From Candidatus Saccharimonadota bacterium (lineage in GTDB: Bacteria > Patescibacteriota > Saccharimonadia > Saccharimonadales > UBA4665), in NCBI GenBank assembly GCA_014377695.1, contig JACMPA010000008.1, forward strand, positions 1-44,421: 44,421 nt of DNA, read 5' to 3'. This document shows, piece after piece, positions 1-44,421 of the stretch. The position numbers and the translations under genes were made by a program. A model generated the notes under the pieces. That model was not told the DNA's origin. It worked only from the letters and a program-made list of their open reading frames with translations, and made no database searches. Within the stretch, counting starts at the first letter, position 1. Each line of letters opens with the position of its first letter.

Positions 1-4
1 GTGA

Positions 5-10
5 TAAAAT
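5..10 (+). promoter_or_regulatory. -10 element of a predicted leaderless promoter
   Basis: TAAAAT lies six bases before the ATG at 17, so a normal transcription start would fall on or next to the start codon. The -35 region lies outside the window. Inferred from spacing only. Confidence 0.5.
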
Positions 11-16
11 AGTCTG

Positions 17-598
17 ATGAGAAACGCTATCATCGTGCATGGAACCTGCGACAGCCATGAATACTTTTCGCAGGATTTTCCAAGTGCTAGTAATAACCAT
101 TGGTTGCCGTGGCTACAGAAGCAACTGATCATAAATGACATTAAAGCCGATACACCTGAAATGCCCCATAGTTATAAGCCAGATTACGAGGTGTGGAAGC
201 GAGAAGTAGAGCGCTTTGACATCGGGCCGGAGACGATGCTGGTAGGCCACAGCTGTGGCGGGGGATTTTGGGTGCGCTACCTCAGTGAACATCCAAATGT
301 ACGGGTAGGTAAGGTCGTTTTGGTGGCGCCTTGGCTTGATCCAAGCAACACCAAAAAGACCGATTTTTTCGACTTTGAATTTGACCCAGACTTAGTCAGT
401 CGTACCGCTGGACTTACAATTTTCAATTCCAGTAATGATCACGAGGGCATACAATGGTCAGCTCAAATAATCTGTAACGTACTCAATCATTGGACCTTTA
501 AGAGCTTCGAAAACTATGGGCATTTTTGCCTGAACGATATGCGCACTACCGAATTCCCAGAACTCCTGCAAGAACTAATTGCTGTCAACATTACTTAA
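17..598 (+). CDS. RBBP9/YdeN-like alpha/beta serine hydrolase
   Basis: A 193-residue single-domain alpha/beta hydrolase. The opening strand and oxyanion region IIVHGT is at residues 5-10, the nucleophile elbow GHSCGG places the serine at residue 79, and likely acid and base residues are D141 (SSNDHEG) and H169 (NYGHFC). Length and spacing match the RBBP9/YdeN family of small cytoplasmic serine hydrolases, whose substrates are mostly unknown. No signal peptide or membrane segment is seen. The ATG is preceded by TAAAAT at 5-10 and no Shine-Dalgarno sequence, so the mRNA is probably leaderless. It stands alone ahead of a new promoter. The fold is confident, the substrate unknown. Confidence 0.85.
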   Translation: MRNAIIVHGTCDSHEYFSQDFPSASNNHWLPWLQKQLIINDIKADTPEMPHSYKPDYEVWKREVERFDIGPETMLVGHSCGGGFWVRYLSEHPNVRVGKVVLVAPWLDPSNTKKTDFFDFEFDPDLVSRTAGLTIFNSSNDHEGIQWSAQIICNVLNHWTFKSFENYGHFCLNDMRTTEFPELLQELIAVNIT

Positions 599-637
599 AC
601 ACGTAATAACTATCTGTATAGATCTATAAGCAGGTTA

Positions 638-666
638 TTGACAATAAGCATAAGCTGTGATACTAT
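638..666 (+). promoter_or_regulatory. Sigma-70-type promoter placing the start at the GTG codon
   Basis: TTGACA at 638-643, a 17-base spacer and TACTAT at 661-666. The expected start point, six to seven bases downstream, coincides with the GTG at 673, predicting a leaderless mRNA. Confidence 0.75.
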
Positions 667-672
667 GTAGGT

Positions 673-948
673 GTGAACATAAATACACAAATAAAAAAAC
701 TTGATCATTACGACGTCCACGAGCGCAGCCTGACCCACAAAGTCGGTGCCATCGTCCTCGCTGTCGCTACTGTTTTTAGTATTGCGGTTGAAACCAATCA
801 CGCTACTAAGGGTATGGCGAAGAGCGAAGTCATCGTGAACTCGAACTACCTTGCGGTTCGTCCAGAGCCAGCAGAGAAGAATGAAATGGTCCGGATGCCG
901 ATCAAATTCGACGATGGACTTCGAGCAGCTGCCACCACAGGTGCCTAA
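673..948 (+). CDS. Small single-pass membrane protein, unknown function
   Basis: A 91-residue protein starting with GTG. After a polar N-terminus it has one hydrophobic segment at about residues 26-40 (VGAIVLAVATVFSIAV), then a polar, probably outside, tail. No family is recognised. The start is supported by a near-consensus promoter whose start point would fall on the GTG, and no Shine-Dalgarno sequence exists. The next gene begins 15 bases after its stop with an AAGGA ribosome site, so the two form an operon just upstream of the cell-division cluster. A role in the envelope is only a guess from this position. Confidence 0.6.
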   Translation: MNINTQIKKLDHYDVHERSLTHKVGAIVLAVATVFSIAVETNHATKGMAKSEVIVNSNYLAVRPEPAEKNEMVRMPIKFDDGLRAAATTGA

Positions 949-963
949 GAAAGGAATAATACT

Positions 964-1491
964 ATGAGTAATACAATCCGAAATTCAATAAACAATGAGC
1001 GCGAAGACTGGACGAAGTCAACAAGAACTCTTTCTGGGGACATGAAAAATTGGAGCAAGGATGTAAAGTTTTGGGCACGCTCATCGAGGCGAGAGCTCGG
1101 CCGAACCGCATTAATCGGTGTTGGTAGTGCGGCAATTATTGGTGGACTAGCTATAGCTGGTCTGGAAGTTAAAGCCACACATGATCATGAACAGGAAGTG
1201 AGCGAATTAATTCATGACGCACTTCAGAACCCAGCCGATGCTAAAGGTTTGAATGCCTATACCGCTGTAGAAGGCGACACTGCAACGACGATCGTTGAAA
1301 AGCTAGCTCGGCCCGCGGATGAGCATGGTAATAACGGTGGTGCCGCCGAAATCAAACTAGATATTGCAGTTCAAACTGGCGATAACGGAGTAATACAGAC
1401 AGGCCAAGTGTTGCTACTAGAGCGGATGGCTTTAGACCCAACAGCTTTAGCTGCGCATAACGTTAGCGTATATAGTATGCCAACCAAGTAG
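964..1491 (+). CDS. Membrane-anchored protein with LysM-like C-terminal region
   Basis: 175 residues: a charged cytoplasmic N-terminus (1-45), a transmembrane segment at about 50-68 (IGVGSAAIIGGLAIAGLEV), and an external domain. Residues around 97-155 read YTAVEGDTATTIVEKLA, then a spacer, then IQTGQVLLLE, which resembles the start (Y-x-V-x-x-G-D-T) and end (GQ-x-L-x-L) of a LysM peptidoglycan-binding repeat. That assignment is by eye. It is preceded by AAGGA and follows the 91-residue gene by 15 bases. A terminator hairpin follows. A peptidoglycan-associated role would suit its position before the dcw cluster but is inference. Confidence 0.6.
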   Translation: MSNTIRNSINNEREDWTKSTRTLSGDMKNWSKDVKFWARSSRRELGRTALIGVGSAAIIGGLAIAGLEVKATHDHEQEVSELIHDALQNPADAKGLNAYTAVEGDTATTIVEKLARPADEHGNNGGAAEIKLDIAVQTGDNGVIQTGQVLLLERMALDPTALAAHNVSVYSMPTK

Positions 1492-1493
1492 AA

Positions 1494-1507
1494 CGCTACA
1501 TGTAGCG
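1494..1507. repeat. Perfect 14-base palindrome
   Basis: CGCTACATGTAGCG immediately follows the stop codon at 1491 and precedes the terminator. It may be part of the 3' end structure or a protein site; nothing decides between these. Confidence 0.4.
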
Positions 1508-1516
1508 CCTGTGGAT

Positions 1517-1543
1517 AAGTGGTGTAGGAAACACCACTTTTTT
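1517..1543 (+). terminator. Intrinsic terminator before mraZ
   Basis: The stem AAGTGGTGT / ACACCACTT (1517-1525 with 1531-1539) has a five-base loop and runs into a T tract at 1538-1543. It separates the two-gene membrane-protein operon from the mraZ promoter region. Confidence 0.8.
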
Positions 1544-1562
1544 CATATTTGTAGTATTGTTC

Positions 1563-1608
1563 GTGGGTAGTTGTGGGGAGTAGACTACTTGCAGTGGGTA
1601 ATCGTGGG
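1563..1608 (+). promoter_or_regulatory. Four GTGGG boxes: probable MraZ operator
   Basis: GTGGG occurs at 1563, 1573, 1594 and 1604, i.e. pairs ten bases apart separated by 21 bases, all on the same strand and 60-105 bases before mraZ. In E. coli and other bacteria MraZ binds direct TGGG-type repeats spaced about one helical turn apart upstream of its own operon. The match in motif, spacing and place makes autoregulation of the dcw cluster likely. Confidence 0.8.
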
Positions 1609-1668
1609 TAGTACAAAAACAGACTACTCATCAAAAAACAAAAAAACCACTTAAGGAAATAAGCAGGG

Positions 1669-2028
1669 ATGGCAACGGTAGATTACTTCGAACGTAAGCT
1701 CGACGAAAAAAGAAGGCTGACAATACCAGCCGAACTTCGTGCCGAGTTTGCCAGTGGAGCAGTCGTAACCCGCGGCTTCCAAACATACCTGCACCTCTAC
1801 CCGAAGAATATCTGGGACGAGGACGTCGAATCACAGCTCAAAGGAAACATCCTCGATGAGCAAACGGCGGACTTGAACGTACGATTTCGAATGGGCAAGA
1901 CGGAAAGCGGTATGGACGATAAGCAGGGACGAGTAATGCTCGAACAGCATTTACTCGACTACGCAGGTATATCTCGGGACGTTACAGCCGTTCGGGCCGG
2001 AAAGTACTGGCGCATTATGGCTAAATAG
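1669..2028 (+). CDS. mraZ: MraZ, dcw operon transcription regulator
   Basis: A 119-residue protein in the MraZ/AbrB swapped-hairpin fold: it opens with a strand-rich segment containing LDEKRRLTIPAELR at residues 11-24, the family hallmark for D-x-K-G-R-hydrophobic-x-(I/L)-P, and repeats the pattern at about 80-90 (DDKQGRVMLEQHL). MraZ binds DNA as a ring-like oligomer and usually represses the division and cell-wall cluster that it starts. Four candidate binding boxes lie upstream. It is somewhat shorter than the usual 140-150 residues. An AAGGA site lies eleven bases before the ATG. A 512-base gap separates it from rsmH, which is long for this pair. Confidence 0.93.
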   Translation: MATVDYFERKLDEKRRLTIPAELRAEFASGAVVTRGFQTYLHLYPKNIWDEDVESQLKGNILDEQTADLNVRFRMGKTESGMDDKQGRVMLEQHLLDYAGISRDVTAVRAGKYWRIMAK

Positions 2029-2540
2029 CTACTTACATGCACAGCACAGGGCACGGAGCACATTAACAATTAGGCATACATTCGACAACAACTCACAAGG
2101 TTAGCTGTCGGCAGTCAATAAGTGGAAAAATAGAAACCACTCAAAAATAAATCTACGCACATTCTTAAAACACCTCCCAAAACTCCACCTCACACATAAG
2201 TCTCTCAAACTCTTGCGAAACGCTCATTTGAGCATTTCGCATCGTCCATCGAAACTTTCATTCGAAAAATTTGATGGACACCAACAAAAACAAAAATTAC
2301 ACAAAAAACAAAACATTGACTGCTGATAGGTGATCTTGTAACTGAACATAGTTTCTAAAATAAAAATCAAACACCAAAACAAACAGAGCGATTAGTGGAT
2401 AGTTCATAGAATGGTCGGAAGCCACAGTGCTTGTACGCCTACCAAGTGCATGAATTATCTGGTATGAACTCAACCAAAGCGGTGCAGTAGCATCACAGTA
2501 ACTGTAAGAACGGACGTAGATCCTTTACAATAGCCATGAC
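2029..2540. other. Long mraZ-rsmH intergenic region with two hairpins
   Basis: No convincing gene is seen in these 512 A-rich bases. Two hairpins sit side by side: 2214-2241 (TGCGAAA and GCTCA arms pairing with TGAGC and TTTCGCA) and 2244-2279 (GTCCATC with GATGGAC). A longer-range pairing joins AGTTCATA at 2401-2408 with TATGAACT at 2463-2470. TACAAT at 2526-2531 may be the -10 element of an rsmH promoter. It may be a structured leader of the rsmH transcript or hold a small RNA; the sequence alone does not settle which. Confidence 0.5.
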
Positions 2541-3449
2541 ATGACCAAGGATACTAGCCAAGACCAATCAAACCCGTTACACGAACCAGTACTACTGGGT
2601 GAAGTGTTGCACTACCTAAGCCCTCAGAAAGGCGAGAGTTATCTCGACCTGACAGCCGGCTACGGTGGACACGCTTCTGCCATTCTGGAATCTACGCAAA
2701 CACCAAGCGAAATGGTGTTGGTAGACCGCGACGAGAACGCTATCGGCGAACTCACCAAAAAATTTGGGCGGTTCGGCAAGGATGTAAACATCCGACGCGA
2801 AGACTTTTTAAGCGCCAGTACACAGTTGCTGGGCGAACAACATAAGTTTGACATGATTTTGGCTGACCTCGGTGTATCATCACCGCACCTTAACGTAGCA
2901 GACAGGGGATTTTCCCTCCAACACGATGGTCCGCTCGACATGCGCATGGATCAATCCCAGGAATTGAGCGCGGAAACCATTGTAAATACGTACACTGAAG
3001 CCGAATTGTCCGACATCCTATGGAAATACGGTGAAGAACCAAAGTCTCGACAAATTGCCAGACTCATCCGACATGGTGGACCGTTTACCAGCACCACACA
3101 ACTTGCCGCTGTTGTTTCCAAAGCTTGGCCCGGACATAGCAGGGTTCACCCGGCGACTCGGACCTTCCAGGCGTTACGTATCGCAGTTAATGATGAGCTT
3201 CACATGTTGGAGCATAGTCTACCACTGTGGTTGGAGTTACTGACACCTGGCGGACGTGTAGCCGTCATCAGCTTCCATAGCCTAGAAGACGGACTCGTCA
3301 AAAAAGTGTTTTCCGAAAATGCAGGAGACCGATACGACAGCGACCTCCGGCTCCTGACTAGACGCCCCGTTACCGCCAGCGCAACTGAATTAGCCACCAA
3401 TCCGCGTGCTAGGAGTGCAAAGCTCCGAGCCGCAGCGAAATTAAAATAA
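2541..3449 (+). CDS. rsmH: 16S rRNA (cytosine1402-N4)-methyltransferase RsmH
   Basis: 302 residues. RsmH (MraW) transfers a methyl group from S-adenosylmethionine to N4 of C1402 in the 16S rRNA decoding centre. Seen here: the N-terminal HEPVLLGEVL, the SAM loop with D36 and AGYGGHA at 39-45 (the family has a glycine-rich DGTxGxGGH-type loop), the ADLGVSSPHL segment, DRGFSLQHDGPLDMRM, and the C-terminal VISFHSLEDGLVK and RR-P signature. Length is normal. The ATG is nine bases after TACAAT and has no Shine-Dalgarno sequence, so the leader would be only two or three bases. It is the second dcw gene. Confidence 0.95.
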   Translation: MTKDTSQDQSNPLHEPVLLGEVLHYLSPQKGESYLDLTAGYGGHASAILESTQTPSEMVLVDRDENAIGELTKKFGRFGKDVNIRREDFLSASTQLLGEQHKFDMILADLGVSSPHLNVADRGFSLQHDGPLDMRMDQSQELSAETIVNTYTEAELSDILWKYGEEPKSRQIARLIRHGGPFTSTTQLAAVVSKAWPGHSRVHPATRTFQALRIAVNDELHMLEHSLPLWLELLTPGGRVAVISFHSLEDGLVKKVFSENAGDRYDSDLRLLTRRPVTASATELATNPRARSAKLRAAAKLK

Positions 3450-3479
3450 AAACCAAAAAAATATAGAAAGGGCAATCCT

Positions 3480-3539
3480 ATGCCTATCCAAGTCAAAAGT
3501 GCGTCACGAGCCTACAAAATTCACGTTAAAGTCGTCTAG
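3480..3539 (+). CDS. Possible 19-residue peptide between rsmH and ftsL
   Basis: An ATG preceded by an AAAGG ribosome site opens a 19-codon frame ending in TAG. The peptide is short, basic and hydrophobic (MPIQVKSASR at its start). It is followed at about 3550-3590 by an imperfect hairpin (GGGGGTGGCTGC with GCAGTCACTCCC, two G-T pairs). It could be a leader peptide of an attenuator for the ftsL-ftsI part of the cluster, or chance. Only conservation in relatives would tell. Confidence 0.3.
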   Translation: MPIQVKSASRAYKIHVKVV

Positions 3540-3629
3540 TAGCACCTAAAACGGGGGTGGCTGCAAAAATAGCAGTCACTCCCACCAAAAACAAACACCA
3601 AAAGTCTCAAACAGAAAAGTTACTAATTT

Positions 3630-3977
3630 ATGACATACTCAAGTTCGCTCGCTATGAGCCGTAGTCGCTTCGCTGGTCGCAACCAAAACGCTGTCAGCTT
3701 TCGGGTAGAAGAGCGCACGCTTGGCCCAATTAGCAACACCATTATCCTGATTGTCTTAGCTTGTTTGCTCGGGCTCCTTTACCTGACACAAGTTACCAAG
3801 ACCAATGCCTACGGCTTCCAGATTAATTCACTCCAGGAACAGTCTGCCACGCTTCAGACTCAGCACGATGACCTCGAAGTAGCTTCAGCTCGACTCCAAT
3901 CATTACCAAAAGTACAGGCCAGTGCCGCCGCAAAAGCTCTGACACCAGTTGCACCATCCGATACCATCCAACAATAG
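3630..3977 (+). CDS. FtsL/DivIC-like septum protein
   Basis: 115 residues with the FtsL/DivIC layout: a basic cytoplasmic N-terminus, one transmembrane segment at about 36-55 (IILIVLACLLGLLYLTQV), and an external heptad-like helix at about 60-95 rich in Q, L and S (LQEQSATLQTQHDDLEVASARLQ). Such proteins form a coiled-coil complex with FtsQ and help activate FtsW/FtsI at the septum. The primary sequence is too variable to name the ortholog, so the call rests on topology and on its place directly ahead of ftsI. Confidence 0.75.
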   Translation: MTYSSSLAMSRSRFAGRNQNAVSFRVEERTLGPISNTIILIVLACLLGLLYLTQVTKTNAYGFQINSLQEQSATLQTQHDDLEVASARLQSLPKVQASAAAKALTPVAPSDTIQQ

Positions 3978-4110
3978 GTTTACACCCAAAACAATAGGTA
4001 TTCCGCCTAATTTGAAGACTGAATACAGCCTGTAAGGTATGTTTGCAAGCGCAAGCTTTATTAGGTCAAATAGTGTAAAATGTAACTAGTGAAATGTAAA
4101 ACAAACAGAT

Positions 4111-5907
4111 ATGGCATATACCGCTAGCCGAGCGGGATCGGTAAATTCGACCGTTAAGCGCGTTCGCACCTGGTACGCGCTATTACTTTTAGTTATTGGT
4201 ATTTTCGGCGTCCGACTTTTTTATCTACAGGTTATCCGCTATGACCATTACAAAACGGCTGCACTACATGATCAGTTACACCAAAAAGTAATTCCCGCCA
4301 CCCGCGGCACAATTGAGGCTCACGACGGTGAAAAAACAATACCGATTGTACTAAACCAGAAATTGTACACCGTTTTTGCCGATCCAGTCGACATCAAAAC
4401 CTACAAAACGGATGTCGATAAGGCCGCGGTGCGCTTAGCCTCAACATTGGGTGGTGAAGTTGATGGCTACGCCAAAAAACTACAGGCCAAAGACACACGA
4501 TACGTCATATTGGCCAAAAAAGTTACACCGGAACAGCGCACTAAGCTGTTGAGTTATAAGCTTGCCGGACTGTACAGTGAAGAACGAGATTATCGCACCT
4601 ATCCACAGGGTTCCATGGCAGCACAAGTACTTGGGTTTGTTAGTGACGAAGGACAGGGTGATTATGGTTTGGAGCAAGCGCTTAACAAGCAGTTGGCAGG
4701 TACACCAGGCGAACTAAAGGCGATCACTGATCAAAGCGGTGTGCCACTGGCAGCTAGCCGGGGAAATGTGCAGACAGCACCTAAGAACGGTGATGATTTG
4801 GTGCTGACAGTCAATATGGGTATGCAAGCCCAACTTGAAAGAATTCTGGCAGATCAGTACAAAAAAACTAAGTCTAAAGGTCTGAGTGCGGTAATTATGG
4901 ATCCAGCTACGGGGAAGATAAAAGCAATGGCCAATTATCCGAGCTATGACCCAGCCAAGTATAGTGAAGTAAATGACCCGAAGATTTTCGAAAACGCCAG
5001 CGTCAGTGAAGCAATTGAGCCGGGTTCTACCATGAAATTGTTGACCGCCGCTGCCGCGCTCGATCAAGGAGTTATTAAGCCAGACACCACCTATTTTGAC
5101 CCGTCGAAATTCGTCATCGATGATTTCACCGTTAAAAATATCGAAGAAGACGGTGGCGCCCGACAACAGAGCATCGCTAGTGTCCTTAACCTTAGCCTCA
5201 ACACTGGCGCAACCTGGATGCTCATGCAAATGGGCGGCGGTAGCATTAATACTAAAGCGCGTACCGCCTGGTACGACTACCTCACGAGTCATTTTCAATT
5301 CGGCAATGACAGTAACATTGAGCAAGGCTATGAAACTGCCGGTTTGGTTACGAAGCCGGCAAACAACGGTGCCGGCATCAACCTGACGTACGCTAACATG
5401 TCGTTTGGGCAGGGAATTTTGGTAACGCCACTCCAGATGACGGCGGCGGTATCAAGCATCATCAATGGTGGTACCTATTACCAGCCATATCTAGTCGATT
5501 CGACGACGGATTCTAATGGCAAAACTACTACTACCAAACCGAAGGTCGTTAAACAAAACGTTGTCTCACCAGAGGTCAGCCGGGCAATGATTCCACTCAT
5601 GGAGTACATTGTCGACGAGCACTATAAAGAAGGTTTCAGCTACTTAAACTTCAGTGACAGCTATGCCGTCGGCGGCAAAACTGGCACCGCTCAGATTGCG
5701 AATCCTAGTGGCGGGTACTATGCCGATAAGTATAACGGTACCTATACTGGATTCGTTGGTGGTAACGATGCACAATACGTCATTACGGTCTTTAACACCC
5801 AACCGTCGGTTAATGGCTATGCCGGTAGTTACGGTGGTCAACCAATATTCGGCGATATTGCCCACATGTTGATAGATAATGGCTATGTGACGCCTAAAAC
5901 GCGGTAG
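4111..5907 (+). CDS. ftsI: Septal transpeptidase, class B PBP (FtsI/PBP2-like)
   Basis: 598 residues. A class B penicillin-binding protein cross-links peptidoglycan strands at the septum with FtsW. Domains: a short cytoplasmic N-terminus, a transmembrane helix at about 23-41, a dimerisation/pedestal region (PATRGTIEAHDGE at about 62-74, the usual R-G-x-I-x-D-R position), and a transpeptidase domain with active serine S306 in S-T-M-K (306-309), S362-L-N364 and K523-T-G. All catalytic motifs are intact. No clear PASTA repeats are visible. It lies between the ftsL-like gene and mraY in the usual dcw order. Confidence 0.93.
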   Translation: MAYTASRAGSVNSTVKRVRTWYALLLLVIGIFGVRLFYLQVIRYDHYKTAALHDQLHQKVIPATRGTIEAHDGEKTIPIVLNQKLYTVFADPVDIKTYKTDVDKAAVRLASTLGGEVDGYAKKLQAKDTRYVILAKKVTPEQRTKLLSYKLAGLYSEERDYRTYPQGSMAAQVLGFVSDEGQGDYGLEQALNKQLAGTPGELKAITDQSGVPLAASRGNVQTAPKNGDDLVLTVNMGMQAQLERILADQYKKTKSKGLSAVIMDPATGKIKAMANYPSYDPAKYSEVNDPKIFENASVSEAIEPGSTMKLLTAAAALDQGVIKPDTTYFDPSKFVIDDFTVKNIEEDGGARQQSIASVLNLSLNTGATWMLMQMGGGSINTKARTAWYDYLTSHFQFGNDSNIEQGYETAGLVTKPANNGAGINLTYANMSFGQGILVTPLQMTAAVSSIINGGTYYQPYLVDSTTDSNGKTTTTKPKVVKQNVVSPEVSRAMIPLMEYIVDEHYKEGFSYLNFSDSYAVGGKTGTAQIANPSGGYYADKYNGTYTGFVGGNDAQYVITVFNTQPSVNGYAGSYGGQPIFGDIAHMLIDNGYVTPKTR

Positions 5908-5913
5908 TTACGC

Positions 5914-5919
5914 TATACT
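5914..5919 (+). promoter_or_regulatory. Possible internal -10 element before mraY
   Basis: TATACT sits in the 26-base gap after ftsI and 14 bases before the mraY start. It would give an extra promoter with a leader of about eight bases. No convincing -35 box; low certainty. Confidence 0.35.
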
Positions 5920-5933
5920 TACAAGTAATTATT

Positions 5934-6977
5934 ATGATGTCTAATGTTCTAAGTTTCTCAGTTGAAAGCAGCACCCTAGTCCATATTTTTCTGTTAGGTT
6001 GTCTTGGATTCGTGGTGGCTATGGCATTGACACCGATCTACACCACGGTTGCATATAAAAAAGAGTGGTGGAAGAAGCAGCGCAGTGAAGCCATGGGCGG
6101 CGCGTCGGCGGCAGTGTACCAGAAACTCCATGCGGCCAAGCATCATCGGAACGTACCGAATATGGCAGGACTAATATTCGTGTTCGCAATTGCATTTGTC
6201 ACATTTGCCAGCAATTTGAGTCGTGGTGAAACCTGGTTACCGCTCGCTGGCATGATCGGAGCGGGAATGATCGGCTTCGCCGACGATCTAATGGGAATTC
6301 GCGGTACTTCTAAAATTGCTGGCATGAAAGCTAAATTAAAGTTTGGACTGTATAGCCTCGTGGCACTTGGTGGTGGCTGGTGGTTCTACGAAAAGCTTGG
6401 CGTACACCAAGTGTATCTGCCAGGAATTGGCGAACTATCCATTGGCATTGGCATAGTTGCGTTATTTTGGCTTGTGGTTGTGGCTACGGCTAATTCTGTC
6501 AACATTAGTGATGGGTTAGACGGCCTCGCGGGAGGATTGCTGGCCTCATCCTTTGGAGCCTATGCGGTTATCGCAGGAATAGAAGGCAAGTTTGCACTCG
6601 CAGCTTTTTGCTTAACGGTCGTCGGCGCTTTACTCAGTTATACGTGGTTCAACATCTACCCAGCCCGCTTCTTTATGGGTGACGTCGGCGCTTTTGCGCT
6701 GGGAACGGCACTCGGTATCATCGCTATGCAGACCGATACGATCTATATTCTCCCAATCATTGGCGCGGTGTACGTTATGGAGACCGGTTCGGTGATTATC
6801 AATCGCACCTCCCGTAAACTGCGGCACGGGAAAAAAGTATTTTTGTCGTCGCCAATCCATCATCACTTCGAAGCTATCGGCTGGCCAGAAACAAAAGTAA
6901 CAATGCGCTTTTGGATTCTTGGGCAAGTTGCCGCCGTTGCTGGCATAGTAGTATTTTTATTGGGTCGGCCACTGTAG
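5934..6977 (+). CDS. mraY: Phospho-MurNAc-pentapeptide translocase MraY
   Basis: 347 residues, multi-pass membrane enzyme that joins phospho-MurNAc-pentapeptide to undecaprenyl phosphate, making lipid I. Key acidic motifs are present: D117-D118 in DDLMG, N190 with D193 and D196 in NISDGLDGLAGG, and D250 in FMGDVGAFALG. The histidine motif HHHFE is at 309-313, followed by a WPE motif typical of MraY rather than of WecA-type enzymes. About ten membrane segments fit the family. Two ATGs in a row (5934, 5937) are possible starts. The undecaprenyl cycle partners MurG and FtsW follow directly. Confidence 0.95.
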   Translation: MMSNVLSFSVESSTLVHIFLLGCLGFVVAMALTPIYTTVAYKKEWWKKQRSEAMGGASAAVYQKLHAAKHHRNVPNMAGLIFVFAIAFVTFASNLSRGETWLPLAGMIGAGMIGFADDLMGIRGTSKIAGMKAKLKFGLYSLVALGGGWWFYEKLGVHQVYLPGIGELSIGIGIVALFWLVVVATANSVNISDGLDGLAGGLLASSFGAYAVIAGIEGKFALAAFCLTVVGALLSYTWFNIYPARFFMGDVGAFALGTALGIIAMQTDTIYILPIIGAVYVMETGSVIINRTSRKLRHGKKVFLSSPIHHHFEAIGWPETKVTMRFWILGQVAAVAGIVVFLLGRPL

Positions 6978-7014
6978 TGCCGGGTCAGCTTAGCGGCATT
7001 CGAAAGCATACACG

Positions 7015-8298
7015 ATGAATATCCAGGGTTCACCAAGGCGCCGCTCAACGTTTCAGTCTCGGGGCAATACCGGAGAGAACAAAGTTGATTCCGGTGATTT
7101 AGGTCGTAAGCACAAGCCTGACTATTGGCTAGTCGCGCTTTGCGTATTATTACTCGCAATTGGCATGATGGTGGTGTACGCTATCAGCCCAGCCCTTGGT
7201 GCTTCGACGGGTGTAAGTGGTAGCCATTACGTTTTTAAACAACTTCTCGCGGTTGGTCTGAGTTTGGTGGCATTTATGATTACTGCGCAAGTACCGGTAC
7301 GGTATTGGCGTCATGCTTATAAGCCGCTTTTGATAGGGGCAGGGCTCATGACGCTAGTAGCGATTGCCATGCCGGTGAATCCGAGCTATCCGGCGCACCG
7401 CTGGGTTCGCTTAGGTGGCTTCTCGTTTCAATCGGTTGAGTTATTGAAGTTTGCCTTGCTGATTTGGTTAGCCGGCTTCCTGGCCGAGCGAGTTAGTCGC
7501 CAAGAAATCGCTACCACTGACAAAACTCTCAAACCGCTGCTGATCGCCATGGGGGCCATCGGATTAGTGATCGCAGGTATTCAAAGCGACCTTGGCTCCA
7601 CCGGCGTAATTGTCCTGATGCTTGGTACGCTGGCCTTTATCGCAGGTTTACCGTTTAAGCGACTGCTACTTATTGGTGGTATCGTTGCAGTCGGGCTGTT
7701 CATAGCCATCAGTGCCACGCCGTATCGCCGTGATCGTCTATCGACGTATCTTCATCCAGAAGCAAACTGCCAGTCAACCGGCTATCAAGCATGTCAGGCG
7801 CTGATAGCTGTCGGGTCGGGTGGGATGGTTGGCCTTGGGCTTGGCAAAAGCGTACAAGCAAACGGCTATTTGCCAGAAGCTGCCAACGATTCGATCTTTG
7901 CCATCTACGCCGAAGTCTTTGGGTTCATAGGCGTCGTAGTGTTGCTTGGTGTGTATGTTGCCTTATTCAGCCGGCTCAAAGGCATTGCCGAGCGGGCACC
8001 GGATGACTTTAGTCGCTTCATTGTGCTGGGGGTACTCACATGGCTCAGCACCCAAGCCTTAATCAATATCGGCGCCATGATAGGCCTTTTGCCATTGAAG
8101 GGCATTACGCTGCCATTTATCAGCTATGGTGGTACCAGTGTGGTATTTGTGGCCGCGGCGGTCGGCCTAGTATTCCAGATTTCGCGGTATACTTCGTACA
8201 TTGCACCGATTAATGACGAGAGGAGCATGCATGACGATAGTCGTGACCGGCGGCGGATCCGGGGGGCATATCACCCCAATCCTAGCAGTAGCTCATGA
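7015..8298 (+). CDS. ftsW: SEDS-family septal glycosyltransferase FtsW
   Basis: 427 residues; polymerises lipid II glycan strands at the septum with the class B PBP. A 35-residue basic cytoplasmic N-terminus precedes about ten transmembrane helices, starting with PDYWLVALCVLLLAIG. The conserved extracellular region contains PEAANDSIFAIYAEVFGFIG, whose acidic residue matches the SEDS catalytic aspartate position, and the C-terminal half has LPLKGITLPFISYGGTS. RodA is the alternative, but position between mraY and murG favours FtsW. No Shine-Dalgarno site is seen. Its last 68 bases overlap the start of murG, so translation is probably coupled. Confidence 0.93.
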   Translation: MNIQGSPRRRSTFQSRGNTGENKVDSGDLGRKHKPDYWLVALCVLLLAIGMMVVYAISPALGASTGVSGSHYVFKQLLAVGLSLVAFMITAQVPVRYWRHAYKPLLIGAGLMTLVAIAMPVNPSYPAHRWVRLGGFSFQSVELLKFALLIWLAGFLAERVSRQEIATTDKTLKPLLIAMGAIGLVIAGIQSDLGSTGVIVLMLGTLAFIAGLPFKRLLLIGGIVAVGLFIAISATPYRRDRLSTYLHPEANCQSTGYQACQALIAVGSGGMVGLGLGKSVQANGYLPEAANDSIFAIYAEVFGFIGVVVLLGVYVALFSRLKGIAERAPDDFSRFIVLGVLTWLSTQALINIGAMIGLLPLKGITLPFISYGGTSVVFVAAAVGLVFQISRYTSYIAPINDERSMHDDSRDRRRIRGAYHPNPSSSS

Positions 8299-9400
8299 GC
8301 TAAAACAGCTCGACCCTACACTAACTATTGTGTATATCGGCCAAAAGGGCGATAAGCTTAGCGACATTCCAGCGGCTGATCCAAACATCGATGAGGTGTT
8401 TGCGGTGTCGGCTGGTAAATTTCGGCGCTATCATGGTGAAGGCTGGAAACAGCTACTTGATGTCTCGACGCAGTACATGAATATCCGTGATGGATTTAGG
8501 GTATTGAAGGGGCTTTGGCAGAGCTACCGAATTATCAAAAAGCTGCAGCCAGTCGTGGTGTTTACTCGAGGTGGCTTCGTGAGTGTGCCCGTGGCACTCG
8601 GCGGCAAACTGAACGGCGTTCCGTTTATTACCCACGATTCCGATAGTATCCCGAGCCTAGCCAACCGTATTATCGCTCGCTGGGCAACAATGAACACCGT
8701 GGCACTACCAGAAGAGATTTATCCGTATGTTCAATCGAAGACCAAAACAGTTGGAATACCACTTGCTCACGACTACGAATTTGTCACACCGGAACTCCAA
8801 AAAACATATCGCGCCGAGCTTGGATTAGAAACATACACCCAAATGCTATTTGTGACGGGTGGTGGCAACGGGGCACGCGATCTAAACAACGCCGTTGTCG
8901 ATAATGCCGAAACGCTACTAAGACAGTATCCTGGGCTCTGTATCGTGCATGTAGCTGGTCGAATACACGAAGTGGTCACCAATACTGCCTACGATGCTAA
9001 ACTCAGCTCTGAGGCCCGTACACGCGTCATGGTGCATGGATTCCTTAGTGGTCTGTACAAAAACATCGGTGCCGCCGATGTAGTCATCGCCCGGGCTGGG
9101 GCAACAAATCTGGCTGAGTTTGCGGTGCAGGGGAAGGCCTGTATCATTGTGCCAGCTGAACAGCTTGTCGGGGGCCATCAGATCGAAAACGCTCGAATTT
9201 TCGAAGAACGCGACGCAATTATGCTCATGACTCAGGCCCAAGTTGATCAGGAACGTCGACTAGCGATGGTGGTAGGGGATTTGCTGGGCAACGAGCCACG
9301 CCGGCAGCAACTTGGTGCTAATCTACACGCTTTTGCCCGGACCGATGCAGCTCAGTCGTTGGCAATGCTATTATTAGATATAGCAAAACCTAAGCAGTAA
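8231..9400 (+). CDS. murG: UDP-GlcNAc:lipid I GlcNAc transferase MurG
   Basis: 389 residues; adds GlcNAc to lipid I to form lipid II at the inner face of the membrane. The N-terminal GGGSGGH loop at residues 7-13 and the C-terminal nucleotide-sugar region AGATNLAEFAVQGKACIIVPA followed by HQIENA are the family's GT28 signatures. The frame is open from 8201, but the ATG at 8231 is chosen because GAGGAG lies about six bases before it and the Rossmann strand TIVVTGGG then begins at once. The start lies inside the 3' end of ftsW. Confidence 0.95.
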   Translation: MTIVVTGGGSGGHITPILAVAHELKQLDPTLTIVYIGQKGDKLSDIPAADPNIDEVFAVSAGKFRRYHGEGWKQLLDVSTQYMNIRDGFRVLKGLWQSYRIIKKLQPVVVFTRGGFVSVPVALGGKLNGVPFITHDSDSIPSLANRIIARWATMNTVALPEEIYPYVQSKTKTVGIPLAHDYEFVTPELQKTYRAELGLETYTQMLFVTGGGNGARDLNNAVVDNAETLLRQYPGLCIVHVAGRIHEVVTNTAYDAKLSSEARTRVMVHGFLSGLYKNIGAADVVIARAGATNLAEFAVQGKACIIVPAEQLVGGHQIENARIFEERDAIMLMTQAQVDQERRLAMVVGDLLGNEPRRQQLGANLHAFARTDAAQSLAMLLLDIAKPKQ

Positions 9401-9402
9401 AC

Positions 9403-10338
9403 ATGAAACAGCGTAAACAAAAGCAATCGGCCCAGAAACCTGGCGTGCCTGGCAGTCGTCAGGTAGTTCGCGGTGGTCGTTCACAGGCTTTTTCGTATCG
9501 GGCTAATCGTAATGACCAAGACTATGCACTTGGTCGTGGGGTGCCACGTAATCAAGACGTCCGCCGGCGGGAACGCATACTGCGCTACTGGCGACAACGC
9601 TTGGGCATGTTTGTAGCTGGCGTTGCCTTAATTGTAAGCGTCTTGTACACACTGCATCTGACTAATGAGCCAAAAGTAGTGCTACTCACCCAAAGCTCTA
9701 GCAATTACTTTTTGCAACCAACAGATGTATACCAAACGGCTGCGGCTAAAGCATTCGGAAGTTCGATGTTTAACGGTAACAAAGTCACAGTCAACTCAGT
9801 CGGAATTCAGCAAAACTTACAACAACAATTCCCTGAGTTATCAGATGTATCAGTGACTATTCCTTTAATGAGCCACCGCCCAATCGTGTACGTCGCCCCA
9901 ACAGTACCAAGTCTAATCCTGGTCGGTGCCACTCAAAGCTATGTGCTTGATAACAACGGTAAAGCCCTACTCACGACTGCACAGGTCGCTGGTATTGATA
10001 AACTTGGCCTGCCGAGTGTTACAGATGAGAGTGGTTTACGTATCAAAACTGGTGATAACGCCGTTGCTGGCACAGAGGTCAGCTTCATTCAGACTGTAGT
10101 TGCTGAGTTACAGGCCAAAGGCGTAGAAGTCGAGTCACTGACCTTACCGGCCGCGGCCTATGAGCTGCACGTAAAGCCTCGTGGGGTAGGGTATTATGTG
10201 AAGTTTAATATGCACGAGGATTCCGCGCGCCAGCAAGCAGGGACCTACCTGGCCGTTAAGGCTCGGCTGGCTTCCCAAAATCTTACACCTAGTAGTTATA
10301 TAGACGTGCGGCTCGACGGTCGAGCGTACTACAAATAG
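9403..10338 (+). CDS. ftsQ: FtsQ/DivIB-like division protein
   Basis: 311 residues. A long, basic, probably disordered cytoplasmic tail (1-65), one transmembrane helix at about 68-86 (GMFVAGVALIVSVLYTLHL) and an external part whose first 70 residues fit a POTRA-like domain (TDVYQTAAAKAFGSSMFNG, then V-x-I-x-Q-L-Q-x-x-F-P-E). FtsQ/DivIB bridges the FtsL-type coiled coil to the rest of the divisome. The gene begins two bases after murG, and it ends the cluster; ftsA and ftsZ do not follow. Sequence identity in this family is always low, so topology and context carry the call. Confidence 0.85.
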   Translation: MKQRKQKQSAQKPGVPGSRQVVRGGRSQAFSYRANRNDQDYALGRGVPRNQDVRRRERILRYWRQRLGMFVAGVALIVSVLYTLHLTNEPKVVLLTQSSSNYFLQPTDVYQTAAAKAFGSSMFNGNKVTVNSVGIQQNLQQQFPELSDVSVTIPLMSHRPIVYVAPTVPSLILVGATQSYVLDNNGKALLTTAQVAGIDKLGLPSVTDESGLRIKTGDNAVAGTEVSFIQTVVAELQAKGVEVESLTLPAAAYELHVKPRGVGYYVKFNMHEDSARQQAGTYLAVKARLASQNLTPSSYIDVRLDGRAYYK

Positions 10339-11068
10339 TCCTGGCAAGTATGTACTACTACCCCATGCCCCTACTCGTGTTCGTATTATGTTCAGATTGC
10401 TAAGCATCAACCTAAACATAAAAAACTATATAAACATATCAATAGGGAACTATGTCAAATTATAGGCAAATATGAAGAGGAGAGGGGAATATATATTTTT
10501 GCTATGAAAGGCATGAAAAAGCAAATTTTCACGACATAGCTGTGGAAAAGTCAAATAGTATCAAATATCACAACGGGACGCTAGAGCTATTCCAGGGTAC
10601 TCAAGTATCAAGACTCGAAAAACAATGTAAGTGCAGTGCATATTCGCATATAGCTACGCTTCAGGATAGTATTTATGCCAGTCATTGAGTAATACGGGAA
10701 TTATCCCCCGTTACGGATGTACACACATTCAACTATGGAACACATAATCGTGTCGCAAAATATACAATGTGCGACATCATGTCTACATACGAATACAACT
10801 TCTTATGCGAACCCTCTCCCGGCCCAAATTACCCTAATCCCTAATTTGTTACCAGTCCTTAATACAAAACTGCCCTTTTGATATACATGTGCGCCCAGGT
10901 ACTGCGTGGCTAATGCCAAGTATATGCCAGCTAATGATAGCCATCCATACTTGTATGTGCCGCATGTTCGTATTTTGTATCACACTGACTAGAGCTGATT
11001 GTACTGGAACGTTCGTAAAACGTTCCTCCTAACACCTATCCCAAGCATCATTTGCTATTGAAGTACTA
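10339..11068. other. 730-base gap after the dcw cluster
   Basis: No plausible gene is seen on either strand. The region holds several inverted repeats: 10692-10712 (ACGGG and CCCGT arms), 10751-10776 (TGTCGCA with TGCGACA) and 11006-11026 (GGAACGTT with AACGTTCC). The last lies just past the 3' end of the minus-strand gene at 11069 and could end its transcript, though no T run follows. Polypurine and A+T-rich stretches (about 10475-10500) look non-coding. It occupies the place where ftsA and ftsZ sit in many bacteria, but no remnants of them were found. Confidence 0.5.
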
Positions 11069-11515
11069 TCATCGTAGCAGGATAAGCCTATCGACTGTGC
11101 CGTCATCACATACGACTGCTTTATCTTTACGGTCTACAAGCATTCTCATATGTTCATATGCCTCAACGAAGAGCGGATGAATGGTTTCACCAGCCGGTGC
11201 GCATGTAGTGTTGGCGCCTGAAGCAACAAGTGCCTCAAGTGGCTCAACAAGCTCCGGAGATACGATCCTAAAACGTTGTTTGCATGGGATTTGATCGTAA
11301 ATCGGGCCTATGAATGAAGTTGGAGATTCAAAGTAGGCGCTGAAATTTCCAAGACTCGCATACCCCGCCTGCAAGGTTGCTATGCTCGTCTCGGCACTCA
11401 TGATCTCATCAAACACCGGATCCATGACCAGTCCTGGTCCTGTCTCAAGTGCTGATAGTTGCTCTGACGTGAGAGGCTGACCTTGGGGACGTAATTCACC
11501 TGAGCTAAATCGCAT
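11069..11515 (-). CDS. Hypothetical protein, unknown function
   Basis: 148 residues; no family recognised. It appears soluble: no signal peptide or membrane segment, moderately acidic, with two cysteines (IPCKQR and TTCAPAGE) and a third near the C-terminus (VVCDDG). It starts 18 bases after the sigma-4/HARE-HTH gene ends, so the two are probably co-transcribed from the promoter at 12620-12648. A role linked to that regulator is inference from operon position only. No good Shine-Dalgarno sequence precedes its ATG. Confidence 0.65.
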   Translation of the reverse strand: MRFSSGELRPQGQPLTSEQLSALETGPGLVMDPVFDEIMSAETSIATLQAGYASLGNFSAYFESPTSFIGPIYDQIPCKQRFRIVSPELVEPLEALVASGANTTCAPAGETIHPLFVEAYEHMRMLVDRKDKAVVCDDGTVDRLILLR

Positions 11516-11532
11516 GGTACGGTTCCAGCCGC

Positions 11533-12567
11533 TTATTCAGCGAGTTCGTAAGTGGCTTTGGCAACGCGCTTAAACTGTGATTTGCCCTGCAGATTCAAGA
11601 GAATAGTAGTTTCTTTGACGAAACGACTTTTGAGGACTCGTTTGACGATTTCGTCACGGTGAAGTGGCTCCCCTGCTTCGCGGAGGACTTCGCTAATGAT
11701 GTCAGCGACAGTTCCCTTTTTGTAGCCCCATTCCTTGAGGGCGTAGATACCACGACCGATGAGCACAAAGCGTTTGTCTTTGATGAGCTCGTTATGGATA
11801 GCCTGAGTCGTTACGTCTTTGCGCTTGAAGTCACTGTCTTTGATGGCTGCAGCAATTTCGTTAAAGTGCATGTGTTTGCCGTGCTCTTTGAGGATCACAT
11901 AGATTTTGTCACGGATGTTCTTAGGGTTGACCATTGGCCATTTGACGAGGCCCCAGCGACCATTAAGAGTAGCTAAGTGCTTGGAAGTGCTAGCGAGTGC
12001 CGCAGCTTGCTCGACGTCGCTCAAATTCGCGGCTTTGGCAATTTCTTCGATAGTTTTAGGTTCACCAAGTTTAGCGATAACGTCGATAATACCTTGAACC
12101 TGGGTTTTAACTTCTGGTGCATCCAGGGCACTGGCAATCGACACGGTTTGATAGAAGTGATCGTCTTCATCGACAACTGCTAGTTCAGGACATAGGCGAG
12201 CTAAAAAGGCTACCCTGGCCTGCTCGAGCTTAGTTCCTTCGCTCAAGGCTATAGCTAGGTCACTTACACGAGCAACGTTGCCTATGCCGGTTAGCTGGTT
12301 TATGAGTGTTGCCTGGACATCAGCAATGTTGGGGAGGTTACCCTGCTCCGCTGTTTGCTTAAGTCGAGTAACAACGGCCTTTTCTAGCTGGCGCACGCGT
12401 TCACGGGTGATACTGAGTAGTTCACCGATTTGTTCCAGAGTTTCTTTGCGATCAAATAAGCCAAAGCGGCGTGATACTATTTCACGTTCACGTTCACGAT
12501 CAATAGTAGCGAGCGTTTCGTTTACGAGCCGTTCGGTGTCTAAAGTCTGGATTGTTGAGTCAGCCAT
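11533..12567 (-). CDS. Sigma-70 region 4 / HARE-HTH fusion regulator
   Basis: 344 residues. The N-terminal third contains a sigma-70 region 4-like helix-turn-helix: EREREIVSRRFG at about 24-35 and TLEQIGELLSITRERVRQLE at about 43-62, normally the -35-binding helix. There is no region 2, so it cannot be a complete sigma factor. The C-terminal half (from about 215) carries two winged-helix segments of the HARE-HTH type (HMHFNEIAAAIK and PLHRDEIVKRVL), the domain also found in the RNA polymerase delta subunit. It probably acts at or with RNA polymerase, or binds DNA. An AGAGG site precedes the start, and a near-consensus promoter lies 52 bases upstream. Confidence 0.85.
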   Translation of the reverse strand: MADSTIQTLDTERLVNETLATIDREREREIVSRRFGLFDRKETLEQIGELLSITRERVRQLEKAVVTRLKQTAEQGNLPNIADVQATLINQLTGIGNVARVSDLAIALSEGTKLEQARVAFLARLCPELAVVDEDDHFYQTVSIASALDAPEVKTQVQGIIDVIAKLGEPKTIEEIAKAANLSDVEQAAALASTSKHLATLNGRWGLVKWPMVNPKNIRDKIYVILKEHGKHMHFNEIAAAIKDSDFKRKDVTTQAIHNELIKDKRFVLIGRGIYALKEWGYKKGTVADIISEVLREAGEPLHRDEIVKRVLKSRFVKETTILLNLQGKSQFKRVAKATYELAE

Positions 12568-12619
12568 GAGCCTCTATTCTCTTTTAGAGTAATCTGTAAA
12601 TTGGTAACTTAATATATAA

Positions 12620-12648
12620 ATTATAAAACGTAAACCTTACAAAGTCAA
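12620..12648 (-). promoter_or_regulatory. Promoter of the sigma-4/HARE-HTH operon
   Basis: Reading the minus strand: TTGACT, a 17-base spacer and a perfect TATAAT. It gives a leader of about 45 bases with an AGAGG ribosome site, unlike the leaderless genes elsewhere in the window. Confidence 0.8.
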
Positions 12649-12868
12649 CACTTTTATGTCGATTACATGTATTCTAGCACGAAATAGACCATCTAGCGTA
12701 GTTTATGTTGTAGAAATACCTCGAGAACACAACTTGTAAAGATGTAAAATTGTGGATAAGTTCGATAAGTAATAAGTAGCTGCGGGTATCCAATCAAGTA
12801 GAAGGACGGCTCCTCGGCGGCTGTGAATAGCCTACCCTGCGCACCGAGGTCTAAAAGTTCTGACCGAA
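12649..12868. other. topA 3' region with no gene
   Basis: No gene is seen. An imperfect hairpin at about 12810-12850 (CTCGG/CCGAG outer arms, GGCT/AGCC inner arms) lies just past the topA stop on the minus strand and may help to end its transcript; no T run follows. A TGTGGATAA sequence (DnaA-box-like) is at 12751-12759. Confidence 0.4.
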
Positions 12869-15163
12869 TTACTTCTTTTTGGGTGCAGCGCGGCGCTTAA
12901 AACCACCTTTGCGCTTAGCCGGTGCAGCGGCCAATAACGCCTCTGCTTCAGCCTCAGTTATTGTGGCTGGATCAACATCTTTGGCAATTTTGGCGTTCTT
13001 TTTGCCGTCAGTGATATACGGTCCGTACTGGCCGTTCAGCACTTTAACTTTACCGAATATATTTATTGTTTTAGCGGCTTCGACGGCAAGTTTTTCGGCG
13101 TATAATTCACGCGCTTTGTCTTCGGTAATAGTCAAGGGGTCATCTTCTTTGAGAGACACGTACAGCTTGCCCACTTGGACATACGGACCAAAGCGACCAA
13201 TAGCCGCTTTAATTTCTTCACCCTCAGCCGTTTTGCCGACAACACGCGGTAATTTGAAGGCTTCCAAGGCTTGTTCGAGCGTAACGGTATCGAGCGTGGC
13301 ATCTTTCGGTAATGGTGCAAAATCAGGCTTATCTTCGCTTTCGGTTTCACCCCGCTGCAACATCGGACCATAACGACCAAACCGAGCCATAATTGGCTTG
13401 CCAGATTTAGGGTCTTTACCAATCTCACGGGCTTGGCTGACTTCGGCTCGACTGATATCGGCGGAACTTTCGACAAGTGGGTGAAAATCTTTATAAAAGT
13501 CTCCAATCATGGTTTTCCAGGCCTGCTTGCCTTCGGCAACTTGATCAAATTGAGCCTCGACTTTGGCCGTAAAGTCGAAGTCAACGACACTCGGAAAGAA
13601 TTTGACTAAGAAATCGGTAGTGACATCGGCTATGCCAGTCGGAACAAGCTTGTTCCGATCGGCCCCCGTTATTTCGGTACGATTCTCGGGTTTGACGGTA
13701 CCCTTTTCGAGTATCAACGTGCGAACTTCACGTTCTTTGCCTTCCAGGTCGGTTTTTTCGACGTACCCACGAGTCTGGACGGTGTTGATAGTTGGCGCGT
13801 AGGTACTAGGACGACCAATACCTAGTTCTTCAAGTTTTTTGACGAGCATAGCTTCGGAAAAGCGGGCGGGACCGCGGCTGAATACCTCTGTGGCAACAAC
13901 CGTTTGGGCTTCCAGTGAGTCCCCCACTTTGAGGACCGGTAGAATCACATCGTCCTTGCCACCACCGTAGACCTTCATAAAACCGTCGAACGCTAGAACT
14001 TCACCTTTGGCGATGAACTTTTCGTTTTGGGTGCTAACCGATATGCTAACTTCAGAGCGTTCGATTTTGGCCTCGGTCATTTGAGACGCAATGGCCCGCT
14101 GCCAGATCAATTGGTACAGTTTTTTGGCACCTGGCTCATCACCGGCGCTCAGGCGGCTGAACTCTGTTGGACGAATGGCTTCGTGTGCTTCCTGAGCACT
14201 ACTGTTCTTAGTTTTGAATTGGCGCTGTTTATGATAATTATCTCCATAGGCACTCTTGATTTGCTTTTCGGCAGCCGAGATGGCCAAGGTGGATAGTAGT
14301 GTACTATCGGTACGCATGTAGGTGATGTCACCGTTTTCGTACAGGCGTTGGGCTAAAGTCATAGTTTGGCGAACGCTAAAGCCAAGGCGACGAGAAGCCT
14401 CCTGTTGCAGGGTACTGGTCGTAAATGGTGCACCCGGACTGCGCACACCAGGCTTCTGAGCGATGTCATCAACTGTATAGCTAGCGGTTTTGACGCCTTC
14501 TAGCCATTTCTGAGCGTCTTCTATGACGCCAAGCTTGGTGTTTAATTCGGCTGGAATTTCTTCTTTGCCATGCTTAAATATAGCGGTTACTTTAAACGAG
14601 CTTTCGGCTTCAAATGCTTTGATGTCGCGCTCGCGCTCGACGATCAAGCGCACTGCAACGGATTGGACACGACCAGCGCTGAGGCCAGTACGGACCTTTT
14701 TCCAGAGCACTGGGCTGAGTTCGTACCCAACCAAACGATCCAAGATGCGCCGAGCTTGCTGGGCATCAACCAAATTGAGATCGACAGTCCGCGGATTCTT
14801 TATAGCGGCTTCGATAGCTGGCTTGGTTATCTCGTGGAACACGATGCGCTTTGTTTTGGTTGGATCAAGTTTGAGGGCCTGCGCCAAATGCCAGGCAATA
14901 GCTTCACCTTCGCGGTCCTCATCGGATGCTAGCCAAACCTCAGCGCCTTTGGCAGCAGCTTTAAGTTCGCGGACGACTTTAGTTTTGTCGGCACTTACTG
15001 CATAAGTTGGTTCGAAGTTATTCGCGATGTCGATGTTGATGCCTTTGGCCGGCAAATCGCGGATATGACCAAAACTACTGAGAACAGTATAATCTTTACC
15101 GAGAAATTTCTCGATAGTTCGGGCTTTGGCTGGTGACTCAACGATAACTAGATTTTTTGCCAT
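12869..15163 (-). CDS. topA: DNA topoisomerase I (type IA)
   Basis: 764 residues. Relaxes negative supercoils by transient single-strand cleavage. The Toprim domain opens at residue 1 with E9 in VIVESPAKA and the metal-binding DEDREGE at 81-87. The catalytic tyrosine is Y282 in DITYMRTDST. The C-terminus has no cysteine zinc fingers but about four repeats of the type KDPKSGKPIMARFGRYGPML, each with F/Y-G-(R/Q)-(F/Y)-G-P, as in the C-terminal repeat domain of actinobacterial enzymes, and ends in a lysine-rich tail (KRKGGFKRRAAPKKK). The ATG lies five bases after a TAGAAT -10 element and lacks a Shine-Dalgarno site, so it may be leaderless. Confidence 0.96.
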   Translation of the reverse strand: MAKNLVIVESPAKARTIEKFLGKDYTVLSSFGHIRDLPAKGINIDIANNFEPTYAVSADKTKVVRELKAAAKGAEVWLASDEDREGEAIAWHLAQALKLDPTKTKRIVFHEITKPAIEAAIKNPRTVDLNLVDAQQARRILDRLVGYELSPVLWKKVRTGLSAGRVQSVAVRLIVERERDIKAFEAESSFKVTAIFKHGKEEIPAELNTKLGVIEDAQKWLEGVKTASYTVDDIAQKPGVRSPGAPFTTSTLQQEASRRLGFSVRQTMTLAQRLYENGDITYMRTDSTLLSTLAISAAEKQIKSAYGDNYHKQRQFKTKNSSAQEAHEAIRPTEFSRLSAGDEPGAKKLYQLIWQRAIASQMTEAKIERSEVSISVSTQNEKFIAKGEVLAFDGFMKVYGGGKDDVILPVLKVGDSLEAQTVVATEVFSRGPARFSEAMLVKKLEELGIGRPSTYAPTINTVQTRGYVEKTDLEGKEREVRTLILEKGTVKPENRTEITGADRNKLVPTGIADVTTDFLVKFFPSVVDFDFTAKVEAQFDQVAEGKQAWKTMIGDFYKDFHPLVESSADISRAEVSQAREIGKDPKSGKPIMARFGRYGPMLQRGETESEDKPDFAPLPKDATLDTVTLEQALEAFKLPRVVGKTAEGEEIKAAIGRFGPYVQVGKLYVSLKEDDPLTITEDKARELYAEKLAVEAAKTINIFGKVKVLNGQYGPYITDGKKNAKIAKDVDPATITEAEAEALLAAAPAKRKGGFKRRAAPKKK

Positions 15164-15168
15164 AACGT

Positions 15169-15174
15169 ATTCTA
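15169..15174 (-). promoter_or_regulatory. -10 element of topA, predicted leaderless
   Basis: TAGAAT on the minus strand lies five bases before the topA ATG. No good -35 box was found at the normal distance, so this is weaker than the other cases. Confidence 0.45.
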
Positions 15175-15490
15175 TCTAAAAGCGGTATTTCGCTATTGGT
15201 TTAAATAGTATATTCTTTTTCTCTGCCAAGCGTAAGCTTACAGGCTTACTTGTTTGATTGCAAACAGTTACTGGTATCCGTCGGAATATTAGCCTAGATC
15301 GACACCGTACATTCCATTCTCAAATATTACGTGATAAAAATCACATATACCTCTTGACTAGACTGCTTGGGAGGAGTAAAAATAATATGTAATCAATTAA
15401 GGCAAGACGCCCGCTCGGAGCCGCTACCTGTAGAACTTTACAGCCAGCGGCTTTTTATATGGGTTAGCCACAAATAGAAGGAAAAATGCC
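15175..15490. other. topA upstream region and leader of the 60-residue gene
   Basis: No gene is seen on either strand. An inverted repeat TGTTTG / CAAACA lies near 15250-15266. On the plus strand TTGACT at 15354-15359, 17 bases and TAAAAA at 15377 may form a promoter, followed by the terminator at 15419-15456. This would make either a small RNA of about 65 bases or an attenuated leader for the gene at 15491. Confidence 0.4.
15419..15456 (+). terminator. Terminator or attenuator upstream of a small gene
   Basis: AGCCGCT (15419-15425) pairs with AGCGGCT (15446-15452), with an inner CTGTA/TACAG stem, and T residues follow. It stands 35 bases before the start codon at 15491 and has no gene in front of it on this strand, so it may attenuate transcription or end a short RNA. 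Confidence 0.75.
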
Positions 15491-15673
15491 ATGTCAAAAG
15501 ATATAAATGATTTTAATTGGATTCAAGCTGCCACTGCCGGTATGGAAGCCCGCGGCGTGCATGGCTTACGAGCAACGGAAGTTGCTGTAGCAGTTGTCGC
15601 CCAAGAAACGCTTCAAGCCGTAGGCGGTGCGTTGGTTCGGGCTGTAGAAGCTGTAGCTCCAAGCGCGCTGTAG
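15491..15673 (+). CDS. 60-residue hypothetical protein
   Basis: A 60-residue protein, unrecognised. The N-terminal third is polar (MSKDINDFNWIQAATAGMEA) and the rest is a strongly alanine/valine-rich helix (RATEVAVAVVAQETLQAVGG). It could be a soluble amphipathic helix or membrane-associated. AGAAGGA lies about ten bases before the ATG, which supports translation. It has its own terminator at 15712-15744 and follows a terminator-like hairpin in its leader. Being so short, it needs support from conservation. Confidence 0.5.
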   Translation: MSKDINDFNWIQAATAGMEARGVHGLRATEVAVAVVAQETLQAVGGALVRAVEAVAPSAL

Positions 15674-15711
15674 TTTACATAGCTGCCGCGTTTTTCGGTG
15701 GACCATAATTC

Positions 15712-15744
15712 AATAAAAGAACCCCGTTAAAGGGTTCTTTTATT
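15712..15744. terminator. Bidirectional terminator between convergent small genes
   Basis: A perfect 13-base-pair stem (15712-15724 with 15732-15744) with a seven-base loop; A run on one side and T run on the other, so it works on both strands. It ends the gene at 15491 (+) and the gene at 15754 (-). Confidence 0.9.
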
Positions 15745-15753
15745 ATGTGTGCT

Positions 15754-15927
15754 TTAGCCCAGGTAATTCCGGGCGGCTTTGTAACCAGCCCAGATGCCGG
15801 CAAATGAACCGACGGTGCTCAAAAAGATACTCCAAATACCGAAGCCATTGCCATGATCTAGCATGCTCCCTAGCCATCCACCCAGTATGCCACCGAGTGT
15901 GACACCCACGAAGATAAATGATTTCAT
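15754..15927 (-). CDS. 57-residue glycine-zipper membrane protein
   Basis: A 57-residue frame, ATG to TAA. Residues 1-21 form a first hydrophobic helix with a glycine zipper (VGVTLGGILGGWLGSML), followed by a short polar turn (DHGNG) and a second helix (IWSIFLSTVGSFAGIWAGYKAA). This two-helix hairpin resembles small membrane proteins such as AtpI/AtpZ-like or glycine-zipper families, but no specific family is assigned. Reading frame, hydrophobic pattern and the shared terminator directly after its stop make it a probable real gene. It lies 29 bases upstream of the end of dprA on the same strand. No clear ribosome site is seen. Confidence 0.65.
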   Translation of the reverse strand: MKSFIFVGVTLGGILGGWLGSMLDHGNGFGIWSIFLSTVGSFAGIWAGYKAARNYLG

Positions 15928-15955
15928 AAGTAATATTCTAGCACGACGAGAATAG

Positions 15956-16816
15956 TTATCTTAGGGCCCAGTTTCCGGCACCCAAGGGCCGGATTTTACC
16001 AGATAGTTCGAGCATAGTCAGAGTTTGATTGAAGGCAGCGATATCGAGGCGACTACCGCGCTGGAGTTGTTCGCCATCTGTCAGACCCGTTTTTAGGAGG
16101 TCGATAACGGTCTGCTCATAGTGGTTTGCACCGGTAGCTACTTTGAGCGGCGCGAGTACGTTGAAGTGCATTTGCAGGACACTCAGAACGTCCTCGGTAC
16201 AAGTGATTGGCGTAGCTCCAGCCCGAATCAAATTATTTACCCCGGCGGCAATTGGATTTGTAATATTGCCAGGCACAGCCAAGACGTCTTTGCCCTGATC
16301 AAGGGCAAAGCGAGCGGTATGCAGGCTGCCGCTCTTTAAGGCGGCCTCGGTAATAAGCAGCGCATCACTGAGGCCAGCGACTAGTCGATTGCGCGCGACG
16401 AAGTTCTGGACCAAAGCCGGCATACCGGCTGGGTATTCACTTATGAGAGCCCCACCCTGCTCTGCGATGCGCTGTGCCAACTGTGTGTGACTGCTAGGGG
16501 CGATCTGCTCGATTGGGCTTGGCAGTACTGCTATGGTGAGGCCGCCAGCTTGTAGGGCCGCCTGATGCGCTAGGGCGTCCACGCCCAAAGCTAGGCCACT
16601 TACAATGACAACCCCCTGCTCCGCTAATTCACGGGCTAATTTGATGGTCACTTGCTGGCCATAGGGGGTAACCTTACGGCTTCCTACGATCGCTACCACT
16701 GGGCGCTGCAATAGTTCGCTTAAATCAGCACCAGCGTGAAAGATCTGTTTTGGAGCACTCGGTATACTCTTGAGCCGATCTGGAACTTGATTGTAAGGTA
16801 GTTCATAGCCAACCAT
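15956..16816 (-). CDS. dprA: DNA-processing protein DprA
   Basis: 286 residues from the chosen start. DprA loads RecA on single-stranded DNA taken up by competence machinery. The Rossmann-like core is clear: VAIVGSRKVTPYGQ at about 41-54, IVSGLALGVDALAHQAAL, and the segment with LISEYPAG, FVARNRLVAGLSDALLITEAALKSGSLHTA. A C-terminal winged helix follows (about 232-286). The N-terminal SAM-like domain of many homologs is absent. The frame is open upstream to 16927, but the ATG at 16816 has an AGGTG site and the region above it looks like a leader. Competence genes suit Saccharibacteria, in which natural uptake is expected. Confidence 0.92.
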   Translation of the reverse strand: MVGYELPYNQVPDRLKSIPSAPKQIFHAGADLSELLQRPVVAIVGSRKVTPYGQQVTIKLARELAEQGVVIVSGLALGVDALAHQAALQAGGLTIAVLPSPIEQIAPSSHTQLAQRIAEQGGALISEYPAGMPALVQNFVARNRLVAGLSDALLITEAALKSGSLHTARFALDQGKDVLAVPGNITNPIAAGVNNLIRAGATPITCTEDVLSVLQMHFNVLAPLKVATGANHYEQTVIDLLKTGLTDGEQLQRGSRLDIAAFNQTLTMLELSGKIRPLGAGNWALR

Positions 16817-16969
16817 AGATTTCACCTGTACGCTACAGGTCGCTGCAGCACTCCATTTAGTAGCAGCTATTGTTGCGAAAACGCGGCGTTTTGGCAAGTC
16901 GAAAATAAAAATAAACTCAATTAGCAAATAATACTAATGTAGAATTACCGTCAATTACGTTTCAAGGTA

Positions 16970-16998
16970 TTGACATAAAGACATATATTTGCTAGAAT
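16970..16998 (+). promoter_or_regulatory. Strong promoter of the structured RNA
   Basis: TTGACA at 16970-16975, a 17-base spacer and TAGAAT at 16993-16998, with an extended -10 TG at 16990-16991. This is the best promoter match in the window and points away from dprA into a region with no ORF. Start expected near 17005. Confidence 0.85.
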
Positions 16999-17004
16999 AG
17001 CAAT

Positions 17005-17396
17005 TAATACGATTCTTCATGAATTGTAATGCACCTTATAAACCCATTCTAACACCTGATGAACTTCGGTTCTGATGGAGTTTGTTAGATTGTTTTAGAG
17101 TCGACAAAAGTTGTTACCCTCCGCTTTAGTCCTCGGCCACGCCTAGCGTGGGACTCTAAGGCAAACTAACCCCTTTAACTAGAAGCCCGCGCTACTTAGG
17201 TAGTTAAGGCTCCCGGTTCTATAGCGAGCCTAAATGGTTCTAGCCTTCTTCGGAAGGCGGAGACACACACCGCATTGTTTGGTGCTGATGTTTCGCTTCC
17301 GTGGTGGGTTGAAGGGTGGATCGGAGACGCAGCAGCAATGTTCGTCTCCATAAATGAGCCTTCGAGCGGTGCCCACCCCCTCTCGGAGGCTCTTTT
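17005..17396 (+). ncRNA. Unassigned highly structured RNA, about 390 nt
   Basis: A non-coding stretch between a strong promoter and an intrinsic terminator, dense in complementary segments. Helices visible by eye: 17048-17054 with 17083-17089, capped by GAAC-TTCG-GTTC (17061-17072); 17095-17102 with 17152-17159, enclosing CCACGC/GCGTGG (17137-17151); TTAACTA/TAGTTAA (17175-17207); GGCTC/GAGCC (17209-17230); GCCTTC-TTCG-GAAGGC (17243-17258); GGAGACG/CGTCTCC (17323-17349); GGTGGG/CCCACC (17303-17377). CTCCGC at 17119-17124 could pair with GCGGAG at 17257-17262 as a pseudoknot. Size and strength suggest a housekeeping RNA, but the RNase P core, a tmRNA tRNA-like end and the SRP tip were not found. 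The family is unknown to me. Confidence 0.7.
17356..17396 (+). terminator. Terminator of the structured RNA
   Basis: GAGCCTTCGAG (17356-17366) pairs with CTCGGAGGCTC (17382-17392; one G-T pair) and is followed by TTTT. It defines the 3' end of the structured RNA. Confidence 0.85.
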
Positions 17397-17565
17397 ATTT
17401 GGTTTCGTTATCCTTTGAATGCACTCATATCAGAACGCAATCGATACAGCCTTTGTTAGCAGGTAATGGATGCTGATGTAGCGCTGTTCAACTCGCTGCG
17501 GCTCAACTGATTATTAGCGTCAGTGTATCGGCACTGTTAGGTGATCTGTGATTAGAGGTGAGAAC

Positions 17566-18210
17566 TCATACTATGAAATCGCGGGTCTCGGCCGGTAATT
17601 TCATTCCGAAGAGGTATTCGCTCAGAATAGCAGTTACTTCTCGCTTGAGATTTGGAAGCTGCACAATTTCTGTGGCTCCGAATTTGGCGAGCACAAAGTC
17701 ACTACTGTCCATCTGGGCTGGCTGCTTTGGTCCAATGCCGATACGTATCCTGCCAGTGTCCTCGCCAACATGCTGGGTGACTGATTTGACGCCGTTGTGA
17801 CCGGCAGCACTGCCGCCGGTTCGGGTGCGAATATTGCCGAACTTGATATCTAATTCATCATACATAACGATGATTTTATCATGAGGGATTTTGTAATACG
17901 CTGCCACGGCTTGCACCGCTTCACCGCTGTTATTCATAAACGTATCTGGTTTGATGGCGTACACCCGAGTTTGACCAACTTGTCCACTAACTAATTGGCA
18001 CTTGAGCGACTTTTTATCGGTCCATTCGCCCATGCCTTCGGTCTTAGCTACAAACGCTTCCAGGCATTCAAAACCAATGTTGTGCCGGGTGCCGAGGTAT
18101 TCTTTACCAGGGTTCCCAAGGCCGACTAGTAAAACGGTCTTTTGCATACCGGTCGTGTAATGCAATTGAATCGGGTCGCTCACCTGTGGTCGACGTTGGA
18201 ATAATGACAT
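17566..18210 (-). CDS. pth: Peptidyl-tRNA hydrolase
   Basis: Frees tRNA from peptidyl-tRNA released early from ribosomes. The core begins TVLLVGLGNPGKEYLGTRHN, with the catalytic histidine at residue 43 in TRHNIGF, the conserved FMNNSGE and YDELD motifs and GGSAAGHNG. Length (214) exceeds the usual 185-195 because of 21 extra N-terminal residues. The start is uncertain: the ATG at 18210 lies seven bases after a TATACT element (leaderless geometry), while the ATG at 18147 would give the usual family N-terminus but has no ribosome site. It lies 100 bases downstream of der. Confidence 0.93.
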   Translation of the reverse strand: MSLFQRRPQVSDPIQLHYTTGMQKTVLLVGLGNPGKEYLGTRHNIGFECLEAFVAKTEGMGEWTDKKSLKCQLVSGQVGQTRVYAIKPDTFMNNSGEAVQAVAAYYKIPHDKIIVMYDELDIKFGNIRTRTGGSAAGHNGVKSVTQHVGEDTGRIRIGIGPKQPAQMDSSDFVLAKFGATEIVQLPNLKREVTAILSEYLFGMKLPAETRDFIV

Positions 18211-18217
18211 GAGTAGT

Positions 18218-18223
18218 AGTATA
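18218..18223 (-). promoter_or_regulatory. -10 element of pth, possible leaderless start
   Basis: TATACT on the minus strand ends seven bases before the ATG at 18210. The -35 region is poor. Confidence 0.4.
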
Positions 18224-18310
18224 CCCTGTTACGTGCCGATGTCGTGCGAAAGGACCGCCTATCGGAAGACTGTCCGTCTGTAGAAGCTGGAGTACAGCTC
18301 GCATTTCTAA

Positions 18311-19756
18311 TTAATAAGGGTCGGAAGTAGCGGGTTGATTGTCGGCATTATTGCTGGCGATGCGAGCTTTTTTGTCTTTGATGTGGCGCTGCAAGGCACT
18401 GTTGTCAGCTTTTGTAGGGCTAACACCGTGTTTATGGCCAATGTGTTTTTCGATGAACCACAATTGAATTGGAGTGCCTTCAAACCCGTACTTCAAGCGT
18501 AGACCGCGTTCGAGGTACCGGCGATAGCTCCAGTGTACAAAGTTGCTTTGGCTACCAAAAATCTTGAACGCCGGTGTTGGGTTGTCGGTTTCTTGGACCA
18601 TGTAATTGAGTTTGGGCGCGCGGTTCTTGAGCCCAGCTGGCGGGTGGGCGTCAACCATTTGGCGCAGGAAGCGGTTTAAATCAGGGGTGGTGATACGTTT
18701 TTCGCGCTCGCTATCGATGCTCATTGCGAGGTCAAACAATTTGGTGACGTTTTGGCCGTTTATACTGCTGGTAAAGATCAGCGGAGCCCATGGTACAAAG
18801 TCGTAGGTGCGAGCGATTTGGGGCGCCAGAGCATCGCGGGTATAAGCATCTTTACCTTCAACGGCGTCCCATTTACTAACCACCAAGACCAGGCCCTTGC
18901 CCGCTTCTTTGATCATGCCGGCGATCTTCTGATCGATAGCCACGTTCAGTTCACTAGCCTCCATTAGTAAAAAGCAGACATCGGCTTCTTCGATAGCGCT
19001 GAGGGCTCGGATGACGCTGAATTTTTCGATACCGACCTCAATTTTGCCAGAACGTCGGATACCGGCGGTATCCATAATTTCAACCTCACGACCCTTGTAG
19101 CGAACAGAAGCGCGGTTTATGTCCCGTGTCGTACCGGCCACATCGGCGACTATAGCCTGCTGCTTTTTAGCCAAGCTGTTAAATAACGACGATTTGCCGA
19201 CATTTGGGCGGCCAAGTAGAGCGATGCGCAAGCGACCGTCGTCTTCGGCCAGACTAGCTTTAGGGATAACGGCTACTAATTTGTCGAGCAGTTCAGTGAG
19301 GCCACGTTTCTGCTTGACGGTGGTACCAATCATCGGTTTGATGCCGAGGCGTTCAAAACCGGCGAAGTCAGGCTTTTTAACCTTATCGATTTTGTTGATA
19401 ACGAGAAACACTGGTTTGCGGCTCTTGAGGGCCATTTTAGCCACGCGGCGATCTTCTTCGGTAATCGGGATGTTGGCTTCGACCATCACCCAAATTACGT
19501 CCGCGCTGTCGGCGGCCTGGGTGATCTGTTCCTGAATCGTAAATTCGAATTCGTCTTCGGCATCTTTGATGCCGGCGGTATCGACCAGCCAGAAGTCCTG
19601 GTCTTCGTGCGATGCTTTGGCAGTGATACTGTCGCGGGTAGTACCAGCTTCGCGGGCCACAATCGCTTCTCGCCGATCGAGGATGGCGTTAAACAGGCTG
19701 GATTTACCAACATTGGCGCGGCCAACGATGGCGACAATTGGGAGCTTTTTACTCAT
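18311..19756 (-). CDS. der: Ribosome assembly GTPase Der (EngA)
   Basis: 481 residues. Der acts in maturation of the 50S subunit and has two tandem GTPase domains. P-loops: GRANVGKS at 12-19 and GRPNVGKS at 182-189. Both have DTAGI switch II motifs (59-63, 229-233), and the specificity motifs NKID (121-124) and SKWD are present; a KH-like domain makes up the last 120 residues. The longer frame to 19792 is rejected: TTGTCA, 17 bases and TATACT end seven bases before the ATG at 19756, which fits a leaderless mRNA and the family N-terminus. The C-terminal tail is lysine-rich then polar. Confidence 0.95.
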   Translation of the reverse strand: MSKKLPIVAIVGRANVGKSSLFNAILDRREAIVAREAGTTRDSITAKASHEDQDFWLVDTAGIKDAEDEFEFTIQEQITQAADSADVIWVMVEANIPITEEDRRVAKMALKSRKPVFLVINKIDKVKKPDFAGFERLGIKPMIGTTVKQKRGLTELLDKLVAVIPKASLAEDDGRLRIALLGRPNVGKSSLFNSLAKKQQAIVADVAGTTRDINRASVRYKGREVEIMDTAGIRRSGKIEVGIEKFSVIRALSAIEEADVCFLLMEASELNVAIDQKIAGMIKEAGKGLVLVVSKWDAVEGKDAYTRDALAPQIARTYDFVPWAPLIFTSSINGQNVTKLFDLAMSIDSEREKRITTPDLNRFLRQMVDAHPPAGLKNRAPKLNYMVQETDNPTPAFKIFGSQSNFVHWSYRRYLERGLRLKYGFEGTPIQLWFIEKHIGHKHGVSPTKADNSALQRHIKDKKARIASNNADNQPATSDPY

Positions 19757-19763
19757 TAACAAC

Positions 19764-19792
19764 AGTATAACAGAGGTCGAGAGGATTGACAA
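19764..19792 (-). promoter_or_regulatory. der promoter, predicted leaderless
   Basis: Minus-strand TTGTCA, a 17-base spacer and TATACT, with the ATG seven bases after the -10 box. Confidence 0.7.
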
Positions 19793-19874
19793 CTAATTAT
19801 CCAAGTGTTTAAATATAAACATTACAGATGTATCTAATCTCGCCGCTGGTATCCGCTGGGAAACCAATTATGAC

Positions 19875-20207
19875 GTGAACGCTTTGGCCCGCGACACCCA
19901 TGAAAAGTATGGTTTTATGGAGTTGTCCCAACCAAGCACAGCTGATGCAGTGCATGTAGTCGGGTTTGCTATGCCCTTTGCGTTGAATGGTGAGTTCGAC
20001 TCTCATAGCCACACAGTCACACCGATTACAAACCTAGTCGAGGTCCCCAAACAATTCCAAACTATTGATATCCAGGGGAAAGGTGTTGGGCCAAGACTAT
20101 TTAATACCCTCCCCGCGGCCTGTAGCATGAAATGGCACCCGGCCATCATCGGTGTATACGCAGTGCAGTTGCAGGCTGAGTCATTACCGGATGGCTCAGG
20201 GAACTAA
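19875..20207 (+). CDS. Hypothetical protein, first of an overlapping pair
   Basis: 110 residues from a GTG start; unrecognised. It appears soluble, with several His residues and no membrane segment. The frame stays open upstream to about 19794 without an ATG, GTG or TTG (the upstream codons would read ITDVSNLAAGIRWETNYDV), so either the GTG at 19875 is right, a rare start codon is used, or the 5' end has decayed. It overlaps the next frame by 17 bases. No ribosome site or promoter is obvious. Coding status is moderately likely. Confidence 0.45.
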   Translation: MNALARDTHEKYGFMELSQPSTADAVHVVGFAMPFALNGEFDSHSHTVTPITNLVEVPKQFQTIDIQGKGVGPRLFNTLPAACSMKWHPAIIGVYAVQLQAESLPDGSGN

Positions 20208-20457
20208 GCTCGCGCAATTGGCGATACATGCCTCTCGCATGGCCAGTGCTAAAATTAAGGGCTTACCAGCTGTTGTAAGGGACATCCACGCTGGATATGG
20301 GGATGCTGATGCCGTGCTGTTCGGTTCCCCACCATTACCTGAATATCGCCGAAAGAAGCAGAGCCACGGTATAGAAATGAACCTACGGTCTCAGTTTGTA
20401 CTTGTTCGTTCGCCCAGCGTTACACTGACTAAAATCGGTGAAGTTGACGCTCTATAA
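20191..20457 (+). CDS. Hypothetical protein, second of an overlapping pair
   Basis: 88 residues from the ATG at 20191, which lies inside the last codons of the preceding frame, so translation could be coupled. Unrecognised. Reads as a soluble, basic, mixed alpha/beta protein (HASRMASAKIKGLPAVVRD near the N-terminus). The alternative is that both frames are parts of one older gene split by a frameshift near 20190-20207. It converges on the pseudouridine synthase gene 13 bases away. Confidence 0.45.
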   Translation: MAQGTKLAQLAIHASRMASAKIKGLPAVVRDIHAGYGDADAVLFGSPPLPEYRRKKQSHGIEMNLRSQFVLVRSPSVTLTKIGEVDAL

Positions 20458-20470
20458 CTAGGCAACGGTA

Positions 20471-21130
20471 TTACAGAATAGTGAGTTCACCGGTTTTTAA
20501 ATCACCTAAAGTATAGGCGCCGAAGCTTGTACGGTGCAGGCTAAGCACTTCATAACCAAGCGATTGAAAGGTGCGGCGGATTTGGCGATTTCGGCCTTCG
20601 TGCATGGTTACTTGCCAATCACGGTCATCGCCGTCTTTTCGACGGCTCAGTTCAAACTTGCTCGCACCGTCGTCTAGTAGAATGCCGTGATCTTGGATCA
20701 TCTGGCGGTGGAGCGGCTGAAGCGGTTCTTTCAGTACGACTTGGTATACCTTTTGTTTTTCACGACTTGGGTGCGTTAGCTCGTTGGCCAGATCACCGTC
20801 GTTGGTTAGCAGCAATAAACCAGAAGAATACTTATCAAGTCGTCCGACAGTCTGTAGGTGCCAGTAGTCTGGCGATAGCAGATCAAAGATAGTCTGGCTG
20901 CCCTGTCCATTTCGAGAACAGACATAGCTGACTGGTTTGTTAAACATGATTGTCGTCTTGACCGCTGGTGTTAGGGCGCGTTTATCGAGTGTCACAGTGT
21001 CTGAACTCACAATTGATTGCCCAGCGTCAGGCAGCTGGCCATTGACGAGTACTCGACCCTGCTCAATGGCGGCATCGGCGCCGCGGCGGCTTAAATCAGA
21101 TGCCAGAGCGATGTATTTATTAATTCTCAT
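20471..21130 (-). CDS. rRNA pseudouridine synthase, RsuA/RluB/RluE/RluF family
   Basis: 219 residues. An S4 RNA-binding domain (residues 1-48, MRINKYIALASDLSRRGADA) is followed by the catalytic domain with the family motif GRLDKYSSGLLLLTNDG, placing the catalytic aspartate at residue 99, and the C-terminal E-G-R-NRQIRRTF motif. Members isomerise single uridines in 16S or 23S rRNA. Which site this enzyme modifies cannot be told from sequence alone; RluB (23S U2605) is a common guess for single-copy Gram-positive-type enzymes. It is a single gene, with no clear operon partner. Confidence 0.9.
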   Translation of the reverse strand: MRINKYIALASDLSRRGADAAIEQGRVLVNGQLPDAGQSIVSSDTVTLDKRALTPAVKTTIMFNKPVSYVCSRNGQGSQTIFDLLSPDYWHLQTVGRLDKYSSGLLLLTNDGDLANELTHPSREKQKVYQVVLKEPLQPLHRQMIQDHGILLDDGASKFELSRRKDGDDRDWQVTMHEGRNRQIRRTFQSLGYEVLSLHRTSFGAYTLGDLKTGELTIL

Positions 21131-21204
21131 AGGTATAGTTAACAGTAAACCGCCAACAATGAACAGCTCATATGTTGAACGATGGGTTCACTGTTGTATG
21201 TGGA

Positions 21205-22596
21205 TTAGAGCGAAATGTCGTTTGGATTAGGCTTGGTCGGATCAACCGGTGGCTCGACAACGGTAATAGGGTTGGCTGGTGGCGCAAGTCCTGGCGCCGC
21301 GGCCGGCGCTGGCACTATCGGTTGATCAGCCTCGGTAACCGCTGCCTGTAATTCTGGTGAGAGTTGCAATGCAGGGTCTGCAACTTGTTCCGTTGCTACT
21401 GCTGCTACTACCGGCTCCGGCATTGGTACAGATACGGTTGTGGGTGGCTCAGGCAATGCACCTGGCTCTAGTACCAGTTCTGGCTCCGCTTCCGTTGCCT
21501 CTTCGGCTGCTAATAAAGCATTTATATCGGGACGCGCGTTTGCTGGATCATTGATCGGCTGAATTATTTTTTTGTGACCAGAGCTTGCGCCATCATCCTG
21601 CGTCGCAGCAGTTGTCAGTATTGCTGAAGAAGCGGTTGGTTGCCGAGTACTTGTGTCAGGAGCTGGTGGTGCAACTTCAACCGCAGTAACGTCTGATGGC
21701 CTTTGCGCTTCAGTAGCAGCGGTGAGTGAATCTACCGCAGTTGCCATAACTTGATCGTCATGAGCGCTGGCTGTATCGAGTCCTGATTGCGGCGCTACAT
21801 CTGCATTAGGCTGTGGCATGGGTTGTGGTTGGACCGCAACTGGTTGTACCGGTACTGCAGGTGCTGGCGCCACTATCGGAGCGGTTACTACAGGTGCTGG
21901 AAGTGCAACTTCGGGCGCAGGCGCAACTGTTGGCACCGTTGGAGGGTTCAACTCGGGCGCACTAAGTGGTGCCTGGGCAACAAGGCTGTCGATCTGAGCC
22001 TGCATAGTGTTCACATCATTAGTGGTAACCGTAGCTGCTCGGCTAACCGCTTGTTCGGCTAGTTCTTGAGCTGATTCTGGACTGGTTACGGCTGCAAACG
22101 GTAGTTCTGCTACAGGAACTGCAATTGGTCCTGGAAGTGGTGCCGGCGCTGCGACAGGCTGGGCAGAAGCTGCTACTACAGGCTCAAGGGGAGCTACTGG
22201 CATAGGAGCTTGCACTGCTGGAGGTGCAACATCGTCAAGCAATTGGTGAGCAGTTTTGACGATGTCTTCGAGGGTGACTTGTGATTTCACGAGGTATTTA
22301 TCGGCGCCGAGTTCATCGGCGCGAGTTTTATCTTCAGCCTGGCCCAAGGCGGTCAACATGATGACTTTTACATCTTTGAGGCCATCAGTGTTGCGCAAGA
22401 TATCAAGCATCTCGAAGCCACTGATTTTGGGCATCATGACATCAGAAATGACGAGGTCCGGACGAGTTTCTTTGGCGACGACGAGGGCTTGCTCGCCGTC
22501 GCTGGCTGTCGCGGTGTCGTAGCCTTCGGCTTGTAGGCGGGCTTCATAGATTTCACGGAGGTTATTATCGTCTTCTACGAGGAGTACTTTTGCCAT
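21205..22596 (-). CDS. Receiver protein with a 340-residue Pro/Ala-rich tail
   Basis: 463 residues. Residues 1-122 are a complete two-component receiver: acidic pair D9-D10, phospho-acceptor D52 in SDVMMPK, T82 and K104. No DNA-binding or enzymatic output domain follows. Instead a low-complexity tail rich in Pro, Ala, Val, Gln and Glu runs to the C-terminus, with no membrane segment. It may act through protein contacts or as a flexible linker to a partner. The gene follows the kinase at 22653 by 56 bases and is probably its partner. AAAGGG precedes the start. Confidence 0.88.
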   Translation of the reverse strand: MAKVLLVEDDNNLREIYEARLQAEGYDTATASDGEQALVVAKETRPDLVISDVMMPKISGFEMLDILRNTDGLKDVKVIMLTALGQAEDKTRADELGADKYLVKSQVTLEDIVKTAHQLLDDVAPPAVQAPMPVAPLEPVVAASAQPVAAPAPLPGPIAVPVAELPFAAVTSPESAQELAEQAVSRAATVTTNDVNTMQAQIDSLVAQAPLSAPELNPPTVPTVAPAPEVALPAPVVTAPIVAPAPAVPVQPVAVQPQPMPQPNADVAPQSGLDTASAHDDQVMATAVDSLTAATEAQRPSDVTAVEVAPPAPDTSTRQPTASSAILTTAATQDDGASSGHKKIIQPINDPANARPDINALLAAEEATEAEPELVLEPGALPEPPTTVSVPMPEPVVAAVATEQVADPALQLSPELQAAVTEADQPIVPAPAAAPGLAPPANPITVVEPPVDPTKPNPNDISL

Positions 22597-22652
22597 AATG
22601 GTGCCCTTTTAGCAGTTCCTGCTTATGTTTTTAGTATTGTAGCATATCGTCA

Positions 22653-23882
22653 TTACACGGTACCTCCGTTTGGGAGGGATCCTAAACCACTATTATTTGA
22701 CTCCTCAGCCAGCATCGCTTCGGCTTTTTGAGTAGTAAGGCGCGGGAGGTTTATGAAAAAGGTACTTCCCTTGTGGAATTCACTCTCCACCCAGATACGG
22801 CCTTGGTATAACTCCACGATTTTGCGACAGATAAATAGGCCCAGGCCAGTGCCACCGATGGTGCGAGTGTCGGAATTGTCTACCCGGTAAAACTTCTGGA
22901 AAAGATGAGGAACATCTTCGGTGGGAATGCCATTGCCAGTGTCTTTGATAGACAGCTGCACTACCTGCTCATTGCCCGTTAGGCCAATCGTTATACGACC
23001 GGTATCAGTGTATTTTACGGCATTATCGAAGAGATTAGTGATGACTTCTTGCATGCGTTCGGGATCTACTAATGCGTAGTACAGTGGTCGAACGACCCGC
23101 ATTGGCTCAGCTGTACCACCGGAGCTAAGATTTGAATCCAGGAACAAACCTTTCTTTTCGGCGGAAAACTTTAGGTCGCTGACTAATTGCTCGGTGAAGG
23201 AGCCGATCTCGATTACCCGTGGATGATTTGTCAATCGACCATCTTCGGCTTTGGCGCTCGTTAAAAGGTCCTGGAATAATTGACCTAGGTGCCGGGTACT
23301 AGCATGGGCCTTTTCGAGGTAATCACGGGCCTTGGCATCAATGTTGGCGACTTTTTCGTTCAAAGCCAAACTTAAATAGCCTTCGATGGCAGCCACAGGC
23401 GTACGCATCTCGTGACTGGCAGTACTAATGAAGTCGGCCCGGCGTGATTCATCCTGGCGTTCGACGCTAACGTCTCGGAAAATGCCCACCACTCCGGTTT
23501 GGGTTTTGGTACTGTCTACTAATGGCGATACGCTTAAGCTGACGGCTACGGTCTTGTTACTTTTGGATGCTAGGCTAGCGGCATTGTCGCGAATTGATAA
23601 TGCGGACGTCAGAGCTTTAGAAAAGATAGTGTCGTTATCCGCCACCGCTTGGCCTTTGGTGTCCACGAATTTAAATACTAATCGCCAATCTAAGCCTTCT
23701 GCCTCTTCGGCGCTCCAGCCAGTGATTACGCCAGCACCAGGATTGAATACTCGGATAATGCCTTGGCAGTCGATAAGCACGACACCGTCTTCGATGGCAT
23801 TCAGAATAATACTCGACTTGAGTTTTTCGTCGTGTAGACTGCCGGCCAATGCTGCTGCAGGTGCAGCTTTTTTACCCCACAT
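22653..23882 (-). CDS. Cytoplasmic PAS-type sensor histidine kinase
   Basis: 409 residues. After a short N-terminus, a PAS domain spans about 20-140 (IEDGVVLIDCQGIIRVFNPGA). A HisKA dimerisation domain follows with the phospho-acceptor H157 in STASHEMRTP, then a HATPase_c domain with the N box (NLFDNAVKYTD), G1 (DTGNGIP) and G2 (GGTGLGLFI). No transmembrane segment is visible, so it senses something inside the cell or through a partner. The first gene of a two-gene unit with the tailed receiver. AGGAC lies about ten bases before the start. Confidence 0.93.
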   Translation of the reverse strand: MWGKKAAPAAALAGSLHDEKLKSSIILNAIEDGVVLIDCQGIIRVFNPGAGVITGWSAEEAEGLDWRLVFKFVDTKGQAVADNDTIFSKALTSALSIRDNAASLASKSNKTVAVSLSVSPLVDSTKTQTGVVGIFRDVSVERQDESRRADFISTASHEMRTPVAAIEGYLSLALNEKVANIDAKARDYLEKAHASTRHLGQLFQDLLTSAKAEDGRLTNHPRVIEIGSFTEQLVSDLKFSAEKKGLFLDSNLSSGGTAEPMRVVRPLYYALVDPERMQEVITNLFDNAVKYTDTGRITIGLTGNEQVVQLSIKDTGNGIPTEDVPHLFQKFYRVDNSDTRTIGGTGLGLFICRKIVELYQGRIWVESEFHKGSTFFINLPRLTTQKAEAMLAEESNNSGLGSLPNGGTV

Positions 23883-24049
23883 TTTGCAACTGTCCTGCGA
23901 TCACTAGCCATCCATTCGTGTTCAAAGAATTAATCATACTAAGTACTTGTGCTTATTATCTGTCGTTGAGCGGCGTTTGGCAAGTGCCTGGCAGTAAATT
24001 AACAGATGTGGTAAGATATTCCGGCTTTGCAATGCTAACGCACCACCAA

Positions 24050-24124
24050 GGCCGCATCTTCTAACGGTTAGGAAATCGGGTTCTCATCCCGGAAATCGGA
24101 GTTCGATTCTCCGTGCGGTCACCA
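24050..24124 (+). tRNA. tRNA-Glu (anticodon CTC)
   Basis: Acceptor GGCCGCA pairs with TGCGGTC; the anticodon loop TTCTCAT carries CTC at 24083-24085; the T arm is GGAG-TTCGATT-CTCC; and CCA is encoded. The CTC anticodon reads GAG. The charging enzyme gltX is also in this window. Confidence 0.95.
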
Positions 24125-24131
24125 ACAAAAC

Positions 24132-24156
24132 AGCTCACCTAAGGTGGGCTTTTTCG
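24132..24156 (+). terminator. Terminator after tRNA-Glu
   Basis: AGCTCACC and GGTGGGCT (one T-G pair) form an eight-base-pair stem followed by a T run, eight bases after the tRNA. Confidence 0.8.
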
Positions 24157-24276
24157 TTGTTAGCCTTTACTGTCAGAGGCGAACGAAATGATTTCGATGT
24201 TTACCCGATCAGTGTAAACCTATGCAGAGCCCGAGTGAGTGGCTTTAAGAATTAAAGCGAGCACGGAGCGAAGCTA

Positions 24277-24297
24277 TACTCTCCTTGGGGTCACCAA
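24277..24297 (+). repeat. Imperfect copy of the tRNA-Glu 3' end
   Basis: These 21 bases match 17 of 21 positions of the tRNA-Glu 3' end at 24105-24125, including GGTCACCAA. It resembles a second attachment site or a decayed tRNA fragment; the rest of a tRNA is not present upstream. Confidence 0.5.
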
Positions 24298-24300
24298 TTA

Positions 24301-24329
24301 TTGCACAAAATATAATTATATGATAAAAT
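24301..24329 (+). promoter_or_regulatory. Promoter, predicted leaderless
   Basis: TTGCAC at 24301-24306, a 17-base spacer and TAAAAT at 24324-24329; the ATG at 24337 lies seven bases on. Confidence 0.7.
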
Positions 24330-24336
24330 ATAGTTT

Positions 24337-24966
24337 ATGATTACACAGCTAGAGGTTCACCGGCCTTTGCCCCTGACCAGTTTGGATTCAGCGGAGCTTG
24401 GAGTTCAGATTGAAAGCGTACTGACAGGACAATTACCTGGATTTGTCCTATCTGCAGCAATGACCAATGCATTTGAGCAAAGCATAAAGCATGCTAGGAA
24501 TATTGGACTTGAGGGGGGTGTCAATACTTCGAGTATGACATTCGACTACGATGAAACCGCATCAGGCCTTTTAACAGCACGAGCAGCAGGTCTGACCCCC
24601 GGTCCGGAAGACTGGGGGCGTTATGGCATTACGTCACTACATGCTGATGGCGAAGAGGGTGACGAAATGCTCTCTGTCTCCAGGGCTACACTCGGAGCTT
24701 ACACAATCAACATATTGCAGCGGGGTATTAATAGGCAGAGTGATATGCCAATCGAATTATGGGACACTTTACAGATAGAGAATACCCGACTTCTGCTAGA
24801 CGGGGTCGTAGATATGAAAAACCTGTTACCTAATATGACCAGTTTGGACGTACAGGCAGGTGACACGGTAATCTTTAATCCTAGCAATCCGCATATGGGA
24901 GTAACGACACAAGCACCGCGCATAGCTGAGACGACGTTCTTTTACCGGACTTCTCAATCTACCTAA
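24337..24966 (+). CDS. 2-oxoglutarate/Fe(II) oxygenase-like protein
   Basis: 209 residues; not matched to a named family. The C-terminal half has the residue pattern of a jelly-roll 2OG-Fe(II) oxygenase: H102-x-D104 (LHADGEE), a distal H186 in GDTVIFNPSNPHMG, and R195 nine residues later, where these enzymes bind iron and 2-oxoglutarate. The sequence between the metal ligands is about 80 residues, in the normal range. The substrate is unknown; protein, lipid or small-molecule hydroxylation are all possible. It has its own promoter (leaderless) and a terminator at 25074. Placed after the tRNA-Glu 3'-end repeat, it may be an acquired gene. Confidence 0.6.
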   Translation: MITQLEVHRPLPLTSLDSAELGVQIESVLTGQLPGFVLSAAMTNAFEQSIKHARNIGLEGGVNTSSMTFDYDETASGLLTARAAGLTPGPEDWGRYGITSLHADGEEGDEMLSVSRATLGAYTINILQRGINRQSDMPIELWDTLQIENTRLLLDGVVDMKNLLPNMTSLDVQAGDTVIFNPSNPHMGVTTQAPRIAETTFFYRTSQST

Positions 24967-25073
24967 TTTTTAATTAAACTATCAAAACTTTCGTGAATTT
25001 GCTGAAGGCTAATAATTCTTGCTTCAAGTCGTTCCAATCAATTCAACTTCCTTTCACCAGAAAATCTGTATAT

Positions 25074-25102
25074 AAAGAACTTCGCTAGGAGTTCTTTTTT
25101 TT
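25074..25102 (+). terminator. Intrinsic terminator
   Basis: AAGAACTT and AGTTCTT arms around a short loop, followed by a long T run, about 110 bases past the stop at 24966. Confidence 0.85.
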
Positions 25103-25211
25103 GAACACAAGTTTAGCGGGTAGCCACACTGTGGATGTCAGGAAAGAGTATTGACAATCTGGTGCATAATATTACAAAATCGTTATATTAGTAAGTTTCA
25201 GGAGAGTCAAC

Positions 25212-26075
25212 GTGAAGAGTTTTAGAGGTCTTACGTTTGGACTCGCATTATTGGCATTTGCGGCCAGCATACTAGTGAGCATGGTGCCGGCATACGCAGC
25301 AACTGCATCGACTGGTCTCACCGCTTCAGCGGCTCGACCTGGTACCGCCTGGGCCTCATCGGTATCGGCGCCGGCCGGTGAAATCGTGAATGTATTGTTG
25401 ACCTACGTCAACGACAATCAGTCGGGCCAAAAATTTGTCATTATTCAGGATACTTTGCCGACAGGTGCTACTTACTTGCCGGGCTCGGCGTACTTATTCT
25501 CGCCTGCTGGCTCACCTGGCGTCAAACAGGCTGACACAATTACAACGTCTGGCATTAGCACCGGCGCCCTAAAACCCGGCGGAGTTAGCTACATCCAGTT
25601 CCAAATGAAGCTGCCGCCAGCTGCAAACCTCAACTGCGGCAATAACAGCTTAACGAACCGCGCCGTTGGCTCGTCGCGCACCGGTAATAAAACGTATGCC
25701 GCCAGTTCGGCGATAATCGCGACGCGTACCTGTACCGCCGCACTCGCACCGGCCGCAACACCACCACAGCCAGTTGCTACCCCCGCCGTACCTGCCGTTG
25801 TTAAGCAAGTTAATAAAGCAGTGAATATACTTGCTGTCGATAATTCAGTCCATACCACGAACAATCAAACACCTGCCACTCCACAGGTTGCTTCGGCGAC
25901 AACTACAGCTGCCGCGCCGGCTCCTACTTCGGCAGCTATTCAACCAGTAGCTACTACAAGTGCTAAAGGCCTAGTGAACACTGGCCCGGGTAGCATCATT
26001 GGCTTATTTCTGGTGGCCGTAATCGTTGGAACCATTGGCTCACGGCTGGTGCTGTACCGCCTCCTTGGTGCGTAG
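25212..26075 (+). CDS. Secreted surface protein with sortase-like C-terminal signal
   Basis: 287 residues from a GTG with an AGGAG site. A signal peptide (1-29, ending AYA) precedes a DUF11-like beta domain at about 45-170 (VLLTYVNDNQ, TLPTGATYLPGS). A Pro/Ala/Thr/Val-rich linker (175-250) follows. The C-terminus is LVNTG at 254-258, a hydrophobic helix at about 261-279 and a tail with arginines (SRLVLYRLLGA): the layout of a cell-wall sorting signal, with V in place of the usual proline. A sortase is encoded at 42907-44169. It could equally remain a membrane-anchored surface stalk. Confidence 0.8.
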   Translation: MKSFRGLTFGLALLAFAASILVSMVPAYAATASTGLTASAARPGTAWASSVSAPAGEIVNVLLTYVNDNQSGQKFVIIQDTLPTGATYLPGSAYLFSPAGSPGVKQADTITTSGISTGALKPGGVSYIQFQMKLPPAANLNCGNNSLTNRAVGSSRTGNKTYAASSAIIATRTCTAALAPAATPPQPVATPAVPAVVKQVNKAVNILAVDNSVHTTNNQTPATPQVASATTTAAAPAPTSAAIQPVATTSAKGLVNTGPGSIIGLFLVAVIVGTIGSRLVLYRLLGA

Positions 26076-26103
26076 ACTCCATTGCTCTAATCCGTTACGG
26101 TAA

Positions 26104-26112
26104 TGCTATAAT
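26104..26112 (+). promoter_or_regulatory. Extended -10 promoter
   Basis: TG-C-TATAAT, a perfect -10 with the extended TG. The -35 region is poor. The ATG at 26122 is nine bases downstream, so the leader is at most three or four bases. Confidence 0.6.
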
Positions 26113-26121
26113 CCCTTTCAT

Positions 26122-26784
26122 ATGGCCAGACTCTTTCGTGACAACCACGTATCACACGATCCCGTTTGGCATGTGCAACTGGCAATGTTGTTGGCAATCG
26201 GTCTGCAGCTAGCTCTGCCAGATACGTTTTCGGTCGGCACCCGCTACGCGGTGCCAGTAGCCGAGTTACTGCTGCTAGCCTTTCTGTCGTATACGACGCC
26301 ACGGCAGCGAGTATTTAAATCACGTATTCGTCGATTGAACGTCCTTTTGCTAATTGTAATCACCGGTGCCGGTAATGCGTATTCGCTGGGAGTAATCACT
26401 GATCGGTTGCTCTCGGGTGGGCATTTATCAGATGGCCGGGCATTAATATATGCAGCCATCAATATATTTTTGACCAATATCATAGTGTTTGCTTTATTTT
26501 ATTGGGAAATGGATGGTGGTGGCCCAGGCGAGCGCCAACATATCGCCAAGTACGACCAAGATTTTTTATTCCCGCAGCATCACAATGAAGATTATAAGCA
26601 TCCAGATTGGAAGCCGATGTTTATTGACTATCTGTACGTTGCTAGTACTAATGCCATGACTTTCGGCCCCGCTGACACTAAACCCTTAAGTCGACGAGCT
26701 AAGATGTTGATGCTGCTCCAATCGATGATCTCGCTAGTTGTGGTGGCGCTCGTTGCTTCCCGTGCCGTCGGCATCCTCAATTAA
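26122..26784 (+). CDS. Multi-pass membrane protein, DUF1345-like
   Basis: 220 residues with about five transmembrane segments (near 18-36, 41-57, 70-90, 105-128 and 195-217). Between the last two, the segment YVASTNAMTFGPADTKPLS resembles the loop of DUF1345 membrane proteins, which in turn resembles an ion-channel pore loop. Function unknown; channel activity is a guess. Its stop codon abuts the end of the convergent rlmH gene with no spacer. Start chosen for the extended -10 promoter just upstream. Confidence 0.75.
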   Translation: MARLFRDNHVSHDPVWHVQLAMLLAIGLQLALPDTFSVGTRYAVPVAELLLLAFLSYTTPRQRVFKSRIRRLNVLLLIVITGAGNAYSLGVITDRLLSGGHLSDGRALIYAAINIFLTNIIVFALFYWEMDGGGPGERQHIAKYDQDFLFPQHHNEDYKHPDWKPMFIDYLYVASTNAMTFGPADTKPLSRRAKMLMLLQSMISLVVVALVASRAVGILN

Positions 26785-27216
26785 TTATTTGTGATACGGA
26801 ATGCCGGCGTTAATAGTGCTGGCCCGGTAGAGTGCTTCTAACGTCACCACCATTGCCAGGTCATGCGGAAAGGTCAGCGGACTAAGGCTCCAGCGGTAAT
26901 CAGCAGCGTCAATGACAGCTTGGGGTAAGCCTTCTGGACCACCGATAATAATGCTGACTGGTTTGGCATCCAGCTCGCGCTGCTCGAGGAAGGTAGCCAA
27001 ATCGCGACTGCTTAATTCATTACCTTCGATGACCATGGCAACACGGTAGGTGCCCTCGGACGCTTCTAGAATCTTGGCAGCGTCATCGGTGTACTTGTCA
27101 TTGAGGTGTTTGACGCCGACTTTGTGGAACTTCAGTAGTCGCAACATGTATTCGTTCCAGGCCAGGTGCGCATAACGAAGCTTTGGTTTGCCAATTGTAA
27201 CGAGCTGTAATTTCAT
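26785..27216 (-). CDS. rlmH: 23S rRNA (pseudouridine1915-N3)-methyltransferase RlmH
   Basis: 143 residues, a SPOUT-fold methyltransferase acting on helix 69 of 23S rRNA in the assembled 70S ribosome. Seen: KLQLVTIGKPK at the N-terminus, the SAM-knot IIGGPEGLPQAV at about 88-99, the segment LSPLTFPHDLAMVVTLEALYRAS, and the invariant C-terminal YHK. Length is normal. Its start overlaps the stop of the upstream sigma factor gene by four bases (27213-27216), so translation of the two is coupled, an uncommon pairing. Confidence 0.95.
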   Translation of the reverse strand: MKLQLVTIGKPKLRYAHLAWNEYMLRLLKFHKVGVKHLNDKYTDDAAKILEASEGTYRVAMVIEGNELSSRDLATFLEQRELDAKPVSIIIGGPEGLPQAVIDAADYRWSLSPLTFPHDLAMVVTLEALYRASTINAGIPYHK

Positions 27217-27980
27217 ACACTCACTAATTTTTTAGATTCAAAGTTTTGAACATGTTTTTTGAACCGACGATTGCCTGTTCGTATAGTGCTAACGGGAGCA
27301 CCAAGTATGTCGCCAATTTCTTCATCTTTAAAGCCAGCGGAGTCTAAATATAGACTCGCTATGCTTCGTTGAACCAATTCTTTTGTCGTCTGTCTGGTGC
27401 CAATTTCACCAACCCATTTGGTGAACAGACTACGGGTATGTTCGCGGTTTACAATAATATCTTCTGGGCTAGGAGCCGGTATTGACCAATAGGGTACTTC
27501 GGGGATTGGCGATAAGACATTACGCGGTCCCTGTGCCGCTACGGGTAGGTGTGAGCTTGGGAATATGTCGATACGTTTCTCTTTGCGAGCTCGATCAATA
27601 CGTATATTTTGTGCAATGCGGACTAAAAACGGAGCTAAACCCCTACCGTCATCATTAAAATTTTTATAATTAGGCATTGCTTTCAGGAATGTTTCCTGTA
27701 CTAAATCTTCAGCATCATCGTGGTTGCTGGTAAGTTTTCGAGCGTAGTGGTACAGTTCCGGCTGCAGTTTAGCAAATTCCGCTCCGAATCTCTCGGCTTC
27801 CTCGGGGGTAAGTACGCTACTTGTTTGCGGCTGCTCGGATCCCTCTTGAGTTAGTGCATAGTGCTCTTCCTCTCGCGAAACATCAGTGTGATCGATAGGG
27901 CGTGTGGTTACGTTAAAGCCAACCTCATCAAAATTTGGAGTCATTACTATTTGTGTTTTCACCGTCTCTGGTGCTGCCAT
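27213..27980 (-). CDS. ECF-like RNA polymerase sigma factor
   Basis: 255 residues. A polar N-terminal extension (1-65) precedes sigma region 2 (FAKLQPELYHYARKLTSNHDDAEDLVQETFLKA at about 69-101, the -10-recognising helices) and region 4 (about 195-245, with FKDEEIGDILGAPVSTIRTG, the -35-recognising helix-turn-helix). This is the layout of an extracytoplasmic-function sigma factor; no anti-sigma factor adjoins. TTGCAG, 16 bases and TATAGT end six bases before the ATG, so the mRNA is probably leaderless. rlmH overlaps by four bases. Confidence 0.9.
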   Translation of the reverse strand: MAAPETVKTQIVMTPNFDEVGFNVTTRPIDHTDVSREEEHYALTQEGSEQPQTSSVLTPEEAERFGAEFAKLQPELYHYARKLTSNHDDAEDLVQETFLKAMPNYKNFNDDGRGLAPFLVRIAQNIRIDRARKEKRIDIFPSSHLPVAAQGPRNVLSPIPEVPYWSIPAPSPEDIIVNREHTRSLFTKWVGEIGTRQTTKELVQRSIASLYLDSAGFKDEEIGDILGAPVSTIRTGNRRFKKHVQNFESKKLVSV

Positions 27981-27986
27981 ACACGT

Positions 27987-28014
27987 ACTATAGTCCTAAA
28001 TACATGGTCTGCAA
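27987..28014 (-). promoter_or_regulatory. Sigma factor gene promoter, predicted leaderless
   Basis: Minus-strand TTGCAG, a 16-base spacer and TATAGT, ending six bases before the ATG at 27980. Confidence 0.65.
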
Positions 28015-28026
28015 GTATTTTCTGAA

Positions 28027-28641
28027 CTAGGTGTGGATAATCGCAAGATTGTGGCTGGTTGTAATCTTGGATAACATCTTTTGCGGTAGTAGTTCACGGA
28101 CCGCCTTGGCGACGCCTGGGAGAGCCTCCCGGGCGTAATCATCGATGATAATTGTGGCGCCAGCGGTTAGGCGCGGCAGTACTAGCTTTAGGGAGTCATG
28201 AATCGAGTCGTAGAAGTCGCCGTCCAGGAAGGCAAAGCCGATCTGTTCCGGTACATCCTGAGTGCTCAGATTGCTGAACCAGCCTTTGTGAATCCGCGGC
28301 GGGCGCAAGCCCGCCTTTTGGAACTCACGGATGAAACCCTTTTTGCTGATGCTCAGCTCGCCCGCTTGGAATTGCATACCAGCGGGGCTGTCATCTTGGG
28401 CAACTTTGGCTGGCAGGCCTTCAAACGAGTCGTATACATGGAATTCTCGGCCGTCACCCCTGGCGTCTAGCAGTCGCTGTATGAACAAACTAGTTGTACC
28501 AATGTAGCAGCCGAATTCCACGACTGCGCCAGCCCTATCGGCTGCGAGCACTTTTTCTAGTTCGTGCAGCACAACGCGTATTTGGTCTTTGCTCACTTGG
28601 TCGGATATAACGGGGTATTTGGCTAGCAGTTGGTCGATCAT
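28027..28641 (-). CDS. TylF-type SAM-dependent O-methyltransferase
   Basis: 204 residues with a class I methyltransferase fold: VVEFGCYIGTTS at about 40-51 is the SAM glycine motif, VYDSFEGLP is the TylF/MycF family signature, and GFAFLDGDFYDSI with IIIDDYA match the metal-coordinating acidic segment. TylF (macrocin O-methyltransferase) enzymes modify sugars of antibiotics; here a cell-surface glycan sugar is more likely, but that is inference. TATACT lies six bases before the ATG, giving another likely leaderless start. Confidence 0.88.
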   Translation of the reverse strand: MIDQLLAKYPVISDQVSKDQIRVVLHELEKVLAADRAGAVVEFGCYIGTTSLFIQRLLDARGDGREFHVYDSFEGLPAKVAQDDSPAGMQFQAGELSISKKGFIREFQKAGLRPPRIHKGWFSNLSTQDVPEQIGFAFLDGDFYDSIHDSLKLVLPRLTAGATIIIDDYAREALPGVAKAVRELLPQKMLSKITTSHNLAIIHT

Positions 28642-28647
28642 CCATCC

Positions 28648-28653
28648 AGTATA
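28648..28653 (-). promoter_or_regulatory. -10 element, predicted leaderless
   Basis: TATACT on the minus strand ends six bases before the ATG at 28641. The -35 region is poor. Confidence 0.45.
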
Positions 28654-28780
28654 ACTGGTAACGATGCTTCGGTGTTGCTCGCTGGAAAATGTCTCATATC
28701 GCTTACTTAGCCAGGGCGACCATGTTTAGGTATTGTGGGGCACACCTCCACATGTAGGCGATACTGCCAAGCTTGCTACG

Positions 28781-28798
28781 AGGCCGTCAGGACGGCCT
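28781..28798. repeat. Perfect GC-rich hairpin in the polymerase 3' region
   Basis: AGGCCGTC and GACGGCCT (8 base pairs, two-base loop) about 105 bases beyond the polymerase stop on the minus strand. It could end the polymerase operon transcript, although no T run follows. Confidence 0.4.
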
Positions 28799-28902
28799 GC
28801 TATTTTGAGCAGTATAGTTGACTACTCCTGGGTTACGCTGCATCCTGGGGCTCGCCTGAGCGTCACGGGGCCAATATGTCTGGTCGCTATACTCGCTATA
28901 CG

Positions 28903-30153
28903 CTAGGCCCGCTTTAGGAGCAGGTCAAAATATTCGGTGCCGCCGAACGGGATCTTTTGCTTCACGTTTTGGGTGCCGGTGAGTGTATCGGCCGAAAAAA
29001 CGGTGAACGAACCGTAGAAATCATTTATCTCGTCTACGGCCTGGGTCAAGTAGTCGGCTTTGGCGACATCATCGAACATGCTGAGCTGGCTACGAGTGGA
29101 AGGTGTTAACTGGTACAGATATAAACCCATGGTGCGGATAAGCATGTGCTTGGGGCGCTGATCGAACAGTTTGGACACCTGTAGCCAGATGTCTTGGTTG
29201 GTATAAATAGTAGCGCGCAGCATCCGTTTGTCGCTCCAGCTGCCGCCAACATTAAAGCTCATCCAAACGCAGATACCGCGGGCTTCCGCACTACGGTAGC
29301 GGAGCTTCATGCCGACAGTTTCGGCTAGGAAGTGCAAGCAGGAGCGCAGCCACGCGTCGTCGTTGCTAGCCTGGCGTAGGACCCATTGTCGACCAACCAT
29401 CCCGAGCTGAGTTGGCTGGGCGTCCATTTCGTACCCCCGCAAGCGGTCGTGCCAGTACAGGCCGTTAATGCTTTTGAACACGCGTTTACGCAGAAAGTCG
29501 TGATTGGCACCCAAGAATTCTAGAGGTGTAGTTACGCCGACGGCCCGCAAGCGGGCCGAAAAGGCATCAGCGATACCGGTAATGTCTTCTAATTCGATAC
29601 CTTTGTAGAACTCAATCAGGTTGTGGTGGTCCAAAAGGTCCAGGCCGTCTGGCTTATGCCAGCCGGCCGCCATTTTGGCCAAGAAGCGGTTAGGGCCGAT
29701 GCCCACATTAACTCTCATGTACTGCCCCACTTCATCCTTCATGCGCTGCTTAATCTCATAGCCGATGTCGATCATCGACCGGGTGCGGTGGACACCGTGA
29801 AAGTCGATAACGCCCTCGTCAATGCTCTTCATTTTGAAGTTTGGTGAATAGCTCTTCATGATGCGTAGTAGGTTCTGGTACATCCAAGTGTATTTCGATG
29901 GATCGGTCTCGAGCATTATGAAGTCCGGGCACAGGGCTACGGCCTCGCTACGGCGAACACCGACTTTGATGCCCAGGGCTTTGGCCTCATAACTAGCGGC
30001 GATGACGCAGCACTCCTTGCTAAGCCGATTTGTGACGCCCATCGGCCGACCCCGCAAACTCGGCCATGCTTGCTGCTCGGCCGAGGCAAAGGCGCTGTTG
30101 AGGTCGATGTGCATCACCTGAGGTTCTTGGGTATTCAATCCGTAGTTGATCAT
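28903..30153 (-). CDS. Y-family DNA polymerase (UmuC/ImpB-like)
   Basis: 416 residues; synthesises across damaged DNA. Catalytic metal ligands are intact: D17 in HIDLNSAF and D112-E113 in SIDEG. The fingers/palm segment SYEAKALGIKVGV and the thumb helix-hairpin region (VGIGPNRFLAKMA) are present. QLSMF at 356-360 fits a sliding-clamp-binding motif. The protein is closer to the UmuC/ImpB/UvrX branch than to short DinB. Its start overlaps the stop of the upstream 90-residue gene by four bases (30150-30153), so the polymerase is translationally coupled to the small genes before it. Confidence 0.93.
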   Translation of the reverse strand: MINYGLNTQEPQVMHIDLNSAFASAEQQAWPSLRGRPMGVTNRLSKECCVIAASYEAKALGIKVGVRRSEAVALCPDFIMLETDPSKYTWMYQNLLRIMKSYSPNFKMKSIDEGVIDFHGVHRTRSMIDIGYEIKQRMKDEVGQYMRVNVGIGPNRFLAKMAAGWHKPDGLDLLDHHNLIEFYKGIELEDITGIADAFSARLRAVGVTTPLEFLGANHDFLRKRVFKSINGLYWHDRLRGYEMDAQPTQLGMVGRQWVLRQASNDDAWLRSCLHFLAETVGMKLRYRSAEARGICVWMSFNVGGSWSDKRMLRATIYTNQDIWLQVSKLFDQRPKHMLIRTMGLYLYQLTPSTRSQLSMFDDVAKADYLTQAVDEINDFYGSFTVFSADTLTGTQNVKQKIPFGGTEYFDLLLKRA

Positions 30154-30422
30154 GGCTTCTCCGCCATCATCGCAACTAGCGTCCAGGTGAGCCCTTCGGC
30201 ATCAAATTCTAAACGGTAGCCGTTGCTCCCGTCGCTGACATGAAACACGTGAATCATACGCTTGCCCTGCACTGTTGGGTGACGCAACGCTAGCTCAGTC
30301 AGGTCAATTTCGCGCCCGCGCCAGCGCATCCGGCACGGTACGCACAGCGAACCAATGTCGCCACCACGTTTGAATATGGTGACGACATCGACTCGCTCAT
30401 CAATTTTGATAGTAGGGTCCAT
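30150..30422 (-). CDS. Small polymerase-cassette protein, paralog of the 87-residue gene
   Basis: 90 residues, unrecognised. It shares a pattern with the gene at 30644-30907: R-W-x-G-R/x-x-I near the middle, then a hydrophobic-D/S-DG-x-N-x-YRL motif (HVSDGSNGYRL), then WTLV. The pattern reads as a small beta-rich domain. It overlaps the polymerase start by four bases (ATGA-type coupling). The two paralogs flanking a 59-residue gene, all ahead of a translesion polymerase, suggest accessory or regulatory subunits; this is inference. Confidence 0.75.
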   Translation of the reverse strand: MDPTIKIDERVDVVTIFKRGGDIGSLCVPCRMRWRGREIDLTELALRHPTVQGKRMIHVFHVSDGSNGYRLEFDAEGLTWTLVAMMAEKP

Positions 30423-30467
30423 AGTGTTTAGTTCCTGCTCACTTTTAGGGCGTCTTAGTTCCTTGGT

Positions 30468-30647
30468 TTAGGTCAGGCTTCGGTCGTTTTGTGACCGCTG
30501 CGCCAGGCGCATCAATGATTTGGTGGCCCGACGGAACGGTGCCTCGAACGGAGTTTCGATCTGCTCGTACTGCATAGCATCGGGCCAGACGCGCCAGACC
30601 TGCTGCCACAGCTTTTCGTCGGGTGTGAGAGCAGAGCGGCGCTTCAT
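30468..30647 (-). CDS. Small basic polymerase-cassette protein
   Basis: 59 residues from the ATG at 30647, which overlaps the stop of the preceding gene by four bases. The frame is open further upstream but the overlap marks this start. Residues 1-25 are basic and helical (MKRRSALTPDEKLWQQVWRV), residues 32-45 are acidic to neutral (QIETPFEAPF), and the end is basic (RRATKSLMRLAQRS). No match known. Its middle place in the operon suggests a role with the polymerase. Confidence 0.7.
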   Translation of the reverse strand: MKRRSALTPDEKLWQQVWRVWPDAMQYEQIETPFEAPFRRATKSLMRLAQRSQNDRSLT

Positions 30648-30907
30648 ACTGATACTCCTACGCCGCTGACGCCGACCAGCGTCCAATTATCGTTTTCGCT
30701 ACGCAGGCGGTAGGTGTTATCGCCGTCAGTCATATCGAACAGTTGGACTAACTGCCCGCCCTGCTCAACTAAGTAGCGCAAACCTTCGTTGGCAAAGTTG
30801 ATGAGTTGCCCGTTCCATTCGATGCGGCGTGGGAACGGTTTGCGACCAGATGGGTCAGCGAAATAAAAGGAGTTAACGGCTACTTCCGTGTTGATAGTTT
30901 GTGTCAT
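30644..30907 (-). CDS. Small polymerase-cassette protein, paralog of the 90-residue gene
   Basis: 87 residues, unrecognised. First gene of the operon, with AGGAG about eight bases before its ATG. It shares with the 90-residue gene RRIEWNGQLINF (R-x-x-W-x-G), DMTDGDNTYRLRSE and NDNWTLVGV, so the two are paralogs. Its stop overlaps the start of the 59-residue gene. A TATAAA-like -10 element lies about 20 bases upstream on the minus strand, so this gene has a normal leader, unlike many neighbours. Confidence 0.75.
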   Translation of the reverse strand: MTQTINTEVAVNSFYFADPSGRKPFPRRIEWNGQLINFANEGLRYLVEQGGQLVQLFDMTDGDNTYRLRSENDNWTLVGVSGVGVSV

Positions 30908-31204
30908 AAAGAGAATCTCCTACAAAAGATTTATAAAAAGAGGCCAAAACTGCGTATTACAGATTGGGAACGGAGATGTAAGAGAGGGTTTCACAAGATA
31001 CGATTGGCCGTTCACCGAGCGTATGTTGGAGCAAAAACCTTATGTTGTAGGAAGGCGCACAGGGACCTAAGTGTGTTTGCCTGAATAGTAGTCTGCGAGG
31101 AGGAACTTTTGGACGACTTGTAAGTCGCCAAACGAGCCCTCACATGGCTAACCCTTACTATACGCCCGCCAATGGTGCTTATGCAACGTGATTTTCGCTA
31201 CAAC
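30908..31204. other. Upstream region of the polymerase operon
   Basis: No gene is accepted here; plus-strand frames across it are shadows of the cassette. It holds a TATAAA-like -10 near 30930 (minus strand), a CGAGC-GTAT-GTTGG sequence at 31016-31029 resembling a Gram-positive LexA box (12 of 14), and an inverted repeat near 31108-31132 (CGACTT and AAGTCG arms). SOS control is a hypothesis only. Confidence 0.35.
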
Positions 31205-31609
31205 TTAGCCGTCTGCCCGCGAATTGTCTATCGTTGTATCGTGGAGCTGTTTGCCCTTTGCCGGGGCTGGTGTCGAGTTGTTTTTCATGACGACATTGAA
31301 CTTTGAACCGGAATTTATGACCTTCTCGATCGGATCCACCTGGTGATCCGGTATGACAATGAAAGTGTCGCGGTTCACATGTATATCCTGATACTCGCTT
31401 AATTTCAGCGGGATTCTAATTGAGCAACTCTTATCGGAACACTCACATTTAAAATTAATCAACAGATCAGCATCCCTGATCATGTAGATCTCTTTATCTT
31501 CGATGTAAGAGGCATCCAGCGCACCCAGATCGTCACCCACTTTTTCGTTCATGCGTCGAAAAAGCATCTCGTTTTCAATCTGGTGTCGCTCAGCCGATGT
31601 AATATTCAT
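31205..31609 (-). CDS. Uncharacterised CxCx4C protein
   Basis: 134 residues. A conserved-looking core has C-E-C-S-D-K-S-C (three cysteines), then RIPLKLSEYQDIHVNRDTF and IVIPDHQVDP, with a Cys-x-Cys-x4-Cys pattern that could bind a metal; one further ligand (for example H) is needed. Short actinobacterial and CPR proteins with C-E-C-x-x-x-x-C, E-Y and F-x-V-x-P-x-H positions are familiar, but their function is unknown. No membrane segment. A TAGATA element lies six bases before the ATG, so it may be leaderless. Confidence 0.7.
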   Translation of the reverse strand: MNITSAERHQIENEMLFRRMNEKVGDDLGALDASYIEDKEIYMIRDADLLINFKCECSDKSCSIRIPLKLSEYQDIHVNRDTFIVIPDHQVDPIEKVINSGSKFNVVMKNNSTPAPAKGKQLHDTTIDNSRADG

Positions 31610-31680
31610 TGGTCGTATCTAATCACACTTGGAATAAAGCAAGTGTAAGATAAACTGATAAATCTTCGTTGCCCCTGCTG

Positions 31681-34536
31681 TTAGCTTGCGCTTTTTGCAG
31701 ATTTGCGGCGGCGCTTGAGGACGATTGCCGCGGCTAGGGTGAGCAGGATTGCCAGTGGCCAAAGTTTGCCGTTAATCTTACCGAGGGCGAAGATCAGGGC
31801 GATGGTCGGAATGAGCCACAGGAAGAATGCTTTACGGCTGATGTGAGCTCGTAGGAATTCGCCACCTAAGTAGTAGTACGGGAATACTAATATGACGAGG
31901 GTGGTACTGGAAAGCAGACCGAAGATGAGCACCACGGCTAAGCCCTCCCAGAACGGACTTGTAACAGCCAATGGAATGAGCGACACAACGGCGGTTAGGC
32001 TGGTTGCTACCAGTGGTCGGAAGCGCTCGCCAAGGGCGGCGACAGCCGCATCGATGGCACCCATGCCAGCTTTACGTGATTGATTTGCATAGTCGGTCAA
32101 CAGAATAGTGTTCTTCAGGCTCAGGCCGATCAAGGCAAAGAAGCCCATCGCGGCAAAGAAGCTGAAAGCGTTGTGGGTTAGGTAGAGTCCCAGGGTAACG
32201 CCGAACAAGCTGAACGGAATTGCCAGGAAGATCAGTAGCGGTTGCAGGAATGAGCGGAATTCAAGCAGTAGCAATAGGTAAATTACCAGTAGGAGGATTG
32301 GAAATGCCAGAGCTAAAGCTTTGAAAGAGTTCTGGTTTTCGGATTCTTGACCAAGGTCAAATACCACAGCATCCTTTGGTAGGCCATAGCTCGCAAGCTT
32401 GCTGGCGGTATACTCCTTTTTGACGGCGTCTTGGGCTAGGGTAACTAGCGTAGTGGTGTCGTCGCCATCAAAGTTGGCGGTGACATTGATGGTGGGCACG
32501 CCCTTGTTGCGGATGTACTGACCGGGGCTAGACGTACTGACGTTTTTGAAGTGGGCAGTTTTGCCGCTAACTCGCTTTAGGGTAGTCTGCGCCAAATAAG
32601 ATTTGATATCCCCGGCTAATTTATAGCCTTTTTCGCGGTCGTTAGTTTGAACTTGAACAGTAAAGGCTGCCGTCGGTGGCCCAACGTCGAGCTGGCCGAT
32701 GGTGGCGCTGGCGGCCGGGAAATCCTTATCGAAGCGGCCCTGTAGCTGTTTAACAAGTTCTGGAGACGTGGCAGCTCGTTCGCCATACGGTGTGATGTTC
32801 ACTATTGCCATCGACGATGCCGCGCTTCCCAGGCCGTAGTACGTATCAGATACGTAGTTTTCACCAATAGTATCGCTCACCAGCTTGTCGGCGTTGGCGG
32901 CAATTACTTCAGCTTGCTCGATGGTAGTGTTCGGCGGATAAGCCAAACTTACGGACAAAGCGTTGGTATCTTTAGTAGGCGGGAAGATATTAAAGGTAAC
33001 TTTGCCAAATATAAAGCCAGCAGATCCGATGAAGATCGTACCAATTAAAACGGCTACCAAGCCAACAGATAGTAGCTTCTTGGTTGATCCTCTGGCCCAG
33101 AGCATCGGTTTGCAAATAGCCGTGGCAATTTTTGCCTCAAAATTCGCGGCAGTTTCGTGAGCACTTTGTTCGCCCATCTGTTTTTTACCCAACAGCAGTA
33201 CACGAGCGAACAGCGGGATAAATACGAGCGCCACAAGCAAACTGATGAACAGTGCCGATATTATGGTAACCGGAATGGCATGGATGAAGCTGCCCAAAAT
33301 ACCGCTGACAAACAATAGCGGCGCGAAGCAGAGCGCGGCTGTGGTAGTAGCGGCCACCATGGCGCGACTGATCTTCGTAACGGCTATCTGCACCGCTTCT
33401 TTTGGTGAATTAGTTTTGCGCCGTGCGGCATCGATGGCTTCGACCATGATGATAGTGTCATCAACGATCAGTGACAAACCTAGGATTAGCCCGAACAGCG
33501 TAATGACATTTAGCGAATAGCCAAGCAGGTACAGTAGGCCGATAACACTCATGATGACTGTTACCATCGAAACAACGGTGATGATTGAAGCGCGGACAGC
33601 GATAACAATTGAGCCAATTATCAATACAGCAACCAAACCCTCCAGGAGTACGCGTTGTAGCTCGCCAATCTCTTCTTTGATCTGGGGTGCATTACTAGCG
33701 CTGATGCGGGTGGTGTAGCCATTTGATGATGATTGCTTAGCTAGATCATTCAGCGACTGTTGAATCTGAGCGTCAAGTTTGATGACATCGACACCTGTAG
33801 GCCCGGTCACACCGATGCCAACTGAATTATAAAAAGTACTGGTTTTGCCAACCTTTTCGCCGTAGCGATCGAATGTCCTCTGAATTGTAGTAGCTTGCCC
33901 AGTGATTGGGTTATTCACGGTATCAAACGGATTTTGGACAAAGAATGACTCTACCAGTGGTGGCTTGTGCTCATTCAGATATGCTACAGCTAGGGTTGCC
34001 TGGTCAGTTAATTGCTGAGTAGAAGCTTCGCCGGTAGTTTTATACAGTGATATTAAAGCATCAATCTTTTTGGCGTCACCACCCGTAACGCCAAAGTACG
34101 GAACGGCTAGATTTAGCGTAGCGCTAGCCGGCAAATTGGCTTTTGACTGAATCTGCTGTTTTAACTCCTTGGCAGCCACCCGAGCATCGACGCTTTCATC
34201 GTATTGTATGGTGATAACGTAAAAACTACCGCTACTCTGCGCCTGGACCAGGCTGACGCCCTTTTGCTTGCGCGCCAAATCAGATATCGGCTGTGCGATC
34301 TCGCTGTCTACTTTAGCTGGGTCGTTGACCGCGTAACTTCCCTGTACGATAGCTAAAGGTACATTAATAGTTGGGAAGCCTTCGCGCTTGAGAAGCGTCG
34401 TATAACTCAGGGCACCGAAGATAATGAGGGCGATCCAGATGCCTAGACTGACCCAAGGTTTGCTGAAGAAAAACAGAGTAAACTTAGGAACTAATCGGTC
34501 GGTTGGAAGTTGGGAGTTGTTTGGTTTTTTGGTCAT
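31681..34536 (-). CDS. RND-family efflux transporter (AcrB-like)
   Basis: 951 residues, about twelve transmembrane helices in two halves, each with a large external loop (roughly 50-300 and 530-740). The N-terminus LFFFSKPWVSLGIWIALIIF, the segment with LKREGFPTI and GLILGLSLIVDDTIIMVEAI, and the second-half LLEFRSFLQPLLIF are typical of the HAE-1/AcrB family. It is a little shorter than AcrB. No membrane-fusion protein or outer-membrane channel adjoins, and the host is presumably a single-membrane cell, so it may export a lipid or amphiphile from the membrane. A GGAG site precedes the ATG. Confidence 0.9.
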   Translation of the reverse strand: MTKKPNNSQLPTDRLVPKFTLFFFSKPWVSLGIWIALIIFGALSYTTLLKREGFPTINVPLAIVQGSYAVNDPAKVDSEIAQPISDLARKQKGVSLVQAQSSGSFYVITIQYDESVDARVAAKELKQQIQSKANLPASATLNLAVPYFGVTGGDAKKIDALISLYKTTGEASTQQLTDQATLAVAYLNEHKPPLVESFFVQNPFDTVNNPITGQATTIQRTFDRYGEKVGKTSTFYNSVGIGVTGPTGVDVIKLDAQIQQSLNDLAKQSSSNGYTTRISASNAPQIKEEIGELQRVLLEGLVAVLIIGSIVIAVRASIITVVSMVTVIMSVIGLLYLLGYSLNVITLFGLILGLSLIVDDTIIMVEAIDAARRKTNSPKEAVQIAVTKISRAMVAATTTAALCFAPLLFVSGILGSFIHAIPVTIISALFISLLVALVFIPLFARVLLLGKKQMGEQSAHETAANFEAKIATAICKPMLWARGSTKKLLSVGLVAVLIGTIFIGSAGFIFGKVTFNIFPPTKDTNALSVSLAYPPNTTIEQAEVIAANADKLVSDTIGENYVSDTYYGLGSAASSMAIVNITPYGERAATSPELVKQLQGRFDKDFPAASATIGQLDVGPPTAAFTVQVQTNDREKGYKLAGDIKSYLAQTTLKRVSGKTAHFKNVSTSSPGQYIRNKGVPTINVTANFDGDDTTTLVTLAQDAVKKEYTASKLASYGLPKDAVVFDLGQESENQNSFKALALAFPILLLVIYLLLLLEFRSFLQPLLIFLAIPFSLFGVTLGLYLTHNAFSFFAAMGFFALIGLSLKNTILLTDYANQSRKAGMGAIDAAVAALGERFRPLVATSLTAVVSLIPLAVTSPFWEGLAVVLIFGLLSSTTLVILVFPYYYLGGEFLRAHISRKAFFLWLIPTIALIFALGKINGKLWPLAILLTLAAAIVLKRRRKSAKSAS

Positions 34537-34569
34537 GTGTCAGGTCTCCCGATGATCGCTGGTGATTAG

Positions 34570-34977
34570 TTATGTGTCTAGGTGGCTCAAAAATTCAACA
34601 AGTTCGCGCGGCGTAATCTCGGCCTTTACCAAATAGCCATCAGCTTGATCCTCGATACTTTTACGGATTTCTTCGCGCTGTTCCAAGTTAGTCGTGATAA
34701 TAATCTTCGCCTTGAGCTGCGGCGTTACAGTTGTGTCACGGAGCTTAGAAAGCACCTCGAAACCAGTGATGGTTGGTATCATCAGGTCTAGAAGGATAAT
34801 GTCGAAGTTATTAGTTTGAGCGACTTCTAGGGCACGTTGGCCATCTGGTTCAACGACGATGTCGTAGCCGGCTTTGGTGAGGGCCCGAGCGTATAGCTCA
34901 CTGATAAAGCGTTCGTCTTCTACGCAGAGCACTTTTTTACCGTTTCGGACCACTGGGTCAGTCATTGGTGTATCCAT
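34570..34977 (-). CDS. Stand-alone receiver protein
   Basis: 135 residues with only a two-component receiver domain: acidic cluster around E20-D21-E22, phospho-acceptor D64 in LLDLMIP, a threonine at the usual switch position (IITTNLEQ) and lysine in YLVKAE. No DNA-binding or enzymatic output domain. It lies 31 bases after the kinase at 35009 and 33 bases before the transporter, so the three are probably one operon. It may signal through another protein. Confidence 0.9.
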   Translation of the reverse strand: MDTPMTDPVVRNGKKVLCVEDERFISELYARALTKAGYDIVVEPDGQRALEVAQTNNFDIILLDLMIPTITGFEVLSKLRDTTVTPQLKAKIIITTNLEQREEIRKSIEDQADGYLVKAEITPRELVEFLSHLDT

Positions 34978-35008
34978 ATTGAATATAGTGTAGCAAACTC
35001 TCGAATAG

Positions 35009-36547
35009 CTAGCGACGGTAGAGTGAGTGATTTTTTATCCAACCATGGGCACCACGCGTGATATCTTGGTTGACACTGTCGCGCATTTCGTCGTTCAAAT
35101 TAGCAAATGGTACAAGCGTGAAGCCAAACGTGCTACCTTCGCCTTTGTTACTTTTGACCCAAACGGTACCGCCGTGAGCGTGCACAATTGCTTTACAAAG
35201 GTATAGACCTAGGCCGGTACCACCGATTTGGGCTCGGTTATGGTGGTCGCGGTAGAATTTGGTGAAAAGGTTTGGCAGGACGTTTTGGGGAATGCCAACG
35301 CCAAAGTCCTGAACGGTCGTCTCGACTAAATTATTGGCTGTCAAATAGGTATTGATGATAATTCGGCTGCTGTCACCGCTGTATTTGATGGCGTTGTCGA
35401 CGAGGTTGTTTATCACCTCCAGCACGCTGACACGGTCGGCGCCAACCGTCGGTAGATTTGGTGCGATGCTGTATTCAATAGTGATACCGCGGACTTTGGC
35501 TCGCAGCGCCAGGTTGTTCGCAGCAGCTCGGATAACCTCGCCCCACTGCTCTTCGTGTAATTGGAGGACGAGCTGATCATCATCGATGCGGGCCACATTC
35601 AGGATGTTATTTACAAACGCGGTTAACTGCTGGGCGGTGGCGCTCATTTTAAACATAAAGTCATTCATATCTGCGGTGAGTTTGCCAGCAAATTCTTCTT
35701 CGAATGCTTCGATGTAGCCACGCAACAGAGTTAATGGGGTACGCAGTTCATGGACGCTGAGCGCAATGAAGCTAATGGCTTGATCGTCTTGACTGTAGGC
35801 CTTGGTGTGGTCAAACAGTACTAGCATAGTCTCAAATTTGTCTGGATTATCACGGTTATAGTAGGCGGCTAAGTCAAAGCTGCGTGATGGCCGGCCTTCG
35901 GCCGGATTGAGTTTAATCCGGTCCCAGGTACTACTAGCCGTGGCATTCTTAGTTTTTTTGTCTGCAAGCCAAGTATCAAGCGTGTCTTCACTTGGAAACA
36001 ACATATCTAAAACCGTATACACACTTTTGCCGATCATTTCGGTGGATGGCATACCGATGTAGCTACCAGCGACTTCATTGGCGAATAAAATAGTTTCATT
36101 GGCATCAAATATCAACAGCGGCAACGGTAAGGAATTGGCAACAAAGTTTGTGCGCAAATCACTGGTGTGGGTGATGGTCTGATGAGTTTTCTCGGCAGTT
36201 GTCGCCAGTTCAAACACTTCATGAATGAGCCCTGAGACCAGTTCGCGGCCGAAGGCCGGGGTTGTTGGGTCAGGTGCCTCAACTTTGGCCGCCGTTTCTG
36301 GAGTGACGTGCATAATTGCCCGGGCTATTAATTTTGTCGGTTGAGTGAGCCACATGGCACTTACTGATGCAATAAGTATGGCGTACACGATCGTTGCAGT
36401 GCCGACCAGGGCGGCGGTTTCAGTACCACCGAGCTCAATATAAGTAGTAACACCCCACCAAGTTACGCCAACCAAAATGTTTTCGAGCAATATAATAAGT
36501 ACTAAACGGCTCAGCAATTGCTGGCGAAATCGGTGAAAGTACTCCAT
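35009..36547 (-). CDS. Membrane-bound PAS sensor histidine kinase
   Basis: 512 residues. Two transmembrane segments at about 12-32 and 43-66 enclose only a short external loop. A PAS domain follows (about 130-250, LPLLIFDANETILFANEVAGS), then HisKA with H266 in SVHELRTP, and HATPase_c with N box (VINNLVDNAIKY), G1 (DFGVGIP) and G2 (GGTGLGLYL). The short loop suggests sensing of the membrane or of an internal cue. It is the first of kinase, receiver and transporter, and follows the DUF3048 gene by 20 bases. Confidence 0.93.
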   Translation of the reverse strand: MEYFHRFRQQLLSRLVLIILLENILVGVTWWGVTTYIELGGTETAALVGTATIVYAILIASVSAMWLTQPTKLIARAIMHVTPETAAKVEAPDPTTPAFGRELVSGLIHEVFELATTAEKTHQTITHTSDLRTNFVANSLPLPLLIFDANETILFANEVAGSYIGMPSTEMIGKSVYTVLDMLFPSEDTLDTWLADKKTKNATASSTWDRIKLNPAEGRPSRSFDLAAYYNRDNPDKFETMLVLFDHTKAYSQDDQAISFIALSVHELRTPLTLLRGYIEAFEEEFAGKLTADMNDFMFKMSATAQQLTAFVNNILNVARIDDDQLVLQLHEEQWGEVIRAAANNLALRAKVRGITIEYSIAPNLPTVGADRVSVLEVINNLVDNAIKYSGDSSRIIINTYLTANNLVETTVQDFGVGIPQNVLPNLFTKFYRDHHNRAQIGGTGLGLYLCKAIVHAHGGTVWVKSNKGEGSTFGFTLVPFANLNDEMRDSVNQDITRGAHGWIKNHSLYRR

Positions 36548-36567
36548 ACCACCCGCCCTACATCGAC

Positions 36568-37986
36568 TTACTTGTAACTAGCCTTGTCGGCGCCAGTAAT
36601 GGCAGTAACCCATGTCTGACCAGCATTGAGTTTAAAGGGTTTGCCAGTGTCGTCAGTGAATGACAGCGCGCTTTTAATATCCGGTTTGCTCCAGTGGATT
36701 TTGGTCACCGTGCCATCCTGGAATACCAATGCATCACCGGTACCGACGGCTTGATAGTTGGAATACGCGGAACCTTGAGCATCCAATGCGCCAGCACTTA
36801 AACTGACGATCATACCGATAACAACTTTGGGGGCAATCTGAGTTTGCGTACCGTCTTGATGTAGTTCCATGTGTGGCTGGCCAGCCTCAGACCGCTTGTA
36901 CGTATTGGTTACAGCGTCGTACTCGAAGTGCGGGTCGTAGTAGTAGCCAGACAAGGTAAAGTCCATGCTGTTTACCGGGGCACGGGTGTCTTGGGCTTTG
37001 GCCGCCTTGCCGGTTGCTGCTGGGTCCGGAGCTTTATAGAGTTGGTCGGCCTTGCGACTAAAGCCTGTGTAGTTACTGACCCCGATGCCCTTGGCAGCCT
37101 CCAAGCTGTTTAACTCGGCGATTGAGGTATAAACGTTATGTGGAGCATAGCGGCTGCTAATTCGGTGATAAGCACCACTGTTCGCGAACTGATCGAGGTC
37201 TTTAACGCCCCATGATTTGATGCCAGCTAAGCCGTCAGGGCTACCGCCAACGTGGGCGTACGAGCAGTCAAAGCTGAGGCACCACTGGACGTAGTAAGGT
37301 CGCGCACTGCGCACCGGTCCAATGTAATCTGGCTGAGTATCCTGAAATAGTGCAAAGAAACGGGTCACGCCACCCTCGGCAACAGCTTCAAACACTACTC
37401 CGGCTTGATCAAGTCCAGATTGTGGCCGGGCATCGGGGCTGTTCTCGATCATGACACCTGTAACCGGCCGCTGATTAACGGCTGGGTCAACGGTAAGACC
37501 GGTCAATTTTGCCGGTACCGTAGTTGGTACCGGTGGTGTAACAACGGCTTTTTTCTTGGCGGTAGTGGTAGCTAGCGGCTTCGCGTCGCGGCTAGTTACG
37601 CTGTAGGCGGCAGCGCCACCAACACCGAGAACTAGTACAACTGTAGCTATGATAAGAGCCTGCTTTTTGGTCGGTGGCCAACTAAGCTTAAACCGTTGCT
37701 TTGGTTCGTCGCCTGTGTCATCTACGGCACCGGTCTCAACGCTGCTTTCATCATGGAAAGTAGACTGTTCAGTGGCAGCGTAGCTAGCAGTGGCGCTGGC
37801 TAGTACGCTGTCAGCACTAGATGGCTCTTCGGACGGGATAGCTATACTCGTCGCTTCAACCGGCTCATCGCTAAACGATTCGATCGCAGCTTCAGAACCC
37901 GATGTGTCTTCGAAGTCGTTTGAATTATTGGGTGTTAGTTTTGGAGTACCAGAATTGGCATCGGCTCGCCGGATGTCGTCTTGCAT
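36568..37986 (-). CDS. DUF3048 (YerB-like) envelope lipoprotein-type protein
   Basis: 472 residues from the chosen ATG. A long acidic, probably disordered cytoplasmic N-terminus (1-100), one transmembrane helix at about 109-129, and an external DUF3048 region with RPVTGVMIENSPDARPQSGL and VFEAVAEGGVTRFFALFQD, the family signatures. DUF3048 proteins (B. subtilis YerB) are secreted with unknown function. It precedes the kinase, receiver and transporter by 20 bases. The ATG at 37986 lies seven bases after TACAAT (37994-37999), so leaderless; the upstream GTG at 37992 would lie inside the promoter. Confidence 0.9.
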   Translation of the reverse strand: MQDDIRRADANSGTPKLTPNNSNDFEDTSGSEAAIESFSDEPVEATSIAIPSEEPSSADSVLASATASYAATEQSTFHDESSVETGAVDDTGDEPKQRFKLSWPPTKKQALIIATVVLVLGVGGAAAYSVTSRDAKPLATTTAKKKAVVTPPVPTTVPAKLTGLTVDPAVNQRPVTGVMIENSPDARPQSGLDQAGVVFEAVAEGGVTRFFALFQDTQPDYIGPVRSARPYYVQWCLSFDCSYAHVGGSPDGLAGIKSWGVKDLDQFANSGAYHRISSRYAPHNVYTSIAELNSLEAAKGIGVSNYTGFSRKADQLYKAPDPAATGKAAKAQDTRAPVNSMDFTLSGYYYDPHFEYDAVTNTYKRSEAGQPHMELHQDGTQTQIAPKVVIGMIVSLSAGALDAQGSAYSNYQAVGTGDALVFQDGTVTKIHWSKPDIKSALSFTDDTGKPFKLNAGQTWVTAITGADKASYK

Positions 37987-37993
37987 AAGCACT

Positions 37994-37999
37994 ATTGTA
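37994..37999 (-). promoter_or_regulatory. -10 element of the DUF3048 operon, predicted leaderless
   Basis: TACAAT on the minus strand lies seven bases before the ATG at 37986. The -35 region is weak. Confidence 0.5.
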
Positions 38000-38034
38000 T
38001 CAGATGCGAGCTGCTGCTGGCATACGTTCTGAAT

Positions 38035-38181
38035 TTATTGGCAGGTCTTGGAAAGTTCGCGTTGGCCATCTTTGGTGTAGTAAGTAATGCAGGCGTGTGT
38101 TCCCTGTCGACGAACAACAACTATGCCGGCGGCAATCGCTACCACTATCACTACGATCAACAGGATGAAGACTGACTTCAC
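38035..38181 (-). CDS. 48-residue single-pass membrane protein overlapping gltX
   Basis: A 48-residue frame from a GTG start. A hydrophobic helix at residues 4-22 (VFILLIVVIVVAIAAGIVV), then RR and a polar external tail with two cysteines (HACITYYTK, KTCQ). Its GTGA start overlaps the TGA stop of gltX by three bases, so the ribosome could pass from one to the other. No family recognised. The two cysteines could be oxidised or bind metal. Short but supported by overlap, topology and a clean frame. Confidence 0.6.
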   Translation of the reverse strand: MKSVFILLIVVIVVAIAAGIVVVRRQGTHACITYYTKDGQRELSKTCQ

Positions 38182-39605
38182 AGTGACTCAAGGCAGTTCG
38201 TAATGCGAGCTATGGAACGCTCTTTACCAAGGACGTGCAGCGTATCGGCCAAAGCTGGGCTGAATGGGGCCTGGGTGCTAGCAATCCGGATTAAACTAAA
38301 CAATACACCCGGTTTTTGGCCCGTCGACTCAAGGAGCGCGTTCAAACGAGTGGTCAAATCCTCGACACTAAAATCACTCTGCTCTAAGCTACCCATCGCG
38401 TGCTCAAGGTATACCTTCAACTCAGCATGGCTGAACTTTTTTAGTTGTTTGTTGGCATCAATCAGATTGAGGTCAGTGGGTAGATCTTCGAAGAACAATG
38501 CCGTTAATTCAGGTAATTCAGCTAAGAATTTCAGGCGCTCCTGTACTAAACCTAGCACGGCCTTTTTGTACATTTCGTCGTAGTGTTTAGCGGTGTCGGG
38601 CCAGTACCCTTGACAAAGAGTGTAAATGCTGTTGATGTCAAGTCCCCTAATCCACGAACCATTCATCCAATGCAACCGTTGTTCGTCGAAACGGGCCCCA
38701 CTGCGCTGTACTCGCTCAAGACTAAACTTAGCAATCAGCTCTTCACGACTGAAAATTTCTTGCTCGGTACCATCATTCCAACCCATTGAGGCTAGAAAAT
38801 TCAGCATTGCTTCGGGTAGTATGCCCTCATCGCGGTAACTGAGAAGACTTTTTGCTCCATCGCGTTTGCTGAGTTTTTTATTACCTTGGTCATTCATGAT
38901 GTGTGGCGCGTGAGCAAATATTGGTTTTTCAAAGTGGAGTGCTTCATACAGATTAAGATACTTCGGCATACTGGCAATGTACTCTATCCCACGTATGACA
39001 TGACTGATTTGCATGTCGTTATCGTCGATAATATGCGCGAAATTATAAGTCGGGAGGCCATCGGCCTTCATCAGTATAAAATCGTCGACAGCTTCTTCGC
39101 CGGCACTCAGATCACCCATAATTGCGTCGTGCCAGTGGTATGCCTGCGGTGTACTTTTGAAGCGTAATGGCATTCCAGGCTCCCACTTCGGTGGATTTTC
39201 AGGACGATACTCACGAGCCAAAAATGGCTTCTTCTGCGCTTTGGCCGTGTCGCGTAACGCTTGCAGCTGTTGTGGTGTACGAACGTCGGCGTAGGCGGTA
39301 CCTTCATCGGCCATCCGTTGAGCCCAAATTGCATAATTCGCTTTCCGTTCGCTTTGTATGTATGGACCAAACTCACCGGGCATATCTGGTCCTTCATCCC
39401 AATCCATACCGAGCCAGTTGAGTGTTTCGCGCATTGATTCGACGGCACCTTCCACTTCCCTAGCTTGATCAGTATCCTCTATGCGGAGTATAAAGACGCC
39501 GTTGGTTTGGCGGGCAATCAGCCAAGGGTATAGGGCTGCTCGAATATTACCGACGTGTTGAAAGCCGGTAGGGCTTGGTGCATAACGGGTGCGAACTGGT
39601 TTCAT
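38178..39605 (-). CDS. gltX: Glutamate-tRNA ligase
   Basis: 475 residues from the chosen start; charges tRNA-Glu (and tRNA-Gln where GatCAB is used). The class I HIGH motif appears as H-V-G-N (17-20) in RYAPSPTGFQHVGN, and KLSKR is at 244-248. The binding pocket has the usual RIEDTDQAR segment. The frame extends upstream to 39722, but those 39 residues do not fit the family, and TATACT (39614-39619) lies eight bases before the ATG at 39605, so the leader is at most one or two bases. A tRNA-Glu gene is at 24050. Confidence 0.95.
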   Translation of the reverse strand: MKPVRTRYAPSPTGFQHVGNIRAALYPWLIARQTNGVFILRIEDTDQAREVEGAVESMRETLNWLGMDWDEGPDMPGEFGPYIQSERKANYAIWAQRMADEGTAYADVRTPQQLQALRDTAKAQKKPFLAREYRPENPPKWEPGMPLRFKSTPQAYHWHDAIMGDLSAGEEAVDDFILMKADGLPTYNFAHIIDDNDMQISHVIRGIEYIASMPKYLNLYEALHFEKPIFAHAPHIMNDQGNKKLSKRDGAKSLLSYRDEGILPEAMLNFLASMGWNDGTEQEIFSREELIAKFSLERVQRSGARFDEQRLHWMNGSWIRGLDINSIYTLCQGYWPDTAKHYDEMYKKAVLGLVQERLKFLAELPELTALFFEDLPTDLNLIDANKQLKKFSHAELKVYLEHAMGSLEQSDFSVEDLTTRLNALLESTGQKPGVLFSLIRIASTQAPFSPALADTLHVLGKERSIARITNCLESL

Positions 39606-39613
39606 AGGAGTTA

Positions 39614-39619
39614 AGTATA
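39614..39619 (-). promoter_or_regulatory. -10 element of gltX
   Basis: TATACT on the minus strand, eight bases before the ATG at 39605; -35 weak (TTTTCA, 18-base spacer). Confidence 0.45.
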
Positions 39620-39771
39620 GAAGAAAAAGCCCATTTCTGAAAACGCTGTTGCTTGCGCTTTGTATCAATACAGGTTTTACTTGCCCTATAAGTGCGGCAT
39701 AAAACAGTTGCTGTAAGGACAAGTAAGTCTACGGTGCTGCTTGATAGTTTATCCTAGGCGCATGGAGTGGT

Positions 39772-40191
39772 ATGTCTCAGAATACGTTTGAAGTTGTGGT
39801 CGAAGCGTTGGTGCTTCATGTCCAAGTAAGTGAAGACGCTGCTCATATTTTGGGGATTGATGGCAGTGTGCCGCCGGCTGAGGCAGTAGTGGCAGAGGCC
39901 CTAGACAGCAGAAAGCAGCGTTGTACTTTTGCTGCCCAGCAGCTCACGCGTTAAAAAATTTGGCTTGATTCAAAAGATCGAAAGTTAAAACCAGAGCAGG
40001 CGGCTCGCCTTTTGGAAATTGCTCAGCGCTATACCGAATGCAAGGCTTGGATAGTAGTTACAGATGCAAGTATAGATATTGGCTGCCAAAAGGACTGTGT
40101 AGTCGATGGTGTTCGCAGCCCGTATGGTCTAGTGCGGGATATAGAATTAGCTGTAGGGTATCACGCCGTTGTAACTGAAGCGCAATCAAAC
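39772..40191 (+). pseudogene. Gene-like frame interrupted by an in-frame TAA
   Basis: A GGAG site precedes the ATG at 39772. The 60-codon frame ends with TAA at 39952-39954, and the same frame then stays open for over 110 codons (IWLDSKDRKLKPEQAARLLE, AWIVVTDASIDIG). The second half runs past 40191 as antisense to the next gene, so the 3' limit is unclear and was set where that gene begins. No family is recognised. A six-base A run next to the stop could be a frameshift or sequencing error site. Options: a pseudogene, a read-through protein, or a real 60-residue peptide followed by a chance frame. Confidence 0.4.
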
Positions 40192-41340
40192 CTAGACGCT
40201 AGCAGCGATACTGAGGATTTGGGTAGTGCTCAGGTTGCCGTGGGTGGTGAGTTGGTACCAGACACCATTTTTGATCCAACTAGCGTCGTTGTCGCCGTAG
40301 ACATACATAATTCTATTTCCTGATTGTAGTGCCTGGTAGTTCGGGTAATTAATGGCGACATAGTTGTCTAGCAGGGTCTGATCGTCCCACTTTGTGGTTT
40401 GCTGATTCAAACTGTAATCGTTACCGCTCGCGTCGCTACGGAACGTAGTACCAACATTACCGGCACTATAGTTGAAGTTACCTACACCATAGCCGTCCGG
40501 CTGATAGCTCGGCAAAGAAGCCGTAAAGCCGGCTTGAGCGTTAGCATAACGCAGAGTGATGGCGGTTTTGTATTGTAAACCGACAAACCCGCCGATAATT
40601 AATACCGCGACTGAGGCAGCAACGACGCTAAGCGTATGATGATGCAATGGTCGCTTGCCAGCTTTGGTTACGCTCTTGGCTTGCTTGCGAGCCTGGCGGC
40701 TCGATTTACCAGGTTTAGTATGGTCGGCGTATTCAAATGTGTGTGAATCGGCAGCTGCGATAGCCCGCGTAAACATATCTTGAGATTGCTGAGATTGAGG
40801 TTCGAGTGCCTGGACTGCTGGCTGAGGTGCGTGGATTTTGACGGTGGCGGCTGCCTGAGGTACTTCCAAGACTGGAGCATTAGTTGCAAACTTGTTTATT
40901 GTGCCGCTTTTAGCCACCTGTCCGGCTCGCGTCTGTCTACGAGGATTGATTTGCGTGACCGGCCACTTGGTTGTAATGACGTTTGAGGTTGGCACTAGGG
41001 CAGCGGTAGGCGAAATGGCCTTGGTTTGGCTTTTGAAGCCCGGTCTTGGTTTGCTAACACTGCTCCGCACTAGTGTGCTCGCCCGCTGCATAGTATGTGG
41101 TTTGGTATGACTAATGTTGCGGCTAACGTCCATGACTTTACTAGTGGAAAGTGGCACTAGCGGCGCTGCCGGGGATTTAGCGGCGTGAGGAGTTAGCGCG
41201 ACCGCGCCCGGCCGACTACGCACCATGTCATTGATAGTGGGACTAGCTATTTTGCTGCCATTTTCGTCTATTGCTTCGCCCGTCACTGCATCGTAGCGAT
41301 GACCGTTTAATGTGATGGTAGTTTGTTTTTTGTTAGCCAC
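40192..41340 (-). CDS. Single-pass membrane protein with DUF4367-like end
   Basis: 382 residues from a GTG start. A cytoplasmic, Pro/Ala/Ser-rich, basic region (1-235) opens with TITLNGHRYDAVTGEAIDEN. A transmembrane helix at about 236-256 (LSVVAASVAVLIIGGFVG) leads to an external domain of about 125 residues with SASGNDYSLNQQTTKWDDQ and YVYGDNDASWIKNGVWYQL, which resembles DUF4367-type external domains of anti-sigma or sporulation-like proteins. Function unknown. It diverges from the PEGA protein gene and its 3' end overlaps an antisense plus-strand frame. Confidence 0.75.
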   Translation of the reverse strand: MANKKQTTITLNGHRYDAVTGEAIDENGSKIASPTINDMVRSRPGAVALTPHAAKSPAAPLVPLSTSKVMDVSRNISHTKPHTMQRASTLVRSSVSKPRPGFKSQTKAISPTAALVPTSNVITTKWPVTQINPRRQTRAGQVAKSGTINKFATNAPVLEVPQAAATVKIHAPQPAVQALEPQSQQSQDMFTRAIAAADSHTFEYADHTKPGKSSRQARKQAKSVTKAGKRPLHHHTLSVVAASVAVLIIGGFVGLQYKTAITLRYANAQAGFTASLPSYQPDGYGVGNFNYSAGNVGTTFRSDASGNDYSLNQQTTKWDDQTLLDNYVAINYPNYQALQSGNRIMYVYGDNDASWIKNGVWYQLTTHGNLSTTQILSIAASV

Positions 41341-41403
41341 GCGTTTGGAGCACCTTTACCGTCAACTTGTTGTCAATTATGTATACAGTTTAGCGCTACC
41401 GGC

Positions 41404-41431
41404 TTACAGCTGCAAGTTATAGTAGTATACT
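41404..41431 (+). promoter_or_regulatory. Promoter of the PEGA protein gene
   Basis: TTACAG, a 16-base spacer and TATACT (41426-41431). The ATG at 41441 is nine bases downstream, so the leader is two to four bases. Confidence 0.6.
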
Positions 41432-41440
41432 GGATTAAAT

Positions 41441-42910
41441 ATGGATTTTCTTGACCCCAAAAAGCGACAACGACGCGATATGTTTAACATCATTGGCTAT
41501 GGCTTAATCGCTATCGCACTGGTGTTTGCCGTCCGCATTCTTTTTTATCAAGCGTCGGGCTTTGGGATCGATAAAAACGGGAAGGTCACCCAAAGCGGTT
41601 TGTTATTCGTCGCTAGCTCGCCGGGTGGAGCACAGGTCCGTATAAATGGCGTGCTCGACAAGGCTCAAACCGACGCCCGCCTGTCGCTAGTTAGTGGTAC
41701 ATACAACGTCAAGTACAGTCGAGATGGCTACAACAATTGGCAGCAAACTACCAATGTCGAAGGTGGTAAAATTGTCCGGCTAGATTACGCAACACTGTTT
41801 CCTAAAAAGTTAGTAACGAATGCAGTCAAAAAGTATGAAGGTGCCGTTGGGCTGTCCACGCAAAGCCCAGACCGACGCTGGTTACTTGTTCAGAAACCTG
41901 GTAGCGACAACGTATTTGACCAATATGATTTAAAAAATCCCAAATTTCCTTCTACGGAATTGACCGTCCCTGCTACGGTGATTAGCAACGGTGCAAGTGA
42001 TAGCTGGACCCTTGGCGAATGGTCAAATGATAACGAACACGTACTAATGAACCACACCCACGACGGCGTGAGTGAGTTTGTGTTGCTAGATCGCAGCGAT
42101 ATGACTAAATCGGTAAATCTGAACACCGCCTTTGCCGTTACGCCAACGAAAGTCAGCTTAGTCGACAAAAAATTCGACCGCTTCTACGTGTATGATGCTG
42201 CGGCTCAAACGCTCAAGACTGCGCGCCTGGATGCCCCAGCGCCGCAAACGTATTTGAGCGACGTACTTGAATACCAATCCTACAGCGATAACGTCATGCT
42301 CTACGCCTCCAGTAAAACGACTACTCCCGGTAAGGTAGGTGTCGTATTGTTGCTTGGCGGTAAATCTTACTTCCTGCGTGAAGTCAGCGGCAATTCGACT
42401 TATTTACTCAACCTGACGCAGTACAACCGCGAGTGGTACGTGGCTATAGGCGCAAAAAGTGAAAGCAAAGTATATGTATATAAAAACCCCAATACCCAAC
42501 TCACCTCGAATTTAGGTCAGTTAGTCCCTATAAGTGTACTCAAAACTACTACTCCGAACCGCCTGAGTTTTTCTAGCAACGCCCGCTTCATCATGGCTGA
42601 AAATGGCTCACAATTTGGGGTATACGACGCCGAAGTAAACAAATCATACCAATATGACACCAAATTGCCGCTAGATCCACCCCAGGCCTACGCTAACTGG
42701 ATGGACGGAACTCGGCTTGCCTACTCCAGTGGCTCCAAGCTCGTGGTCTTTGATTTTGATAACACCAACCTTCAAACACTGGCCGCCATGGACGCCCAAC
42801 ATACGCCGTTCTTTGTACCAGATTATAAGTACATGTACAGTCTAGCCCCAGCTGAAAGTGGTTCACAGGCACTAACCTCAACTGCCTTGCGTACCCCGGC
42901 CGATCTTTAG
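41441..42910 (+). CDS. PEGA-domain envelope protein
   Basis: 489 residues. A basic N-terminus, one transmembrane helix at about 17-36 and an external region. Residues 52-105 form a PEGA domain (LLFVASSPGGAQVRINGVLD then LVSGTYNVKYSRDGYNNW), a small beta domain common in surface proteins. The rest is beta-rich and may form a propeller-like fold (repeats such as SPDRRWLLVQK, SNDNEHVLMNH, SSNARFIMAEN). Likely an envelope-associated protein of unknown role. Its stop overlaps the stop of the convergent sortase gene by three bases. Confidence 0.8.
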   Translation: MDFLDPKKRQRRDMFNIIGYGLIAIALVFAVRILFYQASGFGIDKNGKVTQSGLLFVASSPGGAQVRINGVLDKAQTDARLSLVSGTYNVKYSRDGYNNWQQTTNVEGGKIVRLDYATLFPKKLVTNAVKKYEGAVGLSTQSPDRRWLLVQKPGSDNVFDQYDLKNPKFPSTELTVPATVISNGASDSWTLGEWSNDNEHVLMNHTHDGVSEFVLLDRSDMTKSVNLNTAFAVTPTKVSLVDKKFDRFYVYDAAAQTLKTARLDAPAPQTYLSDVLEYQSYSDNVMLYASSKTTTPGKVGVVLLLGGKSYFLREVSGNSTYLLNLTQYNREWYVAIGAKSESKVYVYKNPNTQLTSNLGQLVPISVLKTTTPNRLSFSSNARFIMAENGSQFGVYDAEVNKSYQYDTKLPLDPPQAYANWMDGTRLAYSSGSKLVVFDFDNTNLQTLAAMDAQHTPFFVPDYKYMYSLAPAESGSQALTSTALRTPADL

Positions 42911-44169
42911 AAGATCGAATTCCAAATACGAGAGGCCAGTGATGGGCCATTACCGGGTAACCCAGCGCTGGTATCGCTGGTGGGTGCTGCGTTAGTCGTA
43001 GTAACGCTACTAGCAGTATTGCCACTTATTGCTGGGCTGATCTGCTGGCCAACAATTACGAGTCGTCGGAGCGATGTGCCAGGTGGGTCGCAGGTGATAA
43101 GGGTTGCCGTAGCAGTTTGTCCTGGTACGGGATCTAGTACCTCTACTTGTGTTGGTTCAACGACGGTTTTTGTAATAACTTTGTATACATACACCTTGCC
43201 GTTATTTGTCAGGTAAAAAGTGTCGCCCGGTACCAATGTATGAAGTAATACAAACGCGAACTTATACTTGCCCTTATTAAATATATTGTTGCTGGAGTGG
43301 CCAAAAAAGGCCGCATTGCCGTTTTCGCCGGGGAGTGCCGTCGTTGGGTAGTGTACAATTCCATTTTCGAGGTCGTTCTCAATAGCCGCCTCATCAGTTG
43401 ATTTTTGATCGTAGTTAACCGGAATTTCGACATTGATTTTAGGGATAATGACTTCGGGGGTACTCGTCGGTGCAACACCGTTGTTGTTGATAATTAGCGG
43501 TGCCGCACTGGCATTACGGCTTGGCTGATAAAACGGTGCGAGCACGACCTGATTAAACAATCCAAACAACGTGATGATAATAATGAGTGCGCCAGCGCCG
43601 AGACCGAATAGCAATGATTGGAAGTGGTGTTTGGCTTTGATTTTTCCACCTGCCGAGACCTTGTCTGCGATAACGCGGTGAATTTGTTTGGCCGTGCGGC
43701 GCTCCTTTGGAGCGCCGGCTGGGTGGACGGCAATAAGTTTAGGGGTGTGATCCTGGACCACAACGCCACTAGCAGCCTGGGGTTCTGGTTTGAGTGCAGC
43801 TACCTGTCCACTTACCTTGTGATACTTCGATACTAATTTATTACTGTCATAGAATTCCTGCCATACCTGGTGCTTTTCGTTATCGGGCAAATCAACATAA
43901 TATTCGTGCCAAGCGGTCTGAATTTCGGCTAATGATCGTCCGGAATTAACCAAACGGTGCATAAACTCTTGATGTTTGGTACGGTCTTGGATTTGTTCTT
44001 CTTCGGCAATCTCGTCCGCTGCGTTCGGCTCTTCTTTATAAATCGCGTCTAGCTTATTGCGAATAATTGCAGTCGCGGCCGCTCGGTCGTCTGCGCCAGG
44101 CAGCGGCTGGATAGTCCGGGTGTGTCGGCTACCATTAGAGTTCGAACTGGATGATGATGTGTTAGCCAT
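42907..44169 (-). CDS. Sortase (class D/E-like)
   Basis: 420 residues from the chosen start. Sortases cleave a sorting motif and attach surface proteins to the cell wall. A long charged cytoplasmic region (1-180), a transmembrane helix at about 184-206 and an external catalytic domain from about 235. Active residues: H291 in FFGHSS, C360 in ATLITC (the TLxTC motif) and arginine at 368-369 (TSLRR). The frame upstream to 44289 is rejected because AGGAC lies seven bases before the ATG at 44169. A possible substrate with LVNTG is at 25212. The long N-terminal region is unusual for the family. Confidence 0.93.
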   Translation of the reverse strand: MANTSSSSSNSNGSRHTRTIQPLPGADDRAAATAIIRNKLDAIYKEEPNAADEIAEEEQIQDRTKHQEFMHRLVNSGRSLAEIQTAWHEYYVDLPDNEKHQVWQEFYDSNKLVSKYHKVSGQVAALKPEPQAASGVVVQDHTPKLIAVHPAGAPKERRTAKQIHRVIADKVSAGGKIKAKHHFQSLLFGLGAGALIIIITLFGLFNQVVLAPFYQPSRNASAAPLIINNNGVAPTSTPEVIIPKINVEIPVNYDQKSTDEAAIENDLENGIVHYPTTALPGENGNAAFFGHSSNNIFNKGKYKFAFVLLHTLVPGDTFYLTNNGKVYVYKVITKTVVEPTQVEVLDPVPGQTATATLITCDPPGTSLRRLVIVGQQISPAISGNTASSVTTTNAAPTSDTSAGLPGNGPSLASRIWNSIF

Positions 44170-44335
44170 AAATGTCCTGCGCGCCTGTTGGCCTGCGTTA
44201 CTTACTCTATTATAGCAATTCACGCAGGCTACGGGTCCAGAAAGTATAATCGAGCTTACACTTTCTTCCCAGCCCTCGGTATAGTACAATTACCCCTGAT
44301 AATCACAATACCAATTACAGTTGGCAAATGATTAT

Positions 44336-44421
44336 GGGCGAGTGGTGGAATGGTAGACACGCCAGACTCAAAATCTTGTGAGCAATAGCTCGTGTGGGTT
44401 CAAGTCCCACCTCGCCCACCA
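44336..44421 (+). tRNA. tRNA-Leu (anticodon CAA)
   Basis: Acceptor GGGCGAG pairs with CTCGCCC; the loop CTCAAAA carries CAA at 44369-44371; a long variable arm (GAGC-AATA-GCTC) is typical of tRNA-Leu; T arm GTGGG-TTCAAGT-CCCAC; CCA encoded. The anticodon stem has one C-T mismatch (CCAGA against TCTTG). The window ends on the last base of the CCA. Confidence 0.92.

Follow-up and report, generated by a model that had tools for sequence, protein, structure and literature searches.

The window, that is, the whole 44,421-nucleotide stretch of Candidatus Saccharimonadota DNA analysed here, carries an independent RNA gene on its plus strand at 16970–17397, consisting of a promoter, about 390 nt of RNA and a terminator. 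It is virtually certain that this is a stand-alone gene for a large structured non-coding RNA, and the RNA is a new family that is not in Rfam. It shows the general hallmarks of structured non-coding RNA, namely covariation beyond phylogeny, a conserved promoter and terminator, and no open reading frame (ORF). The explanation that best accounts for the data as a whole, and which is considered probable, is that of a new, vertically inherited, order-wide RNA that acts in trans with a dedicated partner.

Very few stand-alone RNAs are known to be present throughout nearly an entire bacterial order. RNase P RNA, tmRNA, SRP RNA and 6S RNA are order-wide RNAs of this kind and are central to the cell. 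Because the RNA described here is confined to one host-dependent, genome-reduced lineage, it likely serves something basic that is particular to that lineage. Saccharibacteria can be cultivated with their hosts and some are genetically manipulable, so that expression, essentiality and the partner are directly testable, and the covariance models built here would let annotators mark the gene.

Promoter, Terminator and Folding of the RNA Gene

The outline of the gene is as follows, its 5′ end being placed from the promoter and its 3′ end from the terminator:

16970–16998, plus strand: promoter (−35 TTGACA, 17 bp, extended −10 TGC-TAGAAT)
17005–17397, plus strand: RNA gene, about 390 nt
17356–17397, plus strand: terminator hairpin and T-run

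The −35 box (16970–16975) and the extended −10 box (16990–16998) match the promoter consensus at 11 of 12 positions. Across 80 homologs, TATTGACA and TGCTAnAAT of the promoter are conserved; the promoter is present in 99 of 100 diverse homologs, and the TG of the extended −10 in 80 of 98. The predicted transcript of 393 nt (17005–17397) has a folding energy of −152 kcal/mol (z = −7.1), which none of 100 shuffled sequences equalled, and it contains no ORF of 60 aa or longer, only short ones of at most 51 aa. At the 3′ end, a GC-rich hairpin (17356–17391), the loop of which carries UGCCCACCC, precedes the T-run, and TTTT follows the hairpin in 91 of 99 homologs. The loop of about 15 nt lies beyond the reach of a simple terminator scanner; the stem covaries strongly in relatives, its pairs reaching E = 0 with double changes on 4–15 branches. 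The original prediction, made from the letters of the window, of a near-consensus promoter driving about 390 bases of highly folded, ORF-free RNA up to a terminator is borne out at the level of the sequence.

Distribution across Genomes

Full-length homologs were found in relatives, as would be required of a genuine RNA gene. Plain blastn detected the RNA in 81 of 99 relatives; with nhmmer, 80 genomes yielded copies that span the whole gene, −35 box and terminator included. When 380 genomes of the phylum were searched with the core covariance model R1, 23 matched, and every one of them belongs to the order of the window; the 348 phylum genomes outside that order gave no match, an absence that holds as far as models so rich in sequence information can detect. 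With a second model, R2, the RNA was found in 218 of the 295 order genomes, almost always in a single copy; the misses clustered in genera g82, g84 and g88 (family f35). Absence of the RNA from these three genera was considered and rejected: the misses reflect a limit of R2, and diverged copies were found there by a relaxed search and by a third model, R3. The latter matched 50 genomes, only one of which (G548) was also in the R2 list, and the union of R2 and R3 covers 267 of 295 order genomes and 209 of the 223 high-quality ones (≥90% complete, ≤5% contaminated). The figure of 267 is a lower bound, since the filters were strict and two further genomes (G473 and G260) have copies recognisable by eye.

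A pattern scan of named genomes gave at least 118 stretches. Among the matches listed, nearly all are titled Candidatus Saccharibacteria, Saccharimonadia or bacterium/Patescibacteria bins, and they include the complete genome CP011211 and Candidatus Microsaccharimonas sossegonensis. One contig that carries the RNA pattern is titled Chloroflexi bacterium PMG_070 (SEAL01000024.1, locus L247) and probably belongs to a mislabelled or contaminated bin. One genome, G480, has two copies (L218 and L219, on contigs C9 and C4), both at contig ends, which may represent a rare duplication or an assembly effect.

Conserved Helices and Covariation

The proposed fold comprises the following elements in addition to the terminator hairpin:

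17008–17028, plus strand: P1, a 5′ hairpin that persists although its sequence changes (97 homologs, median z −3.1)
17046–17088, plus strand: P2 hairpin (CUAAC...GUUAG), its apical part variable and its 3′ strand GUUAG overlapping P3
17084–17102, plus strand: 5′ strand of the core helix P3, with P3 covariation at E ≤ 0.05
17108–17126, plus strand: B hairpin inside P3, with a covarying AAGU/ACUU stem (one pair E = 0.007)
17152–17170, plus strand: 3′ strand of P3, covarying with the 5′ strand
17171–17179, plus strand: 5′ strand of the long-range helix P_C, CCCUUUAAC, its pairing kept in homologs
17180–17302, plus strand: central hairpin domain, with covarying pairs 17239/17261, 17240/17260, 17263/17291 and 17267/17286
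17303–17316, plus strand: G-block GGUGGGUUGAAGGG, its left part complementary to the terminator loop and 17308–17316 forming the 3′ strand of P_C
17323–17349, plus strand: optional extra hairpin, absent in many relatives (alignment and spacing counts)

Covariation among relatives had been named as a check on the original prediction, and significant pairs were indeed found against a tree-based null, using our own implementation of the tests rather than R-scape. When substitutions were replayed on the tree as a null, an initial alignment of 80 sequences gave 17 significant pairs (E ≤ 0.05). The terminator stem and central domain hold all of them, and a few of those within the stem are transitive. 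In the core alignment, both sides have changed in 12 of the 21 pairs of P3 and the B hairpin while 98% of cells remain paired, which exceeds all 500 shuffles and every slid control. A phylogeny-aware test on 96 diverse homologs, aligned by anchored segments, placed 18 of 18 significant covarying pairs inside the proposed helices, that is, in the terminator stem with one pair at its loop, in P3 and in the B hairpin. The central domain varies in size; in relatives, the two P_C strands lie about 55 to 170 nt apart.

The long-range helix P_C, formed by CCCUUUAAC and GUUGAAGGG, closes the 3′ half of the RNA and shows many compensatory changes, such as CUCUUCAAC/GUUGAAGAG, GCCUUUAUC/GAUGAAGGC, CCCUUUGUC/GACGAAGGG and CCCUUUCAC/GUGAAAGGG. 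Counted over the nine pairs of this helix, both sides changed together on a single branch 13 times, with pairing retained in nearly every cell. The two strands of a homolog pair fully with each other in 93 of 96 cases; 20,000 permutations, which ignore kinship, averaged 68.5 such cases and never exceeded 77. No single pair of P_C reaches significance because the strands vary too little.

A possible pseudoknot had also been drawn by eye. The terminator loop UGCCCACCC, which hardly changes among homologs, could pair with the complementary GGGUGGG just upstream of the 3′ strand of P_C, and judging from this complementarity the two likely form a pseudoknot. The loop sequence GCCCACC, which also served as a search anchor with one mismatch allowed, is identical in aligned homologs, and in one relative (L228) the P_C strands have changed with GGGUGGG left unchanged. 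The pseudoknot is likely rather than proven, since there is little variation in either strand and GGUGCG, a mismatch to the terminator loop, stands in several f35 genomes; the earlier suspicion has the complementarity in its favour.

Two finer details of the original prediction fared less well. The symmetric TGAT/TGAT loop in a hairpin near the 5′ end, proposed to form tandem G-A pairs, occurs among 100 homologs in the species of the window only and is not supported as functional, and the TTCG tetraloops are not conserved and sit in variable hairpins. A relationship of GUUUUAGAGC...GCUCUAAAAC to CRISPR repeats was likewise rejected: in family f35 the sequence changes completely and the helix stays. 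In the window, GUUAG is able to pair with either of two CUAAC copies (17049–17053, 17084–17088 and 17166–17170 being the segments concerned). Separate strands serve P2 and P3 in L126, L088 and the genera g82/g88. Given the two CUAAC partners here and the separate strands there, an exchange of strands between P2 and P3 is possible.

Conserved Unpaired Blocks and Possible Modes of Action

Two conserved segments lie outside the helices:

17031–17045, plus strand: block A, GCACCUUAUACCCCC (GCACCTTATAAACCC in the window), conserved and apparently single-stranded
17115–17122, plus strand: B loop, UACCCUCC, unpaired and 95–98% identical at each position

Most positions of block A are 79–98% identical among the 96 diverse homologs. 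In genera g82/g88, block A becomes GCACCUAAAUAA and the B loop UUACCUCC. No partner in cis was supported for either segment, and pairing of block A with the G-block was rejected, no covariation between them being seen. Blocks A and B are therefore best described as putative recognition sites. They are not strictly required everywhere: the RNA copy of a family f20 genome (L367 in G473) has lost the B hairpin and keeps block A, P3, P_C and the terminator loop, and a few lineages are without the CCCC part of block A.

It appears fairly probable that the RNA acts in trans with a dedicated partner. The RNA would be abundant, and this single partner, for which a protein is the preferred candidate, would bind the two near-invariant, unpaired C-rich segments that the fold exposes, GCACCUUAUACCCCC and the UACCCUCC loop. 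The RNA would then work as a housekeeping ribonucleoprotein or as a global regulator. In RNAIII of Staphylococcus and in CsrB/RsmZ-type RNAs, short motifs, C-rich in the case of RNAIII, are displayed in loops. The new RNA resembles them in showing short motifs in loops, but no homology to them was found, and it differs from them in its stricter blocks and its long-range closing helix.

Blocks A and B read like parts of the 16S rRNA tail CACCUCCUU. A link to translation through loops resembling this tail can be put forward tentatively. That the RNA is a further, essential housekeeping ribonucleoprotein RNA of a whole SRP-less order, possibly acting at the ribosome or co-translationally via its 16S-tail-like C-rich segments, is a more specific reading that we hold to be rather unlikely.

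A base-pairing regulator, in which loops A and B would mimic the anti-Shine-Dalgarno sequence and bind GGAGG/AGGUG in mRNA leaders, thereby sequestering these mRNAs or steering their translation, is judged unlikely. The B loop UACCCUCC (ACCUCC in g82/g88) and CACCUU of block A resemble CACCUCCUU, and a constant target would fit the near-invariance of both segments. Shine-Dalgarno-like motifs (GGAG/GAGG/AGGA) occur at −17 to −3 of 7 of the 28 window genes, against 1 of 28 further upstream, which is in favour of such a target but leaves it in only about a quarter of the genes. Moreover, the extended target GGAGGGUA is absent from the plus strand of the window, and its two occurrences on the minus strand include the RNA gene itself; the flanks are conserved more strictly than Shine-Dalgarno pairing would need. 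A TATAAT-like box lies close to the start codon in 8 of 28 window genes, compared with 2 of 28 at control positions, as at the gene starts at 26122 and 24337 and at the minus-strand gene 12869–15163; this suggests that these genes are leaderless. From the two sets of counts, a Shine-Dalgarno-binding role is possible and not favoured, and action with a dedicated, probably protein, partner remains the preferred reading.

Comparison with Known RNA Families

Searched against the 4227 families of Rfam 15 at gathering score, the RNA stretch gave no match, and the whole window gave two tRNAs only. With E up to 10, the stretch yielded only a chance-level snoRNA match (E = 0.3), and among 20 diverged relatives the best relaxed match (E = 0.033, in L187) was far below the cut-offs. 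The Rfam search, proposed earlier as the check on novelty, hence returned no family for the RNA stretch or for these relatives. The literature searched held no description of such an RNA, and the TM7x expression paper and a Patescibacteria review make no mention of one.

A diverged version of RNase P RNA, tmRNA, SRP RNA or 6S RNA is nevertheless the alternative that size, single copy and strong promoter would call to mind, and the lack of SRP RNA in these genomes leaves a slot open. It is very unlikely on the following grounds. The RNase P models of Rfam have no match at the RNA locus, and the RNase P RNA of the same genome lies elsewhere (G000:C9:2849-3219, 229.6 bits). Neither RF00023 nor ARAGORN (tRNA-like domain, tag ORF) matches the locus, and the tmRNA genes of relatives are located at other loci. 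The new RNA is thus like RNase P RNA and tmRNA (RF00010, RF00023) in its length of 350–400 nt, single copy, order-wide presence and long-range pairing, but unlike them in having no matching core or tRNA-like domain. In the genome of the window, which is 89% complete, no tmRNA scores above the Rfam cut-off, and it may be missing or diverged.

Bacterial SRP RNA (RF00169, RF01854) is similar in being stand-alone and of housekeeping type. The RNA has no SRP domain IV/helix 8 and no match to RF00169 or RF01854, however, and neither bacterial model detected SRP RNA in the sets of 13 and 15 order genomes that were searched whole, with the same searches positive in 11 of 14 control genomes. The Ffh M domain (PF02978) is missing too: none of 15 order genomes has it, against all of 14 controls. 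No SRP RNA is therefore to be expected in these genomes, and an Ffh-bound RNA substituting for SRP RNA is ruled out on the same ground. The absence of the RNase P core, the tmRNA tRNA-like domain and the SRP tip from the stretch, noted originally by eye, was in this way confirmed. The SRP system as such seems to have been lost in the order, neither SRP RNA nor PF02978 being detectable in the 15 genomes tested, in keeping with a report that Parcubacteria have no SRP (PMC4508563). As to 6S RNA, its Rfam models have no match in the window or in the 20 diverged relatives, and the conserved fold differs from the long 6S hairpin with its central bubble.

Genomic Locus and Inheritance

The usual gene order is topA(−) dprA(−) [RNA +] pth(−) der(−), with the RNA on the opposite strand; the neighbours carry the names that we presume from their translated sequences. 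In tblastn searches of the window neighbours against 201 loci of relatives, pth was found at 170, topA at 164, dprA at 148 and der at 134. In g82/g88, topA is on the other side and follows the RNA in place of pth. Because the locus is conserved, the RNA gene can be considered old and vertically inherited.

Being nearly always beside dprA and/or pth, the RNA might be thought a cis element of one of them, as a leader, antisense RNA or attenuator. This is highly improbable: it is divergent from dprA, convergent with pth and has its own terminator, and in g82/g88 it is topA rather than pth that follows. Since it is transcribed away from dprA and toward the 3′ end of pth, the RNA is the leader of neither neighbour.

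OLE, GOLLD, ROOL and HEARO are large bacterial RNAs with a complex fold, the function of which was unclear when they were discovered. The new RNA is equally large and complex in fold, but it occurs almost throughout a single order instead of being scattered, and it lies off phages and plasmids. GOLLD, ROOL and HEARO are often found on phages or mobile elements, yet a mobile or phage-derived origin is hardly credible for an RNA that is single-copy, is fixed at one locus across families and has no match in 72,556 plasmid and 50,697 phage records. The resemblance to a housekeeping RNA, seen at the outset in size and promoter strength, is supported by the single copy, the order-wide presence, the strong conserved promoter and the fixed locus.
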